Assembly: GCF_900002405.1 (NCBI RefSeq)
Contig: NZ_LK995474.1
Location: forward strand, 1-64,000
Length of the DNA: 64,000 nucleotides
DNA from: Actinomyces succiniciruminis
Lineage (GTDB): Bacteria; Actinomycetota; Actinomycetes; Actinomycetales; Actinomycetaceae
Direction: 5' to 3'
A program made the translations under genes and the position numbers. The notes under the pieces were generated by a model. It had not been told where the DNA came from. It did no database searches and was given only the letters and a program-made list of their open reading frames with translations. Positions 1-64,000 of this stretch are shown in pieces; position 1 is the stretch's first letter; each line of letters starts with the position of its first letter.

Positions 1-685
1 TGACATGCTGGGTGAGCGCCGCCCGGGCGGCGACGGCGCGTCGGGATCCGGCCACAGCCAGGCGCTGCCCGAGGACCGGCACCACCGCGATGGCCGCCAC
101 CAGGGTGAGGGCGGCCGCGCCGGCGACCGGCCAGGTGGTGCCGATCCCGATGGCGACCACCACGGTCAGCGGCACCAGCAGGGCGTTGACGGCGGGGGCG
201 AAGGTGTGGGCGAAGAACACCTCGATGCGGTCGACGTCCTTGGTGGAGCGGGCCAGCAGGTCGCCGGAGTGGGCGGTGGTGAGCACCCGCGGGGCGCGGC
301 GGGCCAGGGCCCGGAACAGTTCGGCGCGCAGCAGCTCCAGGGAGCTGAAGGCGACCGTGTGACCGAGGAACTGCTCGCCGTAGCGCAATGCGGCCTTTGC
401 CAGGGACATGACCACCATGGCGCTCAGCACCGGCCAAACCGAGGGAGCGGGGCCGCCGGCGGCCAGGTCCTGAGCGGCCTCGACCACGGCGTGGGCGGCC
501 AGGGCGAGCATGGCCACGCCGAGCAGTTGGCCGGCCACCCGGCAGACGGTGGAGGCCAGCAGTGGCGGCAGGACCGGCCGAGTGACCGTGAGCAGCCAGC
601 CGACCAGCGCGCGGCGGGAGGGGCGGGCGGCGTCGCCGGGGGCAGGAGCCGTGGCGTTGGGGCGGGGCGGGGTTGGCGTGCTCAT
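1..685 (-). CDS. ABC exporter permease-ATPase, CydC-like (partial)
   Basis: The 5' part of a gene that runs off the left edge; 228 codons are visible from an ATG. The visible part is the membrane domain of a fused permease-ATPase exporter: hydrophobic segments at about residues 45-67, 83-100, 160-180 and 185-205, and the cytosolic-loop motif STKDVDRIEVFF near residue 145 that is typical of type IV ABC exporters. The ATPase domain is outside the window. Its ATG overlaps the TGA of the upstream gene by 4 bases (ATGA), so the two half-transporters are translationally coupled and should form a heterodimer. In related bacteria such pairs are annotated CydD/CydC (cysteine-glutathione export for cytochrome bd assembly) or as drug exporters; nothing seen here decides the substrate. 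Confidence 0.8.
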   Translation of the reverse strand, partial: MSTPTPPRPNATAPAPGDAARPSRRALVGWLLTVTRPVLPPLLASTVCRVAGQLLGVAMLALAAHAVVEAAQDLAAGGPAPSVWPVLSAMVVMSLAKAALRYGEQFLGHTVAFSSLELLRAELFRALARRAPRVLTTAHSGDLLARSTKDVDRIEVFFAHTFAPAVNALLVPLTVVVAIGIGTTWPVAGAAALTLVAAIAVVPVLGQRLAVAGSRRAVAARAALTQHV

Positions 686-2568
686 CGCAGGGTGCCCTCC
701 GCAACGGTGACCACCCGGTCGGCGGCGGTGGTTGCCCCGGCGCGGTGGGAGACGGTGATGACGGTGCGGCCGACCGACAGGCGCTCGATGGCGTCGATAA
801 TCGCGGCCTCGCTGGCCAGGTCGACCTGGCTGGTCGGCTCGTCGAGCAGCAGCAGGGGCCGGTCGGCGAGGAAGGCGCGCGCCAGGGACAGGCGCTGGGC
901 CTGGCCGCCGGAGAGCCGGGAGCCGCGCTCGCCGACGTCCGTGTTCAGGCCGTCGGGCAGGGCGCGAACCTCGTCGGCCAGGTTGGCGGCCTGCAGCGCC
1001 TGCCACATGCGCGCCTCGGTGGCGCCGGGGTCGGCCAGGCGGAGATTGTCGGCGATGGTGCCGGTGAACAGCCAGGTGGTCTGGTCGACCACGGCGCTGG
1101 CGGCCCGGATGGCGTCCTGGGTGGCGGCGGTGGAGGCGATGCCGTCCACGCGCACGGTCCCGGCGGCGGGCAGCAGGTCCCCGCGGATGAGGGCCATGAG
1201 GGTGGACTTGCCGGCGCCGGAGGCGCCGACGACGGCCACACGCTCGCCGGGGGCAAGCTCCAGGTTTACGTCGGCCAGCACGGTGACCGGGGCGGGCGGC
1301 TTGGGACGCGGGTGGGCGGCGGGTCCGGGGTGTCCTCCCGGATGCCCACGGGTTGCTGAGGCGCCGGGGTGGCCCCCGGGGTGCCCGCCGGCGTCGGCGG
1401 GGCGTGGCTCCCAGACGGCGGTGACGCCGCGCAGCGAGACCATGGGCGCGCCGGTGTGCGCAGCCGCGCCCGGGCCTGCGGGCCCGTCGGGGTCCGGCTG
1501 TGGCGCTGCGCCGTCGGGGCGGCGGCGGGCCAGGACGCGGCGCAGGGCCCGCTGGTTGGCCATGCCGCCCATCCCCACGTAGAAGAAGCTGCCGACCCGG
1601 TCCAGTGGCTGCAACAGGATGCAGGAGACCAGCACCAGCGCGAGGGCGCCGTCGAGCCCGATCGCCCCGGAACCCAGGCGGGTCAGGGCGAGGGCGGTGG
1701 AGGCGGTTACCAGGAACAGGGAGAACAGGCCGTCGGTGACCAGGATGACCAGCTGGTTGCCTGCCAGCAACCGCATCACCGCGCGGCGGTTGGCCTCGCC
1801 GAAGGCCTCCAGGTCGGCGGCGCGACGGTTGGCGGCGCGGGCCAGCACCAGTGTGGTCAGGCCCTGGATGGCGTCGAGGTATTCGGCGCTCAGCCGCATC
1901 CGCTGCGCGCGCGAGTTGGCCGAGGAGCGGCGCAGTCGCCGGTGCAGGAAGACGATGAACGCGGGCACCCCTACGAAGGCGGTCGCCAGCACTAGTGCGC
2001 TGAGCGGGTCGACCGTTGCCCCGAGCAGCGCCAGCACCAGCAGCGGGGAGGCAATAGCGGCGATCGTGGGCACGAGGAAGGTCTGCCGGTAGGCGGCCAC
2101 CCGCTCGGCCCCGTCGGTAAGCAGGGTGACGGTGGCGCCGGTGCGGGCCGACGCGTGCGCGGGGCCGAGGTCGAACAGGTGGGCGAGTACCTGACGGCGC
2201 AGCGCCCCCTCCTGGGTGGCGGCGCTGGCCTGGGCAAGGTAGTGGACGGCTGCCGCGCACACGGCGGAGCCGAGGGCGGCCATGGCGGCGACGATGAGGT
2301 GGTGGGCCGCAGCACCGGGCGCGGCGGCTGCGCCGGCGAGCGTGGCCAGTGCGGGGGCCGAACTCGCCACGGAAGCGAGGGCGCGGGCCACGGCAATCAG
2401 CACCCACGCCTCGGCCAGGGAGCCGACTGCGGTCAGCACGGCGGCCGCCGCATTCGCGAGGGCGCCAGCGCGGGTGCCGAGCCTGGGCTTGGAGGCAGCG
2501 ACCGCCGCTGGGTCGGCGGCAGAACTGCCAGAGCCACGGGGGCGGTCGGCGGGCTGCGTCTTCATCAT
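682..2568 (-). CDS. ABC exporter permease-ATPase, CydD-like
   Basis: A 628-residue half-transporter with an N-terminal membrane domain (about residues 40-330) and a C-terminal ATPase. Visible ATPase motifs: Walker A GASGAGKST at 447-455 with Lys454, signature LSGGQ at 552-556, Walker B LLLLDE with Asp576 and Glu577, and a VSH switch histidine. A Gly/His/Pro-rich low-complexity linker containing GGHPGG repeats separates the two domains. The start chosen is the first of two consecutive ATGs; AGGTGATC lies about ten bases upstream as ribosome site, and a longer frame upstream lacks coding character. It is coupled by a 4-base overlap to the next half-transporter. The CydD assignment rests on domain order and pairing only; another small-molecule exporter is possible. 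Confidence 0.82.
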   Translation of the reverse strand: MMKTQPADRPRGSGSSAADPAAVAASKPRLGTRAGALANAAAAVLTAVGSLAEAWVLIAVARALASVASSAPALATLAGAAAAPGAAAHHLIVAAMAALGSAVCAAAVHYLAQASAATQEGALRRQVLAHLFDLGPAHASARTGATVTLLTDGAERVAAYRQTFLVPTIAAIASPLLVLALLGATVDPLSALVLATAFVGVPAFIVFLHRRLRRSSANSRAQRMRLSAEYLDAIQGLTTLVLARAANRRAADLEAFGEANRRAVMRLLAGNQLVILVTDGLFSLFLVTASTALALTRLGSGAIGLDGALALVLVSCILLQPLDRVGSFFYVGMGGMANQRALRRVLARRRPDGAAPQPDPDGPAGPGAAAHTGAPMVSLRGVTAVWEPRPADAGGHPGGHPGASATRGHPGGHPGPAAHPRPKPPAPVTVLADVNLELAPGERVAVVGASGAGKSTLMALIRGDLLPAAGTVRVDGIASTAATQDAIRAASAVVDQTTWLFTGTIADNLRLADPGATEARMWQALQAANLADEVRALPDGLNTDVGERGSRLSGGQAQRLSLARAFLADRPLLLLDEPTSQVDLASEAAIIDAIERLSVGRTVITVSHRAGATTAADRVVTVAEGTLR

Positions 2569-2710
2569 GCACTTATGATCACCTAATCTCTGCCCCTCTA
2601 TGACCCCGGTCCGCCGTCTGCAGGCCCTCGGCGCATGGCCGCTGCCCGTCTGCGACCTGCCACGCGACCCGTCCGGCGAGTGCACGGGCGCGGACGGTTA
2701 GCATGACGCC

Positions 2711-3313
2711 ATGACCACACCCACGTATCTCCTCGTCGATGGGGAGAACATCGACGCCACTCTCGGCATGAGCGTGCTGGGGCGTCGCCCCGAGCCCGAT
2801 GAGCGCCCGCGCTGGGACCGCGTCCTGTCGTTCTGCGACGATCTTGCCGACGACTCCGACGGCGACGTCGGCGAAGACGAGACCCGCGCCCTGTTCTTCC
2901 TCAACGCCACCTCCGGACACATGCCCATGGGCTTCGTTCAGGCGCTGCTGGCGATGGACTACCGGCCGATCCCGCTGGCGGGCTCCGGCTCCCAGGAGGA
3001 GAAGGTCGTCGACATCGGTATTCAGCGCACCTTGGAGGCGCTGGCCGAGCGCGTCGAGTCCGGCGAGTCCGTCCATGTGCTGCTGGGCTCGCACGACGGC
3101 GACTACGTCCCCCAGGTGGAGCGTCTGCTCGACGCGGGCGCCCAGGTCGACGTGCTGTGCTTCCGGGAGTTCCTCAACACTCAACTCGCGTCGCTGGAGT
3201 CGCGCGGCCTGACCGTCTACGACCTGGAGACGGACGTCGACGCCTTCACCATTGCGCTGCCGCGCGTCCGCATCATCCCGCTGACCGAGTTCGACCCGCT
3301 CAAGTTCATCTGA
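2711..3313 (+). CDS. NYN (PIN-like) domain protein, LabA/DUF88 family
   Basis: A 200-residue soluble protein. It opens with LLVDGENID, the hallmark first strand and acidic residue of NYN-domain nucleases, and later has LGSHDGDY, the second acidic motif. NYN/LabA proteins share the PIN fold and are predicted metal-dependent ribonucleases; the acidic residues visible here are the expected metal ligands. Length fits a single-domain member. It is transcribed divergently from the ABC exporter pair and is followed by a repeat array and then a two-component pair, so context adds no clue to its RNA target. Confidence 0.8.
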   Translation: MTTPTYLLVDGENIDATLGMSVLGRRPEPDERPRWDRVLSFCDDLADDSDGDVGEDETRALFFLNATSGHMPMGFVQALLAMDYRPIPLAGSGSQEEKVVDIGIQRTLEALAERVESGESVHVLLGSHDGDYVPQVERLLDAGAQVDVLCFREFLNTQLASLESRGLTVYDLETDVDAFTIALPRVRIIPLTEFDPLKFI

Positions 3314-3364
3314 CGCTGTGGGCGGCGGAGCCGCGCCTCGCGAGGAGCGGTTCCGCCGCCACAA

Positions 3365-3426
3365 CGACCGACCTCGACACGTAACTTCGACCGACCTCGA
3401 CACGTAACTTCGACCGACCTCGGCGG
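3365..3426. repeat. 23-bp interspersed repeat, locus A
   Basis: Two perfect 23-bp units followed by a 16-bp partial unit. Each unit begins CGACCGACCTCG and continues ACACGTAACTT. Read on the minus strand this is the CCGAG-GTCGG core shared with four other loci in the window. It lies between the NYN gene and the response regulator gene. Confidence 0.85.
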
Positions 3427-3503
3427 AGGAGACCGGTCGGGGAAGTGACGCGGAAACACATTCCACACTCCCACCACGCGTCCAGGAGACTCCCAGAATC
3501 GCC

Positions 3504-4265
3504 GTGCACAGTGGCGGCATGGACCGCACCCACGATTCTCAGCAGACGTCTCACGAGGCCCGCCTCCTCGTGGTGGACGACGAGCCGAACATCCGCGACC
3601 TGCTCGCCTCCTCGCTGCGCTTCGCCGGCTTCGAGGTGCTTACGGCGGCGGACGGCAACGGCGCCCTGCGCGGCGCCGAAGAGGCCGACCCCGACCTGAT
3701 CGTGCTGGACGTCATGCTGCCGGACATGGACGGGTTCACGGTCGCGCGGCGCCTGCGCGAGCGCGACGTAACCATCCCGATCCTGTTCCTGACCGCCCGC
3801 GATGACATGGCGGACAAGGTGCAGGGCCTGACCGTCGGGGGCGACGACTACGTCACCAAGCCCTTCGGCCTGGAGGAGGTCGTAGCCCGTATTCGCGCGA
3901 TCCTGCGCCGCACCCGCGCCCTGGAGGGTGAGGACGACGGCATGGTGCGCGTGGCCGACCTGACCCTGGACGAGGACGCCCACGAGGTGCACCGCGCCGG
4001 CGTCGAGGTGGACCTGTCCCCCACCGAGTTCAAGCTGCTGCGCTACCTCATGCTCAATGCCGGCCGCGTAGTGTCCAAGTCGCAGATCCTGGACCACGTG
4101 TGGGAGTACGACTGGAACGGTGACGCCGCCATCGTGGAGTCCTACATCTCCTACCTGCGCCGCAAGGTGGACCAGATCTCCGGCGCCGACGGCAAGCCGG
4201 TCGCCCCGCTGATCCAGACGCGCCGCGGCGTCGGCTACATGCTGCGCGAACCCAAGGCGGGTTGA
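3504..4265 (+). CDS. OmpR/PhoB-family response regulator
   Basis: A 253-residue DNA-binding response regulator. The receiver domain (about 20-135) has the acidic pair Asp25-Asp26, the phosphoacceptor Asp69 in LIVLDVMLPDMDG, and Lys119 in VTKPFG. The C-terminal winged helix (about 150-247) shows LSPTEFKLLRYL and the QTRRGVGYML hairpin typical of the family. The start taken is GTG; an in-frame ATG five codons later is an alternative, with AGGAG upstream of both but at long spacing. The stop overlaps the start region of the kinase gene, so the pair is one operon. The signal is not evident. Confidence 0.93.
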   Translation: MHSGGMDRTHDSQQTSHEARLLVVDDEPNIRDLLASSLRFAGFEVLTAADGNGALRGAEEADPDLIVLDVMLPDMDGFTVARRLRERDVTIPILFLTARDDMADKVQGLTVGGDDYVTKPFGLEEVVARIRAILRRTRALEGEDDGMVRVADLTLDEDAHEVHRAGVEVDLSPTEFKLLRYLMLNAGRVVSKSQILDHVWEYDWNGDAAIVESYISYLRRKVDQISGADGKPVAPLIQTRRGVGYMLREPKAG

Positions 4266-5947
4266 GCGTGCGCGCCACCGTGATGGACACGGTGCGCCGC
4301 CCACCCACAGGTCGCCAGTACCGGCCGGTCCGCCGCGGGCGCTGGCACCTGCTGACCGACTTCAAGCGGGCGTGGCGCGCTCAACCGCTGCGCAGCCGCC
4401 TGGCCCTGATCACCACCGGCCTGCTGACCGTCGGACTACTCGCCTCCTCGGTCTCCGTCACCTCGTTGCTCTACGACCAGCTGCTCGGCCAGGTGGACGA
4501 CCAGTTGAAAGCCACCGCGCAGGCCATCGGCACCCAGGGTCTGACCGCCCTCAGCACCAGCCGTTCCAGTAGCTCCAGCAGCGACTCCTCCATGCCCTCC
4601 ACTTATTACCTGGAGGCCCAGTATCTCGACGGCGAGAACGGCCAGATGATCTCCACCGACACCGCCGACAAGTACGGGGTACCCATCATCGGCACCCTGT
4701 CGGTGGATCAGGCCGTCGCACAGGCCTCCGACCCAAAGCTGTTCACGGTCGACTCCAACCAAGTGCACCATCAGTGGCGGGTCATCGTCCTGCCGATCAA
4801 CGACCGCACCAGCGGTGAGCACATCGGCGTGGTCGCCATCGCCCTACCGCTCAGTGACGTAATGGAGACGGTTGAGCAGACACGCCTGGTGGTTGCACTC
4901 ACCGACGTGTCTGTAGTTCTGCTCGGCGCCATGGCCGCCGCGTACCTGGTGCGGCGCTCCTTCCGCCCCCTGCGCCAGATCGAGGGCGTGGCCGGGCAGA
5001 TCGCCAGCGGCGACCTGTCCGCCCGCGTCCCCGTTACCGAGCCGCCGACGACGGAGGTCGGCTCCCTGCAGCGCGCCCTGAACACGATGCTGCAGCAGAA
5101 TGAGCAGGCCTTCGACGTGCAGGTCGTGGCCCAGGAGCGCATGACCCGCTTCGTCTCCGACGCCTCCCACGAACTGCGCACGCCCCTGGCGGCGATTCGC
5201 GGCTACGGCGAGCTGTACCGCATGGGCGGCGTACCGACCGAGCGCACCGCCGAGGTCATGGGGCGGATCGAGTCGGAGGCCTCCCGCATGGGGCGGCTGG
5301 TGGACGACCTGCTGCAGCTGGCCCGCATGGACGAGGGCCGGGAGATGGTCATGGCCCCGGTGGACTTGACGCAGATCGCCGCCGGGGCGCTGACGGACAT
5401 GATGGTGCTGGCCCCCGACCGCGACTGCGCGCTCATCCCGCTTGACGACGCCGACGGCGAGGCGCCCCCAACGATGGTCCTGGGCGACCGGGACCGCCTG
5501 TCCCAGGTGCTTACCAATCTGCTGGGCAACGTAACCCGCCACACCCCCGAGGGCTCCCCGGTGGAGATCGCCGTCGGCACGGTGGACCGGCCGCTCGCGC
5601 CCGGGGTGGGTCGGCCCGCCGACCGCCCCACCGCGAGCCGGCAGCCCGCCGCCGGTGCGCGCGCACCGCAGGGGCCGACCGTCGTCGTCGAGGTGCGCGA
5701 CCACGGGCCGGGCGTGGCGGAGGCGGACGCGGAGAAGGTCTTCCAGCGCTTCTACCGGGCCGACACCTCCCGCAACCGGGAGACCGGCGGCTCCGGGCTG
5801 GGGCTGTCGATCGTGTCGGCCATCATCGCCCGCCACGGCGGCACCGTGCGCATGGACCAGACGCCCGGCGGCGGTGCCACCGTGCATATCGAACTGCCCG
5901 CCCTGGTTACCGCGCCCGAGGAGAGCACCCCCAACACCCCGCAGTAA
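4262..5947 (+). CDS. two-component sensor histidine kinase
   Basis: A 561-residue membrane kinase that should phosphorylate the regulator just upstream. Order: membrane segment about 46-70; extracytoplasmic sensor 71-208 with a serine-rich stretch near 98-110; second membrane segment about 209-231; HAMP; HisKA with His303 in SDASHELRTPL; HATPase with N box LTNLLGN, DHGPG and GSGLGL. A proline/alanine-rich insertion interrupts the ATPase domain before DHGPG. The start is TTG overlapping the previous TGA (TTGA); GTG two codons later or ATG seven codons later are alternatives. Domain order resembles actinobacterial MtrB/TcrY-type kinases, but a specific assignment is not justified. Confidence 0.9.
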   Translation: MSVRATVMDTVRRPPTGRQYRPVRRGRWHLLTDFKRAWRAQPLRSRLALITTGLLTVGLLASSVSVTSLLYDQLLGQVDDQLKATAQAIGTQGLTALSTSRSSSSSSDSSMPSTYYLEAQYLDGENGQMISTDTADKYGVPIIGTLSVDQAVAQASDPKLFTVDSNQVHHQWRVIVLPINDRTSGEHIGVVAIALPLSDVMETVEQTRLVVALTDVSVVLLGAMAAAYLVRRSFRPLRQIEGVAGQIASGDLSARVPVTEPPTTEVGSLQRALNTMLQQNEQAFDVQVVAQERMTRFVSDASHELRTPLAAIRGYGELYRMGGVPTERTAEVMGRIESEASRMGRLVDDLLQLARMDEGREMVMAPVDLTQIAAGALTDMMVLAPDRDCALIPLDDADGEAPPTMVLGDRDRLSQVLTNLLGNVTRHTPEGSPVEIAVGTVDRPLAPGVGRPADRPTASRQPAAGARAPQGPTVVVEVRDHGPGVAEADAEKVFQRFYRADTSRNRETGGSGLGLSIVSAIIARHGGTVRMDQTPGGGATVHIELPALVTAPEESTPNTPQ

Positions 5948-5950
5948 CCC

Positions 5951-6012
5951 CGCCGAGATCGGTAGTACTTACGTGCCGAGTTCGGTTGAAGTTACGTGCC
6001 GAGATCGGTCGG
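5951..6012. repeat. 23-bp interspersed repeat, locus B
   Basis: Two diverged 23-bp units and a partial third, each starting CCGAGATCGG or CCGAGTTCGG and ending TTACGTG. The array starts four bases after the stop codon of the histidine kinase gene, in the same orientation as that gene. Confidence 0.85.
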
Positions 6013-6132
6013 CGCGACGACGAACGGGGTACGCGCGCGCAAAAGGTGGCGGGTAGAACACCCCGTGGGCTTCAAGTTCGCAGCCGGTAGTCCTACCATG
6101 ACTCCGTTTCATCTCATCTTGGAGGCTTTCTC

Positions 6133-7347
6133 ATGAGCCAAATGGACGTGATCGACGCGCCCCAGTGGCTGCTCCCCGCGTTCGTACGCAGTGCGAAGGC
6201 GGTCGGCGCTACCGCGCCGGTCGAGCAGATCCGCACCACCGGGGAAGAGCTCGTCTCCCTGTGGACGAGCCCCGACCGGCACTTCCATAACCTCAAGCAC
6301 GTCATCAACATGCTGGCGCGCGTCGACGAGTTGGCCGACGAGTCCCACAACCCCGACGTCATGCGGCTGGCCGCCTGGTACCACGGGTGCGTGTTCTGTA
6401 CCGCGCAGGAGTCGACCTATCGACGCAATGGCGGCGAGGATGAGGTGGCCTCCGCCGCCTACGCCGCCAAGAGCCTGCAGGCACTCGGCGTGCCCGACCA
6501 GACCGTGGACCGCGTGTGTGCGCTCATCCTGAACCTCAAGCGCCACAACCTCGCCAAGAACGACATTGACGCCCAGGCCCTCTCCGACGCGGATCTGGGG
6601 GCGTTGGCCGTAGAGCCGCAGCAGTACAAGAGCTACCGGGCAGCGGTGCGCGAGGAGTACGCCCACATCCCCCTGGAGGACTTCCTGCGCGCACGCCTGG
6701 CGATCATCACCCGGCTGCTGGACCGCGAGACGCTGTTCTCCTCCCCGCTGGGCGCCCGTTGGGAGCTGCCCGCACGGGAGAACCTGGAGGCGGAGAAGCG
6801 TCACCTGGAGAACAAGCTGGCGCAGCTACCGCCGTCCGCGCAGCAGCCCCACCCCACCGCGTCGACCGCAGACTCCGGGGCCGACGCGCATGAGCAGCCC
6901 GATGCGGTTGCTGCAACGCCACTCCAGCCGGAGGCAAGTAGCCCAGATACGCGGGACCGGTCCGTGCAGTTGGGTGGTTTGGAAGCGGCCGCCGACGCCG
7001 ACGTCGTTCCCTCGGAAGTCCGGCCCGTCGCGCCCGCGCGCGCCACGACCGCCTCCGCGGCCACACCGCCGGAGGCGGCCCGCGCGCATCGACGTGCTCC
7101 CCGGGACCCGGATGAGTTGCACACGACGTCCCTGGAGTCGTGCGCGGATGAGCTCGACCAGCTGTTGTCCAAGCCGCGTCCGGGCGAGGAGGGCCCGACC
7201 GACCGTGCCAGCGTGGCGGAGGCGGAGCGCGCCAAGCTGGCCGAGAAGCTGCGCGCCAAGTGTGAAGAGGCCAAGGCGCTGCGGGAGGCGCGCACGGGCG
7301 AGTTCGCGCCCATCACCGAACCGATCCTCGGCTCCTCCGCCGACTGA
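6133..7347 (+). CDS. HD-superfamily phosphohydrolase-like protein with degenerate dyad
   Basis: A 404-residue protein preceded by GGAGG at good spacing. Residues 1-235 match the predicted metal-dependent HD hydrolases of COG4339: FHNLKH with His52 and His56, then WYHGCVF where the usual His-Asp dyad is His84-Gly85, and a GGEDEVASA segment near 100-108. The missing Asp may abolish or alter metal binding. Residues 236-330 are low-complexity Ala/Pro-rich, and the C-terminal 70 residues are charged and helical, probably coiled coil. That tail is longer than in the family's short members. It is monocistronic as far as visible; the substrate is unknown. Confidence 0.7.
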   Translation: MSQMDVIDAPQWLLPAFVRSAKAVGATAPVEQIRTTGEELVSLWTSPDRHFHNLKHVINMLARVDELADESHNPDVMRLAAWYHGCVFCTAQESTYRRNGGEDEVASAAYAAKSLQALGVPDQTVDRVCALILNLKRHNLAKNDIDAQALSDADLGALAVEPQQYKSYRAAVREEYAHIPLEDFLRARLAIITRLLDRETLFSSPLGARWELPARENLEAEKRHLENKLAQLPPSAQQPHPTASTADSGADAHEQPDAVAATPLQPEASSPDTRDRSVQLGGLEAAADADVVPSEVRPVAPARATTASAATPPEAARAHRRAPRDPDELHTTSLESCADELDQLLSKPRPGEEGPTDRASVAEAERAKLAEKLRAKCEEAKALREARTGEFAPITEPILGSSAD

Positions 7348-7664
7348 AGCGGCAAACTGTCCAGAATCGGCACGAACGCCCTCCACGCCCGCTGACAACG
7401 AATCACGAGCGGCGTCGTTTCAACGTTTCGCGCCGGGCCGGCCCGCGCCCGCAGGACGTTTATGCCGTTGCCGGACATTCGCGTCGGCGAGGTCACCAAA
7501 GTCCACAGGTGCGGTTCGTGCAGGGTGAATCCACAGAGATCGACGGCGGTGGATGCAGGCGCCTCAACTCAATCCCTACGGTGATTTCAAGCGCCGCGGC
7601 TGCGGCGTCGCCCACAAGTCCGGGCCACAGGGGCTCCGGACCATTTCACCGAAAGGCTCCCGCC
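7348..7664. other. intergenic, no feature recognised
   Basis: About 317 bases between the HD-like gene and the WXG100 gene. Two TCCACAG words occur (near 7500 and 7530) but not as proper DnaA boxes. A promoter for the WXG100 gene must lie here but I could not identify it with confidence. Confidence 0.4.
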
Positions 7665-7970
7665 ATGCCCGTCTTCGCCGTCGACACCCAAGCCGTCACC
7701 GACACCGCCGTGCGCGCCCGCACTCGCATCTCCACCATCCAGACCGAGGTGGACGGAATGCAGGGCGACATCTCGCTGCTCCAGTCCTCCTGGACGGGTG
7801 GCGCCTCCGATTCCATGGCCGCCTGCGCCGCCGACTGGCACGTCACCGCACTGCAGGTGCAGGCGAGCCTGGATGCGATCAGCCAGGCCCTGGACCAGTC
7901 GGCCGTCTCCTACGACGACGCCGAGACCGCCAACTCCGGTCGCTTCAGCTACCAGGCCCCGCCCGCCTGA
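7665..7970 (+). CDS. WXG100 (ESAT-6-like) protein
   Basis: A 101-residue protein with the central W-x-G motif (Trp43-Thr44-Gly45) between two helix-prone halves, the form of WXG100 proteins exported by type VII (ESX) systems as helical hairpins. GAAAGG lies eight bases before the chosen ATG; an upstream in-frame extension has no ribosome site and poor composition. No partner WXG100 gene, EccC-type ATPase or other ESX component lies nearby, so this is an orphan substrate here. A strong hairpin follows directly. Confidence 0.85.
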   Translation: MPVFAVDTQAVTDTAVRARTRISTIQTEVDGMQGDISLLQSSWTGGASDSMAACAADWHVTALQVQASLDAISQALDQSAVSYDDAETANSGRFSYQAPPA

Positions 7971-7978
7971 GCAGCGCG

Positions 7979-8033
7979 CACGACGGCGGGCCGCCCTCCC
8001 GCTTGCGCAGGGGGACGGCCCGCAGTCGTCGTG
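7979..8033 (+). terminator. hairpin terminator after WXG100 gene
   Basis: A long GC-rich inverted repeat beginning nine bases after the stop codon. The left arm starts CACGAC-GGCGGGCCG and the right arm ends GGCCCGC-AGTCGTCGTG with small bulges. There is no T-run, which is usual for actinobacterial terminators. Confidence 0.65.
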
Positions 8034-8111
8034 ATGGGACCGGGGTCCTGTCTAGCGGCGTCGCGGAGGCGCGTCGGCAGGCACGGCCGGACGTGTCCGG
8101 GCGACGCGGAC

Positions 8112-8501
8112 CTACACGCCCCGCAGGGGATTGAACTCGCGCCGTCGTACCGGCCGCGGACCGTCGGGGTAGCGCCAGCACCGCAGGGCCACGCACACCC
8201 CCAAAAGCAGGGCCAGCAGGGCCAACCCGCCGGTTAAGGCACCCCAATTGCCGAGCAGAAGCAGCAGTGCGATCACCGCCAGTCGCCCAAGGTTGTTGAC
8301 CCGGACCCCGTCGGCGTCACTCTCACCGCGAGTCTGCACCAGCGCCAGCACCTGCCACAGCACTCCGCCGCCGGCCAACAGACTCACCGCCCACAGTGGA
8401 CCGTCCGAGACCCGCAGTAGCCCTCCAAGCCCTACCAGCAGGAAGGGCGGCACCTCCGCGAGTACTCGCCCGGCAAGGGCGTTGGCATCCGTCCGACTCA
8501 T
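8112..8501 (-). CDS. small integral membrane protein
   Basis: A 129-residue protein with three to four hydrophobic segments (about 14-31, 35-53, 73-87 and 90-105) and a basic C-terminal tail. The start is the ATG; a TTG four codons upstream is possible. I recognise no domain. It stands alone, convergent with the WXG100 gene, and the palindrome cluster lies just upstream of it. Confidence 0.55.
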   Translation of the reverse strand: MSRTDANALAGRVLAEVPPFLLVGLGGLLRVSDGPLWAVSLLAGGGVLWQVLALVQTRGESDADGVRVNNLGRLAVIALLLLLGNWGALTGGLALLALLLGVCVALRCWRYPDGPRPVRRREFNPLRGV

Positions 8502-8586
8502 ACGCCCATCCAATACCGCGTCAATGTCCTCGGCAAGGGTGAGCTGGGAGCCGCCACCGACCCGGGGCCGAACGCCCGAGTGGCAC

Positions 8587-8684
8587 GCCGTCTACTACGC
8601 CGGTTCGGGCTTTAGTACGCCGGTTAGGTGTTTGCTGAAGGCTCCTCAGCCCTTCAGCAAACACCTAACCGGCGTAGTAGACGC
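8587..8684. repeat. nested long palindrome
   Basis: A perfect 26-bp inverted repeat (8616-8641 and 8651-8676) with a 9-base loop; the arm begins TACGCCGGTTAGG. A second, outer inverted repeat pairs 8587-8605 with 8666-8684 (18 of 19 bases), re-using part of the right arm, so two alternative hairpins compete. It lies in the gap between the groEL end and the small membrane protein gene. Confidence 0.85.
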
Positions 8685-8945
8685 CGAAGGGGCGTACCCA
8701 ACGCTCCCCGCGGACCCACAGTCCCAGCGCCTCCAGGCCACGGCTTCCCGAAGGCCCACGCTAGGCACCACACTCCAAACCCGAACAGCCTCACCGGCTC
8801 TTCCGGTTTGAGGGTGCGGTACGGGTGGGTGTTCGGTGCCGTTGTTCGGGCCCCTGTGGCGGGTCTGCACACTCGAGTAGAGAGCCCTGAGACGGAATCC
8901 GCGTGATTGTGCGGATTTGACCTACGACCCTGGTGTCATGACAGT

Positions 8946-8984
8946 GCTCCAGTGTGCAACGCGGGCCCCGTTGCACACTGGAGC
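8946..8984. repeat. perfect 16-bp hairpin
   Basis: A perfect inverted repeat: arm GCTCCAGTGTGCAACG at 8946-8961, complement at 8969-8984, loop CGGGCCC. It is not followed by a T-run. It lies within the 800-base spacer that otherwise holds no gene I can support. Confidence 0.85.
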
Positions 8985-9179
8985 GATGCCACCGGATTCG
9001 GGTGGAGAAGCGATTTTCGCGTACTTCCAGGGGAAACCGGGATTCAGACGGGCTTGCCCGGACACCCTTTGCGTGCAAACCCACAGCTCCGGCCCGCCCC
9101 GCCGGCCAACGCAAGGCACCGGACCACACGCGGAGCAATGACCTCCCCACTTCGCAGACAACCACAGCAGCCGAACCGC

Positions 9180-9219
9180 CGGCGGACCGCCTCCTGCGCT
9201 TGCAGGAGACGGCCCGCCG
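9180..9219 (-). terminator. groEL terminator
   Basis: An 18-base-arm inverted repeat with one interruption (CGGCGGACCG-CCTCCTGC against GCAGGAG-ACGGCCCGCCG) around a 4-base loop, about 90 bases downstream of the groEL stop on the groEL strand. Confidence 0.65.
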
Positions 9220-9308
9220 TCTTCGTGTGGTGGTGGGACCGGCCGGGCGGCCGCGCGGGGCGCGCACCTACCGGCGAACCGCGTCGGCCGAAGCGAACGG
9301 GTGCCCGA

Positions 9309-10997
<1,689 letters not shown>

Positions 10998-11064
10998 TCA
11001 TGTCCCGTCCGACGCCGACCCTCACCTACCGGCCTGGGTCGTTCACCGGATCCGGGGAGCGGCT

Positions 11065-11091
11065 TTGTCACTCTCCGGGTCCGAGTGCTAA
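11065..11091. promoter_or_regulatory. CIRCE element 1 (HrcA operator)
   Basis: TTGTCACTC, nine bases, GAGTGCTAA: matches the CIRCE consensus TTAGCACTC-N9-GAGTGCTAA with two mismatches in the left half. It lies about 130 bases upstream of the groEL start. Confidence 0.88.
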
Positions 11092-11099
11092 CCGCAATG

Positions 11100-11126
11100 C
11101 TGGCACTCTCACCCCTTGAGTGCAAG
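11100..11126. promoter_or_regulatory. CIRCE element 2 (HrcA operator)
   Basis: CTGGCACTC, nine bases, GAGTGCAAG: a second, slightly weaker CIRCE box. It is spaced eight bases from the first, so HrcA could bind both cooperatively. Confidence 0.8.
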
Positions 11127-11230
11127 ACGCTCAGGTTCGCCGTCGGCCCGAAACGGGGTGTGAAAGAGCTCTCCCAACACCGTTTCCGTCGGCCTCGGCG
11201 TGTCACTTGTGCCGGTCTCGGCAACCATAT

Positions 11231-11291
11231 CGACCGATCTCGGCACGTAACTTCGACCGATCTCGGCACGTAACTTCTACCGATCTCGGCG
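11231..11291. repeat. 23-bp interspersed repeat, locus C
   Basis: Two perfect 23-bp units plus a partial unit. On the minus strand each begins CCGAGATCGG and continues T-n-GAAGTTACGTG. A more decayed unit precedes it near 11187-11230. The first unit, read in the direction of the adjacent gene, contains that gene's TAG stop codon. Confidence 0.87.
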
Positions 11292-12584
11292 AAGTTCCGC
11301 CGTGGCCAACAGTACGAGCGCGCAGGTCCAGGCGAGCGGTGCAGGGCCCGCGGGCAGGCCGTCGGCGCGCACCTTCTCGGGCAGCGCACCGGCGCGAGTA
11401 CGGTGCGCCTCCAGCCACTCCAGCAGCGTGCGCGCCTCGGCGTCGCGCCCCAGGCCGGCCGCCGACCAGGCCAGCAGCGCGGTCTCCGGGGTCCAGGAGA
11501 TCCCGTCGTCGCGCCACGACTCCCCCGGCGCCACCCCACCGGCCGGCCGGGACATGCGGGCCACTGCTCCGTCCCTTACCGCCGCGACGCCGTCCAACGC
11601 GCGGGTGAACGGCGGAGCGACGAACGCGATGGCCGCGTCGACGTCGTCCCCGCGCACGTGCCTGCCCCAACCGGGCGCGAAGCCACGCTCCATGGCCGCG
11701 CGCACCGTCACCGCCCGCTCGGTCAGCGGGCCCGCGCCGGCCCCCAGTTCCAGCCCCGCCTGCGCGAGCGCGGCCGCGGCCTCCAGACCCAGCAGAGTGG
11801 GCGCCGCCGTCCCCAGGGTGAGGGTGCGCTCCCCCACCTCCCAGTAGTCCGGCGCCGCGGCCGGCAGGTGCGCGGGCGTGTCGGTCAAGTCCAGCAGAAA
11901 GCCGCAGGCCCCTGCACTCGCCTCCCCCAACCGGGCGGAAAGCTCCTCCACCCCCGTGCCGGCGGCGAGCAGTCGGCCGATCGCCCACAAGAACCAGCCG
12001 GCGCCGTCGGACTGGGCGGGGCGGTCATCCGGGACGCCGCCGACGGCGGTGTAGCGCGCCTCGAAACCGCCGTCGCCGCGCTGCAGGGTCGCCAACTGTG
12101 CGAGCACGTCGAGGGCCTGCGCCTCCAGCCCTACCGCCGCATAGGCGGCAGCGGCGAAGGCGGCGTCTCGGGGCCAGACATAGCGCCAGATGCTCACCGG
12201 GCCGGCTACGACGGCACCGGGCGGGAAGCGGGTCACCGCACCCGCGGCAGCACCACCGGGCTCGGCCAGCGCGGGCCCGGTCAGGGTCAGCAGGTCGATC
12301 AGCGCCGTGCGGGCGAATTCCTCCCATCGGCCGGTCGGCAGCGTGGCCGCGTCCAGGCCCTGGCGTACAGCGGCGGCCAGCGGTGTCGGGCGGCCCGTCT
12401 GCTCGGGCGGCAGCACCGCGACGACGCCGTCGGTTCGGGCCAGCACGCCACCGCTCAGCAGGGCGGGGCGGGCAGGTCTTAGCGGCGGCAGATTCGCCGC
12501 ACCCGTCACCGCGATCGCGACCGGCACGCCGAGCAGCAGCGCACGCCGGGGGAGCCGGCCGGCGCCGCCTTCCGCGCGCATCAT
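11277..12584 (-). CDS. GH15-like six-hairpin glycosidase, exported
   Basis: A 435-residue protein. The N-terminus has arginines followed by a hydrophobic stretch (about 15-30), an export signal that could be Tat or Sec. Repeated helical hairpins, WPRD at 137-140 and LPEKV with Glu403 recall family 15 glucoamylase-like (alpha/alpha)6 barrels, in which WPRD and a late Glu are active-site features. Substrate unknown; a glucan or trehalose is plausible from family knowledge only. The last codons (LRRDR then TAG) are encoded by the 23-bp repeat, so the C-terminus has been rewritten by the repeat. It starts inside the stop of the LytR_C gene, forming an operon. Confidence 0.65.
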   Translation of the reverse strand: MMRAEGGAGRLPRRALLLGVPVAIAVTGAANLPPLRPARPALLSGGVLARTDGVVAVLPPEQTGRPTPLAAAVRQGLDAATLPTGRWEEFARTALIDLLTLTGPALAEPGGAAAGAVTRFPPGAVVAGPVSIWRYVWPRDAAFAAAAYAAVGLEAQALDVLAQLATLQRGDGGFEARYTAVGGVPDDRPAQSDGAGWFLWAIGRLLAAGTGVEELSARLGEASAGACGFLLDLTDTPAHLPAAAPDYWEVGERTLTLGTAAPTLLGLEAAAALAQAGLELGAGAGPLTERAVTVRAAMERGFAPGWGRHVRGDDVDAAIAFVAPPFTRALDGVAAVRDGAVARMSRPAGGVAPGESWRDDGISWTPETALLAWSAAGLGRDAEARTLLEWLEAHRTRAGALPEKVRADGLPAGPAPLAWTCALVLLATAELRRDR

Positions 12585-13186
12585 TCCTGATAGTCGCTGC
12601 GCAGAACCACAACAATCGGGTTGGACTGGGCCTCCGCGGCGGACTCAACCAGCTCGCCCGACCCGAGCGCGTCGACGACGGCCTGCGCGGTGGCGGCCTG
12701 GTCGGCGGAGGCGTAGTAGACGGTGGTATTGGCCGGCTCGGTGGCGCTGTATACACCCTGGGAGACGGTCACGGAGGTGAAGCCGGCGTTGCTCAGCTTG
12801 TCGCCGGTGCGGGTGGCCAGGCCGGTGGTGTTGGTGCCGTTGTGCACGGTGATGCCGGTGGTGAAGTCGGCGTTGCCGGTCGGCTCCTCGGTGGGTTGCG
12901 CGGTCGGCTCCGCGGTGGCCTGCTCCTCGCCACCGCCCTGCGCGGCGTCGTCGGCGCTGTCATCCGCGGGGACGGCGGCGGTGGCCGTGGAGGCTCCGCT
13001 CGACCCATCCGCGTGGCGCCCGAGCAGCCCCACCGCACCCCATGCCAGCAGCGGCACGATGATCAGGATGGCCAGTAGGGGAATCCAGCTGCGCCAGGCG
13101 GGGATCTGGGCGCGGTGAACCCCGACGGGCACCGGACCGTCGTCGTCGGCGTCGAACTCGTCGTCGGGGTAGTCGTAGCGGCTCAC
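12581..13186 (-). CDS. LytR_C-domain membrane protein
   Basis: A 201-residue protein with an acidic N-terminus, one membrane segment at about 33-56, an Ala/Glu/Pro-rich linker and a C-terminal domain (about 108-198) that starts ITVHNGTNTTGLA and ends IVVVLRSDYQE, the pattern of the LytR/CpsA/Psr C-terminal domain (PF13399). The domain is displayed outside the cell. This protein lacks the LCP catalytic domain. It overlaps the start of the GH15-like gene, so both probably act at the envelope. Confidence 0.78.
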   Translation of the reverse strand: MSRYDYPDDEFDADDDGPVPVGVHRAQIPAWRSWIPLLAILIIVPLLAWGAVGLLGRHADGSSGASTATAAVPADDSADDAAQGGGEEQATAEPTAQPTEEPTGNADFTTGITVHNGTNTTGLATRTGDKLSNAGFTSVTVSQGVYSATEPANTTVYYASADQAATAQAVVDALGSGELVESAAEAQSNPIVVVLRSDYQE

Positions 13187-13269
13187 ACCGTGAGAATACC
13201 GGGAGGCCGACGCGGCGGCGGCTAATGCGCGCCGACACCCCGAGGCCGACCCGGAGCTAGGCTCTAGGC

Positions 13270-13947
13270 GTGACCGAACCGAAGCCGCTGTCCGAGATCA
13301 TCCACCCCTCCTGGGCCCAGGCGCTCGCGCCGGTAGAGCCGACCATCCACGAACTCGGCGCGAAGCTGCGCAAAGAAATCGCGGCCGGCCGCGGCTACCT
13401 GCCCGCGGGCACCGACGTGCTGCGCGCCTTCACCTATCCGCTCGACGACGTCAAGGTGCTGATCGTGGGGCAGGACCCCTACCCCACGCCGGGTCACCCG
13501 ATGGGATTGAGCTTCTCGGTGCAGCCGGGGGTGCGCCCGCCGCGGAGCCTGGAGAACATCTACACCGAGCTGGTCAGCGACCTGGGCGTGGCGCGCCCGA
13601 CCTCCGGGGACCTGACACCATGGTCGCTGCAGGGGGTCATGCTGCTCAACCGCGTGCTGACCGTGCAGCCGGGCAAGCCGGCCTCGCACCGGGGCTGGGG
13701 CTGGGAGGAGGTCACCCAGTGCGCCATCGAGGCACTGGTGGCGCGGAACCAGCCGCTGGTGGCGATTCTGTGGGGGCGGCCGGCGCAGTCGCTGTCCCCC
13801 ATGCTGGGCTCGACGCCGATCATCGCCTCGCCACACCCCTCACCGCTGAGCGCCTCGCGGGGCTTCTTCGGGTCGCGCCCGTTCTCGCGGGCGAACGCGG
13901 AGTTGGAGCGCATGGGGGCGACGCCGGTCGACTGGCGGCTGCCCTGA
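13270..13947 (+). CDS. ung: uracil-DNA glycosylase, family 1
   Basis: A 225-residue base-excision repair enzyme that removes uracil from DNA. It has the water-activating loop [14 protein letters not shown] with catalytic Asp69 and the minor-groove loop [13 protein letters not shown] with its catalytic His. Length is normal for the family. The start is GTG. It is divergent from the LytR_C gene and unlinked to its neighbours. Confidence 0.96.
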
Positions 13948-14044
13948 GCGTGTTTGCGGGTCGCGGGCACGATGGCTTGCACAATGGCTACCATCCGCCC
14001 GAGCCGCACGGACCGATCCCGCGTCTTTGTCCTCTACTACGACG

Positions 14045-14091
14045 TTTTGCACCCTGGTGTGCGGCAATTAGGCGCACACCGGGGTGCAAAA
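14045..14091. repeat. 19-bp hairpin between ung and tRNA-Thr
   Basis: An inverted repeat of 19 bases with one mismatch that could wobble-pair (arms 14045-14063 and 14073-14091, 9-base loop); the left arm begins TTTTGCACCCTGG. It lies where ung and the tRNA gene converge and may act as a bidirectional terminator. Confidence 0.75.
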
Positions 14092-14156
14092 GCTCGAAGC
14101 AGACGACCTGCCGCCGTCCCGGAGGAGGGACGTACACGTGGTCATGCGGGAAAGTG

Positions 14157-14232
14157 TGGAGCCGCGTGTCGGACTCGAACCGACGACCTGCTGTTTACAA
14201 GACAGCTGCTCTACCAGCTGAGCTAACGCGGC
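14157..14232 (-). tRNA. tRNA-Thr (anticodon UGU)
   Basis: A 76-base cloverleaf with encoded CCA. The acceptor arms GCCGCGT and ACGCGGC pair fully, the D-loop reads AGCTCAGCTGGTAGAGC, the anticodon arm GCTGT/ACAGC encloses loop CTTGTAA (anticodon TGT), and the T-loop is GGTTCGAGTCC. It reads threonine codon ACA. Confidence 0.95.
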
Positions 14233-14265
14233 GTGCGGGCCGAGCTTACCCGACCGGACGCCCCG

Positions 14266-15114
14266 CTACTGCGCAGACGTGTCCCCGGCCGCGCCGCCCT
14301 GGATGTAGTCGGTGATGCCGGTCTCGGTGGCGATATCGGTCAGGGAGAGCTGCTCGTCATCCAGGCAGACCGTCGGCGTGGAGGCAATACCCAGCTCGGT
14401 GAAGGTCTCGGCCTCGAGGGCGAACCAGGCGGAGTAGGTGTTGTCGGCGATGGCGGTCTCCATCTGGGCCACCACCGCGTCGCTCACGCCCGCCTCGGTC
14501 GCGGCCTGCGTCACCGAGGCGGCGGTCAGTGCCGAGGAGTCCTGGGCGGCGTAGATCTCGGCGAAGCGGGCCAACGCCGCCTGATGGAAGGCGAGCGCCG
14601 AGGCGGGCTCCTGGTCCAGCACGACCCCCATGGCGTTGCCGACCAGGTCGCTCCAGTCGGTCTTGAGGGTCTTCGCGGGGTGCAGCACGAGGTTGATGGT
14701 GCCGTCGCTCAGCAGGGAGTCGATCTCCGCGGCATGAAACGCCTCGAAGTTGGCGCAGTGGTGGCAGGAGTAGTCGAAGTAGATGTGCAGGTTCCGGGCG
14801 CCGTCGGTGCTGGTGCCCGGCGTCAGATCCGCCCCGAAGACGATCGACCCGTCGGCGCGGACGGTAGCCGGCACGCCGTCACCCTGAGCCAGTTCCGATA
14901 CGATCTCGCCGCCCGGGCCGGTGTCCTTACGTGAGTTGACGACCAGCGCGGCTGCGGCCCCGACGACGGCGATGCCGCCCACGCCCAACAGGCTGCGGCG
15001 GGTGATCCGGGCGCGCCGTTCACGGCGCTCCTGCTCCTCGCGCATGGCCCGGGCCTTGGCGCGCGCCGCCTCCCGACGCTCGGCCTTGGTGGGACGTGGC
15101 TGGTTTGAGGCCAC
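14266..15114 (-). CDS. DsbA-family thiol oxidoreductase, membrane-anchored
   Basis: A 282-residue protein. A highly charged N-terminus (residues 1-40) precedes one membrane segment at about 42-61, placing the thioredoxin-fold domain outside the cell. Active-site Cys117 and Cys120 lie in YSCHHCAN, and a cis-Pro loop STPTV follows near the end. It belongs to the DsbA/DsbG-like thioredoxin_4 group common in actinobacteria, which forms disulfides in exported proteins. The start is GTG with GAGGAG six bases upstream; a longer upstream frame has no such site. Confidence 0.87.
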   Translation of the reverse strand: MASNQPRPTKAERREAARAKARAMREEQERRERRARITRRSLLGVGGIAVVGAAAALVVNSRKDTGPGGEIVSELAQGDGVPATVRADGSIVFGADLTPGTSTDGARNLHIYFDYSCHHCANFEAFHAAEIDSLLSDGTINLVLHPAKTLKTDWSDLVGNAMGVVLDQEPASALAFHQAALARFAEIYAAQDSSALTAASVTQAATEAGVSDAVVAQMETAIADNTYSAWFALEAETFTELGIASTPTVCLDDEQLSLTDIATETGITDYIQGGAAGDTSAQ

Positions 15115-15269
15115 AAGCAACTCCTCAACTCGGGTTCGACGCTGCCGCCCGTAACGCGGCGCATTGCACATTAGGCATTCTGCCTGTGAATCGCCAGGAA
15201 AGCACGACCGCCGGGTGCGGCCTGCCTCACCTCGGTGGGCGGGCCATGCCTATGTTTAGCGGGCCGGGT

Positions 15270-17222
15270 CTACAAGCTGAAGGGGTCTAGTCGGGCCACG
15301 GGAATCGCGCCCATGGTGAACAGAAACACGATGGCCACCGCGATGACGACGAACACGATGCAGCCGATGCGTCGGTTCGTGCGCCCGCGCAGGACCAGGT
15401 CGATCAGGCGGGCGCCACCACGGCGGGTGGGCGCACCCCAGGGCACGAACCACGCCACCAGCATGTAGGCGATCGCCACCGATACCACGCACAGCCCCAC
15501 TCGGTGATAGTCAGCCCACGAGGTCAGCAGGGTGGGAGCAGTGTTCGGAGCGAAGCCCAGCGCTCGGCCGGAGAAGTAGAACACCACCACGGCAACGACC
15601 GCCGCAACCGCGCAGGCGGCGGCGCTGGCGATCAGGGAGCGCAGCAGATACCAGGGGGCCGACGCCCACATGCGCGAGTTGTCGGCGGCGGAGGCATAAC
15701 CGGCCCGCAGGCGACGCCAACGGCGCGCGTCGTCGGCCCGGCCAACGGTCCCGGCAATCACGACCAGCAGCGAGAAGCCGATGGCCAGCCAGCCGGGAAT
15801 CAGCAGTCCCAGCGCCACCAACAACAGGAAGAAGCAGAAGGCAACGGTGCGGTGACGCCGGGGCTCCAGCGCCCATTCGGGCACCGCCCCGGGGGCGGGT
15901 GGGGCCATGGCCGCGGAGCGGGCGTCCCTGTAGCCGGCAGGGGCCGGCTGGACGGGTGCACCGAAACTCGGCTGCGCCGGCACCGCGGGTCCCGGCTGAG
16001 CCGGTTCCACCCCGCCGCCGGGCGCGAACGACGGCGGCATCGGCGCCGCCGGCGCGCCTGCGGGAGAGGTCGACCAGGCGGCGTCGGCCTGCGAGGCGGA
16101 GCTAGCCACGACCCCGTAGCCCCCGGGGGCCGAAGACGCCGAAGACGGCGGGTTCACCATCCCATAGCCGGAACTGGACACCGGGCCGGATCCCGGGCTT
16201 CCGGCGCTGCCGGCCGGCGAGTAGGGGGAGTAAATGGCCCCGTAGGTGCCAGTGCTCGTGTCCGCCTCGGCGACCCCGGGGACGCCCGCACCACCGGCGT
16301 CGGACTCGGCGTCCGGCAGCACCTGCGCCAGAGCGGTCTGGCCGTCGCCGCCGTCGGCGATCTCATCCAGGACGCGCAACAGATCGGGGACGGGCAGGCG
16401 ATCGGCGGGGTCGGGGGCGAGTGCCGCGGTGAAGGCGCGCGCGAGGGCCGGCTGACTCGCCTCCAGGTCGCCCAGTTCCGGGGTGCCGGCGTACACGCGG
16501 CGGAAGACGGCCTGCCAGGGGCCGGAGCCGAAGGGCGGGAGGCCGGTGATGGTGAACAGTAGGACGCCCGCGCAGGCGTACCAGTCGACGCCGGGGTTGG
16601 GCTCTCCGCCGTCGAGCATCTCCGGCGGAATGAAGCCGGGAGTACCGGTGACCTGGCCGGTCTGGGTGAGGCGGACGTCGTCGGCCACCTGGGCGATGCC
16701 GAAGTCGATCAGAACCGGGCCGGCCGCGCCGAGCATGACGTTGGAGGGCTTGAGGTCGCGGTGGATGACGCCGGCGGCGTGCACGACGGCCAACGCGTCG
16801 ACCAGGCCGTGGGCGAGGTCGGAGAGGTCGCGGATATCCGTGTCCAGCCGGTAGACGCCGGCATGGTCGATCTCGTACTGGAGAGTCGGGCCGTCTATCA
16901 GCTCGGTGATGACGAAGGTGACGCCGACACCGTCCGCGCCGTCGCCGGTCTCGATATCCAGGATGCGGGCCACGCGCGAATCCTTGACGCGGGCGAGGAC
17001 GGAGGCCTCACGGTCCAGGCGCCGGCGGGCCGTCGGGTCGGCCGCGATCTGCGGGTGAAGGATCTTCATCGCGACGCGATTGCCGTCGCCGTCGATGGCT
17101 TCCCAGACCACACCCATGCCGCCGGCACCCAGGCGGCGCACCAGCCGGTAGCCGCCGACGTCGGCACCTGCGCGCAGCCCGGCCAGGGCGGCGGGGGTGG
17201 CGCTGTCGGGACTCTGCGGCAT
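15270..17222 (-). CDS. Ser/Thr protein kinase with polytopic C-terminus
   Basis: A 650-residue eukaryotic-type kinase. Kinase domain about 25-290: glycine loop GAGGMG at about 31-38, Lys53 in VAMKIL, catalytic Asp156 in HRDLKPSN, Asp173 in DFG, and GTPGFIPPE. A long Pro/Gly/Ser-rich linker (about 310-480) leads to four hydrophobic segments at the C-terminus. PASTA repeats are absent, unlike PknB, so it senses through a multi-span membrane region or not at all. The chosen ATG gives a compact N-terminus; an upstream extension looks non-coding. It is divergent from the sugar ABC ATPase gene. Confidence 0.88.
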   Translation of the reverse strand: MPQSPDSATPAALAGLRAGADVGGYRLVRRLGAGGMGVVWEAIDGDGNRVAMKILHPQIAADPTARRRLDREASVLARVKDSRVARILDIETGDGADGVGVTFVITELIDGPTLQYEIDHAGVYRLDTDIRDLSDLAHGLVDALAVVHAAGVIHRDLKPSNVMLGAAGPVLIDFGIAQVADDVRLTQTGQVTGTPGFIPPEMLDGGEPNPGVDWYACAGVLLFTITGLPPFGSGPWQAVFRRVYAGTPELGDLEASQPALARAFTAALAPDPADRLPVPDLLRVLDEIADGGDGQTALAQVLPDAESDAGGAGVPGVAEADTSTGTYGAIYSPYSPAGSAGSPGSGPVSSSGYGMVNPPSSASSAPGGYGVVASSASQADAAWSTSPAGAPAAPMPPSFAPGGGVEPAQPGPAVPAQPSFGAPVQPAPAGYRDARSAAMAPPAPGAVPEWALEPRRHRTVAFCFFLLLVALGLLIPGWLAIGFSLLVVIAGTVGRADDARRWRRLRAGYASAADNSRMWASAPWYLLRSLIASAAACAVAAVVAVVVFYFSGRALGFAPNTAPTLLTSWADYHRVGLCVVSVAIAYMLVAWFVPWGAPTRRGGARLIDLVLRGRTNRRIGCIVFVVIAVAIVFLFTMGAIPVARLDPFSL

Positions 17223-17445
17223 GGCGACACAGTACCGGGAGGCACCCCGGACACGGTTGACGTGAGTGGATTCACAGACCTTTGAGGGCATTCCGAGCCT
17301 CTTCGGACTACCCGGACGGCGTTGTCGTATGACAAAGTTGGTCCTACCCGGGGCAAACCGCCCCGGCACGTGTCAATGCGGACACGCATCGGCACCTTTC
17401 ACTCGGATCGTCCGGCACGTACCTGTCGGTGAAGGGATACCCCTT

Positions 17446-18573
17446 ATGGCAACCGTCACCTTTGACCACGCCACCCGTATCTACCCGGGGAACGACACCC
17501 CGTCGGTGGACAGCTTGAACCTTGAGATCGCCGACGGCGAGTTCCTGGTCCTGGTCGGCCCCTCGGGCTGCGGTAAGTCAACCTCCCTGCGCATGCTCGC
17601 AGGCCTCGAGGACGTTAACTCCGGCCGCATCCTCATCGGCGACCGCGACGTGACCGACGTCCAGCCCAAGGACCGTGACATCGCCATGGTCTTCCAGAAC
17701 TACGCCCTGTACCCGCACATGTCGGTACACGACAACATGGGTTTCGCCCTCAAGATCGCCGGTACTCCCAAGGATGAGATCGACCGGCGCGTCAAGGAGG
17801 CCGCCAAGATCCTCGGCCTGACCGAGTACCTGGACCGCAAGCCGAAGGCCCTGTCCGGTGGTCAGCGTCAGCGTGTGGCCATGGGTCGCGCCATCGTGCG
17901 TAAGCCGAAGGTGTTCCTCATGGACGAGCCGCTGTCCAACCTGGACGCCAAGCTGCGTGTGCAGACGCGTACGCAGATCGCGTCCCTGCAGCGCTCGCTG
18001 GGCGTCACCACCGTCTACGTGACCCACGACCAGACGGAGGCCCTGACCATGGGTGACCGCATCGCGGTCCTCAAGGACGGCGTGCTCCAGCAGGTCGGTA
18101 CTCCGCGCGAGATGTACGACAAGCCCGCCAACGACTTCGTGGCCGGCTTCATCGGCTCTCCCGCCATGAACCTCGGCCGGTTCACGGTCGACGGCGACGT
18201 CGCCTCCATCGGCGCCGCTCGTGTGCAGCTGTCCCGGGCCACGCTTGACGCCATGGTTCCGGCGGACAACAACAAGATCGTCATTGGCTTCCGCCCCGAG
18301 TCCCTCGAGGTGGTTTCCGCCGAGGACGAGCACTCCATCCCGGTGCGCCTGTCCTTCGTCGAGGAGCTGGGTAGCGACGCCTACATCTACGGCGAGCTGG
18401 TCGGCGCCGAGGGCTCCGAGGACAAGCTCGGCTCCGGTGAGGACTCCAGCCAGATCATCGTCCGCGTTCCTCCGCGCACTGCGCCGGAGCCGGGTGAGAC
18501 GGTGTACGTGCGCATCAAGCCCGGCGAGGAGCACATCTTCTCCGCCTCCACCGGCGAGCGCCTGCCCGCCTGA
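17446..18573 (+). CDS. carbohydrate ABC importer ATPase, MsmK/UgpC type
   Basis: A 375-residue ATPase of CUT1 sugar importers. Walker A GPSGCGKST with Lys44, Q-loop FQNYALYP, LSGGQRQR at 136-143, Walker B Asp160-Glu161, switch VTHDQTEALTMGDR, and a C-terminal MalK-type regulatory (TOBE/OB) domain from about 240. It stands alone with no permease beside it, as the shared ATPases MsmK/UgpC do. The sugar permeases at 23.0-24.8 kb lack an ATPase, so this protein may energise them. GAAGGG lies nine bases before the ATG. A strong terminator follows. Confidence 0.93.
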   Translation: MATVTFDHATRIYPGNDTPSVDSLNLEIADGEFLVLVGPSGCGKSTSLRMLAGLEDVNSGRILIGDRDVTDVQPKDRDIAMVFQNYALYPHMSVHDNMGFALKIAGTPKDEIDRRVKEAAKILGLTEYLDRKPKALSGGQRQRVAMGRAIVRKPKVFLMDEPLSNLDAKLRVQTRTQIASLQRSLGVTTVYVTHDQTEALTMGDRIAVLKDGVLQQVGTPREMYDKPANDFVAGFIGSPAMNLGRFTVDGDVASIGAARVQLSRATLDAMVPADNNKIVIGFRPESLEVVSAEDEHSIPVRLSFVEELGSDAYIYGELVGAEGSEDKLGSGEDSSQIIVRVPPRTAPEPGETVYVRIKPGEEHIFSASTGERLPA

Positions 18574-18645
18574 GTCGCCCACGGCGATGCAGCGACCGGC
18601 CGCCTGACGACCTCCGTCGCCGCGTCGCCCGTACCACGACTGTGA

Positions 18646-18685
18646 GCTGAGCCCCGCTTCTCCCCTACGAGGAGCGGGGCTCAGC
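18646..18685 (+). terminator. terminator of ABC ATPase gene
   Basis: A perfect 13-bp inverted repeat: arm GCTGAGCCCCGCT at 18646-18658 and its complement at 18673-18685, 14-base loop, about 70 bases after the stop codon. Confidence 0.8.
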
Positions 18686-18820
18686 CACAAGCCGACGGCG
18701 CGCCCCGAGACCACATGTATGGTTCGCCGTGAACTATTGAGCCCCTAGGCGATCGGCTTCGCCTGAACCGACCCGGCGCCGTCGACGAGTGAATCGCGAC
18801 GGACCTGAGAGAATACGTCC

Positions 18821-20197
18821 ATGCCCCAGTCCATGCAGATCACCGCGGCCACGATTGACCCGGCGCTGCTCGATCTCCCGTGGGAGATTCCGTTGGAGGA
18901 GTGGCCGGCCGAGGTGCTCGCCGCCCTCCCGCGGGGGCTTTCGCGCCACATCGTGCGCTTCGTGAACCTCTCCGAACGCGTCATCGCCGTGAAGGAGATC
19001 GGTGAGTCCGTCGCCCACCACGAGTACGAGTTGCTGCGCGACCTGGTACGCCTCGGCGCCCCTTGCGTGACGCCGACCGCGGTCATCACCGGCCGCACCG
19101 CCCTGGATGGCTCGGCACTCAACTCGGTGCTGGTCACCGAGCACCTGTCCTACTCCCTGCCCTACCGGGCGCTGTTCAGCCAGTACATGCGCCCGGAGAC
19201 CGCCACCCGGTTGATCGACGCCCTCGCCGTGCTGCTGGTACGGCTGCACCTGCTGGGCTTCTACTGGGGGGATGTGTCCCTGTCCAACACGCTGTTCCGC
19301 CGGGATGCGGGCGCCTTCGCCGCCTACCTGGTGGACGCCGAGACCGGCGAGCTGCACACCGAGGGCCTGACCGACGGCAAGCGGCTGTACGACATCGACG
19401 TCGCCCGCACGAACATCATCGGCGAGCTGATGGATCTGCAGGCCGGGGCGCTGCTGGAGCCGAGTGTGGACACCATCGAGGTGGGCGACCGGATCGTCAG
19501 CCGCTACACCGAGTTGTGGAATGTGCTCACCGCCGAGGAGACCTTCGACCTGGGCGAGCGCTGGCGCGTGCGCAACCGCATCGAACGGTTGAACGAACTG
19601 GGCTTCGACGTCGGCGAGCTGACCATGAAGACCGAGGCGGACGGCTCGCGCACGCGCATGATCATCCAGCCGAAGGTGGTCGACGCCGGGCACTACCACC
19701 GCCAGATCATGCGGCTGACCGGCCTGGATGTGCAGGAGCGCCAGGGGCAGCGCATGCTCAACGACCTGCAGACCTTCCGCACCGTCACCGGTCGGAAGGA
19801 CGAGCCGGTGGAACAGGTGGCGCACACCTGGCTGGCCGACGTGTTCGAACCCACCATCTCCGCCGTCCCCATGGAGCTGCGCCGCAAGCTGGAGCCGGCC
19901 GAGATCTTCCACGAGGTGCTGGAGCACCGCTGGTACATGTCCGAGCAGCGCCAACGCGACGTGACCACCCAGGAGGCGGTGGATGACTACGTGCGCACGG
20001 TCCTGCCGCAGCACTGGGACGAGCAGTCCTACCTGTCGCTGGGTGATACCCAGGAGATGGAGGCCATCTTCGACGACGGCGAGGAGCCGGTGCCCGAGGA
20101 CGACGCGGACTTCGCCGCCCGCGACGAGGCCACGGCCAGCGCCTTCGAGCTCAACCCCATGGGCTTCACCGCAGGCATGAAGTTCAAGGGCGAGTAG
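18821..20197 (+). CDS. DUF4032 protein with kinase-like N-terminal domain
   Basis: A 458-residue protein of the actinobacterial DUF4032 family. The N-terminal half resembles lipopolysaccharide-kinase/protein-kinase folds: VIAVKEIG (ATP lysine strand), HHEYELLRDL (alpha-C Glu region), and GFYWGDVSLSNTLFRRD, equivalent to a catalytic HGD..xxN loop, followed by LVDAETGE in the DFG place. The C-terminal half (about 220-410) is the DUF4032 region. No function is established. Many actinobacteria encode it beside sugar ABC ATPases, as here, but that link is contextual. Confidence 0.75.
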   Translation: MPQSMQITAATIDPALLDLPWEIPLEEWPAEVLAALPRGLSRHIVRFVNLSERVIAVKEIGESVAHHEYELLRDLVRLGAPCVTPTAVITGRTALDGSALNSVLVTEHLSYSLPYRALFSQYMRPETATRLIDALAVLLVRLHLLGFYWGDVSLSNTLFRRDAGAFAAYLVDAETGELHTEGLTDGKRLYDIDVARTNIIGELMDLQAGALLEPSVDTIEVGDRIVSRYTELWNVLTAEETFDLGERWRVRNRIERLNELGFDVGELTMKTEADGSRTRMIIQPKVVDAGHYHRQIMRLTGLDVQERQGQRMLNDLQTFRTVTGRKDEPVEQVAHTWLADVFEPTISAVPMELRRKLEPAEIFHEVLEHRWYMSEQRQRDVTTQEAVDDYVRTVLPQHWDEQSYLSLGDTQEMEAIFDDGEEPVPEDDADFAARDEATASAFELNPMGFTAGMKFKGE

Positions 20198-20261
20198 CAC
20201 CCCGGAGACCATCGACTAGCGCGCAGCGCCTGCGGCATCGTCGAGGTCAAGGACTCAGACC

Positions 20262-20843
20262 ATGGAATGGCTTGAAACACAGCCCATGCGCCGCTTCGAG
20301 GTGGCGGCGCCGCCCCGGGACGCGGTGCGCTTCGCCATCGGCCACCTCGCGTCGCAGGGGTTCGCCCTGGAGACCTGGGACCTTGACTCGGTCTTGGCCG
20401 AACGGGGGCCGTGGACCGGCGTGGTCCTGCGCGAGGGCAGCGAGGCCACCACCTTCTTGGCTGATTACCTCACGGAGGTATTTCCGTTCGTGCTTGTTCT
20501 CCCTTGGATACGCCGCCAGCACGGACGCTTGCGCCTGGCGGTGCTGGCTCGTCCGATTGGCGGCCGCACGGCAGCCAGCGAGCTCATCTGCTGGCACTTC
20601 TCCCTCAATTCTGGAACCTTCTGGAGCCGCCCCGAGCACTTCGCCATTGATGTTATGGAGGGACTGACGAAGCCCCTACGCGCAGCGGGCCTACTGCACG
20701 CCGGGCCGGCCAAGCCGAGCAGTTGGAAGACCTGGAAGACCCTGCCGGCCGATCACCCGCTGCACCCCAAGCAGTGGCGCGCCATCAGCAAAGAGGCCAA
20801 GCGCCGCGGTCGCCGGCGCCAAGGCGGGACGCGACCGTCCTGA
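20262..20843 (+). CDS. hypothetical protein
   Basis: A 193-residue protein I do not recognise. It is mixed alpha/beta with no signal peptide; a hydrophobic strand FPFVLVLPWI near 73-82 is too short to be a convincing membrane segment. The C-terminal 30 residues are very basic (KRRGRRRQGG), suggesting nucleic acid contact. It follows the DUF4032 gene by 64 bases on the same strand and converges on the sugar kinase gene. Confidence 0.55.
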   Translation: MEWLETQPMRRFEVAAPPRDAVRFAIGHLASQGFALETWDLDSVLAERGPWTGVVLREGSEATTFLADYLTEVFPFVLVLPWIRRQHGRLRLAVLARPIGGRTAASELICWHFSLNSGTFWSRPEHFAIDVMEGLTKPLRAAGLLHAGPAKPSSWKTWKTLPADHPLHPKQWRAISKEAKRRGRRRQGGTRPS

Positions 20844-20861
20844 GCGCCGTCGTCCAGCAGG

Positions 20862-22070
20862 TCACGACGCTTGTGGGCCGCCCTTCTCGGCCAGATGCGC
20901 CACCACGCCACCAATAAAGGTGTCGCCCAGCCCGATTGTCGTCGGAGAGGCGGTGCGCACCGCGAAGCCAGGAGCGATCATTACGCTCGCGGCGGCCACC
21001 TCCGGGGCGTCGGCCAAGCCCGCCCCGACCTCATCCCGAGGTGCCCGCGCCACCTCCGTGTACTCCTCAACGCCGTAGCGGTCCCCGTGTAGGAAGCGAG
21101 TGGATGCCAGTAGGCAACCCGCCTCAGCGGCCTCGCGGAACAGGGCCGCCCGCTCCCCCACCACAGCGGCGTAGCGGCTGGTATGCACCATGACAGTCGG
21201 CGCCCCGAGTCGCCGGTACAGGTCGGTCATCATCGCCGCTACCTGTGCCCCGTCCTCCAGATCTATGGCACGTCCGAGATAGTGACGCGCCTCATCCTCG
21301 TTGAGCGAGTGAAGATCCACCAGGTGCGGAATTGCCTCCAGGACCACCTCACGCATGGCGTCGTTGTGAAAACCCGCGTCCTCGTAGACGACGACGGCGT
21401 CTGGTGGCGTCTCGGCCAACGCGTCCTCGAGTTCGCCCAGTCGAGCGCGCAACTCGGATGCCGACTTCATGGTGTTGAAGCCCGAGATCAGGACTACCCG
21501 GGCCTCGGCGAGCAACCGAGGCAACTCCTTGCTCAGCCGCAGATCCTCGTTGGGCGCATCGTTGACCAGGATCACCCGATTGGGGCGGTGCGCGGTCAGC
21601 TCCCCATCGACCAGGCGCACCGCCGCGCCGGCCGGGTACTGGACAATCACGTGCGGATCCAAGGAGTCCGCCTCGGCGCTGCACACCCGCGCCACCGCAT
21701 CCGGCAGGAGCCGACGGACGTCGTCGTTAATGGAGACCAGGTGCACCGTCGAGGCTACGCCGATCCGTTCCATGGCCAGCGCCGCGCGAACGCACGTGCC
21801 GCCCAGGGTGACCTCGTAGGCGAAATGGTCAGCGAAGGCGATTAGCGCTCGTTTGTCTGCCGCGTAGCACTCGCAGCCCACCCCCTGCCACATGGAACGC
21901 AGCACCGTCAGCAGTATCTCCCGCTCGCCGAAGGCGCTGGCCGACGGAGGGTCCTCGAGCTCGGCTATTCGAATGTCGTGCCTGTCGACAAGCTCCTGGA
22001 ATGCATCCGCATCCCAGCCCAGCTCGTAGTCGACGGTCCCGCCGAGCCCGAGAACGATCCGCTCCGTCAT
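20862..22070 (-). CDS. ADP-dependent sugar kinase family protein (ADP-PFK/GK)
   Basis: A 402-residue protein of the ADP-dependent phosphofructokinase/glucokinase family (ribokinase fold). Seen: GLGGTVDYEL near the N-terminus, VTLGGTCVRAALAMERIG (sugar-binding region), VVLISGFNTMKS, SLNEDEA (the NxxE-like motif), and the C-terminal GLGDTFIGG with the catalytic base Asp383. The family is mainly archaeal; bacterial members are few. It would phosphorylate a ketose or ketose phosphate; ADP as donor is the family norm, untested here. It is the last gene of the ABC-aldolase operon, 49 bases after the aldolase; AAGGGGGA precedes the ATG. Confidence 0.8.
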   Translation of the reverse strand: MTERIVLGLGGTVDYELGWDADAFQELVDRHDIRIAELEDPPSASAFGEREILLTVLRSMWQGVGCECYAADKRALIAFADHFAYEVTLGGTCVRAALAMERIGVASTVHLVSINDDVRRLLPDAVARVCSAEADSLDPHVIVQYPAGAAVRLVDGELTAHRPNRVILVNDAPNEDLRLSKELPRLLAEARVVLISGFNTMKSASELRARLGELEDALAETPPDAVVVYEDAGFHNDAMREVVLEAIPHLVDLHSLNEDEARHYLGRAIDLEDGAQVAAMMTDLYRRLGAPTVMVHTSRYAAVVGERAALFREAAEAGCLLASTRFLHGDRYGVEEYTEVARAPRDEVGAGLADAPEVAAASVMIAPGFAVRTASPTTIGLGDTFIGGVVAHLAEKGGPQAS

Positions 22071-22119
22071 CTCGTTCCCCCTTCTCAATCCTGGTGACGC
22101 CCAGAGCGCCGAGTCCTCA

Positions 22120-22980
22120 TCAGAACAAGTCCGCCTTGCCCGCGGATACGAACAGATCGATCTTCTGCGCCGCACACTCCCGCAGTGCCGCCTCGCACGG
22201 AGGCTCGATCACGTTAGGCTCGCGCAGGTGCACGTCCTGGAGCACCTCGCGCATCTTGTTGAAGTAGGCGGCCTTGATGTCGGAAGAGATGTTGATCTTG
22301 TTGATGCCGCCGTGGACGGCCCCGGCAATCTCGGTGTCGGAGTTGTTCGACCCGCCATGCAGCACTAGGGGAATGCCCAGACGCGACTTGATCTCACCCA
22401 GCAAGTCCAGGCGCAGCGCGGGCTTGGCCGCGGCGGGGTACAGCCCGTGCCTGGTGCCGATCGCGATGGCGAGAGAATCCGCACCGGTGGCGTCGATGAA
22501 GCGCGCCGCATCGTCAGGGTCGGTGTACAGGATCTCCTCCGTGCCGGTCTCCCCGTACTTGTCGGACACGCCGATGGTGCCCAACTCGGCCTCCACGGAC
22601 AGCCCGACGGCGTGGGCGGCGTTAACCACGCGCACGGTCTCGGCAATGTTCTCCTCGAAGGGTGCGAAGGACTTGTCAATCATCACCGAGGTAAAGCCCG
22701 ACTGGATGGCCAGCAGCACCTGCTCATAAGACGCGCCATGGTCAAGGTGGATCGCCGTCGGCACCGGGGACTCATGGGCAATCCGGATGATGGAGGTCAG
22801 CATCGCCGGGCGGATGTGGCTCAGCTCGTCCGGGTGAATGGCGATGATATGCGGGGAACGCTTGTCCTCACAGACGTCCACCACCGCGCGCAGCATAGAG
22901 TAGCTGGAGATATTGAACGCCGGGACTGCGAAACCGTGTTTATTGGCGACGTCCAGGATGTCGCTGCCTGTAACCAACAT
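22120..22980 (-). CDS. class II ketose-bisphosphate aldolase
   Basis: A 286-residue zinc aldolase of the FbaA/GatY/KbaY family, which cleaves a ketose phosphate into dihydroxyacetone phosphate and an aldehyde. Visible: AVPAFNI, IHLDHGASYE (catalytic Asp and zinc His), VEAELGTIG, AIGTRHGLY (zinc His), LVLHGGSNN (zinc His and phosphate Ser), and INISSD. The family does not fix the substrate: fructose-1,6- or tagatose-1,6-bisphosphate, or a ketose 1-phosphate. The gene lies between the permease and sugar kinase genes in one operon, so it probably acts on the kinase product. AAAGG lies upstream of the ATG. Confidence 0.9.
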   Translation of the reverse strand: MLVTGSDILDVANKHGFAVPAFNISSYSMLRAVVDVCEDKRSPHIIAIHPDELSHIRPAMLTSIIRIAHESPVPTAIHLDHGASYEQVLLAIQSGFTSVMIDKSFAPFEENIAETVRVVNAAHAVGLSVEAELGTIGVSDKYGETGTEEILYTDPDDAARFIDATGADSLAIAIGTRHGLYPAAAKPALRLDLLGEIKSRLGIPLVLHGGSNNSDTEIAGAVHGGINKINISSDIKAAYFNKMREVLQDVHLREPNVIEPPCEAALRECAAQKIDLFVSAGKADLF

Positions 22981-23012
22981 TTCTATTGTACCTTTCTGTG
23001 TTGTCGTCAAGT

Positions 23013-23864
23013 TCAGTTCTTGACGGATCCAGCGGTCATCCCTCCGATGAAGTAACGCTGGAAGAAGATGAAGAGGAGCACCACGGGAATCGATCCGAGT
23101 ACGGACATCGCCATCATCTCGTTCCACTCGTAGGAGTGCTGCCCCATGAGGAGCTGAATACCGATGGGCACGGTGCGCATGTCATTCGTGCGCGTGAGTG
23201 TCAACGCGAACAGATACTCATTCCAGGCGATCATGAAAGTGTAGATACCCACCGAGACGATTCCCGGGATGGAAATTGGGACCAGCACCCGCCACAGTGC
23301 ACCGAGGGAGCTGGTTCCATCCACCTTCGCGGCCTCATCGAGCTCGCGCGGGAGGGTGTTGAAGTAGCCGGTGAGCATGATGATGGCGTAGGGCAGCGTG
23401 AACACCATGTAGGTCAGGATCAGACCCTGGTAGGTGTTGTACAGCCTCAGCGTCACCATGAGCCCGAAAAACGGGATCAGCAGGGTGATCGGCGGCACCG
23501 CCTGCACCGATATGACCAGTACGTTCAAGATCCTCTTCCCGGGGAACTCGAAACGGCTGAAGGCGTAGGCGGCGAGGATCGCGACGATGAGCGTCAACAC
23601 CGTCACCGACAGCGCCACGAAGTAACTGTTGATGAAGAAGCGGATCTTCTCCGAATCATGGAAGATGGAGATGTAGGCCGCCCAGGAGGAGCCCTCTTCA
23701 ATGATCCGCGGAGGCGTGGCGAAGATCTTCGCATTCGGTTTGAAGGAGGACACCAGCATCCAGAAGATCGGCAGGGCCGCGAAGCCGGCGCCCAGGAGCA
23801 GCCCCACCCATACACCCGCCTTGGCCAACAGCCGTCGACGCCGTTTAGCAGTCATAGCACCCAT
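23013..23864 (-). CDS. sugar ABC permease, MalG-like (CUT1)
   Basis: A 283-residue inner-membrane permease with six hydrophobic segments. It carries the cytosolic EAA loop ELDEAAKVDGTS-x-G that docks the ATPase. The C-terminus ends GGMTAGSVKN, a typical MalG tail. GGGAG sits before the ATG. It partners the MalF-like protein, four bases upstream, and the binding lipoprotein. No ATPase gene is present in this operon. Confidence 0.93.
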   Translation of the reverse strand: MGAMTAKRRRRLLAKAGVWVGLLLGAGFAALPIFWMLVSSFKPNAKIFATPPRIIEEGSSWAAYISIFHDSEKIRFFINSYFVALSVTVLTLIVAILAAYAFSRFEFPGKRILNVLVISVQAVPPITLLIPFFGLMVTLRLYNTYQGLILTYMVFTLPYAIIMLTGYFNTLPRELDEAAKVDGTSSLGALWRVLVPISIPGIVSVGIYTFMIAWNEYLFALTLTRTNDMRTVPIGIQLLMGQHSYEWNEMMAMSVLGSIPVVLLFIFFQRYFIGGMTAGSVKN

Positions 23865-23868
23865 GCCA

Positions 23869-24807
23869 CTACTCCCTCACCTGTTGGCTACGCACGTAGA
23901 AGAAGGCAAGGATCATCGACAGGACCAGCACGATCACCGCACTGGCGGACGCCCCCGAGAAGTCGTACTCGGAGAACGCCAACTTATAGGTGAAAGTGGA
24001 CAGCACCTCCGTCCGGTCAAGCGGCCCTCCGCCGGTGGTCATCCAGATGAGCGCGAACTGCTGCGAGGTCCAGATGACGTCGAGCAGGGCCATGGAGATA
24101 ATGATCGGCCGCAGCTGTGGGAGGGTGATTGACCAGAACCTCCGGATCGGGCCGGCGCCGTCGACCTCCGCCGCCTCGTACAGATCCTTCGGGATGCCCT
24201 GAAGACCGGCAAGGATCGAGATCATGAAGAACGGGTACCCGGACCAAATGTTGATGAAGGTGACCGCGGCCAGGGCGATATCCGGATCGGCGAGCCACTC
24301 GTGCTGTCCGCTAACGACGCCCAGACCAGGCAGGATCGCGTTGACTACGCCGTTGGGATTGAGCAGCAGTCGCCACAGGATGGCGATGATCGCAACGGTC
24401 AGTAGCCACGGGAGTACGAACAGGGTGCGGAAGACGGTCCTGGTGACAGCGGATACCGACTCGGAATTGAGCAGCATGGCAAATCCGAGACCCAACAGCA
24501 TATGCGCCACCACGCTGATGGCCACGAACCAGAACGTGTTGGCCAGCGCCGTACGGAACTTGCTGCTGGTGAGGATCTCGACGTAATTGCCCAGCCCGAT
24601 GAAGTGGGACTCCCTAGCGGCGATGACAGCATCCATCAGCGAGTATCCGACCACCATGACGATCGGAATCACCATCAGCACCATCAACAGGATTAAGGTC
24701 GGTGACAGGTATGCGTAGGGCACAAGTGCCTGGGTCAGGCGCCGCCCACGGGACGGCGCCCTCACCCGCCGCCTCCGAGACGCATTTGCGGCATCGGCGA
24801 CACTCAT
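23869..24807 (-). CDS. sugar ABC permease, MalF-like (CUT1)
   Basis: A 312-residue permease with a basic N-terminus, six membrane segments and the EAA loop DLYEAAEVDGAGPIRRF. It forms the translocation pore with the MalG-like protein. It begins nine bases after the binding-protein stop, so the three importer genes are tightly linked. Confidence 0.93.
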   Translation of the reverse strand: MSVADAANASRRRRVRAPSRGRRLTQALVPYAYLSPTLILLMVLMVIPIVMVVGYSLMDAVIAARESHFIGLGNYVEILTSSKFRTALANTFWFVAISVVAHMLLGLGFAMLLNSESVSAVTRTVFRTLFVLPWLLTVAIIAILWRLLLNPNGVVNAILPGLGVVSGQHEWLADPDIALAAVTFINIWSGYPFFMISILAGLQGIPKDLYEAAEVDGAGPIRRFWSITLPQLRPIIISMALLDVIWTSQQFALIWMTTGGGPLDRTEVLSTFTYKLAFSEYDFSGASASAVIVLVLSMILAFFYVRSQQVRE

Positions 24808-24816
24808 GGGCCAACC

Positions 24817-26109
24817 TCAGAACTCCTCGTCCCACGCCTGCTGGGCGTTGGCGAGCATGGTGTCGACGTCGATATCGCCGCTGAGGTAGCTCTGGAACTG
24901 CTCATCGAACTTGCGCATGAGCGTCTCGGAAACCGGCAGACCGGTGAACTCATTGGCAGGCGTGCCCGAGCTCCAGATCTCGAAGGCCTGCTTGAACAGC
25001 TCATCATCCTCGACATAGTCGGGCGTGGCCGTACTGTTTCCGGGGAAGGCCTTAGCGTCGTCGGCGAGCACCGCATTGGTGTCGGCCGACATGAGGAACT
25101 CCACCAGCTTCCACGCCTCCGCCGGATGCTCGGTGGTACCGGAGACACCGATGCCCCAAGAGGCGTAGGGCATGCCGCGCTGGCCGGAGTAGCCACTCAC
25201 GGCGGGCAGTGCGGCAATGCCGAATTCCAGGTCCGGGTTGCCCTCGCGGATGGTATTCACGTGCGCGAGGGAGTCGATCATCATGCCGACCCGCGCATTG
25301 GTGAAGTCCTCGACCTTGTCCTGCTCCTTCATGGTGAAAGCGCCCGGCGAGATGACGCCGTCGTCCCACAGACTCTTGATGAACTCGCAGGCGCTCTTGA
25401 CGTCCGCGTTGCCCTGGAGGTTCGGCTTGCCGTCCTCGGTGAGCATCGATCCACCGGAGGCCCAGACCCAGGACATCACGTCATTCTGAATGCCGTTCGG
25501 CGCCTCCAGCGAGAGCGGCAGCGCCCAGCCGGAGACGTCCTCACCCGTGTCCGCAATGGCCGCGGCCGCGGACTCGAACTCCTCACGCGTGGAGGGGATT
25601 GCCGAGACGCCGGCCTGTTCAAGCAGATCCATATTGGTGAACATGGGGTAGACGAAGTTGACCACCGGGATCATGTAGGTGGCGCCGTCGATCTGAATCT
25701 GGCTGGCGAGCTCGGAGTCGTCGTAGCCCTGCTCGGCCATCAGGGCCGTCAGGTCCGCTATGGCACCCTGCTTCGCGAAGTCGCTCACCCATGCACCGTC
25801 CAAGCCGACCACATCCGGCATGGTCTGCGCCGCGGCACCGGCAACCAGCTGCTCCTTGGTCGAGGCATAGGGCCCGGAGAGCAGCTCGACCTTGATCCCG
25901 GGGTTGGCCTGCTCGAACTGGTCCATGAGGGCGCGCAGGGCCCCGTCCGGCAGTTCGGGTTCCCACCACTGGGTGAACTCCAAGGTCACCTCCCCATCGC
26001 CGCCTCCACTACTTCCCGATCCGCCACATCCGGCCAGACCCATCGCCGCCAGAGCGGCCACTACGGCCGTCATCTGCCCGAATTCGCGCCTACGCATACG
26101 CATCAGCAT
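24817..26109 (-). CDS. sugar ABC substrate-binding lipoprotein
   Basis: A 430-residue extracellular solute-binding protein (SBP_bac_1 group). The signal sequence ends in lipobox LAGC with lipidated Cys28, followed by a Gly/Ser linker. The mature part starts VTLEFTQWWEPE, a common opening in CUT1 binding proteins. GGAG lies six bases before the ATG. It is the first gene of the operon and thus closest to the promoter. The ligand cannot be read from the sequence, but it should be the aldose handled by the isomerase, kinase and aldolase. Confidence 0.93.
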   Translation of the reverse strand: MLMRMRRREFGQMTAVVAALAAMGLAGCGGSGSSGGGDGEVTLEFTQWWEPELPDGALRALMDQFEQANPGIKVELLSGPYASTKEQLVAGAAAQTMPDVVGLDGAWVSDFAKQGAIADLTALMAEQGYDDSELASQIQIDGATYMIPVVNFVYPMFTNMDLLEQAGVSAIPSTREEFESAAAAIADTGEDVSGWALPLSLEAPNGIQNDVMSWVWASGGSMLTEDGKPNLQGNADVKSACEFIKSLWDDGVISPGAFTMKEQDKVEDFTNARVGMMIDSLAHVNTIREGNPDLEFGIAALPAVSGYSGQRGMPYASWGIGVSGTTEHPAEAWKLVEFLMSADTNAVLADDAKAFPGNSTATPDYVEDDELFKQAFEIWSSGTPANEFTGLPVSETLMRKFDEQFQSYLSGDIDVDTMLANAQQAWDEEF

Positions 26110-26145
26110 TGTTACTCCATCATCATTGACACGAGTTGCGACATC

Positions 26146-26186
26146 ATGCTGGTTTCATCCACTTCCTGATGTCCATGAACGAGCAT
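26146..26186. promoter_or_regulatory. candidate DeoR operator in divergent promoter
   Basis: An imperfect inverted repeat, ATGCTGGTTTCAT against ATGAACGAGCAT (arms 26146-26158 and 26175-26186), in the gap between the divergently transcribed ABC operon and the DeoR gene. Placement suits an operator controlling both, but no consensus supports it. Confidence 0.35.
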
Positions 26187-26277
26187 AGTGCGACTTTTTG
26201 CGGTTGTCTGCGCTCGATTGGCAACAATCAAGTAACGTTCGGCTTGAAGACGCATGAAGAATGCCTAGACTGGCGCC

Positions 26278-27084
26278 ATGAACGACGCCGCACCCCGCCT
26301 CCCTGGAGGGCGGAAGGCCGAAATCGCCGGCTATGTGAACCGACTGGGTCAGGTGACGGTGACGGCCCTGGCGGACCACTTCGGCGTTTCGGCCGACACC
26401 ATCCGTAGAGATCTAGACCAGCTTGACGCCGACGGCCTGCTCATCCGTATGCACGGCGGAGCGATGTCCAACTCCGCCGTCCCCTGGCACGATACGAACC
26501 TGAGCGACCGCGCCCGTTTGCAGGCGTCCCAGAAGGATCGTATCGGCCGGATCGCCGCGGAGCTCGTGCAGGACGGCAACGTCCTGTTCATCAACGGGGG
26601 AACCACCGCACTGTCCCTGGTACACCACCTGTCGAACAAGCGGGAACTCATCATCGCGACCAACAACCTCGCACTGCCGGTGGAGATCAACCCGGAGGCG
26701 TGCCGCGACGTATACGTCATCGGCGGGCATGTGCGTCTGTCTGGCCGCGTAACCATCGGCCCGGTCGCCTTCGCCTCCGCCATCTCCGGAGTGGAGAACG
26801 ACATCCACGTCGACCTCGCCCTCATCGGTGTGGGCGCCGTCGACACCGACGGCTTCTCCACTTCCAACTTGGACGAGGCCGCCATGCTTGCGCAAATGGC
26901 CGCCCGCGCCCGTCGGGTAGCCATTCTTGCCGATTCGACCAAGCTTGGTCGGCGTCTGTTCGCCGCGATTGGCGACCTTGCGATTGCCGACTACCTGATC
27001 ACCAACGAACAGCCCAACACCGAGCTCAGCGCCGCCTTGAGCGCCCACTCGGTACAGGTGCTCACCCCGGATACGCCTTACTGA
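26278..27084 (+). CDS. DeoR-family sugar-responsive repressor
   Basis: A 268-residue regulator. The N-terminal winged helix (about 12-66) has the DeoR recognition pattern VTALADHFGVSADTIRRDL. The C-terminal sensor domain has FINGGTTAL (phosphosugar loop), ATNNLALP, VIGGHVR and the late KLGRRLFA segment near 222-229. Members bind sugar phosphates and usually repress the adjacent catabolic operon. It is divergent from the ABC operon and 46 bases upstream of the isomerase gene, so it likely controls both. The inducer may be the phosphorylated ketose. Confidence 0.9.
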   Translation: MNDAAPRLPGGRKAEIAGYVNRLGQVTVTALADHFGVSADTIRRDLDQLDADGLLIRMHGGAMSNSAVPWHDTNLSDRARLQASQKDRIGRIAAELVQDGNVLFINGGTTALSLVHHLSNKRELIIATNNLALPVEINPEACRDVYVIGGHVRLSGRVTIGPVAFASAISGVENDIHVDLALIGVGAVDTDGFSTSNLDEAAMLAQMAARARRVAILADSTKLGRRLFAAIGDLAIADYLITNEQPNTELSAALSAHSVQVLTPDTPY

Positions 27085-27130
27085 ACCCTCGGCTCTCGAC
27101 CGAGTAGGCACCCGAGTCAAGGAGGACTCG

Positions 27131-28366
27131 ATGACCACGCTCATGACCCGCCAATTCTTCGATTCCGAAGCCTGGAGCCTGCTCGCCTTCGGCAAGCGCT
27201 CCCGCACCGAGCATGGGTTCGGCTGGCTCGACGACGTCGGCAGCATCGACGCCACGCACGGCGTACAGCTATGGATCACCGGCCGCATGACCCACTGCTT
27301 CGCTCTCGGACAGCTCATGGGCGACCCGGACTGCGCCGCTCTGGCAGAACACGGCGTCGCCCGCCTACTGGACGGCCCGCTGCACGACACCGTCGCCGGA
27401 GCCTGGCTCTCCGCAGTTGATATCGACGGGACCCCGCGCCCAGGAAACCTGGTCTCCTACGAGCACAGCTTCGTCATCCTGGCTGCCGCCTCCGCACTCA
27501 TGGCCGGCGTATCACGCGCGCAGGCACTGCTCGATGCCGCCCTGCTCACCTTCGACCGACTGTGGTGGGACGAGGCCGTCGGGATGGTGGTGGATGCTCG
27601 GGACCGTCACAGCCTCGCCGTCGCCTCCTACCGTGGGGCGAACGCGAACATGCACACGGTTGAGGCACTGTTGGCGGCCTACTCCGCCACTCACGACACC
27701 ACTCACCTGCGGCGAGCGGCGCGCATCACCGACCGGATCGCGCGCGAGTTCGCTACCCATGACTTCCGCCTGCCCGAGCACTTCGACGTCGGCTGGAACG
27801 CCGTCCTCGACTACAACCGGGACCGCCCCGCCGACGCCTTCCGCCCCTACGGCTCCACAGTCGGGCACTGGCTGGAGTGGTCGCGGCTGATGATTCAGGT
27901 GCGCACCGCCTGCACCGCCGAAGGCATCGGCTTTGACCCGTTGCTGGACACCATCCCAGGGCGCATGTACCGGCAGGCACTGCAGGAGGGATGGGGCGTA
28001 GACGGCGAACGCGGTTTCGTCTACACGGTGGACTTCGCTGGACGCCCGGTGGTGCATGAACGCATGTACTGGGTGCTGTGCGAGGCGATCGGCGCGGCGG
28101 AGACGCTGCGTGAGACCACCGGGGATCCCTCCTACGACCACGACGTCGACGCCTACGCCGCCTGGGCCCGCGACTATTTGATCGAGGCACCCGGCCAGTG
28201 GCGCGAAGAGCTCGACGCCAATAACCGCCCGAGCTCAATCACCTGGTCGGGCAAGCCCGACATCTACCACGCACTCCAGGCAATGCTGATCGGCCGCCTG
28301 CCGATCACCCCATCATTCGCGGAAGGCCTGCTGGCCACTGGGGCATCGCCCGCCCGAAGCCGTTGA
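27131..28366 (+). CDS. YihS-type aldose-ketose isomerase (AGE family)
   Basis: A 411-residue (alpha/alpha)6-barrel isomerase of the N-acylglucosamine 2-epimerase family. Similarity to E. coli YihS (sulfoquinovose/mannose isomerase) is clear from memory: RGANANMH with His175, EHFDVGWN, GHWLEW with His246 and Glu249, FVYTVDFAG, and KPDIYH with His380, equivalent to YihS His176, His248, Glu251 and His383; Arg52 matches Arg55. Residues I recall as sulfonate contacts in YihS (Arg238, Gln362, Gln379) are Ala236, Glu359 and Pro376 here, so a non-sulfonated aldose such as mannose is more likely. AAGGAGG precedes the ATG. It shares the transcript with the DeoR gene. Confidence 0.85.
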   Translation: MTTLMTRQFFDSEAWSLLAFGKRSRTEHGFGWLDDVGSIDATHGVQLWITGRMTHCFALGQLMGDPDCAALAEHGVARLLDGPLHDTVAGAWLSAVDIDGTPRPGNLVSYEHSFVILAAASALMAGVSRAQALLDAALLTFDRLWWDEAVGMVVDARDRHSLAVASYRGANANMHTVEALLAAYSATHDTTHLRRAARITDRIAREFATHDFRLPEHFDVGWNAVLDYNRDRPADAFRPYGSTVGHWLEWSRLMIQVRTACTAEGIGFDPLLDTIPGRMYRQALQEGWGVDGERGFVYTVDFAGRPVVHERMYWVLCEAIGAAETLRETTGDPSYDHDVDAYAAWARDYLIEAPGQWREELDANNRPSSITWSGKPDIYHALQAMLIGRLPITPSFAEGLLATGASPARSR

Positions 28367-28400
28367 ACCGGCTACACACAACCACGGTCCGCCGAGGTCT

Positions 28401-28505
28401 TTCCACGACCCCCGGTCATGATCCACGACCTTGGGGTGCGTTTCACGACCCCGGGGTGGTCGTGGAATGTTCACGGAGGTCGTGCCATAGCACCAAGGTC
28501 GTGGA
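28401..28505. repeat. nested CCACGACC / GGTCGTGG palindrome
   Basis: Three forward copies of (C)CACGACC followed by three reverse copies of GGTCGTG(G) within about 105 bases. The longest perfect pairing is TCCACGACCTTGG (28422-28434) with its complement (28493-28505). It lies between the converging isomerase gene and the next gene. Confidence 0.75.
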
Positions 28506-28564
28506 ACGCAATCCCGGGCCCGAAGTGTTGCGCGGTGAAGGGCACCGTGCAGCCGCCGGGCTGC

Positions 28565-29305
28565 TCACGGCGTAGGACGGCCTCTGAGTTGCACGCGCAC
28601 CCCCGCCAGCACGTCGACGTCGTCGGCCGCCAGCGCCAGTGCGCACAGGAAGGCCGCCATGGTGTGTGACCAGTACGGCACTCGCATGCTCATACACGCT
28701 CTTCCCACCGATACGTCCGGCGATCCCACCATCTCGTGGCGCAACTCCCAGCCCGCGGCATCGGAGACCAGGGCCAGCAGGCCGTCGGCGGCGGCGATAA
28801 CAGCGTCGATTGCAGCGGCAGGCGTCCTCTCCCCCGCCGCCACGGTGATCGTCACCGGACGCATGGCGGCCGGGCCGTGCATCGGCAGCCGCTCGGCTAT
28901 GTAGGTGGCGAGGGAATGGTCGTGGACGACCCGCTCCGAGGGGAGCGTCAGCGCCAGCCCCTGGAACGTGAACGGTCCGACGTCCCGGCAGGCGGCGCAG
29001 GCGCATTCGCATATCAGGCTGATGGTGGCGGGGGTCAGCTTCCGCGACACCCCGACCTGGAACCAGCCGACAGCGCCGTCATCGACGAAGTCGTCGGCTG
29101 CGCCGGGCGGCAGGTCCCACCGGCCCTCCTCAATAGTCAGGCCCGCACAGTCGGCCGGGGGCACCAGGTTCAGCCCCCGGATCGCCGCCTCGCCGATCAG
29201 CGCGCCGTAGGCCGCATCATCTGGCGCCGTGGCCGCGGCAGCAGTGGCTCCCTCGCGGTGTCCGAGCACGCCGATCTCAAGCCCGGGCCCAACCATGTCG
29301 TTCAT
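28565..29305 (-). CDS. hypothetical protein
   Basis: A 246-residue protein I do not recognise. It has no signal peptide; the middle holds a Cys-rich patch CECACAACRD (about 98-107) that could bind metal, and the C-terminal third is Ala-rich with a hydrophobic stretch near 213-228. It stands alone and converges with the isomerase gene. Confidence 0.55.
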   Translation of the reverse strand: MNDMVGPGLEIGVLGHREGATAAAATAPDDAAYGALIGEAAIRGLNLVPPADCAGLTIEEGRWDLPPGAADDFVDDGAVGWFQVGVSRKLTPATISLICECACAACRDVGPFTFQGLALTLPSERVVHDHSLATYIAERLPMHGPAAMRPVTITVAAGERTPAAAIDAVIAAADGLLALVSDAAGWELRHEMVGSPDVSVGRACMSMRVPYWSHTMAAFLCALALAADDVDVLAGVRVQLRGRPTP

Positions 29306-29349
29306 GGTTCGCAGTCTAGGGATCCGCTCGCCGCAGCCCGGAACGCACC

Positions 29350-29435
29350 GCGCCCCGGGTTAAGGGGGCGGAATCGGCGGTAGCCCGGCGACGCCGACTC
29401 GGGGCAGCAGGCGCCCCGGGTTAAGGGCGCGGAAT
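29350..29435. repeat. 25-bp direct repeat pair
   Basis: Two copies of a 25-bp sequence (24 of 25 identical; contains CGCCCCGGGTTAAGGG) at 29350-29374 and 29411-29435, 61 bases apart, just upstream of the DUF222 gene. They could be operator sites or promoter elements. Confidence 0.6.
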
Positions 29436-29466
29436 TAATGTCGGTGGCCCGCGATACCGTGGACAC

Positions 29467-30930
29467 ATGTACGAAGGCAACGGTGCTGAGCGGCGATCCG
29501 GCGGGGCCTCCCCGACGGATCGGGCGGGGCTGCCCGGCTCCGTGAGGGGATCGACGGCGACCGTTGCCTGCGCCGCTTCATACGGGGAAGCAGCGGCCGG
29601 GCCCGGGGCCGAGCACGATTCCACGGCCGTGCCCGGAGTCGTGCGGGAGCCCACGGCGCTGATCGAGCACCTGGCGGAAGTACCCGCAGGCGCAGGTCTG
29701 GCGAGCCTGGTTGAGGGCCTGTTGGCCGGCATACTGGTACCCGCCAACCCCAACGGTGAGGCGGCCGGCTCCGCCGCCGGGAAGACCGCAGCAAACGCAA
29801 GCGCGGTGGCTGCTGCAAGCACCGCAAACGCCGCAAACGCCGCGGATGCTGTAAGCATCGCCGAGCTGGCAGAAATACTGGGGACTCCCGACACCGGCGC
29901 ACTGTTCAACACCATCACGAGCCCGGCCGACCGCGCCCTGGCGCAGACCTCCGCACAGCAGGGCGTGGACTGGGGCGAGGGCACCGGCATCGACCGCCTG
30001 GCCGCGCTGGGCGGGCAAGTGCTCAGCGAACTGGTGGCGGCGTGCCACCGGCTGGTCTCCTGGGCGTCGTGGTGCGAAAGCGCGGCGGCCGCCTGCCTTG
30101 CACGCACACCGGAGATGAACCGCGGCGCAGCTCCCTGGGGTCCGGACGGGCGACTCGAATGCCTGGTGACGGAGGAGGAGCGACGTTTCACCACCGGCGG
30201 GGAGATCGCCTGCCGACTCGGCACCACCCGCCAGAGCGCCTGTCAGATATTGGATCGGGGCGAGGCTCTGCTACAACCCGAGTTCGCGGCCACCGAGACC
30301 CTGCACCGGGGCGGCCTGCTGGATGCGAGCAAAACCGCCCTGATTGTTCGGCGCCTGGAGGGTGCCGACGCGAGGGTGGCCAGGGCCGTACAGGAGCAGG
30401 TCCTGCCTCGCGCACCCCGCAGGACGACGTCGCAGCTGGCCAAGGACATCGACCGCGCCCTGGCCGCTTTAGACCCCGACGGCGCCGGCAGCCGCCGTAA
30501 GCGCAACCTGGCGCGCAGGCACGTTACGCGGCCCCGCCAGGCGGGCGAGGGCGTTCATGAAATGCGGCTCCTGCTGCCGAGCCTGGACGCGTTCCTACTG
30601 GATGCGACTCTGGACGCCATCGCCGCCTCCGCCCGGGCTGCCGGGGATGAGCGTTCCCCGGCGCAGCTACGGGCCGACGCCATCACCGGCATGACGCTGC
30701 GCACCCTGCAAGCCAGCCAGTACGCCGCCTGTCGGCCGTCTTTCACCGCACCTGCAAACGTCGACGACGCCGCCCCAGCAACTGTACCGACCAGCGTCGA
30801 CGCCGGTGCCCCGCCGCCTGCACCGGCCAGCGGACAGCTGCTGCCCGACGGGGTCCCGCTGGAGGGTTTGTTGGCCGGGTTGAGCAGCCTGGTTGCCCCT
30901 CCCTCCCCTGGTGGACACCCTCCGGGGTAG
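29467..30930 (+). CDS. DUF222 half of a frameshifted DUF222-HNH protein
   Basis: A 487-codon frame covering the N-terminal part of an actinobacterial DUF222-HNH protein. An Ala-rich region (about 95-130) leads to the DUF222 helical domain (about 200-420), seen in CRLGTTRQSACQILDRGEALL and VHEMRLLLPSLDAF. It stops early at a TAG in a C-rich stretch near 30890-30930. The expected continuation (GITINVDVTVPLEHLLPDG) is in another frame immediately downstream. Either a real frameshift has inactivated the gene or the stretch holds a sequencing error. Such genes are numerous in Actinomyces; their role, possibly mobile-intron-like, is unclear. Confidence 0.7.
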   Translation: MYEGNGAERRSGGASPTDRAGLPGSVRGSTATVACAASYGEAAAGPGAEHDSTAVPGVVREPTALIEHLAEVPAGAGLASLVEGLLAGILVPANPNGEAAGSAAGKTAANASAVAAASTANAANAADAVSIAELAEILGTPDTGALFNTITSPADRALAQTSAQQGVDWGEGTGIDRLAALGGQVLSELVAACHRLVSWASWCESAAAACLARTPEMNRGAAPWGPDGRLECLVTEEERRFTTGGEIACRLGTTRQSACQILDRGEALLQPEFAATETLHRGGLLDASKTALIVRRLEGADARVARAVQEQVLPRAPRRTTSQLAKDIDRALAALDPDGAGSRRKRNLARRHVTRPRQAGEGVHEMRLLLPSLDAFLLDATLDAIAASARAAGDERSPAQLRADAITGMTLRTLQASQYAACRPSFTAPANVDDAAPATVPTSVDAGAPPPAPASGQLLPDGVPLEGLLAGLSSLVAPPSPGGHPPG

Positions 30931-30983
30931 AGGCGGTCTTCCCACCGCCGGGGATCACCATCAATGTTGACGTCACCGTCCCC

Positions 30984-32018
30984 TTGGAGCACCTGCTCCC
31001 CGACGGCGCCGGCGCCATGGAGGATGGCCCGCCAACCGGGTACGGCCCTCCCACCGCCGGCGATACGCCAGGGCGGCCCACGGGCGCCGTCGTCGGGCGA
31101 TCCTTCGCATCCGACGGGCGAAGTGTGCCCGAAACGTCCCCGGCCGACGGAAGCAGTGTGCCCGCCGCGGGTCGCTCAGACTCACCTGCGTGCGGCGATA
31201 GCAGTGTGCCAACCGCAGGCCCCCCAAACCCACCTACGCACGACGGGAGCAGTGCGCCCGCCGCGGTTGTGGGCGGTCACCGTCTCCCCTACGCCGGGAC
31301 GGCCGCGGGCGCGGGTCCTGCGGCCGAGGTGACCATAGGGGTCAGCACGGTGCCGGTGCCCGCCGCCACCGCCCGCGCCCTCGCAGCCGGTGGGGTCTGG
31401 CGCAGGCTGATCACCGACCCGGTCTCGGGGACGGTACTAGACGTGGGTCGCACCCACTACCGGCCCCCGGTCGCCCTGCGCGAACTCGTGCAGGCAAGGG
31501 ACGGCTCCTGCACGTTCCCGGGCTGCACCATCCCCGCCGCCCGTTGCGACACGGACCACATTCAACCCTGGGCCGAGGGCGGGGCGACCAGCCTGAGTAA
31601 TCTCACCAGCCTGTGCCAGGCCCACCACCGGCTCAAGCACACGCCCGGGTGGAGCCTCAGCCGCACCGACTCCGGTGATCTGACCTGGTGTACTCCCACC
31701 GGCGCTCGCTACCGGCGCAGCCTGGACGGGAGCATCACCCTTCTGGCCCACAGGATCGGGCCTCGCCAACTGCTTGTCCCCGCCCAAAAGATCCCCGCGC
31801 GCCTCACCGAGGCCGTCGACGACGCCGTCCTGAGTCGTCTCCAACACGGCCTCGACCTCAGTGCACGAGACGCCACTCGTGCCGGCGAGCGCCCGCGGAT
31901 CACCAGCCGCGGTCCCCGCCCCGGCCAGCCCGTAGGCGCTTTCGAGACCACTGCCTACTCGGATGCCCTGCACGACCTCGGTCTGGCCCCACTGCTAGAC
32001 GAGATTCCGCCCTTCTGA
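30984..32018 (+). CDS. HNH half of the frameshifted DUF222-HNH protein
   Basis: The C-terminal continuation of the preceding frame, 344 codons from a TTG; the true reading extends upstream through ITINVDVTV in this frame. After a low-complexity region it has the complete HNH nuclease module: CTFPGC, CDTDHIQPWAEGG, NLTSLCQAHHRLKH, with the two Cys pairs and the catalytic His. The nuclease domain is intact, but without the upstream frame it has no convincing start or ribosome site. Treat both pieces as one broken gene of about 850 codons. Confidence 0.7.
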   Translation: MEHLLPDGAGAMEDGPPTGYGPPTAGDTPGRPTGAVVGRSFASDGRSVPETSPADGSSVPAAGRSDSPACGDSSVPTAGPPNPPTHDGSSAPAAVVGGHRLPYAGTAAGAGPAAEVTIGVSTVPVPAATARALAAGGVWRRLITDPVSGTVLDVGRTHYRPPVALRELVQARDGSCTFPGCTIPAARCDTDHIQPWAEGGATSLSNLTSLCQAHHRLKHTPGWSLSRTDSGDLTWCTPTGARYRRSLDGSITLLAHRIGPRQLLVPAQKIPARLTEAVDDAVLSRLQHGLDLSARDATRAGERPRITSRGPRPGQPVGAFETTAYSDALHDLGLAPLLDEIPPF

Positions 32019-32042
32019 CATTCCGCCCTTTTGATCGCCTAG

Positions 32043-33284
32043 TCAGGCCCCGAGCTCCTCGGCTACCAGCGCCATCTCCTGGTCCGCACGACGCCGCAAC
32101 TCCCGGTGTCGGGTCCAAGAGGCGAGGGAGGCCTCGGCGACCGCGTCGACCAGCAGCACCACACCCGTGGCCAGCAGGCCGCGGTGTGCCACCCCGGTGC
32201 GGTCGCGGCGGTGCACCGCCGTCCCGATCAGCGCCCCGCCGATCCCGGCCTCCAGGGCAACGCCGGCCCGCATGAGCCAGGGCCGCTCGGTGACCACACG
32301 AATGTAGGTCTGCCAGAAGGCCGAACCGGGCGCCTCCGGGTCCTGCAGCATGAGCCCGACCGAACGCCCCACGGCATTGGACAGGCCGCGCGGCTCGTGC
32401 ACCACGGCGCCGGGCGCCTCCGCGGGCGCCAGCCGGCCGGTCAGCACCGACGCCACCCAGTCGGGCAGGCCGAGCGCATCGATCAGGGCCACCAGGCCGT
32501 CGATACCGGGGGTGGAGAAGGCCTCCGCCACCGCCTCCGCATCCGCCCCGGGCACGGCCGCGGCCACGAGCGAGACGTCGGTGGAGTCGGTGAGCATTTC
32601 ATCCACCAGGGCGCGCAGGGCCGGGCCCGGCTCGGCCACGCCGCCCCACACGTACTGCGAGGTCATGCCCCACGAGAAGACGGCGTCGTCCTCGCTCTCG
32701 CCGGTGGTGACGGCGCGTACCGCGATGTCACGGGCGTCCACGGTCAACACCAGGGCCGGCAGGGACTCCTTGTCCCAGCCGAAGGCACCCAGTTGGTTGC
32801 CCTCACCGGAGTACATGACGATGCGCCGGTCGAGCGCGGGCAAGGAGGTGACGGCCAGCGGCCGCTCCAGCAGGGTGGCCTGCAACGGCACCATGTAGGC
32901 GCTCAGTGGGGAGACGACCACGGTGCGGGAGCCCTCCGGCGCCTCCGAGGCCACGCTCGGCAGGGCGACGTCGGCGGGCAGGGCGTTGAATGAGGCCGGG
33001 CCGATGGTGACATCCCCGGAGAACTCGCGCGCAAGGGACTCAACCAGCTCGCTGATGCGGATGCCGACGGTTACGCCGCCGCGCGACGGCGGGGTGACGG
33101 CCACACGCCCGTCGGCGTCGGCCAGCAGTGTGAGGGAGAGCAGGTGTGGGGTCGCCGGGTACCACTCGAGGCGGGCTACCACCCGCTCCGCCTCGAGGCG
33201 CGCGGCAACCGCGTCCGGCTGGGTTCCGGGCACGACGAGTACGCCCTCGGTGCGGTTCCAGCGCTGTGCGGGGTCTTGAGCCAT
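32043..33284 (-). CDS. hypothetical protein with C-terminal membrane segments
   Basis: A 413-residue protein without a recognised domain. The first 300 residues are soluble alpha/beta. Two hydrophobic segments lie near 340-358 and 368-385, followed by a charged, helical C-terminus. No catalytic motif is evident. It converges with the DUF222-HNH gene and is unlinked to rlmB, from which a 190-base gap separates it. Confidence 0.6.
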   Translation of the reverse strand: MAQDPAQRWNRTEGVLVVPGTQPDAVAARLEAERVVARLEWYPATPHLLSLTLLADADGRVAVTPPSRGGVTVGIRISELVESLAREFSGDVTIGPASFNALPADVALPSVASEAPEGSRTVVVSPLSAYMVPLQATLLERPLAVTSLPALDRRIVMYSGEGNQLGAFGWDKESLPALVLTVDARDIAVRAVTTGESEDDAVFSWGMTSQYVWGGVAEPGPALRALVDEMLTDSTDVSLVAAAVPGADAEAVAEAFSTPGIDGLVALIDALGLPDWVASVLTGRLAPAEAPGAVVHEPRGLSNAVGRSVGLMLQDPEAPGSAFWQTYIRVVTERPWLMRAGVALEAGIGGALIGTAVHRRDRTGVAHRGLLATGVVLLVDAVAEASLASWTRHRELRRRADQEMALVAEELGA

Positions 33285-33378
33285 GAAGGCCTCCTAGTCG
33301 GATGGTGACGACCGTCGTCCGGCCCGTCCACGCGACGGGCGGGGACACCACCATTGTGTCAGCATAGAGCCTTCCGGT

Positions 33379-33413
33379 CAGCCCGGGGAGCCCCGGCCGG
33401 GGTCACCGGGCTG
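33379..33413 (-). terminator. possible rlmB terminator
   Basis: A perfect 8-bp inverted repeat CAGCCCGG/CCGGGCTG with a further GC-rich stem inside, about 60 bases after the rlmB stop. Composition is so GC-rich that chance pairing is possible. Confidence 0.35.
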
Positions 33414-33474
33414 CCTGGACGGGGGAAGCCGGGCCACCCGACCGGGTCACCAGGCGGCCGGATAGCCCCGCCGG

Positions 33475-34470
33475 TTACTTGCCGGCCCCGGCCCGACGGC
33501 GCAGCCGGTCGACCTCGTACAGGGCGATGCCGGTGGCCACCGCGGCGTTGAGCGACTCCACCGTCCCGGCGATCGGGATGGAGATCAGCAGGTCGCAGGT
33601 CTCGCGCACGAGCCGTGACAGTCCGCTGCCCTCCGCGCCGGTTACCACCACCAGCGGGGAGTCGGCCAGATTCAACTCCTCCACCGGCGTATCCGCCCGC
33701 CCGTCCAGGCCGACGACGAAGCAGCCCTCCCGCTTGAGCGCCTCGAGGGCGCGCACCAGGTTCGTCTCCCGGGCGACCGGCACCCGCGCGGCGGCGCCGG
33801 CGGACACCTTCCAGGCGGCGGCGTTCACGCCCGCGGAGCGGCGCTCGGGCACGATCACGCCGTCGACGCCGAAGGCCCCGGCCGAGCGCAGCACCGCCCC
33901 CAGGTTGTGGGGGTCGGTGACCTGGTCGAGCGCCACCAGCAGGGGGGTGCGCCCGGCGTCGCGGGCGCGCTCCAGCAGGTCGCGGGCGAGCACGTACTCG
34001 TAGGCGGGCACCTCAATGGCGACCCCCTGGTGGGCGGCGCCCTCGGTGAGGGCCTCCAGGTCGAACTTGGTGGCCTCCACCACCGGTGCCCCGACCAGGG
34101 CGGCCCGCCGCACCACGGCGCCCAGGCGGTCATCGGATTGGGCGGAGGCCGCCATGAACACCCGGGTGATGGGCACGCGAGCGCGGGCCGCCTCCGCCAC
34201 CGCGTTGCGGCCGCAGACGATCTCGTGGTCCCGCGGCACGTTGAAGCGCTGCCGGGCGGCCTCCAGTTGCCCGGAACGGGTGGGCTGGGCGGCGCGGGCC
34301 TCGGCCCGGGCCTTGGCGCGCGCCTTCGGGTGGCCGACGCGGTCCTCGGCCTTGGGGGTGGGTCCGCGCCCCTCCAGGCCGCGGCGGCGCACGCCGCCGG
34401 AGCCCTTGAGCGGGCCCGTCTTCTTGCCCTGCTTGCGTATGGCGCCGTGGCGCTGGTCATTTCCCGGCAT
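33475..34470 (-). CDS. rlmB: 23S rRNA 2'-O-methyltransferase, RlmB/SpoU type
   Basis: A 331-residue SPOUT methyltransferase. The first 80 residues are very basic and disordered. The substrate-binding domain follows (EIVCGRNAVAEA), then the knotted catalytic domain with motif I LDQVTDPHNLGAVLRSA, motif II VVTGAEGSGLSRL and motif III ISIPIAGTVESLNAA. It methylates the ribose of a 23S rRNA guanosine (G2251 in E. coli). AGGAGG lies six bases before the chosen ATG; the longer frame upstream overlaps cysS and looks non-coding. The order ispF-cysS-rlmB is conserved in actinobacteria. Confidence 0.92.
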   Translation of the reverse strand: MPGNDQRHGAIRKQGKKTGPLKGSGGVRRRGLEGRGPTPKAEDRVGHPKARAKARAEARAAQPTRSGQLEAARQRFNVPRDHEIVCGRNAVAEAARARVPITRVFMAASAQSDDRLGAVVRRAALVGAPVVEATKFDLEALTEGAAHQGVAIEVPAYEYVLARDLLERARDAGRTPLLVALDQVTDPHNLGAVLRSAGAFGVDGVIVPERRSAGVNAAAWKVSAGAAARVPVARETNLVRALEALKREGCFVVGLDGRADTPVEELNLADSPLVVVTGAEGSGLSRLVRETCDLLISIPIAGTVESLNAAVATGIALYEVDRLRRRAGAGK

Positions 34471-34547
34471 CGCGGGCCTCCTGTTCTGCGGTTGGCGGCC
34501 GGTGGCCGCGGTGACGGTGGTGATGCGTCGGGGGTCGACGCGGCGGG

Positions 34548-36071
34548 TCAGGCCAGGTGCCAGCGGGCCCCGGCGGCACTGTCCTCGACGACGACGCCGG
34601 CCGCGGACAGCTCGTCGCGCAGCGCGTCCGCCCGCGCCCAGTCCTTGGCGGCGCGGGCCTGCGCCCGCTGCTCCAGCAGCCCGGTAACCAGCTGGTTCAG
34701 GGCGCGCATGGCGGCGTCGTCCGTGCTGCCGCCCGCGCCGAGCACGCGGTCGCGCCAGGGCTCGGCGAGCGGGTCGAGACCGAGCACGTCCAACTGGGCG
34801 CGCAGGTCCAGGGCCGCCTGGGCGACGGTGTCGAGGTCGGGGTTGGGCGCGGCCAGGGCCGTGTTGAGAGCCTTGAGACTGGCGTGGACGACGGCCATGG
34901 CTCCGGCCAGGTTGAGATCGTCGTCCATGGCGGCGGCGTACTGCACGGGCAGGTCCCGCGCGCGCACGGCCGCGGCGGGGGCGTCGACCGGGTTCGGGCC
35001 GCCGTCGGCGGGCGCGGTGATCTCCAGGGCGCGCATGATAGCCCCGGACAGCCGCTCCCACAGGGAGGCGGCGTCGGCGAGAGTCTCCTCGGAGAACTCC
35101 ACCGTGGAGCGGTGGTGGACGGTGCCCAGCGCCAGGCGCAACACCGCCGGGTCGTAGCGATTGAGCAGTTCGGAGACCACCAGCGAGTTGCCCAGTGACT
35201 TGCTCATCTTCTCGCCCTTGATGGTGACCCAGGCGTTGTGCACCCAGTGGCGGGCGAAGCCCCAGCCGGCCCCGTGGGACTGGGCCTGCTCATTCTCGTG
35301 GTGCGGGAAGCGCAGGTCGATGCCGCCGCCGTGGATGTCGAAGGTCTCCCCCAGGTAGCGGCGGGACATGGCCGAGCACTCCAGGTGCCAGCCGGGCCGA
35401 CCCCTGCCCCAGGGGGCGTCCCAGGCGGCGTCGGCCGGCTCGGTGGGCTTGGCGGCCTTCCACAGGGCGAAGTCGCGCGGGTCGCGCTTGTCCGCCTCCA
35501 CCTCCGCGTCGATCTGGGAATCGTCCTCGGTGGTGGCCAGGTCGTCGACGCTCTGGTTGGTCAGCGACCCGTAGTCGGGCAGGGAGCGCACGTCGAAGTA
35601 GACGTTGCCGGGCTGCCCGGTGTAGGCGTGTCCGGCGTCGAGCAGCCGCTGCACCAGGTCGATCATCTCGGGGATGTGGCCGGTGGCGCGCGGCTCGTAG
35701 GTGGGGGGCTGCACGCCGAGGGCCCGGTAGGCGCCGTCGAACTCGCGCTCGTGACGCTGGGCCCACGCCCACCAGGGCACGGGCGGGTCGGCGGCCGCGG
35801 ACTTGGTGAGGATCTTGTCGTCGATATCCGTCACGTTGCGGATCAGCACGACGTTCTGCCCGCAGTGGGTCAACCAGCGGCGCAGCACGTCGAAGGCGAT
35901 GGCGCTGCGCATGTGGCCGATGTGCGGGGAGCCCTGAACCGTGGCACCACACAGGTAGATCGCCACCGTACCGGGCGTGACGGTGGGCGCCAGGGGCACG
36001 ACGCCCTGAGCGGCCGTGTCATACAGGCGCAGGTTCAGCGCGGGACGCGCTTCATTGGATGAGGTGCTCAC
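34548..36071 (-). CDS. cysS: cysteinyl-tRNA synthetase
   Basis: A 507-residue class I aminoacyl-tRNA synthetase. It has the zinc Cys in [14 protein letters not shown], where the HIGH motif is HIGH, the zinc ligands GWHLECSAM and HHENE, and [10 protein letters not shown]-terminal DALR-type anticodon domain ends the protein. Length is normal. It lies between ispF and rlmB in one minus-strand operon. Confidence 0.97.
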
Positions 36072-36102
36072 GGCCGCAGCCTAGCGGGTGCGGCAAGTCC
36101 GG

Positions 36103-36705
36103 CTACACCTGCGGCACCGGCCAGACCAGGGCGGAGGCGATGGCCGCCAAACCCTCCTCACGCCCGAGGAAGCCAAGGTGGTCGGTGGTCGTGGCCGAGA
36201 AAGCGACCGGGGCGCCGACGGCGTCACTCAAGGCGGTTGTGGCCTCCTGCATGCGCCCGGCCACCCGCGGGCGTGCGCCGACCAGTTGCACGGCGACGTT
36301 ACCGATTTCGAAGCCGGCCGCGCGCACCCGCCCCGCGGCCTCGGCCAGTAGCGCGGCACCGGCGGCGTTCTCCCACTCCGGCGCATCCGTGCCGAAGTTA
36401 CTGCCCAGGTCCCCCAGGCCGGCGGCGGACAGTAGGGCGTCGCAGCAGGCGTGGGCGACGACGTCGCCGTCGGAGTGCCCCTCCAGCCCGACCTCATCGG
36501 GCCAGTCCAGGCAGGCCAACCGCAGCGGGGCGTCGGAGTCGGTGGCGGCGAAGGCGTGCACGTCGGTGCCGATGCCGGTGCGGGGCGTCCACTGGGCGAT
36601 CTGCGCGCGGTAGGCGGCGGCGTCGGCCTCGGTGAATGCGACGGTGCCGGCCGAGTGGCGGGGCGTGCGTCGCGCAGGGGTATCACTGTCGGGTTGATCG
36701 GTCAT
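36103..36705 (-). CDS. ispF: 2-C-methyl-D-erythritol 2,4-cyclodiphosphate synthase
   Basis: A 200-residue enzyme of the MEP isoprenoid pathway, forming MEcPP with release of CMP. The conserved core starts at about residue 42: [11 protein letters not shown] (zinc Asp and His), [19 protein letters not shown] (zinc His), LGDLGSNF and [17 protein letters not shown]. The first 40 residues are an extension beyond the usual start. IspD, its usual partner, is not adjacent; the gene upstream is on the other strand. Confidence 0.95.
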
Positions 36706-36813
36706 GCCCCACAGTCTGCCGTATATCTACTCGTGACCCGCGTATCCGTTTGTTGCCCCGCGCGTCGCCGGAGCACCGGCCGCCTTGACGCGGCGGCGGG
36801 ATCCGGCTGGACA

Positions 36814-38103
36814 ATGCGCTCCGTGGCTCCCGCACGCACGTCCAGCAGCACTACCTCGGCCGCCCGGGCCGGGTCGACGCCGCTGTGCGCGCTGCACGAG
36901 GACGGCACCTGTCGCTCCTGCCCGCACATGTCGACGCCGCTGCCCGTGCAGCTGGCCCGCAAGCAGGCCCGGATCGTCGCACTGCTGGCCGACGGCGCGA
37001 ACCCCGTCCCGGCCGCGGTGTGGGAGCGGCCGGCGGCGAGCGCGCCGAAGCGCTTTCGCAACAAGGCCAAGATGGTGGTCTCGGGGACGGCGGCCAAGCC
37101 GCTGCTGGGCATTCTCGGGCCTGGCGGGCACGGTGTCGATCTGCGCACCTGCCCCCTACACGTGCCCGAGATCGAGGCGGCGCTACCGGTACTCGCACGC
37201 ACGGTCACGGCGCTCGGGCTGACGCCCTACGACGTGTCCGCGCGGCGTGGCGAGCTCAAGCACCTGCTGGTAACGGCCTCCCCGGACGGGGACCTGATGG
37301 TGCGCTTCGTGTTGCGCAGCCGCCGACACGTCGACGACCTGCGCGCCGCCCTGCCCGGCCTGCGGCGGGCGCTGCCGACGCTGGCGGTGCTCAGCGCCAA
37401 CATTCAACCGGTACACCAGGCGATCATCGAGGGGCCCGAGGAGATCGTGCTCACCGATGACGACCGTCTGCTCATGCGGCTGCACCTGCCGGCGTGGGGC
37501 GTGGCGGAGGAGGACGCGGCGGGTGCGGGCCCGACGGAGCTGCCGTTGTACCTACCCACGCGTTCCTTCTTCCAAACCAACACCGGCATCGCGCAGGCGC
37601 TTTACGCCACGGCGCGGCGGTGGGCGGATGATGCGCTCACGGTTCCCGCTGCGGCGCCCACCGCCCCGCGGCAGGTGTGGGACCTGTTCTGCGGCGTCGG
37701 TGGCTTCGCCCTGGCCCTGGCCGGACCGGATCGGCGCGTGCTGGGAGTGGAGGTGTCGGCGGCGGCGATCGACGGCGCCCGGGCCGCCGCCCGGCTCATG
37801 AAGCTGCCCGACGATCGGGTCAGGTTCGAGGCGGGCGACGCCTCCGTGCTCGACCCGGGCGCCGGGGCGGTGCCGGACCTGCTGGTGGTCAACCCGCCGC
37901 GGCGCGGCATCGGCGCGGAACTGGCCGAGCGCATCGAGGCCGCGGGGGTGGAGCGGGTGCTGTACTCCTCCTGCAACCCCACGAGCCTGGCGAAGGACCT
38001 GGCGCGGATGCCCTCGCTGCGGCCGCGGCGGGCCCGCCTGTTCGACATGTTCCCCCACACCGACCACGCCGAGGTCCTCGTAGACCTCCGCCGAGGTCGG
38101 TAG
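36814..38103 (+). CDS. rlmC: 23S rRNA (uracil-C5)-methyltransferase, RlmC-like
   Basis: A 429-residue RumB/RlmC-type methyltransferase. The N-terminal iron-sulfur cysteines appear as LCALHEDGTCRSCPH plus DLRTCPLH. The SAM motif is DLFCGVGGFAL, then VVNPPRRGIG, and the catalytic Cys is in LYSSCNPTSLAKDL. The E. coli enzyme makes m5U747 in 23S rRNA. The start is ATG; a GTG three codons on is an alternative. The final codons (LRRGR then TAG) come from the 23-bp repeat, as in the GH15-like gene. Confidence 0.87.
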   Translation: MRSVAPARTSSSTTSAARAGSTPLCALHEDGTCRSCPHMSTPLPVQLARKQARIVALLADGANPVPAAVWERPAASAPKRFRNKAKMVVSGTAAKPLLGILGPGGHGVDLRTCPLHVPEIEAALPVLARTVTALGLTPYDVSARRGELKHLLVTASPDGDLMVRFVLRSRRHVDDLRAALPGLRRALPTLAVLSANIQPVHQAIIEGPEEIVLTDDDRLLMRLHLPAWGVAEEDAAGAGPTELPLYLPTRSFFQTNTGIAQALYATARRWADDALTVPAAAPTAPRQVWDLFCGVGGFALALAGPDRRVLGVEVSAAAIDGARAAARLMKLPDDRVRFEAGDASVLDPGAGAVPDLLVVNPPRRGIGAELAERIEAAGVERVLYSSCNPTSLAKDLARMPSLRPRRARLFDMFPHTDHAEVLVDLRRGR

Positions 38104-38133
38104 ACGTTACGTGCCGAGGTCGGTTGATATGGC
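38091..38133. repeat. 23-bp interspersed repeat, locus D
   Basis: One full unit (CCGAGGTCGG, then TAGACGTTACGTG) and a second unit that diverges to TTGATATGGC. The TAG of the methyltransferase gene is bases 11-13 of the first unit. Orientation matches the gene. Confidence 0.85.
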
Positions 38134-38189
38134 AGGTCTGGGCGCGACTGCGCATGGATCGGTGCCACCACGTCACGTAGCCTCGTGAC

Positions 38190-39623
38190 ATGGCGAGCAA
38201 CGACGCTGCACCCGACCCCTTTCCCTCCGCATCGACCACCCCCTCAGCCCCTGCGCCCGGCCGCGGGACTCGCGGCCTGTCCCGCCGCCGGGCGCTGGCG
38301 CTCCCGCCCGCCATCGCCGCACTGGTGGCCCTCGGCGGGTGCGGAGTATTCGGAGGCTCCGCGCGGGCACAGGCCTACGACACCGACGCCGTCCACCGCG
38401 AGATCCCGTTGGAGGAGGCTCCCGGCGCGCCGGATGCCGCGACGGCCTGTGCCGCCCTGAGCGAATCCCTGCTGCGCTTCCGCCTGGGCGAGGAGCCCGG
38501 GGCTAACGCCTTGACCTGCCCGGTCGGGACGGCCCTGACCATAGCCCTGCTGTACGCGGGCTCAGACGCTCCCGCCGACGGCGTGGAGGAGCTGCTCGGC
38601 GTATCGGCCGTCGAGGCCGCCGACGCCGATTCGGGCACTACCCGCGACCTGACCTGGTCGGCGCTGCAGAACAGCCTGCTGATCTACGAGCCCACTGAGG
38701 CACAGCTGAAGAACTTCAACCCCAAAGCAATCCCGGAGACTCCGTTGCTGCACATCGCCAACCGGGTGCTGCTGGTCGGCGATGACCCGGCAGTGGAGCA
38801 GTCCTACCTGGATGCCGCCCGCGAGTGGTATGCCGCCACCACCGAGCACACCGCCCGGAGCAATGCCAAGGCGGCCCTTGACGCGTGGGCGAAGCTCCAC
38901 ACTGGCGGGCTGATCAAGTCCTCCGGCATTGAGATCACCGAGGACACGCGGCTGGTGCTGCAAAACGCCCTGTTGTTCGCCGCCCAGTGGGCATGGCCCT
39001 TCAATGCGAATGACACCGCCGACGAGGCGTTCACCCTTTCCGACGGCGCGGTCGTCACCGCCCGGCTCATGCATGACAGGTTCTTCCTCCCCTACGTGCA
39101 GGGCGAGGGCTGGCGGGCCGTGCGTCTGCAGTACGCCGAGGGCAGCGGCCGCAACGTCATGGACGTGATCCTGCCCGACGCCGGCACTGCCCCAGCGGAC
39201 CTGCCCACGTGCACCTGGGCCTCTGCCTCGGCGGCGCTGGACGCCTACGCGTATGAACACCCGTATGAACAGCTGCATGAGGTCCGGCTGGCCCTGCCCA
39301 CCTTCGACCTAGCGCCCGGCCCCGTGGACCTGCTCGCCTTCCTGAAGGCACAGGGCATCGAGTTGGACTCCCTGGAGCACATCGGCGAGAACCTGGAGGT
39401 TGACCAGGCGGTCCAGCAGGTCCGCCTCATGGTCAAGGAGGAGGGCACCATGGCCGGGGCACTTACGGAAATGGAAATTGCCGACAGTGCTGTAAACACC
39501 ACCCCGGACGAGGCAGTCAGCTTCACCGTCGACCACCCGTTCGTGGTCCGCATCTTCGACCAGATGACCGGCCTCGTGCTGATCGAGGGCGTCATCATGG
39601 ACCCGACCGCTGCCGCCGAGTAA
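38190..39623 (+). CDS. serpin-family lipoprotein
   Basis: A 477-residue serpin. A twin-arginine-type signal (SRRRALAL, hydrophobic run) ends in lipobox ALGGC with Cys51, so the serpin domain should be tethered outside. The reactive-centre hinge EEGTMAGAL (from Glu417) and closing signature VDHPFVVRIFDQMTGLVLIEG are clear. Counting from the hinge, P1-P1' would be Ser433-Ala434. Small residues at P12-P10 favour loop insertion and so an inhibitor. Serpins of bifidobacteria block host elastases; a similar role here is inference. Monocistronic. Confidence 0.88.
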   Translation: MASNDAAPDPFPSASTTPSAPAPGRGTRGLSRRRALALPPAIAALVALGGCGVFGGSARAQAYDTDAVHREIPLEEAPGAPDAATACAALSESLLRFRLGEEPGANALTCPVGTALTIALLYAGSDAPADGVEELLGVSAVEAADADSGTTRDLTWSALQNSLLIYEPTEAQLKNFNPKAIPETPLLHIANRVLLVGDDPAVEQSYLDAAREWYAATTEHTARSNAKAALDAWAKLHTGGLIKSSGIEITEDTRLVLQNALLFAAQWAWPFNANDTADEAFTLSDGAVVTARLMHDRFFLPYVQGEGWRAVRLQYAEGSGRNVMDVILPDAGTAPADLPTCTWASASAALDAYAYEHPYEQLHEVRLALPTFDLAPGPVDLLAFLKAQGIELDSLEHIGENLEVDQAVQQVRLMVKEEGTMAGALTEMEIADSAVNTTPDEAVSFTVDHPFVVRIFDQMTGLVLIEGVIMDPTAAAE

Positions 39624-39715
39624 TTCCGGCCCACGCCGCGGCCCCGCCTCCCGAAGGCCGGCCGAACGGTTACGCTCTTGCTCGGCAGTCCCTCCCATGA
39701 CCGTAAGGAGTACCC

Positions 39716-40165
39716 GTGAGCGTCGACGTCATCACCCAGTCCACCCCCGAGCTCGTCGAGGCGATGGAGCGCCTCATCCCCCAGCTCTCCCGCAGCGCCC
39801 CGGCTCTGACCGCCGCGCAGTGCGAGGCCCTGGTCGCCCAGCCCGGCGTGTACCTGTTCGCCTTCCGCCCCGACGCGCCGCTCGCCGACGGCACCACCCC
39901 CATCCTGGGCATGCTGACGCTGGCGACCTTCACCATCCCCACCGGCCTGCGCGCCTGGGTGGAGGACGTCGTCGTCGACGGCGACGCCCGCGGCCACGGT
40001 GCCGGCCAGGCCCTGGTCGAGGCCGCCGTCGAGTACGCCCAGTCGCTCGGCGCCCGCACCGTCGACCTCACCTCGCGACCCTCCCGGGAGGCGGCCAACC
40101 GCCTGTACCGCCGGGCCGGTTTCAAGCTGCGCGAGACGAACGTTTACCGCTTCTCCGGCGAGTGA
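39716..40165 (+). CDS. GNAT-family N-acetyltransferase
   Basis: A 149-residue acetyltransferase. The acetyl-CoA loop region reads VEDVVVDGDARGHGAGQALVEAA, a good match to GNAT motif A (R-x-x-G-x-G/A); RLYRRAGFKLRETNVYRF is motif B. AAGGAG lies six bases before the GTG start. The substrate is unknown. Confidence 0.9.
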   Translation: MSVDVITQSTPELVEAMERLIPQLSRSAPALTAAQCEALVAQPGVYLFAFRPDAPLADGTTPILGMLTLATFTIPTGLRAWVEDVVVDGDARGHGAGQALVEAAVEYAQSLGARTVDLTSRPSREAANRLYRRAGFKLRETNVYRFSGE

Positions 40166-40199
40166 CCCCGCGGCCGGTCCGAGGCGCGGCGGCCCACGC

Positions 40200-40871
40200 T
40201 CAGGGCTCGGCCCACAGCAGCAGGTGCGGCGTGACGGCCTTCAAGTCCGGGACGACGACGAGCCCCGGGTCCGCCGGGAAGTGCTTGCGCCCGCCGATCT
40301 GGATCACCCGCAGGTCGTTGGAGCGGGCGGAGGCCGCACCGGTGGCGGAGTCCTCGACGACGACGCACTGGTCCTCGCTCAGTCCCAGCAGGCGCATTCC
40401 GGCGGCGTAGGGGGCCCGATCGGGCTTGCCCGGCAGGCCGTCGTCGCCGGTTATCAGGCCGGCGAAGACGTCGCCGAGCGCGTGCGCAACCGCCTCGACG
40501 ATCGGGCGCGGGGACTGGGTGACGATCACCTGCGCCAGCCCTACCTCCAGCAGGGTCTGGGTGATCTCCCGCGCCCCCGGCACCAGCGGCGGGTTGGCCT
40601 TGACGGCGGCCTCGACGTCGGCGGCCATGCCGGTGAAGATCGCCTCGGCCGCCGGGGCGTCGGGGCCGGGGGCCGCCCCGGTGGCGGCGATGAGTTCGTG
40701 GGTGCGGCGGATGGAGGCGCCTTCCAGGGCGGTGACCTGTGCTGCGGTGACGGTGCCGCCGGCGGCCTCGCAGCGACGGCGGAAGGACTCATCCCAAAAG
40801 GGTTGGGAGTTGATGAGCGTGCCGTCCATGTCCCACAGGACGCCGCGTACATAGCGGCCGGAGTCACTCAT
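40200..40871 (-). CDS. HAD-superfamily phosphatase, beta-PGM/GPH-like
   Basis: A 223-residue hydrolase: motif I WDMDGTLINS with the nucleophile Asp, an alpha-helical C1 cap, motif II VIVTQSPRP, motif III Lys in GKPDRAPY and motif IV VVEDSATGAASA. Members dephosphorylate small phosphosugars or glycolate phosphate; specificity is not evident. The ATG overlaps the upstream stop by four bases, so it is coupled to the membrane-protein gene. Confidence 0.88.
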   Translation of the reverse strand: MSDSGRYVRGVLWDMDGTLINSQPFWDESFRRRCEAAGGTVTAAQVTALEGASIRRTHELIAATGAAPGPDAPAAEAIFTGMAADVEAAVKANPPLVPGAREITQTLLEVGLAQVIVTQSPRPIVEAVAHALGDVFAGLITGDDGLPGKPDRAPYAAGMRLLGLSEDQCVVVEDSATGAASARSNDLRVIQIGGRKHFPADPGLVVVPDLKAVTPHLLLWAEP

Positions 40872-41401
40872 CGCTTGCTCCCGGAGTTGCGCCCGCCGTT
40901 GCCCGACCGGCCGCGGCCGCCCTTGGCGCGCCGACGTTCGGCCCGCTCCGCACGCCGAGCAAGCTTCTCCTTCTCGCCCTGCGCCCACTCGACGCGCCCG
41001 GTCAGCCAGTCGCGGGTTTCGCGGGTGAGCATCTTGTTGTCCTCCAGCAGGCCGCCGGCGCGCAGCTCGGTGAAGTCCAGGTACTCGGAATTGCGGGTGC
41101 GCACATACTGCCGCTCGGCCTCGTGCAGGTCCGCGGCATCCCGTGCGACCTGCCGCTCAATCATCTGCCGCCCCAGCAGCAGGAAGATCGCCAGCACCAG
41201 GGCCACGATGCTGCCGTAGCCCTTCGTGGGCGCATACAGCAGGGCCGCCAGGACGGACAGCCCGACGGCGGGCCCCATCATGCCGTAGGTGTACCCCTCG
41301 GAGCGTCCGTCGTGGCCGCGGGCCCAGGCGCGGAGCTTGGCGCGCCCGTCCGGGTCGCCGCCATTGAACCAGTCGCGCACCCGCCCGCCGATGCTGCTCA
41401 T
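40868..41401 (-). CDS. hypothetical membrane protein
   Basis: A 177-residue protein with two adjacent membrane segments (about 41-57 and 63-78) and a long charged C-terminal region ending in a Gly/Arg-rich tail (about 145-177). No family recognised. It overlaps by four bases both the HAD gene after it and the HAD gene before it, so the three are one translation-coupled unit. Confidence 0.6.
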   Translation of the reverse strand: MSSIGGRVRDWFNGGDPDGRAKLRAWARGHDGRSEGYTYGMMGPAVGLSVLAALLYAPTKGYGSIVALVLAIFLLLGRQMIERQVARDAADLHEAERQYVRTRNSEYLDFTELRAGGLLEDNKMLTRETRDWLTGRVEWAQGEKEKLARRAERAERRRAKGGRGRSGNGGRNSGSKR

Positions 41402-42195
41402 CGTTCTGCCTCCTCAAGTAGCCCGTCGATCAGTTCGGCCATGGATCCCACCGACCGCTCGCAGGCGGCGACGACGTCGGGCGGGGACCAGGGCAGGCAG
41501 ATGGCGTGGTCGGCGACGACGTGCATGGGGATGTCGTTCCAGGAGTCGCCCACGCTCCAGGTCTCGATCCGCTCCCCCGGCAGGGGACCGTCGGTGCCGG
41601 TGAGCACGTCCACCAGGTCACTCAATCCGGCGCCCTTGGTGGCCCCGGCGGGAATGACGTCGAGGAACTCCTGGTTGCGCACCACCTCGATCTGGTCCGG
41701 CCAGCGGGCGGTGAGGTCGGTGGCGATGCGCTCGCGCACGTCGTCGTCGCGCACCCGCATGGGCACCCCGATGAAGCGGTGGCAGGGCATCTCCTCCAGG
41801 GTCATGGGCAGGAAGATCTCCAGGATTGGGGAGGTCTCGTGGTAGGTGTCGGACAGGATGTGGTCCGCCTCCATGGTGGTGGCGAAGACGGTGAGCCCGT
41901 CGATGCCCTGCAGGAAGCTGGCGATCTCGTGCGCGACGCCGTCGGGCAGGTAGCGGGCGGAGAGGACCCGGTAGTCGCCGTCGATCAGGACGGCGCCGGT
42001 GAAGGTCACGGCGTAGTCGAAACTCATGCCGGCGGCCGTAAGGGTGTTGCGCGTGGCGAAGACGGACTTGCCGGTGTCGACGACGAGCAGGTTTCCGGCG
42101 TCCCGCCACCGCTGCATGGCGGCTAGGTCCGCGTCCGAGACGCGCCGGTCGAACAGGACCGTGCCGTCCAGGTCGGTGGCGATGAGTTGACGCAC
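41398..42195 (-). CDS. HAD-superfamily hydrolase, Cof/SPP-like
   Basis: A 265-residue phosphatase with motif I TDLDGTVLFD, a C2-type cap, and motif IV WSVGDSWNDIPM. It resembles sucrose-phosphatase/Cof-type enzymes acting on sugar phosphates. The start is GTG with AGGAG six bases upstream; an upstream frame extension passes through the 23-bp repeat and is rejected. It lies downstream of the PTS operon on the same strand. Confidence 0.88.
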   Translation of the reverse strand: MRQLIATDLDGTVLFDRRVSDADLAAMQRWRDAGNLLVVDTGKSVFATRNTLTAAGMSFDYAVTFTGAVLIDGDYRVLSARYLPDGVAHEIASFLQGIDGLTVFATTMEADHILSDTYHETSPILEIFLPMTLEEMPCHRFIGVPMRVRDDDVRERIATDLTARWPDQIEVVRNQEFLDVIPAGATKGAGLSDLVDVLTGTDGPLPGERIETWSVGDSWNDIPMHVVADHAICLPWSPPDVVAACERSVGSMAELIDGLLEEAER

Positions 42196-42294
42196 GTACT
42201 TCTCCTGCCAGGCCGAGTTATGTGCTGAGTTACAGATTACTGACTGGGCGCCGGGAGCACACCCGTGATGCGGGCGGAATTCGGTCGGAACGGG

Positions 42295-42383
42295 CGTCGA
42301 GGTCGGTCGAAGCCTCGCAACTTCGACCGACCTCGACGGTAACAACTACCGAACTCGGTGGTTATATCGACCGACCTCGGTGG
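42295..42383. repeat. 23-bp interspersed repeat, locus E, with hairpin
   Basis: Three or four diverged units. Two face each other and form a perfect 18-bp hairpin (42295-42312 and 42321-42338, loop CCTCGCAA). The array ends a few bases from the stop of the PTS IID gene. Confidence 0.85.
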
Positions 42384-42389
42384 GTGGGG

Positions 42390-43247
42390 CTATAGGCCGA
42401 GCCAGCCGGTCCAGGCGCCGAGGATGCCGATGACGAACATGCCCAGAATGATCCACAGGGCATTGATCTTCTTATTCAGCAGCCACATGCACACGAAGGT
42501 CAGCCCCAGCGCGGCCACGCCGGGTAGCAGCTGATCGAGGATGTTCTGCAGGGTGGTCACGGTGACGGTGCCGTCGTCCGCCTCCACCGAGGAGATCACC
42601 CCGGGGAAGTTGATCGTCGTCCATTTGGCCACCAGGGCGCCCATGACGAACAGACCGGTGATGGCGGCGATCTGGGTAATGCGCTTGAGCTGGCCGCCGC
42701 CGACCTCGCTGACCATAGCGGTACCGCGCTCGTAACCCCACTTCAGGCCGTACCAGCGCACCAGGATGCGAATGATGTTGATGCCGAGGAAGTAGACGAT
42801 CGGCCCGAGCCAGGAGCCGGTCAGCGCCAGGGAGGCACCCAGCGCGCCGAGCACCGGGCGCACGGTCCCCCAGAAGATGGGGTCGCCGACGCCGGCCAGC
42901 GGACCCATGAGGCCGACCTTGACGTTGGTGATGGTGTCGTCGCCGATATCCTCACCCTTGGCGCGCTGCTCCTCCATGGCGGCGGTGACGCCGAAGACCA
43001 CCGAGGAGATCCAGGGGTGGGTGTTGTAGAACTCCAGGTGGCGCTTGAGAGCGGCCGCCTGCTCGGTCTTGTTGGACGGGTAGAACTTCCGAATCGCCGG
43101 CATGAGGGTGATGCAGAAGCCCATGGCCTGCATGCGCTCGAAGTTGAAGGAGCCCAGCAGGAACGTGGAGCGCCAGTACATGCTCCGCAGATCGCGATTG
43201 CTGAGCATACGCTCGGTGTCGGGAGCGGCGTCGATTTCAGTGGACAT
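42390..43247 (-). CDS. PTS mannose-family IID component
   Basis: A 285-residue membrane component that, with IIC, forms the sugar channel of a mannose/fructose/sorbose-type PTS. Typical features: SFNFERMQAMGFC near the start, LMGPLAGVGDPIFWGT, and a hydrophobic C-terminal half. It is the last of four genes ordered IIA-IIB-IIC-IID. Confidence 0.94.
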   Translation of the reverse strand: MSTEIDAAPDTERMLSNRDLRSMYWRSTFLLGSFNFERMQAMGFCITLMPAIRKFYPSNKTEQAAALKRHLEFYNTHPWISSVVFGVTAAMEEQRAKGEDIGDDTITNVKVGLMGPLAGVGDPIFWGTVRPVLGALGASLALTGSWLGPIVYFLGINIIRILVRWYGLKWGYERGTAMVSEVGGGQLKRITQIAAITGLFVMGALVAKWTTINFPGVISSVEADDGTVTVTTLQNILDQLLPGVAALGLTFVCMWLLNKKINALWIILGMFVIGILGAWTGWLGL

Positions 43248-43279
43248 GGTCGTGTTTCCTTCCCTGTTCCTTGCCGCGG

Positions 43280-44131
43280 TCAGTCGAGCTCGTCATCGAG
43301 TTCGTCGTCCAGGTCGTCATCCAGGCCGCCCCCGCCGGCGGCGACCGGGGCGGGGCGCGGCAGTTGGACCGACTCGTGGAAGTCGGGGTTGAGCTGGACG
43401 TAGATGAAGGCCAGGCACAGACCCATGATGCCCAGGGCGACCAGGGTGATGCCCGTGTCGAGGGTGGTCATGGACTGGGCGACGATGAAGCCGATGAAGA
43501 AGAAGGGCATGAGCTTGCGGGCCCGCATCATGTTGATGACCATGGCGTAACCGACGACGACGATGAATCCGCCGGCGATCTGCAGGCCCTGGGTGACGAC
43601 GTCGGGGATCATCCCCAGGGCACGCGCCACGGCGTCACCCGAGGCGACCACCGCGACGGCGGCGGTGGGGATGGCCACGCGCAGGCCCTGCAGGGACAGC
43701 GCGATGAAGTGCATGATCTGAATGCCCCGCATATTGCCGTCCTCCGCGAAGCGGTCGGCCTGGTGGGCGAAGAACACGTTGACGGTACGTACGAAGATGG
43801 TCAGGGCCTGGCCGGCGACGGCCAGGGGGACGGCGACGGTGATCGCCTCCTCGTGGGCCTGTCCGCCGGCGATGGCGATGACGGTGGAGATGGTGGAGGC
43901 CAGCGCCGCGTCGGGGGCCATGGCGGCGCCGACGTTCATCCAGCCGAGGCTGAGAAGCTCGAGGCTGCCACCGACCATGATGCCGGTGGTCGGGTCGCCC
44001 AGGGCGAGCCCGGTCAGGGTGCAGGCGACGATGGGTCGATAGAACATGCGTTCGTCCAGAACGGAGTCGCAACCGGCGAGGAAGGCCACGAGGGTCACGA
44101 GGATGATCTGGACAGCACCGATGTCATGCAT
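43280..44131 (-). CDS. PTS mannose-family IIC component
   Basis: A 283-residue channel subunit with multiple membrane segments and the family's GGSLELLSLGWMNVGAAMAPD stretch. The C-terminus carries an unusual acidic tail of repeated DDEL units after a glycine run (about 262-283). It is 32 bases upstream of IID. Confidence 0.94.
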   Translation of the reverse strand: MHDIGAVQIILVTLVAFLAGCDSVLDERMFYRPIVACTLTGLALGDPTTGIMVGGSLELLSLGWMNVGAAMAPDAALASTISTVIAIAGGQAHEEAITVAVPLAVAGQALTIFVRTVNVFFAHQADRFAEDGNMRGIQIMHFIALSLQGLRVAIPTAAVAVVASGDAVARALGMIPDVVTQGLQIAGGFIVVVGYAMVINMMRARKLMPFFFIGFIVAQSMTTLDTGITLVALGIMGLCLAFIYVQLNPDFHESVQLPRPAPVAAGGGGLDDDLDDELDDELD

Positions 44132-44168
44132 GAGAGTGCTTCCTGGTGGGGACGGATAGGGGAGGGGG

Positions 44169-44663
44169 TCAGTCGATGAAGCCCTTGGACTTCAGGGAGT
44201 CCATCAGGTCCGCGCGCCCGGAGGAGGGGACCTGCTGGATGTACTGGCTGATGCCGCGGGAGTTGATCTCCTGGAAGGCCTTGACGTCCTCGTCGGAGAT
44301 GTAGACGGCCTGCGACAGGGCCTTGGTGCCCTGCTTGAAGGTCATGCCGCCGACGTTGACCTCATCGGCCTGGATGCCCAGGTCGAGCAGCCGCACGATG
44401 TCTGCCGGGGTCTCGACGACGATGACGGCCTTGAGGTTCTCGTACTTGGGGTTCTTGTACACGCGGGCGGCCTTGGCGACGGTCAGCACGTGGACCTTGA
44501 CCTTGCCGCCGCCGGTCTGGAGCATGAGCGTCTTGCGCAGCTCGTCGTTGGCGGCGCCGTCGGAGACGGCCAGGATGGCCTCGGCACCCAGGGCGCCGGC
44601 CCAGTTGTTGGCAACCTGGCCGTGGACCAGGCGGGAATCGATGCGCAGGAGCTTGATGTCCAT
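44169..44663 (-). CDS. PTS mannose-family IIB component
   Basis: A 164-residue cytosolic phosphocarrier. The phosphorylated residue is His14 in RIDSRLVHGQV. It receives phosphate from IIA and passes it to the incoming sugar. The ATG overlaps the IIA stop (ATGA). A separate IIB gene, rather than a IIAB fusion, is the LevDE-type arrangement. Confidence 0.94.
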   Translation of the reverse strand: MDIKLLRIDSRLVHGQVANNWAGALGAEAILAVSDGAANDELRKTLMLQTGGGKVKVHVLTVAKAARVYKNPKYENLKAVIVVETPADIVRLLDLGIQADEVNVGGMTFKQGTKALSQAVYISDEDVKAFQEINSRGISQYIQQVPSSGRADLMDSLKSKGFID

Positions 44664-45115
44664 CAGAGCTCGTCTCCTTCGTCGTCGTCGGAATCGGTGG
44701 TGGTGGGTGGGGTGAAGATCTCGGAGAGGACCTTGACGCCGCCGGCGCCGGAGGTCTTGGCGACCTCGACCAGCTCGGTCAGGTCGCCGCCGGCCATGCG
44801 GCGGCCGAGGACCTCGATGAGCATGGGCAGGTTCACCCCGGTGACGACGTCGGCGTCGTCGCGGGCGGCGGCGAAGCGGGCGGCGGCGTTGTAGGGGCTG
44901 CCGCCGAGCAGGTCGACGAGGATGAGGTACTGCCCCGAGGCGGAGGAGTCGACGGCGTCGGCGTATTTGGCCAGTAGGTCGTCCGGTCCTTCGCCGGGGT
45001 CGAAGCTGATGGGGACGACGTCGTCCTGCGGGCCGGCGATCATGGCGGCGGAGTTGAGCAACCCCTCCGCCAAATGACCGTGGGCCGCGACGATCACTGC
45101 AACTGATGACTGCAA
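44663..45115 (-). CDS. PTS mannose-family IIA component
   Basis: A 150-residue phosphocarrier with active-site His12 in VAAHGHLAEG and LVDLLGGSPYNAA. The C-terminal 15 residues are acidic (DSDDDEGDEL). It is the first gene of the PTS operon, downstream of the CAAATCGTTT box. Substrate is probably fructose or mannose, from family and shared motif with the GH32 gene. Confidence 0.93.
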   Translation of the reverse strand: MQSSVAVIVAAHGHLAEGLLNSAAMIAGPQDDVVPISFDPGEGPDDLLAKYADAVDSSASGQYLILVDLLGGSPYNAAARFAAARDDADVVTGVNLPMLIEVLGRRMAGGDLTELVEVAKTSGAGGVKVLSEIFTPPTTTDSDDDEGDEL

Positions 45116-45211
45116 CGGCGGGCTCCTGCCAGTTACGCACCGCGGAGGCGGTGACTATCGGTGAGTGGGGACATAGCCGCGACGCCGTGCCCCGATTGGC
45201 CGAAGCATATG

Positions 45212-45225
45212 CCAAATCGTTTGAA
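45212..45225. promoter_or_regulatory. candidate LacI-type operator before PTS operon
   Basis: CCAAATCGTTTGAA, a near palindrome with central TCG, about 100 bases upstream of the IIA start. A matching box precedes the GH32 gene. The spacing and low-GC sequence in a GC-rich region suggest a LacI-family site. Confidence 0.5.
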
Positions 45226-45270
45226 CCGGCGCCGTTCTATGACGCGGCCCACAGTAGCACGCGAGTGGTC

Positions 45271-47394
45271 TTAGATCTCGGGAACGTTGCGCTCAATTTC
45301 GGCGAGCCACGGCCCGGCGTCGGCGTCGGAGGGCATGCGCCAGTCGCCGCGCGGGGACAGCGTGCCGCCGCCGACCACCTTGGGGCCGTTAGGCAGCGTC
45401 GAGCGCTTGAACTGACTGGAGAAGAAGCGCCGAAAGAAGACCAGTTCCCACTTGCGGATGTCGGCGAGCGTGTAGGCGACCTTCTCCTCCTCGGGCAGGC
45501 CGGCCGGCCACTGACCCACGCTCGGGTCGGCCCAGGCCTTCTCCGCCAGGAAGGCGATGCGGGAGGGGCGCTCACCACGCCGCAACACGTGCCACAGTGT
45601 GAAGTCCTGCAGCGCGTAGGGGCCGATGCGGGCCTGAGTGGACTGGATGGGCTCGTCGTCGTCGGCCGGAACCAGCTCGGGGCTGATCTCGGTGTTCAGC
45701 ACGGCCAACAGCACCTCGCAGGCCTGCTCGGAGAAGAGCTTCTCGGCCACCACCCAGCGGATCAGGTGCTGAATCAGGGTCTTGGGTACGCCCGCGTTGA
45801 CGCCGTAGTGGGCCATCTGGTCGCCCACCCCGAAGGTGCACCAGCCCAGGGCCAGTTCGGATAGGTCGCCGGTGCCCAGCACGATGCCGCCGCGGGCGCC
45901 GGCGATGCGGAACAGGAAGTCGGTGCGCAGCCCGGCCTGCACGTTTTCGAAGGTGACGTCGTAGACCTCGCGGCCGCGCTCACCGCGCCCGTAGGGGTGG
46001 TCCATGGCGGTGAGCATCTGCTCGGCGACGGGCCGGATGTCCAGCTCCTCCACATGGCAGCCGAGCGCGGTGGCCAGGGCGAGGGCGTTGTGCTTGGTGG
46101 CGGCGGAGGTGGCGAAGCCGGGCATGGTGATGGCGTGGATGTCCGTGCGCGGGCGACCGAGGCGGTCCATGGCACGGGCGGCGACGATCAACGCGTGGGT
46201 GGAGTCCAGGCCACCGGAGACGCCGATGATGAGCTTGGGGTTGCCGATGGCGCGCAGCCGCTGCTCCAGGGCGGACACCTGAATGTTGTAGGCCTCGTAG
46301 CAGTCCTGGGCGAGGCGGTCGGGGTCATTGGGGACGAAGGGGAAGCGGGACACCTCCCGGCGCAGTCCGATGTCGGTGCGGGGTGCAGACAGGGCGTCCC
46401 GCGGGATGCGTACGGTGCGGAAGGCGTCGGGATTGGTGGGGGCGGCGCTGCCGCGGGCGAAGGTGCGGCGGTTGTCGTCGAAGGTGCCCTGGCGCAGGCG
46501 CTCGGCGCGCAGGCCCTCGAGGTCGACGTCGACGACGGTGGCGCGCGGGGAGTCGGGGAAGCGCTCGGTCTTGCCCAGCAGGGTGCCGTTCTCGTAGACG
46601 AAGGTCTGCCCGTCCCAGGCCAGGTCGGTGGAGGACTCGCCCTGCCCGGCGGCCGCATATACGTAGGCGGCCAGATCGCGGGCGCTGGAGGCGCGGGCCA
46701 TCAGTCGGCGCTGCTCGGCTCGGCCGACGGTGACCGGGGAGCCGGAGAGGTTGACCAGCACGGTGGCACCGGCCAGGGCCGCGATGGAGGACGGCGGGAC
46801 CGGCACCCACATGTCCTCGCAGATCTCCACGTGGAAGACCAGCCCGGGCACGTCCTCGACGGCGAAGAGCAGGTCCGGCCCGAGCGGCACGCTCACGCCG
46901 TCGGCGTCGGGGCCGACGCCGGGAAGGCGGACGGTGGCGGGCAGGTCGCCGACTCCGGCGGCGAAGTGCCGGGACTCGTAGAACTCGCGGTAGGTGGGCA
47001 GGTACGACTTGGGGGCGACGCCGCGCACCGCCCCGCCCTGGATGACGACGGCGCAGTTGAGCAGCCGGTCGCCCACGCGCAGGGGGGCGCCGACGACGAG
47101 TGCCGGCAGCAGGTCGGCACTGGCGGCGCGGATGGTTTCGAGTGCGGCCAGCACGTTGGCGGTCAGCAGGTCGTCCAGGAGCAGGTCGTCGACGGAGTAG
47201 CCGGTCAGAGTCAGCTCGGGGAAGGCGGCCAGTACCACGCCGTCGGCGGCCAGGGCGCGGGCCTGCTCCACAACGGCGGCGGCATTGGCGGCGGGGTCGC
47301 CCATGGACACCGGCAGGGTGACCGCGGCGACGCGCGCGAAGCCCTGGTCGTAGGCGGAGTGGAAGGCGATGTCGGTGCGCTCCGGGTTACTCAT
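45271..47394 (-). CDS. nadE: NAD+ synthase, glutamine-hydrolysing
   Basis: A 707-residue two-domain enzyme making NAD from deamido-NAD, ATP and glutamine. The nitrilase domain has the triad Glu60 (FPELTLTGY), Lys129 (PKSYLP) and Cys192 (EICEDMW). The synthetase domain has the ATP loop GVSGGLDST and LGTGDLSELALGW. The chosen ATG is the inner one, giving the family's normal N-terminus. It lies between the PTS and fructanase genes without evident functional link. Confidence 0.96.
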   Translation of the reverse strand: MSNPERTDIAFHSAYDQGFARVAAVTLPVSMGDPAANAAAVVEQARALAADGVVLAAFPELTLTGYSVDDLLLDDLLTANVLAALETIRAASADLLPALVVGAPLRVGDRLLNCAVVIQGGAVRGVAPKSYLPTYREFYESRHFAAGVGDLPATVRLPGVGPDADGVSVPLGPDLLFAVEDVPGLVFHVEICEDMWVPVPPSSIAALAGATVLVNLSGSPVTVGRAEQRRLMARASSARDLAAYVYAAAGQGESSTDLAWDGQTFVYENGTLLGKTERFPDSPRATVVDVDLEGLRAERLRQGTFDDNRRTFARGSAAPTNPDAFRTVRIPRDALSAPRTDIGLRREVSRFPFVPNDPDRLAQDCYEAYNIQVSALEQRLRAIGNPKLIIGVSGGLDSTHALIVAARAMDRLGRPRTDIHAITMPGFATSAATKHNALALATALGCHVEELDIRPVAEQMLTAMDHPYGRGERGREVYDVTFENVQAGLRTDFLFRIAGARGGIVLGTGDLSELALGWCTFGVGDQMAHYGVNAGVPKTLIQHLIRWVVAEKLFSEQACEVLLAVLNTEISPELVPADDDEPIQSTQARIGPYALQDFTLWHVLRRGERPSRIAFLAEKAWADPSVGQWPAGLPEEEKVAYTLADIRKWELVFFRRFFSSQFKRSTLPNGPKVVGGGTLSPRGDWRMPSDADAGPWLAEIERNVPEI

Positions 47395-47432
47395 GGGCCG
47401 ATCCTGGCACAGCAGACCCGACAACGACTCTT

Positions 47433-47449
47433 GTCAAATCGTTTTCTTC
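47433..47449. promoter_or_regulatory. candidate LacI-type operator before GH32 gene
   Basis: GTCAAATCGTTTTCTTC, sharing CAAATCGTTT with the box before the PTS operon, about 90 bases upstream of the fructanase start. Confidence 0.5.
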
Positions 47450-47534
47450 ACCGTAGTGTCTTCATGCGTTCCGGGAACACGCAGCCCCGGACGCCTTGAT
47501 CCCTACCCCCTGAATCGCATCGAAGGAGATGCAC

Positions 47535-50339
47535 ATGCACGTCGCTTCGCGATTACCACGCCCGCTCCGACCCCTGGCCGTCACGGCGGCACTCGCCCTG
47601 GCCGCCGTCGGCGCGGCCGCGCCCCTATCCGCAGCCCCGGCCGCCGCCGACCCCGCGGAGGCCACGGCCACCGACCCCTGGCGGCCGCTGGCCCACTACT
47701 CGCCCCAGAACAACTGGATGAACGACCCCAACGGCCTGGTGTATGTGGACGGCGAGTACCACATGTTCTACCAGTACAACCCGGAGGGCAGCGAGTGGGG
47801 CAACATGTCCTGGGGGCACGCGGTCTCCACCGACCTGGTGCACTGGGAGGAGCTCGGCGTCGCCATCCCCTACACCGAGGACTACGGAGTGTTCTCCGGC
47901 TCGGCCGTCTACGACGTCAACAACACCTCCGGCCTGGGCACCGCCGACGCCCCGCCCCTGGTGGCGGTGTGGACGCGCGCCGACAACCACAACGGCAACC
48001 AGTCCCAGTCCCTGGCCTACTCCACGGATAAGGGCCGCACCTGGACCACCTACAAGGGCGGCGACCCGGTGCTGGACATCGGCTCCACCGAATTCCGCGA
48101 CCCCAAGGTCTTCCGGGATGAGGCCGCCGGCCACTGGACCATGGTGGTGGCCCTTTCCGCCGAGCACCAGGTGGCCTTCTACTCCTCCGACAACCTGATC
48201 GACTGGACGCGGCAGTCCACCTTCGGCCCCATGGGTGACACGAGCGCCGTGTGGGAGTGCCCCGACCTGTTCCCCATGGCGCTGGACGGCGACCCGAACA
48301 ACGTCAAGTGGGTGCTGTCGCTGAGCGTCGCCGGCAGGGGCCGCTACTTCACCGGCGACTGGGACGGCACCACCTTCACCGCCGACGACATCCCCGTCTA
48401 CGCCGGCGCCGAGGGCACCGTGGTGGAGGACTGGGAGTCCGGCACTTACGGCGAGTGGACCACCTCCGGGACCGCCTTCGGCGACGCCCCGGCATCCGGG
48501 GACGTCACCGGGCACGCGGGCTCCTACTACGCGGACTCCTGGGGCACGGGGGACGCCGACACCGGCTCGCTCACCTCCGCGCCCTTCACCATTGAGCAGG
48601 ACTACCTGAACCTGCTCATCGGCGGCGGCAACCACCCCTATGACGCCGCCGCCACCGGCGACGACGGCGACGGCACCCTGCTGGCCGGCTTCGACGACGG
48701 CACCTGGGAGGGCTGGACCGTCACCGGGAACGCCTTCGGGGAGGCTCCGCTGACGGGTACCGCACCCGGGCAGCAGGACCTGATCAACATGAGCAGTGCC
48801 GGCGTGCTGAACTCCTTCTACGACGCCGACACCGGTCAGGGCACCGACGCGTCCACCGGCACGGCCACCTCGCCGGAGTTCACCATCGACGCCGACTACC
48901 TGAACCTGCTCATCGGCGGCGGCAACCACCCGGAGGCGGATGGCGGCGGCGCCACCGTCGTCCAGCTGCTGGCCGACGGCGAGGTGGTGCGCACCGCCAC
49001 CGGCCGCAACCTGGAGGAGCTCAACTGGCAGAGCTGGGACGTTAGCGACCTGCGCGGGACCACCGCCACGCTGCGCGTCGTCGACGAGAACACCTCCGGC
49101 TGGGGACACATCCTCCTCGACGAGGTGCGGTTGTCGGACCGCGCGGCCACCACCATCCCCAACAACACCTCTGCCAACGTGGTGGTCGACGGCGAAGTGG
49201 TCGCCTCCGCGACCGGCCGGCAGTCGGGCGGCCTGGACTGGGCGAGCCTCGATCTGCGCCAGTGGCGGGGACGGGAGGCCCAGCTGGTGCTCGAAGACAA
49301 CAACCAGACCTCCGAGTGGGGCCACTTCATGGTCGACACCATCGTCCAGTCGGATACGCCCGGATTCAGCCAGACGGAAGTGATGCCGTACCTGGACTAC
49401 GGGCGCGACTACTACGCGGCCGTCACCTGGAACGGTGTACCCGACGGCGAGCGCTACACGGTGGCCTGGATGTCCAACTGGGACTACGTGAACGCGGTAC
49501 CCACCACCTCCTGGCGCACCGCCATGACCACGCCCCGTCAGCTGGAGCTGCGCACGCTGAACGGCGAGCCGCGGCTGACCGCCGCACCCGTGGCCGGGAT
49601 CGAGTCGCTGTACACCGGTGACGCGGTGGTGCTGGACGGAACCGAGATCCCCGAGGGCACCACCACCCTTGATGATCCGGCCGCGGGCACGGCCCTGGAT
49701 GTCTCCCTCGCCCTGGACCCGGGTACGGCCGCCGACAGCGGGATCGTCGTGCATGCCGCCGACGGGCAGGGCACCGTCGTCGGCTATGACGCCGAGGCGG
49801 GCGAGGTCTACCTGGACCGCACCAACTCCGGTGCCACCGATTTCTCGGCGGCCTTCCCGAGCGTGGAGCGCGCGGAGGTGACTCCCGACGCGGATGGCCT
49901 GGTGCGGCTGCGGGTACTGGTGGACGCCTCGTCGGTTGAGGTGTTCGCCGCCGACGGCGCAACAACCATCACCGATGCGGTCTACCCGGAGGAGACGGCG
50001 ACGGGAGTGTCCCTGTTCGCCGACGGGGGTGCGGCCACGGCGGTGCAGCTGCGCATCAACCAGTTGTCGGACTACCGCAACACCTCCATCACGCCGGAGC
50101 CCTCGCCGTCGGCGAGCCCCTCGGCGGAGCCCACAACCGCGCCCTCGTCTGCGCCCTCGACGGCCCCGTCGACCGGCCCGTCGACGCCGGGCGCGACGCC
50201 GACCGCCGCAGCGACTACGCCCAGCGGATCTAACGGACCGCTGGCACACACCGGTGCCGCCGCGCCGCTTCTCCTAGTCGTGGCGGCGGCAATGGTCCTC
50301 GCAGGCGTCACCCTGAGGGGTTCACGGCTTCGCCGCTGA
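47535..50339 (+). CDS. cell-wall-anchored GH32 fructanase (levanase/inulinase-like)
   Basis: A 934-residue secreted enzyme that hydrolyses fructans or sucrose. Signal peptide about 1-38. Catalytic motifs: nucleophile Asp64 in WMNDPNG, Arg188-Asp189 in FRDPK, acid/base Glu241 in ECPDLF. Inside the propeller, about 295-615, sits an insertion of repeated GEWTTSG/NLLIGGGNHP modules, one nested in another. A C-terminal beta-sandwich follows, then a Pro/Ser/Thr-rich wall spacer and sorting signal LAHTG, hydrophobic helix and basic tail. AAGGAG lies six bases before the ATG used; an ATG two codons earlier abuts it. It resembles Actinomyces levanases such as LevJ in size and architecture. Confidence 0.93.
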   Translation: MHVASRLPRPLRPLAVTAALALAAVGAAAPLSAAPAAADPAEATATDPWRPLAHYSPQNNWMNDPNGLVYVDGEYHMFYQYNPEGSEWGNMSWGHAVSTDLVHWEELGVAIPYTEDYGVFSGSAVYDVNNTSGLGTADAPPLVAVWTRADNHNGNQSQSLAYSTDKGRTWTTYKGGDPVLDIGSTEFRDPKVFRDEAAGHWTMVVALSAEHQVAFYSSDNLIDWTRQSTFGPMGDTSAVWECPDLFPMALDGDPNNVKWVLSLSVAGRGRYFTGDWDGTTFTADDIPVYAGAEGTVVEDWESGTYGEWTTSGTAFGDAPASGDVTGHAGSYYADSWGTGDADTGSLTSAPFTIEQDYLNLLIGGGNHPYDAAATGDDGDGTLLAGFDDGTWEGWTVTGNAFGEAPLTGTAPGQQDLINMSSAGVLNSFYDADTGQGTDASTGTATSPEFTIDADYLNLLIGGGNHPEADGGGATVVQLLADGEVVRTATGRNLEELNWQSWDVSDLRGTTATLRVVDENTSGWGHILLDEVRLSDRAATTIPNNTSANVVVDGEVVASATGRQSGGLDWASLDLRQWRGREAQLVLEDNNQTSEWGHFMVDTIVQSDTPGFSQTEVMPYLDYGRDYYAAVTWNGVPDGERYTVAWMSNWDYVNAVPTTSWRTAMTTPRQLELRTLNGEPRLTAAPVAGIESLYTGDAVVLDGTEIPEGTTTLDDPAAGTALDVSLALDPGTAADSGIVVHAADGQGTVVGYDAEAGEVYLDRTNSGATDFSAAFPSVERAEVTPDADGLVRLRVLVDASSVEVFAADGATTITDAVYPEETATGVSLFADGGAATAVQLRINQLSDYRNTSITPEPSPSASPSAEPTTAPSSAPSTAPSTGPSTPGATPTAAATTPSGSNGPLAHTGAAAPLLLVVAAAMVLAGVTLRGSRLRR

Positions 50340-50417
50340 TTCGCGGATCTGGGGGTATCCCGCGCAACCGCAACCCATCCGTTACCAGACTCCCGCAGAA
50401 TTCTGGGCTTTCCTGGA

Positions 50418-50588
50418 TGGATTAACCACGCGGGACGGCCTATGATTACGCATGTCGGAACGCTCGCGGCATCGAGGAGGTTCAGGGACTCTGATGACGT
50501 GCCGGTGCGTTTGGGGTTGACGCGTTTCAGGGACCGCGCCCCCAAAGTCCGACCGGGGCCCCGCGCCAATGGCGCGGGGCCTCTTTTT
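50418..50588 (+). ncRNA. candidate small RNA with promoter and terminator
   Basis: TGGATT, 17 bases, TATGAT forms a plausible promoter; about 110-140 bases later comes a classical terminator with T-run. The interval has no good reading frame with a ribosome site. It can fold: TTTGGGG pairs with CCCCAAA, and GGAC with GTCC. I match it to no known RNA family. It could alternatively be the late terminator region of the fructanase transcript. Confidence 0.4.
50557..50588 (+). terminator. Rho-independent terminator
   Basis: Perfect 11-bp stem GGCCCCGCGCC/GGCGCGGGGCC with loop AAT followed by TCTTTTTG. This is the only hairpin in the window with a true T-run. Confidence 0.88.
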
Positions 50589-50597
50589 GCCCTGACG

Positions 50598-50635
50598 GGG
50601 TTATCGGCGCGAACGTGGGTTATCGGCGCGAATGC
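50598..50635. repeat. 19-bp tandem duplication
   Basis: Two adjacent copies of a 19-bp unit sharing GGGTTATCGGCGCGAA, directly after the terminator. Confidence 0.7.
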
Positions 50636-51061
50636 GTGTGGTTCGGGCGCGTCGTGGGGTCTTAGTTGGTTCGTCCGGCGCAGCCCTTGCGGGCCCGGGG
50701 GCCTTCCAAGGACGTGGGGGTGGAGCCCCACCGGGCGGAGGTGTATCCCGCGGGACCCACGCACGTGGCGGCCTGCGCGTCGACGACTCGTCAGATGTGG
50801 TGGCAGTTCGCTAGGTGCGCCGACGCCGAATACACGCGTTCGCGTCAGGAACACGAGTTTTAGAGCTTTGCACGCGCCCCGCACCCGCAAACCTCTAAAA
50901 CACGTGTCTTTGCGGGAAACTCGTGTACGAGACACGGCCCAGCCGCCCAGCACCCTAGGCCAGACCCGCCCAACGGGACCTGCACCCGAGGCCCAACCCG
51001 CGCCATAGCAGACCCGCCTCGAGCGCAGACCCACCCCCGCCGCGGCAGAACTCGGAATAAC
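50636..51061. other. intergenic with interleaved inverted repeats
   Basis: No gene supported. The stretch 50851-50926 holds three interleaved perfect inverted repeats: ACACGAGTTT/AAACTCGTGT, GTTTTAGAG/CTCTAAAAC and CCCGCAAA/TTTGCGGG, which allow alternative hairpins. It separates the converging fructanase and TetR genes. Confidence 0.6.
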
Positions 51062-51769
51062 TCAGCCGATCCGCCAGCGCCGCTTGAGGTCGTCCACGTA
51101 CAGGCGCATCTCGTCGACCATCCCGGTGCCGACGTTCACCTCCGCCGCCGTGCCGGGCGTGGTCGCGCACAGCCACTGGATCTGCAACCCATCACTGAGG
51201 GCCACCACCGAACGCGCAATCAGCCGCGAAGGCGCCTCGGGTCGCACCGTGCCGGCGGCCTTGCCTCGCTCCAGGGTGTCCTCGATCTGGGCGATGGACT
51301 CTGCCAGGTGGCTGGCGAGCCAGGTATGCGCCGGATGGTCGGCAGCCAGAACCGCCGGCGTTGTCGCCGTGTAGATCGCCACCAGTTCGCGGTGGCGGGT
51401 GTTGTGCTCCACCAGGGCCGCGAAAGCATCGAGCAGGCGCCAGGGGTCGTCGTTGAACTGCTCGTCACCCAGCAGGCTCGCACGGTCCTCGCGATCGCGG
51501 CGCTCAAGCACCTGAGCGAATAGCGCCTCCTTGGAGGAGAAGTGGTGCAGTAGCCCGGCCTTGGAGATCTCGGCGGCGGCAGCGATGTCCGCAAGCGAGG
51601 TGCCCGCGTAGCCATGGGCGCCGAACAGGGCGACGGCCTCATTGAGGATGCGTTCGCGCTTGTCCTCGCTACCGGCCGGCGGGCGGCCAGGGCCGCGCCA
51701 ACGCCCACCCGAAGCGGTAGAAGTGGTCGCGAGCGAGGCGGTATGCGGGTGGGCCGGGGTAGAAGACAT
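51062..51769 (-). CDS. TetR-family transcriptional regulator
   Basis: A 235-residue repressor. After a 35-residue basic/disordered leader, the helix-turn-helix reads ILNEAVALFGAHGYAGTSLADIAAAAEISKAGLLHHF in outline (about 41-77). The C-terminal ligand domain is helical with an unknown effector. It lies alone beside clpB on the same strand; targets are not evident. Confidence 0.9.
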   Translation of the reverse strand: MSSTPAHPHTASLATTSTASGGRWRGPGRPPAGSEDKRERILNEAVALFGAHGYAGTSLADIAAAAEISKAGLLHHFSSKEALFAQVLERRDREDRASLLGDEQFNDDPWRLLDAFAALVEHNTRHRELVAIYTATTPAVLAADHPAHTWLASHLAESIAQIEDTLERGKAAGTVRPEAPSRLIARSVVALSDGLQIQWLCATTPGTAAEVNVGTGMVDEMRLYVDDLKRRWRIG

Positions 51770-51851
51770 GCCCTCATTCTCGCACTGGTGCGCGTCGGCC
51801 CCGGGTGCCGTGTCGCAGCACCCGGGGCCGACGCTCCTGGATCCGGTCGGA

Positions 51852-54554
<2,703 letters not shown>

Positions 54555-54623
54555 ATGGACCTCCTTGACGTGGGTGCCCGGACACAGGCGGTCCGGAGTT
54601 CTGCACGCCTCAACCGATGCAGC

Positions 54624-54644
54624 CTTGAGTCTATTCCACTCAAC
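54624..54644. promoter_or_regulatory. HAIR element (HspR operator) of clpB
   Basis: CTTGAGT, seven bases, ACTCAAC: matches HAIR consensus CTTGAGT-N7-ACTCAAG in 13 of 14 positions. The HspR gene lies 6.4 kb away in the dnaK operon. Confidence 0.9.
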
Positions 54645-54793
54645 TTTGCGGAGAGGCGCTCGTCGCATGCGTCCCGAATCACTACTTGCGCAGGTGGGTA
54701 GTTCTCCCGGGGGAGCCCTACCCATTTCGTTATCTGCGGCCTCTCCGTAGCGTGTTCAGCACACACAGTCCGACGCAAAGATTGGAATCTCCC

Positions 54794-55528
54794 ATGTCCC
54801 GCCTGTCCCGCCTGACCACCCTCGCAGCCACCGGCCTGACCGCCGTCGCCCTGACCGCGTCCATGGCCGCCTGCTCCTCCAACTCCGACGACGCCGCCGA
54901 CCAGGGCTCCGACCAGCAGGTCACCACCACGGCCGACACGGACACCGGCTCCGACGACGCCGACGAAACCGAAGCAGCCGCCGAGCCGACCGTGCCCGAC
55001 GGCTACACCCTCACCGAGGTGCCCGGCGCCGAGCTGTCCATCGCCGTCCCCTCCGACTGGAGCACCCTGACCGAGTCCACCGCCTCGGACACCGAGTTCG
55101 TCTCGGCCCTGGCCACGGCCCTCGGCCGGACCGAGGCCGAAACCACGGCCATGCTTGACTCCCTCGCCCTGTACAGCATCGACATCAGCGGCACCCGCGA
55201 CTACGCCGAGAATCTGAATGTCGAGATCGCCAAGGGTTTCACCGCCATGCCTTCAGAGAACGACATGGTCGCCCTGCTGGAGAATCAGAACAATGAGGCC
55301 GCGGGAATGGTCTTCGAGCCCGGCACCTACACCGAGACAACCACCGCCAGTGGCCAGGACGCCGTCGTGGAGACCTACACCCTGCCGGTCGATGGCGGGC
55401 CGACGACCGAGGGCACCTACGTCGTGGTCTACGCCAATGGCGGCGACGACTTGGCGCTTATCGCCATCAGCACCGACTCCGCCGAGCGGACCCAGGAACT
55501 GGCCGACGTGGTCCTCGGCTCCATCTGA
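54794..55528 (+). CDS. lipoprotein, tandem paralogue 1
   Basis: A 244-residue lipoprotein. The signal peptide MSRLSRLTTLAATGLTAVAL ends in AAC at the lipobox, followed by an acidic Asp/Thr linker (about 30-65). The folded part starts GYTLTEVPG and has IAVPSDWSTLTE, shared with the next two genes. I recognise no named domain; the VPxDW core recalls LpqN/LpqT-type lipoproteins of actinobacteria. It is divergent from clpB. Confidence 0.75.
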   Translation: MSRLSRLTTLAATGLTAVALTASMAACSSNSDDAADQGSDQQVTTTADTDTGSDDADETEAAAEPTVPDGYTLTEVPGAELSIAVPSDWSTLTESTASDTEFVSALATALGRTEAETTAMLDSLALYSIDISGTRDYAENLNVEIAKGFTAMPSENDMVALLENQNNEAAGMVFEPGTYTETTTASGQDAVVETYTLPVDGGPTTEGTYVVVYANGGDDLALIAISTDSAERTQELADVVLGSI

Positions 55529-55557
55529 TACGTAACACATTGACGACCAATTCGTTA

Positions 55558-55598
55558 CCGTTGGGGTGGGAACGCAGTCGGCGTCCCCACCCCAACGG
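55558..55598 (+). terminator. terminator after lipoprotein 1
   Basis: A perfect 13-bp inverted repeat CCGTTGGGGTGGG with its complement, 15-base loop, 29 bases after the stop codon. Confidence 0.75.
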
Positions 55599-55652
55599 CT
55601 TACAGCCACCACTCAAGGCAACACCCGCCGCAATCAATCGCGAAGGATTCCC

Positions 55653-56360
55653 ATGACTCGCCTGTCCCGAAGCGCCACCCTGGCCACCACAGGTCTGACC
55701 GCGGTCGCTCTGACCGTCTCCATGTCCGCCTGCTCATCCGGCTCCGACTCTGACGACACCACAGCCACGACATCCGTATCCGCCACCGCCGCGGTTGCGT
55801 CGTCGGCAAGTGCGACGCCCACCGAAGACGCGACCGCGATGTCCTACACGCCTACCGAGGTACCGGACACCGAGCTCGTCATTCCTCTTCCAGCCGATTG
55901 GCTGGTACTGAGCGAGTCCGACGCCGCCAACGAAGAACTGATGAATTCCGCCGCCACCGCCACGGGACAATCGACAGACACCATCATCAGCACGCTACAG
56001 AACACGTCTCTCTACATCCTCGACACCACCGAGCTGACCGGAACCATGACCGTCACGGTTCGTCCCGTCGGCACCGGCCTGTCAACCGAGAACGACTTTG
56101 CCGAGATCATCAACTCCATGTATCCCGACAATGACGGCATCTCTACGGAGATCGGCGACTACACCACTACGACGACCGAGGCTGGAGCCGATGCGGTGAT
56201 GCAGACGTATAGCGTCAACGTAGAGAGCACCGGCGAGGTCGCCTATGCCACCGTCGTGGAGTTCACCGCACCAGATGCGCGAACCGTAGCCGTCCACGTG
56301 GGCACCAATTCTGCTGAGCTTAATCAGGAAATCATCGACGGCGTTCTTAGCTCGGTATGA
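55653..56360 (+). CDS. lipoprotein, tandem paralogue 2
   Basis: A 235-residue paralogue of the preceding lipoprotein: near-identical signal sequence and lipobox (MSACSSGS), Thr/Ser/Ala-rich linker, then YTPTEVPDTEL and IPLPADWLVLSE. Sequence after the signal has diverged strongly. GAAGGA lies before the ATG. A terminator separates it from paralogue 1, so it has its own promoter. Confidence 0.73.
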   Translation: MTRLSRSATLATTGLTAVALTVSMSACSSGSDSDDTTATTSVSATAAVASSASATPTEDATAMSYTPTEVPDTELVIPLPADWLVLSESDAANEELMNSAATATGQSTDTIISTLQNTSLYILDTTELTGTMTVTVRPVGTGLSTENDFAEIINSMYPDNDGISTEIGDYTTTTTEAGADAVMQTYSVNVESTGEVAYATVVEFTAPDARTVAVHVGTNSAELNQEIIDGVLSSV

Positions 56361-56450
56361 GGCCGAATACCGTCCGCAGACACTCGCCTGCCGACCACCA
56401 TCCAAATCAGTACCGAGCCCGATAACACAACCAAGAAGGAGACCTGCCCA

Positions 56451-57158
56451 ATGGTCCACTCCACCCGCCTGCCCCGCCTTACCACCCTGGCCACCACCGG
56501 ACTGGCCGCTGTCGCCCTGACGCTGTCCATGTCCGCCTGCTCCTCCGGCTCCGACGACGCCGCCGACTCCGCGAGCGCCGCCTCCGACCAGGCGGTCACC
56601 GCCACCGCGGACACCGGCGCCGATGACAACGCCGCCGTCCCGGACGGCTTCACCCTGGTTGAAGTGCCGGACTACGACATCTCCGTGGCCGTCCCCTCCG
56701 ACTGGGACACCCTCACCACCGCCAACACCTCCGACACGGAGCTGGTTGGACGCATCGCGCAGGCACTGGATGACTCCGAGGAGGAGGTCATCGCCGATCT
56801 GGAGGACACGCCGCTTACCAGCGTCGACACCGCCTCTGACACCGCCTCCGACACCGCCGTCGCGCCGTACCTCGTCCTCGGCCGGATCGATGGGGAGGGC
56901 GCCCTGCCGACCGAGGACCAGATGCGGTCACTGGCGGAGAACAACGACGCCGATGTCACCGGCTACGAGCAGACGACCTCCGGCAGCGGCGCCGACGCCG
57001 CCACCATCACCCTAAGCGCCTCCGAGGACGGCACGCAGTACTACGTGTCCGCCCTCGCCGTGTCGGAGGGCGATGACGCCTACCTCGCGTCGGTGATCGT
57101 CGTCGATTCCGAGGAGCAGCTCAAGGAGATCTCCGACGCCATGCTCGCCTCCCTCTGA
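56451..57158 (+). CDS. lipoprotein, tandem paralogue 3
   Basis: A 235-residue third copy: signal with lipobox MSACSSGS, acidic linker, GFTLVEVPDYD, VAVPSDWDTLTT. It includes an SDTASDTA tandem repeat near residue 130. GAAGGAG precedes the ATG. The three copies share signal and first core strand most strongly, which suggests duplication then divergence of the exposed part. Confidence 0.73.
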   Translation: MVHSTRLPRLTTLATTGLAAVALTLSMSACSSGSDDAADSASAASDQAVTATADTGADDNAAVPDGFTLVEVPDYDISVAVPSDWDTLTTANTSDTELVGRIAQALDDSEEEVIADLEDTPLTSVDTASDTASDTAVAPYLVLGRIDGEGALPTEDQMRSLAENNDADVTGYEQTTSGSGADAATITLSASEDGTQYYVSALAVSEGDDAYLASVIVVDSEEQLKEISDAMLASL

Positions 57159-57227
57159 CCGGCACGTGTCATACTGCACGGATGGGACGCCGCCCGGCTT
57201 CCCGTTGGTCGACGAAAGGAAGCACTT

Positions 57228-57410
57228 ATGGGACTCGATGATCTGAAGAAGAAGGCCGAGGGCGTCGTCAGTTCTGACAAGGTCGAGGAGGTCTCCGACA
57301 AGGTCCTGGACAAGGCCGCGGAGGCCGCCAAGAAGGTCACCGGCGGGAAGTTCGACTCCCAGGTCGACTCCGCTCGCGACGCCGCCGACAAGGCCATCGG
57401 CGACAAGTGA
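57228..57410 (+). CDS. small Rv0909/MT0933-like antitoxin-type protein
   Basis: A 60-residue charged helical protein starting MGLDDLKKKAEG, with Lys/Asp/Ala-rich amphipathic helices and VDSARDAADKAIGDK at the end, the form of MT0933-like antitoxins (PF14013). No toxin gene is adjacent: the next gene encodes a peptidase. AAGGAAG precedes the ATG. In other bacteria similar short proteins are annotated as antitoxins on family grounds alone. Confidence 0.65.
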   Translation: MGLDDLKKKAEGVVSSDKVEEVSDKVLDKAAEAAKKVTGGKFDSQVDSARDAADKAIGDK

Positions 57411-57458
57411 AGTCCGCTTCGGCGGCAGTGCATCCCGACCGGCCGTAGAGTCGGACGG

Positions 57459-59732
57459 GTGAACACGACGCCCGCTTCCCCTCCATCCGAACTCGAGCCC
57501 GTCCCCGACTGGCTCGACGAGATCGAGGGGGAGCGGGCGCTCGCATGGGTGGCGCAGCGCAACGCCGCCACCCGCGCCGCCTACGACAACACCCCCGGAT
57601 TCGCCCAGCTGCGCGCCGACATCCAGGCGATCCTCGACGCACCCGACCGCATCCCTCGCGTCGGCCAGGCGGTCGGCGCCCTGTACAACTTCTGGACCGA
57701 CGCCACCCACCCGCGCGGCCTGTGGCGGCGCACCACTTGGGAGGCCTACCGCGCCGGCGCAACCGCTGGTTCTGAGCAGACCGACTGGGAGGAACTGCTC
57801 GACCTCGACGCGCTCGGAGCGGCGGAGGACACCGCCTGGGTGTGGCACGGCGCCTCCGTGCTGCGCACCGGCCCGCGCGCCGGTCGGCGCGCCCTGGTCA
57901 CCCTGTCCGCGGGCGGCGCGGACACCGACGTCACCCGCGAGTTCGACCTGGAATCGCGTCACTTCGTCCCCACCGACCCCGACGGCGGGGCCGGCTTCCA
58001 CCGCGAGCCCTCCAAGGGCTTCCTGGCCTGGGCCGACGACGCCGGCGAGGCGGTTCTGCTGGCCGGCGACTTCGGCCCCGGTTCCCTCTCCCCCGCCGGC
58101 TACCCGCGGCAGGTGCGCCGCCTGCGCCGTGGTCAGAGCCCGCAGGAGGGCGAGGTGCTGCTCACCGCCGCGGCCGACGACGACGGGGCCTGGGCCTACC
58201 GGGATCCCTGGGGGCGCACCTGGCTGCTGACCCACCCCGACTTCTACACCGAGGAGCTGTGGCTGCTGCCCGACGGTGCCCCAACCCTCCCCGCCGCCGA
58301 CGCCGAACGCTGCCTGGCCGACGCACAAGCAGTGGTGGCGCCGGGCGCCCTGCATGTGGATGTCCCCGCCTCGGCCGCGGTCACCCCCGCCTGGGATCTG
58401 TTGCTGATCGAGCTGCGCGAGGACTGGGAGACCACCGCGGGCTGCATCTATCCGGCCGGTTCGCTCCTGGCCGCCCCCATCGACGCCTTCCTCGACGGCT
58501 CCCGGGAACTGACGGCGCTGTTCACCCCGACGCCGGCGACTTCGCTCAGCGCCTTCACCATCACCGCCCATCACCTGGTGCTCACGCTCCTGGACGACTG
58601 TGTGACCACCTTGGAGGTGCTCACTCCGGGCGGCCCGGACGGCACCGGCCCCTGGCGGCGCCACCGCCCCGACCTGGGTACCCTCCTCGGCGCCACCACC
58701 GCCACCAGCGGGGAGCCCGCGGCGGCCCCGGAGGACCCGACACTGCTGCGCCCCGGACGGGCCCTGGTCGACGTGTCCGCGAGCGCCGTCGATCCGCGGG
58801 AGGGCGACCGGCTGTGGCTGACCGTCTCCTCCTTCACCCGCCCCACCGTGCTCGCCGTCGGGGAGCTGGACGCGGCCGGGGAGCTCGGAGCCGTCGAGGT
58901 GCTGCGGGAGGCGCCCGCGCGCTTCGACGCGAGCGGCGTCATCGTCACCCAGCACGTGGCCGTCTCCGACGACGGCACCCGCGTGCCCTACTTCCAGATC
59001 GGCCGACCCGCGCGGGACGACGCGGGCGCATCCCGCCCGGCCCCGACCCTGCTGTACGGCTACGGCGGCTTCGAGATTCCGCTCGGGATCGGCTATCTGC
59101 CGGTCACCGGCCGGGCATGGCTGGAGCGCGGCGGCACCTACGTGGTGGCGAATATTCGTGGCGGCGGCGAGTACGGCCCGGCCTGGCACCGGGCGGGACT
59201 GAAGCAGCACCGGCACCGGGTCTACGAGGACTTCGCCGCCGTGGCCCGGTCCCTGGTGAAGCGGGGCGTGACCACGCCGGCACAGTTGGCGGTACACGGC
59301 GGCTCGAACGGGGGACTGCTGGTGGGCGTCATGCTCACCCGCTACCCGCAGCTGGTGGGGGCGGTTGTCTGCGAAGTGCCGCTACTGGACATGCGCCGCT
59401 ACCACAACCTGCTGGCGGGCGCCTCCTGGGAGGCGGAGTACGGCAACCCGGACGATCCAGAGCAGTGGGACTTCATCCGCGAGTTCTCCCCCTTCCACCT
59501 GCTCAAGCCGGGGCGCAGCTACCCGCCGGTGCTCCTGATCACCTCCACGCGTGACGACCGGGTGCACCCGGCGCACGCCCGCACCACGGCATACCGCATG
59601 CTGGCGCTGGGCCAGGACGTGACCTACTTCGAGAACAACGAGGGTGGGCACGGCCGCGCCGCCACCAACGCGCAGCGGTCCTACATGCAGGCACTGGAGT
59701 ACGAGTTCGCCTGGCGGAGGCTGACCGACTAG
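57459..59732 (+). CDS. S9A prolyl oligopeptidase family serine peptidase
   Basis: A 757-residue peptidase cleaving short peptides after Pro or basic residues, cytosolic (no signal). The N-terminal beta-propeller covers about 75-480. The hydrolase domain has the nucleophile Ser in GGSNGGLL, Asp in TSTRDDRVHPAH, and His in NEGGHG. YGYGGF and IRGGGEYGPAWH are typical of the family. The start is GTG. Its stop codon abuts the stop of the next, convergent gene. Confidence 0.92.
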   Translation: MNTTPASPPSELEPVPDWLDEIEGERALAWVAQRNAATRAAYDNTPGFAQLRADIQAILDAPDRIPRVGQAVGALYNFWTDATHPRGLWRRTTWEAYRAGATAGSEQTDWEELLDLDALGAAEDTAWVWHGASVLRTGPRAGRRALVTLSAGGADTDVTREFDLESRHFVPTDPDGGAGFHREPSKGFLAWADDAGEAVLLAGDFGPGSLSPAGYPRQVRRLRRGQSPQEGEVLLTAAADDDGAWAYRDPWGRTWLLTHPDFYTEELWLLPDGAPTLPAADAERCLADAQAVVAPGALHVDVPASAAVTPAWDLLLIELREDWETTAGCIYPAGSLLAAPIDAFLDGSRELTALFTPTPATSLSAFTITAHHLVLTLLDDCVTTLEVLTPGGPDGTGPWRRHRPDLGTLLGATTATSGEPAAAPEDPTLLRPGRALVDVSASAVDPREGDRLWLTVSSFTRPTVLAVGELDAAGELGAVEVLREAPARFDASGVIVTQHVAVSDDGTRVPYFQIGRPARDDAGASRPAPTLLYGYGGFEIPLGIGYLPVTGRAWLERGGTYVVANIRGGGEYGPAWHRAGLKQHRHRVYEDFAAVARSLVKRGVTTPAQLAVHGGSNGGLLVGVMLTRYPQLVGAVVCEVPLLDMRRYHNLLAGASWEAEYGNPDDPEQWDFIREFSPFHLLKPGRSYPPVLLITSTRDDRVHPAHARTTAYRMLALGQDVTYFENNEGGHGRAATNAQRSYMQALEYEFAWRRLTD

Positions 59733-60437
59733 TCAGCGGCGGGCGCGGGCGAGGCCGATGACGGTGACGATCAGCCCGGAGAAGCCGACCGCGCCTGCGC
59801 CCAGTATCAGTACCGCCGCCAGTGGCACGCGGTCGAGGTTCATGGGTGGGCCCACCACCAGGCCGGCGGTGCCCGCGGGGCAGGTGACGGTGTAGGCGCC
59901 GCTGCGGGCCGGCGTGAAGGTGGCGTAGGGGACGCCCGCCTCGGGAGCATCCAGGTTGACCGCGGCACCGTCGGGGTCGGTGACCGTACAGCCGGTGACC
60001 GCCGTCGCGGAGGTGCCGTACAGGCCTGCCGTGGTGCCGGATTCCAGGTAGACCACGCCGTCCTCGCCGAGCGTCGCGCTCCGGGTCAGGGAGCCTCCCA
60101 GGGCGGTCAGCGCGCCGGTCAGCAGCAGCAATGGCGCAATCACCAGCATCAGCACCAGGCCTACGCCGAAGGTGCGCCACCGGTGCGCCGGGCGGCCGGT
60201 CCCGGTCGCGGAAGTGCCGGCACCTAAACGGGTCGGCACCGGCCCGCCCGCCTCGATGGGGCGTCGCCGATGAGGGTCGTTCGCAGACGTCGGAGCCTGG
60301 CCCGCCGCGGGACGGCCGCCGGAGCCGGTCCCGGTAGGCGGCTCCATACCCTGCTCACGCAGGTAGGCGGCCAGTTCTTCCGGGCTCAGGCGCTTGCCGT
60401 AGCGGGGCTCGCCGTCGTCGGTCTCGTAGGCGGCCAC
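59733..60437 (-). CDS. hypothetical membrane protein
   Basis: A 234-residue protein: N-terminal soluble region opening with KRLSPEELAAYLREQG, Pro/Gly-rich linker, membrane segment about 90-112, extracytoplasmic beta-rich domain (about 115-200) with two cysteines, and a final membrane segment about 205-229. No named domain recognised. Confidence 0.65.
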   Translation of the reverse strand: MAAYETDDGEPRYGKRLSPEELAAYLREQGMEPPTGTGSGGRPAAGQAPTSANDPHRRRPIEAGGPVPTRLGAGTSATGTGRPAHRWRTFGVGLVLMLVIAPLLLLTGALTALGGSLTRSATLGEDGVVYLESGTTAGLYGTSATAVTGCTVTDPDGAAVNLDAPEAGVPYATFTPARSGAYTVTCPAGTAGLVVGPPMNLDRVPLAAVLILGAGAVGFSGLIVTVIGLARARR

Positions 60438-60463
60438 CGGTCCTCCGTCGTGCGCTGACGCCG

Positions 60464-60943
60464 TCAGGCGGCCGGGGTGTCGGTCTTGGGCGCACCGACC
60501 TTCGCCGCGATCTCAATGATGAGCCGCAGGATCAAGATGTTGACCAGGACCTCGGGCGCCGTCCACAGCAGCCGCAGCAGGAACTCACCGAAGTCGAAGT
60601 AGGTGTAGTTGATGGCGCCGAGAATCCAGCCCGCCACGGACAGCACGAAGCCGACGATGAAGATCGTCTTGCCGTACTTGGAGGCGAAGTCGCGGGCGCC
60701 GTCGAACAGGTTGGTCATGAAGGAGTCGGCCTTGGGCGCGGCGGGCTGCGCGTAGGAGGCGGCCGGGTAGGCGGCCTGCTGGAACTGGGCCGGGGCGGGC
60801 TGACCGGGCTGGGCCGCCTGGGCCGGCGGGTACGGGGCCGGCTGCTGCGCCTGCGGGGGGTACTGCTGCGGGTTGTAGCTGCCGGGGGCGGAGCCGGCCG
60901 ACGGCGGGATGTACGGCTGTGCGGAGTTGGGCGTCTGGGTCAT
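60464..60943 (-). CDS. proline-rich membrane protein, DUF4282-like
   Basis: A 159-residue protein. The first 70 residues are Pro/Gln/Ala-rich and disordered. The rest has two membrane segments (about 92-112 and 120-145) separated by YFDFGEFL, ending LRLIIEIAAKV, a pattern similar to DUF4282 proteins. Role unknown. It lies 80 bases downstream of hspR and may be read from the dnaK operon. Confidence 0.65.
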   Translation of the reverse strand: MTQTPNSAQPYIPPSAGSAPGSYNPQQYPPQAQQPAPYPPAQAAQPGQPAPAQFQQAAYPAASYAQPAAPKADSFMTNLFDGARDFASKYGKTIFIVGFVLSVAGWILGAINYTYFDFGEFLLRLLWTAPEVLVNILILRLIIEIAAKVGAPKTDTPAA

Positions 60944-61023
60944 TGCGCGTATTCCTTCACTTCGTGTTGCAGTAGCGCGGTCAGCCTACCGCGGGGAGCC
61001 GGGCCGACGCCGCGAGCGTGGTC

Positions 61024-61533
61024 TCACCGCTGGTCCGTCCAGGCGCGGCGCACCACGATGGCGGTGCCGGGCCGGGTCGAGCCGGCGCCCGTCCCGGTTG
61101 CGGCACTCTGGGTGTCCGTACGCGGGCGAGCCCGCCGACCGGGAGGCACCGGGACGACCTGCACCTCGCCGTCGGCGGCCGCGGCGAAGACCCGTTCGAC
61201 GGCGGCCTGGCGGGCGCGCAGGGCGCGGTTCTCCTCCTCCAACCGCTCCACGCGCCGCTCCAGGTCGAGAATGCGGCGGATGCCCTCCAGGTTGATGCCC
61301 TCCTGGCTTAGCGCCTGCACGCGCCGCAGCCGCTGGACGTCGCGGTGCGAGTAGCGCCGCCCCCGCCCGGAGGCGCGGGCGGGGGTTACCAGACCGAGCC
61401 GGTCGTACTGCCGCAGAGTCTGCGGGTGCATGCCGGCCAGCTCCGCAGCCACGGAGATGACGTAGACGGCCCGCTCGTCGGCGTCCTCGGCGAGGAAGTC
61501 GACGCCCTGTCCGGTCAGCCGCCGCGCACTCAC
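61024..61533 (-). CDS. hspR: HspR, MerR-type heat-shock repressor
   Basis: A 169-residue MerR-family repressor. The winged HTH reads [35 protein letters not shown] in outline (about 23-58), with the dimerisation coiled coil [16 protein letters not shown] behind. HspR binds HAIR sites with DnaK as co-repressor. The GTG start overlaps the dnaJ stop by four bases, so it is coupled to it. The HAIR box before clpB is a predicted target. Confidence 0.94.
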
Positions 61534-62555
61534 CGGGCCGCCTCCTGGGCGAGGCCCGCGCGCGGATCCGCCTCCATCGCCGCGTCAAATGCCTCCAGGG
61601 CTGCCTTGGCCTCCTTGGACAGCTTCTTGGGCACGGCCACCTGCACGGTCACCAGCAGATCGCCGGTCCGCTTGGAGGTGACGATTCCCTTGCCGCGCAG
61701 GCGCAGCACGGTGCCGGAGGAGGTGCCGGGCTTGATGCGCACGCGGCTGGTCTTGCCGTCCAGCAGCGGCACCTGCACGGTGGCTCCCAGCGCCGCCTCC
61801 TTGAGGGTGACGGGCAGGTCCATGCGCAGGTTGGCGGTGTTGACCGGATCGATCGAGTACACCGGGTGCTTGGCCACCGAAATGGTCACCACCATGTCCC
61901 CGTTCTCGCCGCCGTTCGTACCCGGGCGCCCCTTGCCGCGCAGGCGGATCTTCTGCCCGTCGTGCACGCCGGCGGGAATGCGCACGGTGATGGTGCGCCC
62001 GTCGGCAGTGAGCTCGGCCAGGGTGCCGGAGACGGCATCGCGCAGGGACAGCGTGGCGTTGGTGAGCACGTCGGGCCCCTTGACCGGCTGCGGCTGGGAG
62101 GAGAACCCACCGAAGCCGAAGGGACCGCGTCCGCGCCGTCCACCCCCGGCGCCCGCGGCACCGCCGAACATGCGCAGCAGGTCGTCGATGTCCTCCTGGG
62201 AGGCGCCGCCGGAGGTGGAGTAGCGCACGTTGGGTCCGCCACCGCCGAACATGGAGGAGAAGATGTCCTCGAAGCCGGCGCCGCCACCACCGGAGCCGGA
62301 GGTGAAGCGTGCGCCGCCACCGGCCATGGAGCGGATGGCGTCGTACTGCTGACGCTCCTTGGGGTCGGACAGCACGGAGTAGGCCTCGCCGATCTCCTTG
62401 AACTTCTCCGCCGCGGCGGCGTCACCCGGGTTGCGGTCGGGGTGGTACTTCTTGGCGAGCGCGCGGTAGGCCTTCTTAATGGCGGCGGAGTCGGCGTCCT
62501 TGGCGACGCCGAGAACCGCATAGAAGTCCTTGGTCATCCAGTCCTGACTGGCCAT
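61530..62555 (-). CDS. dnaJ: DnaJ-type co-chaperone without zinc finger
   Basis: A 341-residue J-protein that stimulates DnaK ATPase. The J domain (about 9-75) has HPD at 38-40. A Gly/Phe-rich region (about 78-155) follows, then substrate-binding beta domains CTD I/II. No CxxCxGxG zinc repeats are seen, so it is a class B member similar to CbpA or the actinobacterial DnaJ1. It lies 68 bases after grpE. Confidence 0.92.
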
Positions 62556-62623
62556 GGCTCACCGCCTCCTTTCTGTTCCTGTTGAACTGCCCATTTGAAC
62601 TGCCTAGTGCGCAGCCTTCGCGC

Positions 62624-63316
62624 TCAGGCCGGGTTGGCGACCTGTACGCGGGCCGCTCGCACCACGCGCTCACCGAGCTTGTAGCCGGGCTGCAGTACCA
62701 GCGCCACGCTCGGCTCGGTGACCTCCGTGGACTCGGTGGCCATGAGCGCCTCGTGCAGCTTGGGGTCGAAGACCTCCCCGACCTCACCGAAGCGCACCAG
62801 GCCGAACTTATCGGCCAGGATCTGCTCCAGCTTGTGGGCGGTCGTCGCGAAGGTGCCGGTCAGGTCGCCGTGCTGGCGGGCCAGCTCGATCTCGTCCAGG
62901 ACCGGGATGAGGGTCTCGACGACGCTCGCCTGCCCCGCCTCGCGGTGCCCGGCCGCGCTTTCGCGCGAGCGGCGCACGAAGCCCTGGTACTCCTGCTGCA
63001 GGTTGTACAGGTCGGCGCGGGCGCGGGCCAGGTCGTCGGCCGCCTGCGCGGCCTGGGCCCGGGCCTGCTCCAACTCCGAGGGTGCCTCGACGTCGGTGCC
63101 TGCGTCCTCCGCTCCGTTGCCGCCCGCCGGGGCGGCGCCGCCCTGGGCCGCGGAGCCCAGGTCGACGCCGTCGAAGGCGGCCTCGATCTCGTCGGCCAGC
63201 GCGGGGTCGACCCCGCCGGCGCCGGGGTTGGCGCCGGCGGGCCGGTCCTGGCCGGCGTCCTGCCCCGGCTCGGGCTCGGAGCCCTCGTCCGGCCGCTTGT
63301 CCGGGTCGGCGCTCAC
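62624..63316 (-). CDS. grpE: nucleotide exchange factor GrpE
   Basis: A 230-residue co-chaperone. The first 75 residues are acidic and disordered. A long coiled coil (about 78-130; [18 protein letters not shown]) is followed by the beta domain with [22 protein letters not shown] and the closing [17 protein letters not shown]. It releases ADP from DnaK. The GTG start overlaps the dnaK stop by four bases. Confidence 0.95.
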
Positions 63317-64000
63317 TTGGCGTCCTCGTCGTCGACGATCTCGGCGTCCACGACGTCGTCGTCCTCGGCAGAGGACTGCGCCTGGGCGGAGGCGGCGTCG
63401 CCGGCGGCCTGGGCGGCCTGCTCGGAGGCGTACAGGGCCTGACCGATCTTCTGGGAGACCTCGTTCAGCTTCTCCTGCGCGGCCTTGACGGGCTCGATGT
63501 CGGTGCCCTCGAGGGCCTTCTTGAGCTCGTCTACGGCGGCGGAGACCTCGGACTTGACGTCCTGCGGCAGCTTGTCCTTGTTCTCCTTCAGCAGCTTCTC
63601 AATGGAGTAGACCTGCTGCTCCGCCATGTTGCGGGTCTCGGCCTCCTCACGGCGCTTCTTGTCCTCCTCGGCGTGAGCCTCGGCCTCCTTGACCATGCGG
63701 TCGATGTCCTCCTTGGGCAGGGCGGAGCCGCCGGAGATGGTCATCGACTGCTCCTTGCCGGTGCCGCGGTCCTTGGCGGACACGTGCACGATGCCGTTGG
63801 CGTCGATGTCGAAGGAGACCTCGATCTGCGGGATGCCACGGGGGGCCGGGGCAATGCCGGTCAGCTCGAAGGTGCCCAGGGGCTTGTTGTCGCGGGCGAA
63901 CTCGCGCTCACCCTGGTAGACCTGGATGAGCACGGAGGGCTGGTTGTCCTCGGCGGTGGAGAAGATCTCGGAGCGCTGGGTCGGGATGGCCGTGTTGCGC
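63313..64000 (-). CDS. dnaK: chaperone DnaK (Hsp70), C-terminal part
   Basis: The last 228 codons of dnaK; the ATPase domain lies beyond the right edge. The substrate-binding beta domain is seen in [15 protein letters not shown] and [19 protein letters not shown], then the helical lid and an acidic tail ending in DDEDAK. It heads the operon dnaK-grpE-dnaJ-hspR. Confidence 0.97.

What the first reader, a model, noticed from the sequence alone, without database searches (positions are those of the whole stretch)
27131..28366. YihS-like isomerase that keeps catalysis but appears to lack the sulfonate-binding residues
By memory alignment to E. coli YihS, catalytic His176, His248, Glu251, His383 and Arg55 are conserved, while Arg238, Gln362 and Gln379 correspond to Ala236, Glu359 and Pro376. 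That argues for a substrate without a sulfonate, perhaps charged or bulkier at C6 given the Glu.
Basis: partly seen in the sequence, partly recalled or inferred. Interest (0 to 1): 0.6.

Follow-up and report, generated by a model that had tools for sequence, protein, structure and literature searches.

The report
Neutral-sugar isomerase in hidden glycolysis operon
This Actinomyces gene makes a relative of a known sugar-swapping enzyme that is not built for sulfur-bearing sugars; it sits in a conserved set of genes that looks like an undescribed way of importing and splitting an ordinary, uncharged sugar, probably mannose or a close relative.

Summary
In detail: the 411-aa protein is an AGE-family, YihS-like isomerase. 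R55/H176/H248/E251/H383 are kept (R52/H175/H246/E249/H380), and R238/Q362/Q379 are A236/E359/P376. Calibration changes its meaning. Actinobacterial YihS orthologs beside YihT and YihV keep R315 and Q362, but have R or Q at 238 and P or A at 379. So Q379 is not diagnostic, R238 only weakly; Q362 and the unmentioned R315 are. The protein lacks both (E359, Y313). All sampled non-sulfo relatives lack them too, so nothing shows a loss here. "Charged at C6" fails: E359 is Gly in an ortholog with the same operon. The gene lies with DeoR, divergent from SBP-permease-permease-class II aldolase-kinase. That module recurs in 20 other actinobacterial loci, where a ManA-like protein often fills the isomerase slot. 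The aldolase has lost the DPR arginine, the ADP-dependent-family kinase has glucokinase-type residues, and the ManA-like proteins lack the phosphate arginine. Best reading: a neutral, sulfo-EMP-like route: aldose → ketose → ketose-1-phosphate → DHAP + aldehyde. The substrate (D-mannose, D-lyxose, D-rhamnose?) is inferred, not shown.

The parts
27131..28366 (+). ISOM: AGE-family, YihS/D-mannose-isomerase-like aldose-ketose isomerase, 411 aa
   Evidence: PF07221 and NCBIfam ManIsomPseudo (365 bits, cut-off 600); PDB and fold match to YihS; site table
26278..27084 (+). DEOR: DeoR-family sugar-responsive regulator, 46 bases upstream of ISOM, same strand
   Evidence: PF08220 + PF00455; conserved next to ISOM in Actinomyces and beside the divergent operon in 20 other loci
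26110..26277 (.). Divergent intergenic region with conserved TGCGAC-type repeats, likely the DeoR operator region
   Evidence: Alignment of 8 loci and repeat search; operator role is inference
24817..26109 (-). SBP: extracellular sugar-binding lipoprotein of an ABC importer
   Evidence: PF01547; PDB relatives are maltose/acarbose/sulfoquinovosyl-glycerol binding proteins, all distant
23869..24807 (-). PERM1: ABC importer permease
   Evidence: PF00528
23013..23864 (-). PERM2: ABC importer permease
   Evidence: PF00528
22120..22980 (-). ALDO: class II ketose-phosphate aldolase, 286 aa from the internal Met (ORF listed to 23127); DPR motif replaced by REPN
   Evidence: PF01116 E 4e-84, NF006042 371 bits; alignments
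20862..22070 (-). KIN: sugar kinase of the ADP-dependent glucokinase/phosphofructokinase family, 402 aa from the internal Met (ORF listed to 22175)
   Evidence: PF04587; fold Z 19.2 to 1u2x; profile match to ADP-glucokinase 1ua4 E 1.6e-17; invariant GLGD and NEDE motifs

Best explanation
ISOM is the aldose-ketose isomerase of a dedicated catabolic operon for a neutral sugar with D-manno-type configuration (D-mannose, D-lyxose or D-rhamnose are the leading candidates). Proposed steps: the ABC importer brings in the sugar (inferred from gene content); ISOM opens the aldose and isomerises it to the ketose with its conserved three-histidine/Glu centre (residues shown, reaction inferred); KIN, an ADP-dependent-family kinase, phosphorylates the unphosphorylated ketose, most likely at C1 (inferred); ALDO cleaves the ketose-1-phosphate into DHAP and an uncharged aldehyde (inferred); DEOR controls both divergent units (inferred). 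It works like sulfo-EMP (YihS-YihV-YihT) without the sulfonate, and with a non-orthologous kinase and aldolase. Confidence by part: not a sulfoquinovose isomerase about 0.95; functional link to the operon about 0.9; neutral substrate about 0.7; ketose-1-phosphate route about 0.5; D-mannose itself about 0.35.
For: Shown: intact catalytic residues and YihS fold. R315 and Q362, kept in E. coli/Salmonella YihS and in three actinobacterial YihS that sit with YihV and YihT, are Y313/E359 here. DEOR-ISOM beside SBP-PERM1-PERM2-ALDO-KIN is kept in eight Actinomyces genomes plus Actinomyces sp. B33. The five-gene unit with divergent DEOR recurs in 20 other actinobacterial loci; directly after KIN lies a ManA-like protein in 10 and an AGE isomerase in one, L082, which scores 425 bits to the D-mannose isomerase model. 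Two unrelated folds with mannose-fructose type chemistry in one slot point to the reaction. ALDO has REPN where fructose- and tagatose-bisphosphate aldolases have DPR, in every KIN-linked ALDO; the Arg of DPR is known to bind the C6 phosphate (own knowledge, FbaA R331). KIN keeps D14, E67 and H140 (glucokinase/bifunctional type) and has D138 and D171 where phosphofructokinases have the F6P-binding Lys and Arg. The ManA-like proteins keep the metal-ligand motifs but lack the R...K phosphate motif.
Against: No activity data. The aldolase retains Lys in SSDIK, like KbaY, and has an invariant Arg three residues upstream of the lost one, which could still bind a phosphate. Glucokinases phosphorylate C6, so KIN could make a 6-phosphate. 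Nine of the 20 non-Actinomyces loci have no isomerase directly beside KIN. One Actinomyces genome (L039) and one B33 copy (L035) carry an intact isomerase without the operon. No gene for using the C3 aldehyde (or glycolaldehyde) is in the operon. E359/Y313 vary within the clade (S/G, S/E), so specificity may not be uniform.
Confidence: 0.5

Rival explanations
1. Ordinary mannose catabolism: ISOM is a D-mannose isomerase that makes fructose, KIN makes fructose-6-phosphate or fructose-1,6-bisphosphate, and ALDO is a fructose-bisphosphate aldolase.
For: Best NCBIfam hit of ISOM is D-mannose isomerase, a solved D-mannose isomerase is among its nearest folds (5x32, Z 43.9), KIN belongs to the ADP-GK/PFK family, and no enzyme for an odd aldehyde is present.
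Against: ALDO lacks the DPR arginine in all KIN-linked copies, KIN lacks the F6P-binding Lys and Arg, and ISOM is below the equivalog cut-off (365 of 600 bits).
Confidence: 0.27
2. ISOM is a sulfoquinovose isomerase with a rearranged sulfonate pocket in a sulfo-EMP variant.
For: Same fold and same pathway logic (isomerase, kinase, aldolase, ABC importer); two of the three named residues vary in genuine actinobacterial sulfo-EMP YihS.
Against: R315 and Q362 missing; no YihT homolog in the genome, and only distant matches to YihQ (29%) and YihU (31%), away from the window; no sulfolactaldehyde gene in the operon; kinase and aldolase not of the YihV/YihT type.
Confidence: 0.03
3. The substrate is charged at C6 (for example a uronate, amino sugar or phosphate), read from Glu359.
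For: E359 with Y313 is fixed in most of the clade, so the C6 end does differ from the H/H background.
Against: E359 is Gly in L039 and L040; L040 has the complete operon. Kinase, aldolase and ManA-like replacement all lack anion-gripping residues.
Confidence: 0.07
4. ISOM is a disaccharide 2-epimerase (cellobiose 2-epimerase type) and the importer brings in oligosaccharides.
For: Same superfamily; the binding protein is of the oligosaccharide-binding type.
Against: YihS-type three-histidine centre; fold closer to YihS and mannose isomerase (Z 51, 44) than to cellobiose epimerases (Z 40); cellobiose epimerase NCBIfam model only 17 bits; no glycosidase in the operon.
Confidence: 0.05

Closest known systems
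YihS sulfoquinovose isomerase (E. coli, Salmonella; PDB 7ag4, 2rgk)
   Same: Fold, three-histidine/Glu/Arg catalytic set, 35-36% identity, operon logic isomerase-kinase-aldolase
   Different: Lacks R315, Q362, R238, Q379; no YihV/YihT-type partners
AGE-family D-mannose isomerases (Marinomonas 5x32, Pseudomonas geniculata enzyme PMC7762179)
   Same: Same family and catalytic set; likely related chemistry on neutral sugars
   Different: Only 23% identity to 5x32 in the structural alignment; below the NCBIfam cut-off; Y313/E359 pair instead of the H/H seen in most actinobacterial relatives; sits in an operon with kinase and aldolase
[quoted passage not shown]
   Same: Aldose to ketose to ketose-1-phosphate to DHAP plus aldehyde (proposed here)
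   Different: No sulfonate-specific residues, different kinase family (ADP-GK/PFK instead of PfkB or PfkA), class II aldolase with REPN, no aldehyde reductase or dehydrogenase in the operon
E. coli ydj cluster (YdjH kinase, YdjI aldolase)
   Same: Sugar kinase and class II aldolase for a 1-phosphate without a C6 phosphate, with a regulator gene alongside; YdjI also lacks DPR
   Different: No isomerase, PfkB-type kinase (own knowledge), different transporter; annotated for long uronate sugars

Membership tests
AGE superfamily, YihS-type isomerases | PF07221 domain and (alpha/alpha)6 barrel | tested here: met
   PF07221 E 9.6e-89; fold match Z 51.1 to 7ag4
AGE superfamily, YihS-type isomerases | Catalytic His176, His248, Glu251, His383 and Arg55 | tested here: met
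   H175, H246, E249, H380, R52
YihS sulfoquinovose isomerase | Residues kept in all sulfo-EMP YihS examined here (R315, Q362) | tested here: not met
   Y313 and E359
   A236, P376; but these vary in genuine sulfo-EMP YihS, so not diagnostic
YihS sulfoquinovose isomerase | Genes for sulfofructose kinase and sulfofructose-phosphate aldolase nearby | tested here: not met
   Partners are ADP-GK-family kinase and class II aldolase of another type; no YihT homolog found in the genome
YihS sulfoquinovose isomerase | Sulfoquinovose-sulfofructose isomerisation | not testable with these tools
   Needs enzyme assay
D-mannose isomerase (NCBIfam NF051846) | Score above the curated cut-off of 600 bits | tested here: not met
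   365 bits
D-mannose isomerase (functional class EC 5.3.1.7) | Mannose-fructose isomerisation | not testable with these tools
   Needs enzyme assay
ADP-dependent sugar kinases (KIN) | Family fold and sequence profile | tested here: met
   Z 19.2 to 1u2x, 353 residues; profile E 1.6e-17 to 1ua4
ADP-dependent sugar kinases (KIN) | GXGD catalytic motif and N/DXXE motif | tested here: met
   G380-D383 invariant, N257 in 18 of 19 and E260 in all
ADP-dependent phosphofructokinase | F6P-binding Lys179/Asn181/Arg212 (PMC7948494) | tested here: not met
   D138, H140, D171 at the aligned positions
ADP-dependent sugar kinases (KIN) | ADP rather than ATP as donor | not testable with these tools
   Needs enzyme assay
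Fructose/tagatose-1,6-bisphosphate aldolase, class II (ALDO) | DPR arginine that binds the C6 phosphate | tested here: not met
   REPN in all KIN-linked copies

The most novel reading that the evidence does not exclude
The operon encodes an undescribed actinobacterial glycolysis for a neutral sugar: isomerase (AGE or, elsewhere, ManA-like), an ADP-dependent-family ketose-1-kinase, and a class II ketose-1-phosphate aldolase, i.e. a sulfonate-free counterpart of sulfo-EMP assembled from different enzyme families, possibly for a 6-deoxy sugar such as D-rhamnose or D-quinovose.
Probability: 0.4. Interest if true: 0.7.

Novelty: new variant of a known kind. Interest (0 to 1): 0.47.

Why it matters
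It gives a calibrated rule for telling sulfoquinovose isomerases from neutral-sugar isomerases: look at positions 315 and 362, not 379. It also points to a conserved but apparently uncharacterised actinobacterial sugar pathway with a bacterial member of the ADP-dependent kinase family, whose substrate can be found with four purified proteins and a binding assay.

Tried and rejected
Sulfo-EMP in this genome: no YihT homolog, only distant YihQ (29%) and YihU (31%) matches elsewhere (the empty YihT search has no positive control inside this genome). Phosphorylated-sugar reading (isomerase acting after a 6-kinase): disfavoured by KIN and ALDO residues. A search for a disrupted isomerase: the 'TGA inside' flags in L004/L005 (= L039/L040) are only slightly earlier natural stops. 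Promoter and terminator scans: nothing. Core Actinomyces paralog neighbourhoods: no conserved operon. Single-sequence KIN search of 396 phylum genomes found only the own genome; the profile search of the class found nine of 297. Literature searches for mannose, lyxose or 6-deoxy ketose-1-phosphate routes with these genes found no description, but only open-licence papers were searched. The primary YihS-sulfofructose paper and the class II SF1P aldolase paper were not held, so direct sulfonate contacts could not be read from a source.

Full report
OBSERVATION. The ORF at 27131-28366 (+) is intact, 411 aa. It belongs to PF07221. Its closest solved relatives are the YihS structures, and the AlphaFold2 model superposes best on the YihS-sulfofructose complex 7ag4 (Z 51.1, rmsd 2.4 over 398 residues, 36% identity), ahead of the D-mannose isomerase 5x32 (Z 43.9). 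The residue correspondences given from memory are all correct. The genome is an Actinomyces: the nearest named relative is A. glycerinitolerans, 94%.

IS ABSENCE OF THE TRIAD MEANINGFUL? I first looked at relatives. In two Actinomyces clades, other actinobacterial families, plasmid-borne AGE proteins and 3gt5, the R238/R315/Q362/Q379 combination is found only in YihS. The usual state is P or Q at 238, H at 315, H at 362, P or A at 379. The same genome has a second, 45% identical isomerase (G000:C18), a homolog of which is found in nearly all Actinomyces genomes searched, with the P/H/H/P state. So the residues are not shown to have been lost in this protein; lacking them is the background.

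POSITIVE CONTROL. I then searched 396 genomes of the order with E. coli YihS. Four of the top 30 loci (57-64% identity) stand apart. Three of them (L165-L167) sit with YihV (32-34%) and YihT (48-51%) homologs and ABC permeases, i.e. the actinobacterial sulfo-EMP layout reported for Arthrobacter (PMC8873060). Their states at 238/315/362/379 are RRQP, QRQA, QRQA. The other 26 loci have no R315/Q362. Hence Q379 is not needed, R238 can be Q, and R315 plus Q362 track sulfoglycolysis; further positions such as A241 and H386 do so too. ISOM has Y313 and E359, P239 and Q383. That R315 or Q362 touch the sulfonate is not shown here.

E359. Within the eleven-member Actinomyces clade (100/100 support) the pair at 315/362 is mostly Y/E but S/E in L041 and S/G in L039 and L040. 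L040 has the complete operon. A charged C6 substituent therefore does not follow from the Glu.

OPERON. DEOR lies 46 bases upstream of ISOM on the same strand. Divergently run SBP, PERM1, PERM2, ALDO and KIN. Nine of 37 Actinomyces genomes have this isomerase; eight of them have the whole set, as does Actinomyces sp. B33. One genome (L039) keeps an intact isomerase but has lost or never had the rest. Searching with the aldolase's family model and with a KIN profile found DEOR-SBP-PERM1-PERM2-ALDO-KIN in 20 further actinobacterial loci. Directly after KIN, 10 have a ManA-like protein, one (L082) an AGE isomerase scoring 425 bits to the D-mannose isomerase model, and nine have no isomerase next to KIN.

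WHAT THE PARTNERS SAY. (a) ALDO: bisphosphate aldolases carry DPR near the C-terminus, whose Arg binds the C6 phosphate (E. coli FbaA R331, own knowledge); every KIN-linked ALDO has REPN, as far as L082, whereas the second aldolase of L093 and the only one of L101 have DPR. YdjI, annotated as a ketose-1-phosphate aldolase, lacks the motif too. A caveat is an invariant Arg three residues upstream and a retained Lys in SSDIK. (b) KIN: sequence profile and fold put it in the ADP-dependent GK/PFK family. According to PMC7948494, K179, N181 and R212 mark enzymes that use F6P, E90 marks glucokinases and bifunctional enzymes, and N181 is His in a specific glucokinase. KIN has D138, H140, D171 and E67 at these places; H140, D171 and E67 are invariant in 19 sequences. 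So its sugar is probably not phosphorylated. (c) ManA-like: the metal-ligand motifs (HxHP, K-T/A-E, HA) are kept, but R and K of the RAGLTPK motif are gone, again pointing to an unphosphorylated substrate.

MECHANISM. Taken together: uptake, isomerisation, phosphorylation of a free ketose, aldol cleavage without a C6 phosphate. C1 phosphorylation is the reading that makes kinase and aldolase fit; it is inferred. The aldehyde product would be glyceraldehyde, lactaldehyde or glycolaldehyde for mannose, rhamnose or lyxose respectively; no gene in the operon tells which.

RIVALS AND LIMITS. The main rival is plain mannose catabolism with a bisphosphate aldolase. It would leave the conserved REPN and the glucokinase-type kinase residues unexplained. 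The KIN model is only moderately confident (pLDDT 71.7), and the ISOM model is poor at 222-240. Genomes in the whole-genome search are unnamed, so the hosts of the operon outside Actinomyces are known only by kinship. The literature search covered open-licence papers only.

VERDICT. Observation confirmed; interpretation right on 'not sulfonate', wrong on the diagnostic weight of the residues and on the charged C6. The protein itself is a new member of a known kind; the operon context makes it a new variant worth testing.

Noticed in passing
window 29467-30930 and 30984-32018 (+): A DUF222 ORF followed by an HNH ORF looks like one gene split in two; the relative in L039 (12001-14568) reads as a single 855-aa ORF.
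   Followed up: partly
G000:C18:23096-24313 (L051): Second AGE isomerase, homologs in nearly all Actinomyces genomes searched, with a conserved C-terminal RRRG(F/L)FGR-like tail and no conserved operon.
   Followed up: partly
L041 8477-15920 (G012): The operon of this Actinomyces shows frameshifts in several genes and His-to-Tyr at catalytic position 176; decay or a poor assembly (82% complete).
   Followed up: no
L039 9424-10656 (G030): Isomerase ORF intact although regulator, importer, aldolase and kinase are absent from the locus.
   Followed up: partly
L093 5621-10890 and L101 8692-11609: Variant clusters with a second (L093) or only (L101) KIN2-type kinase, an SDR and an aldolase that keeps DPR, suggesting a sister pathway with a different substrate.
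   Followed up: no
L098-L100: Variant clusters with an FGGY-family kinase and two class II aldolases in place of KIN.
   Followed up: no
L165, L166, L167: Actinobacterial sulfo-EMP clusters (YihS, YihV, YihT, ABC permeases) whose YihS has Pro or Ala at 379 and Arg or Gln at 238.
   Followed up: yes
L050 4784-5912 (G012): A third, distant AGE homolog (PWPP state at 238/315/362/379) in one Actinomyces genome.
   Followed up: no
window 26110-26277: Conserved TGCGAC-type direct repeats in the divergent intergenic region, candidate DeoR operators.
   Followed up: partly
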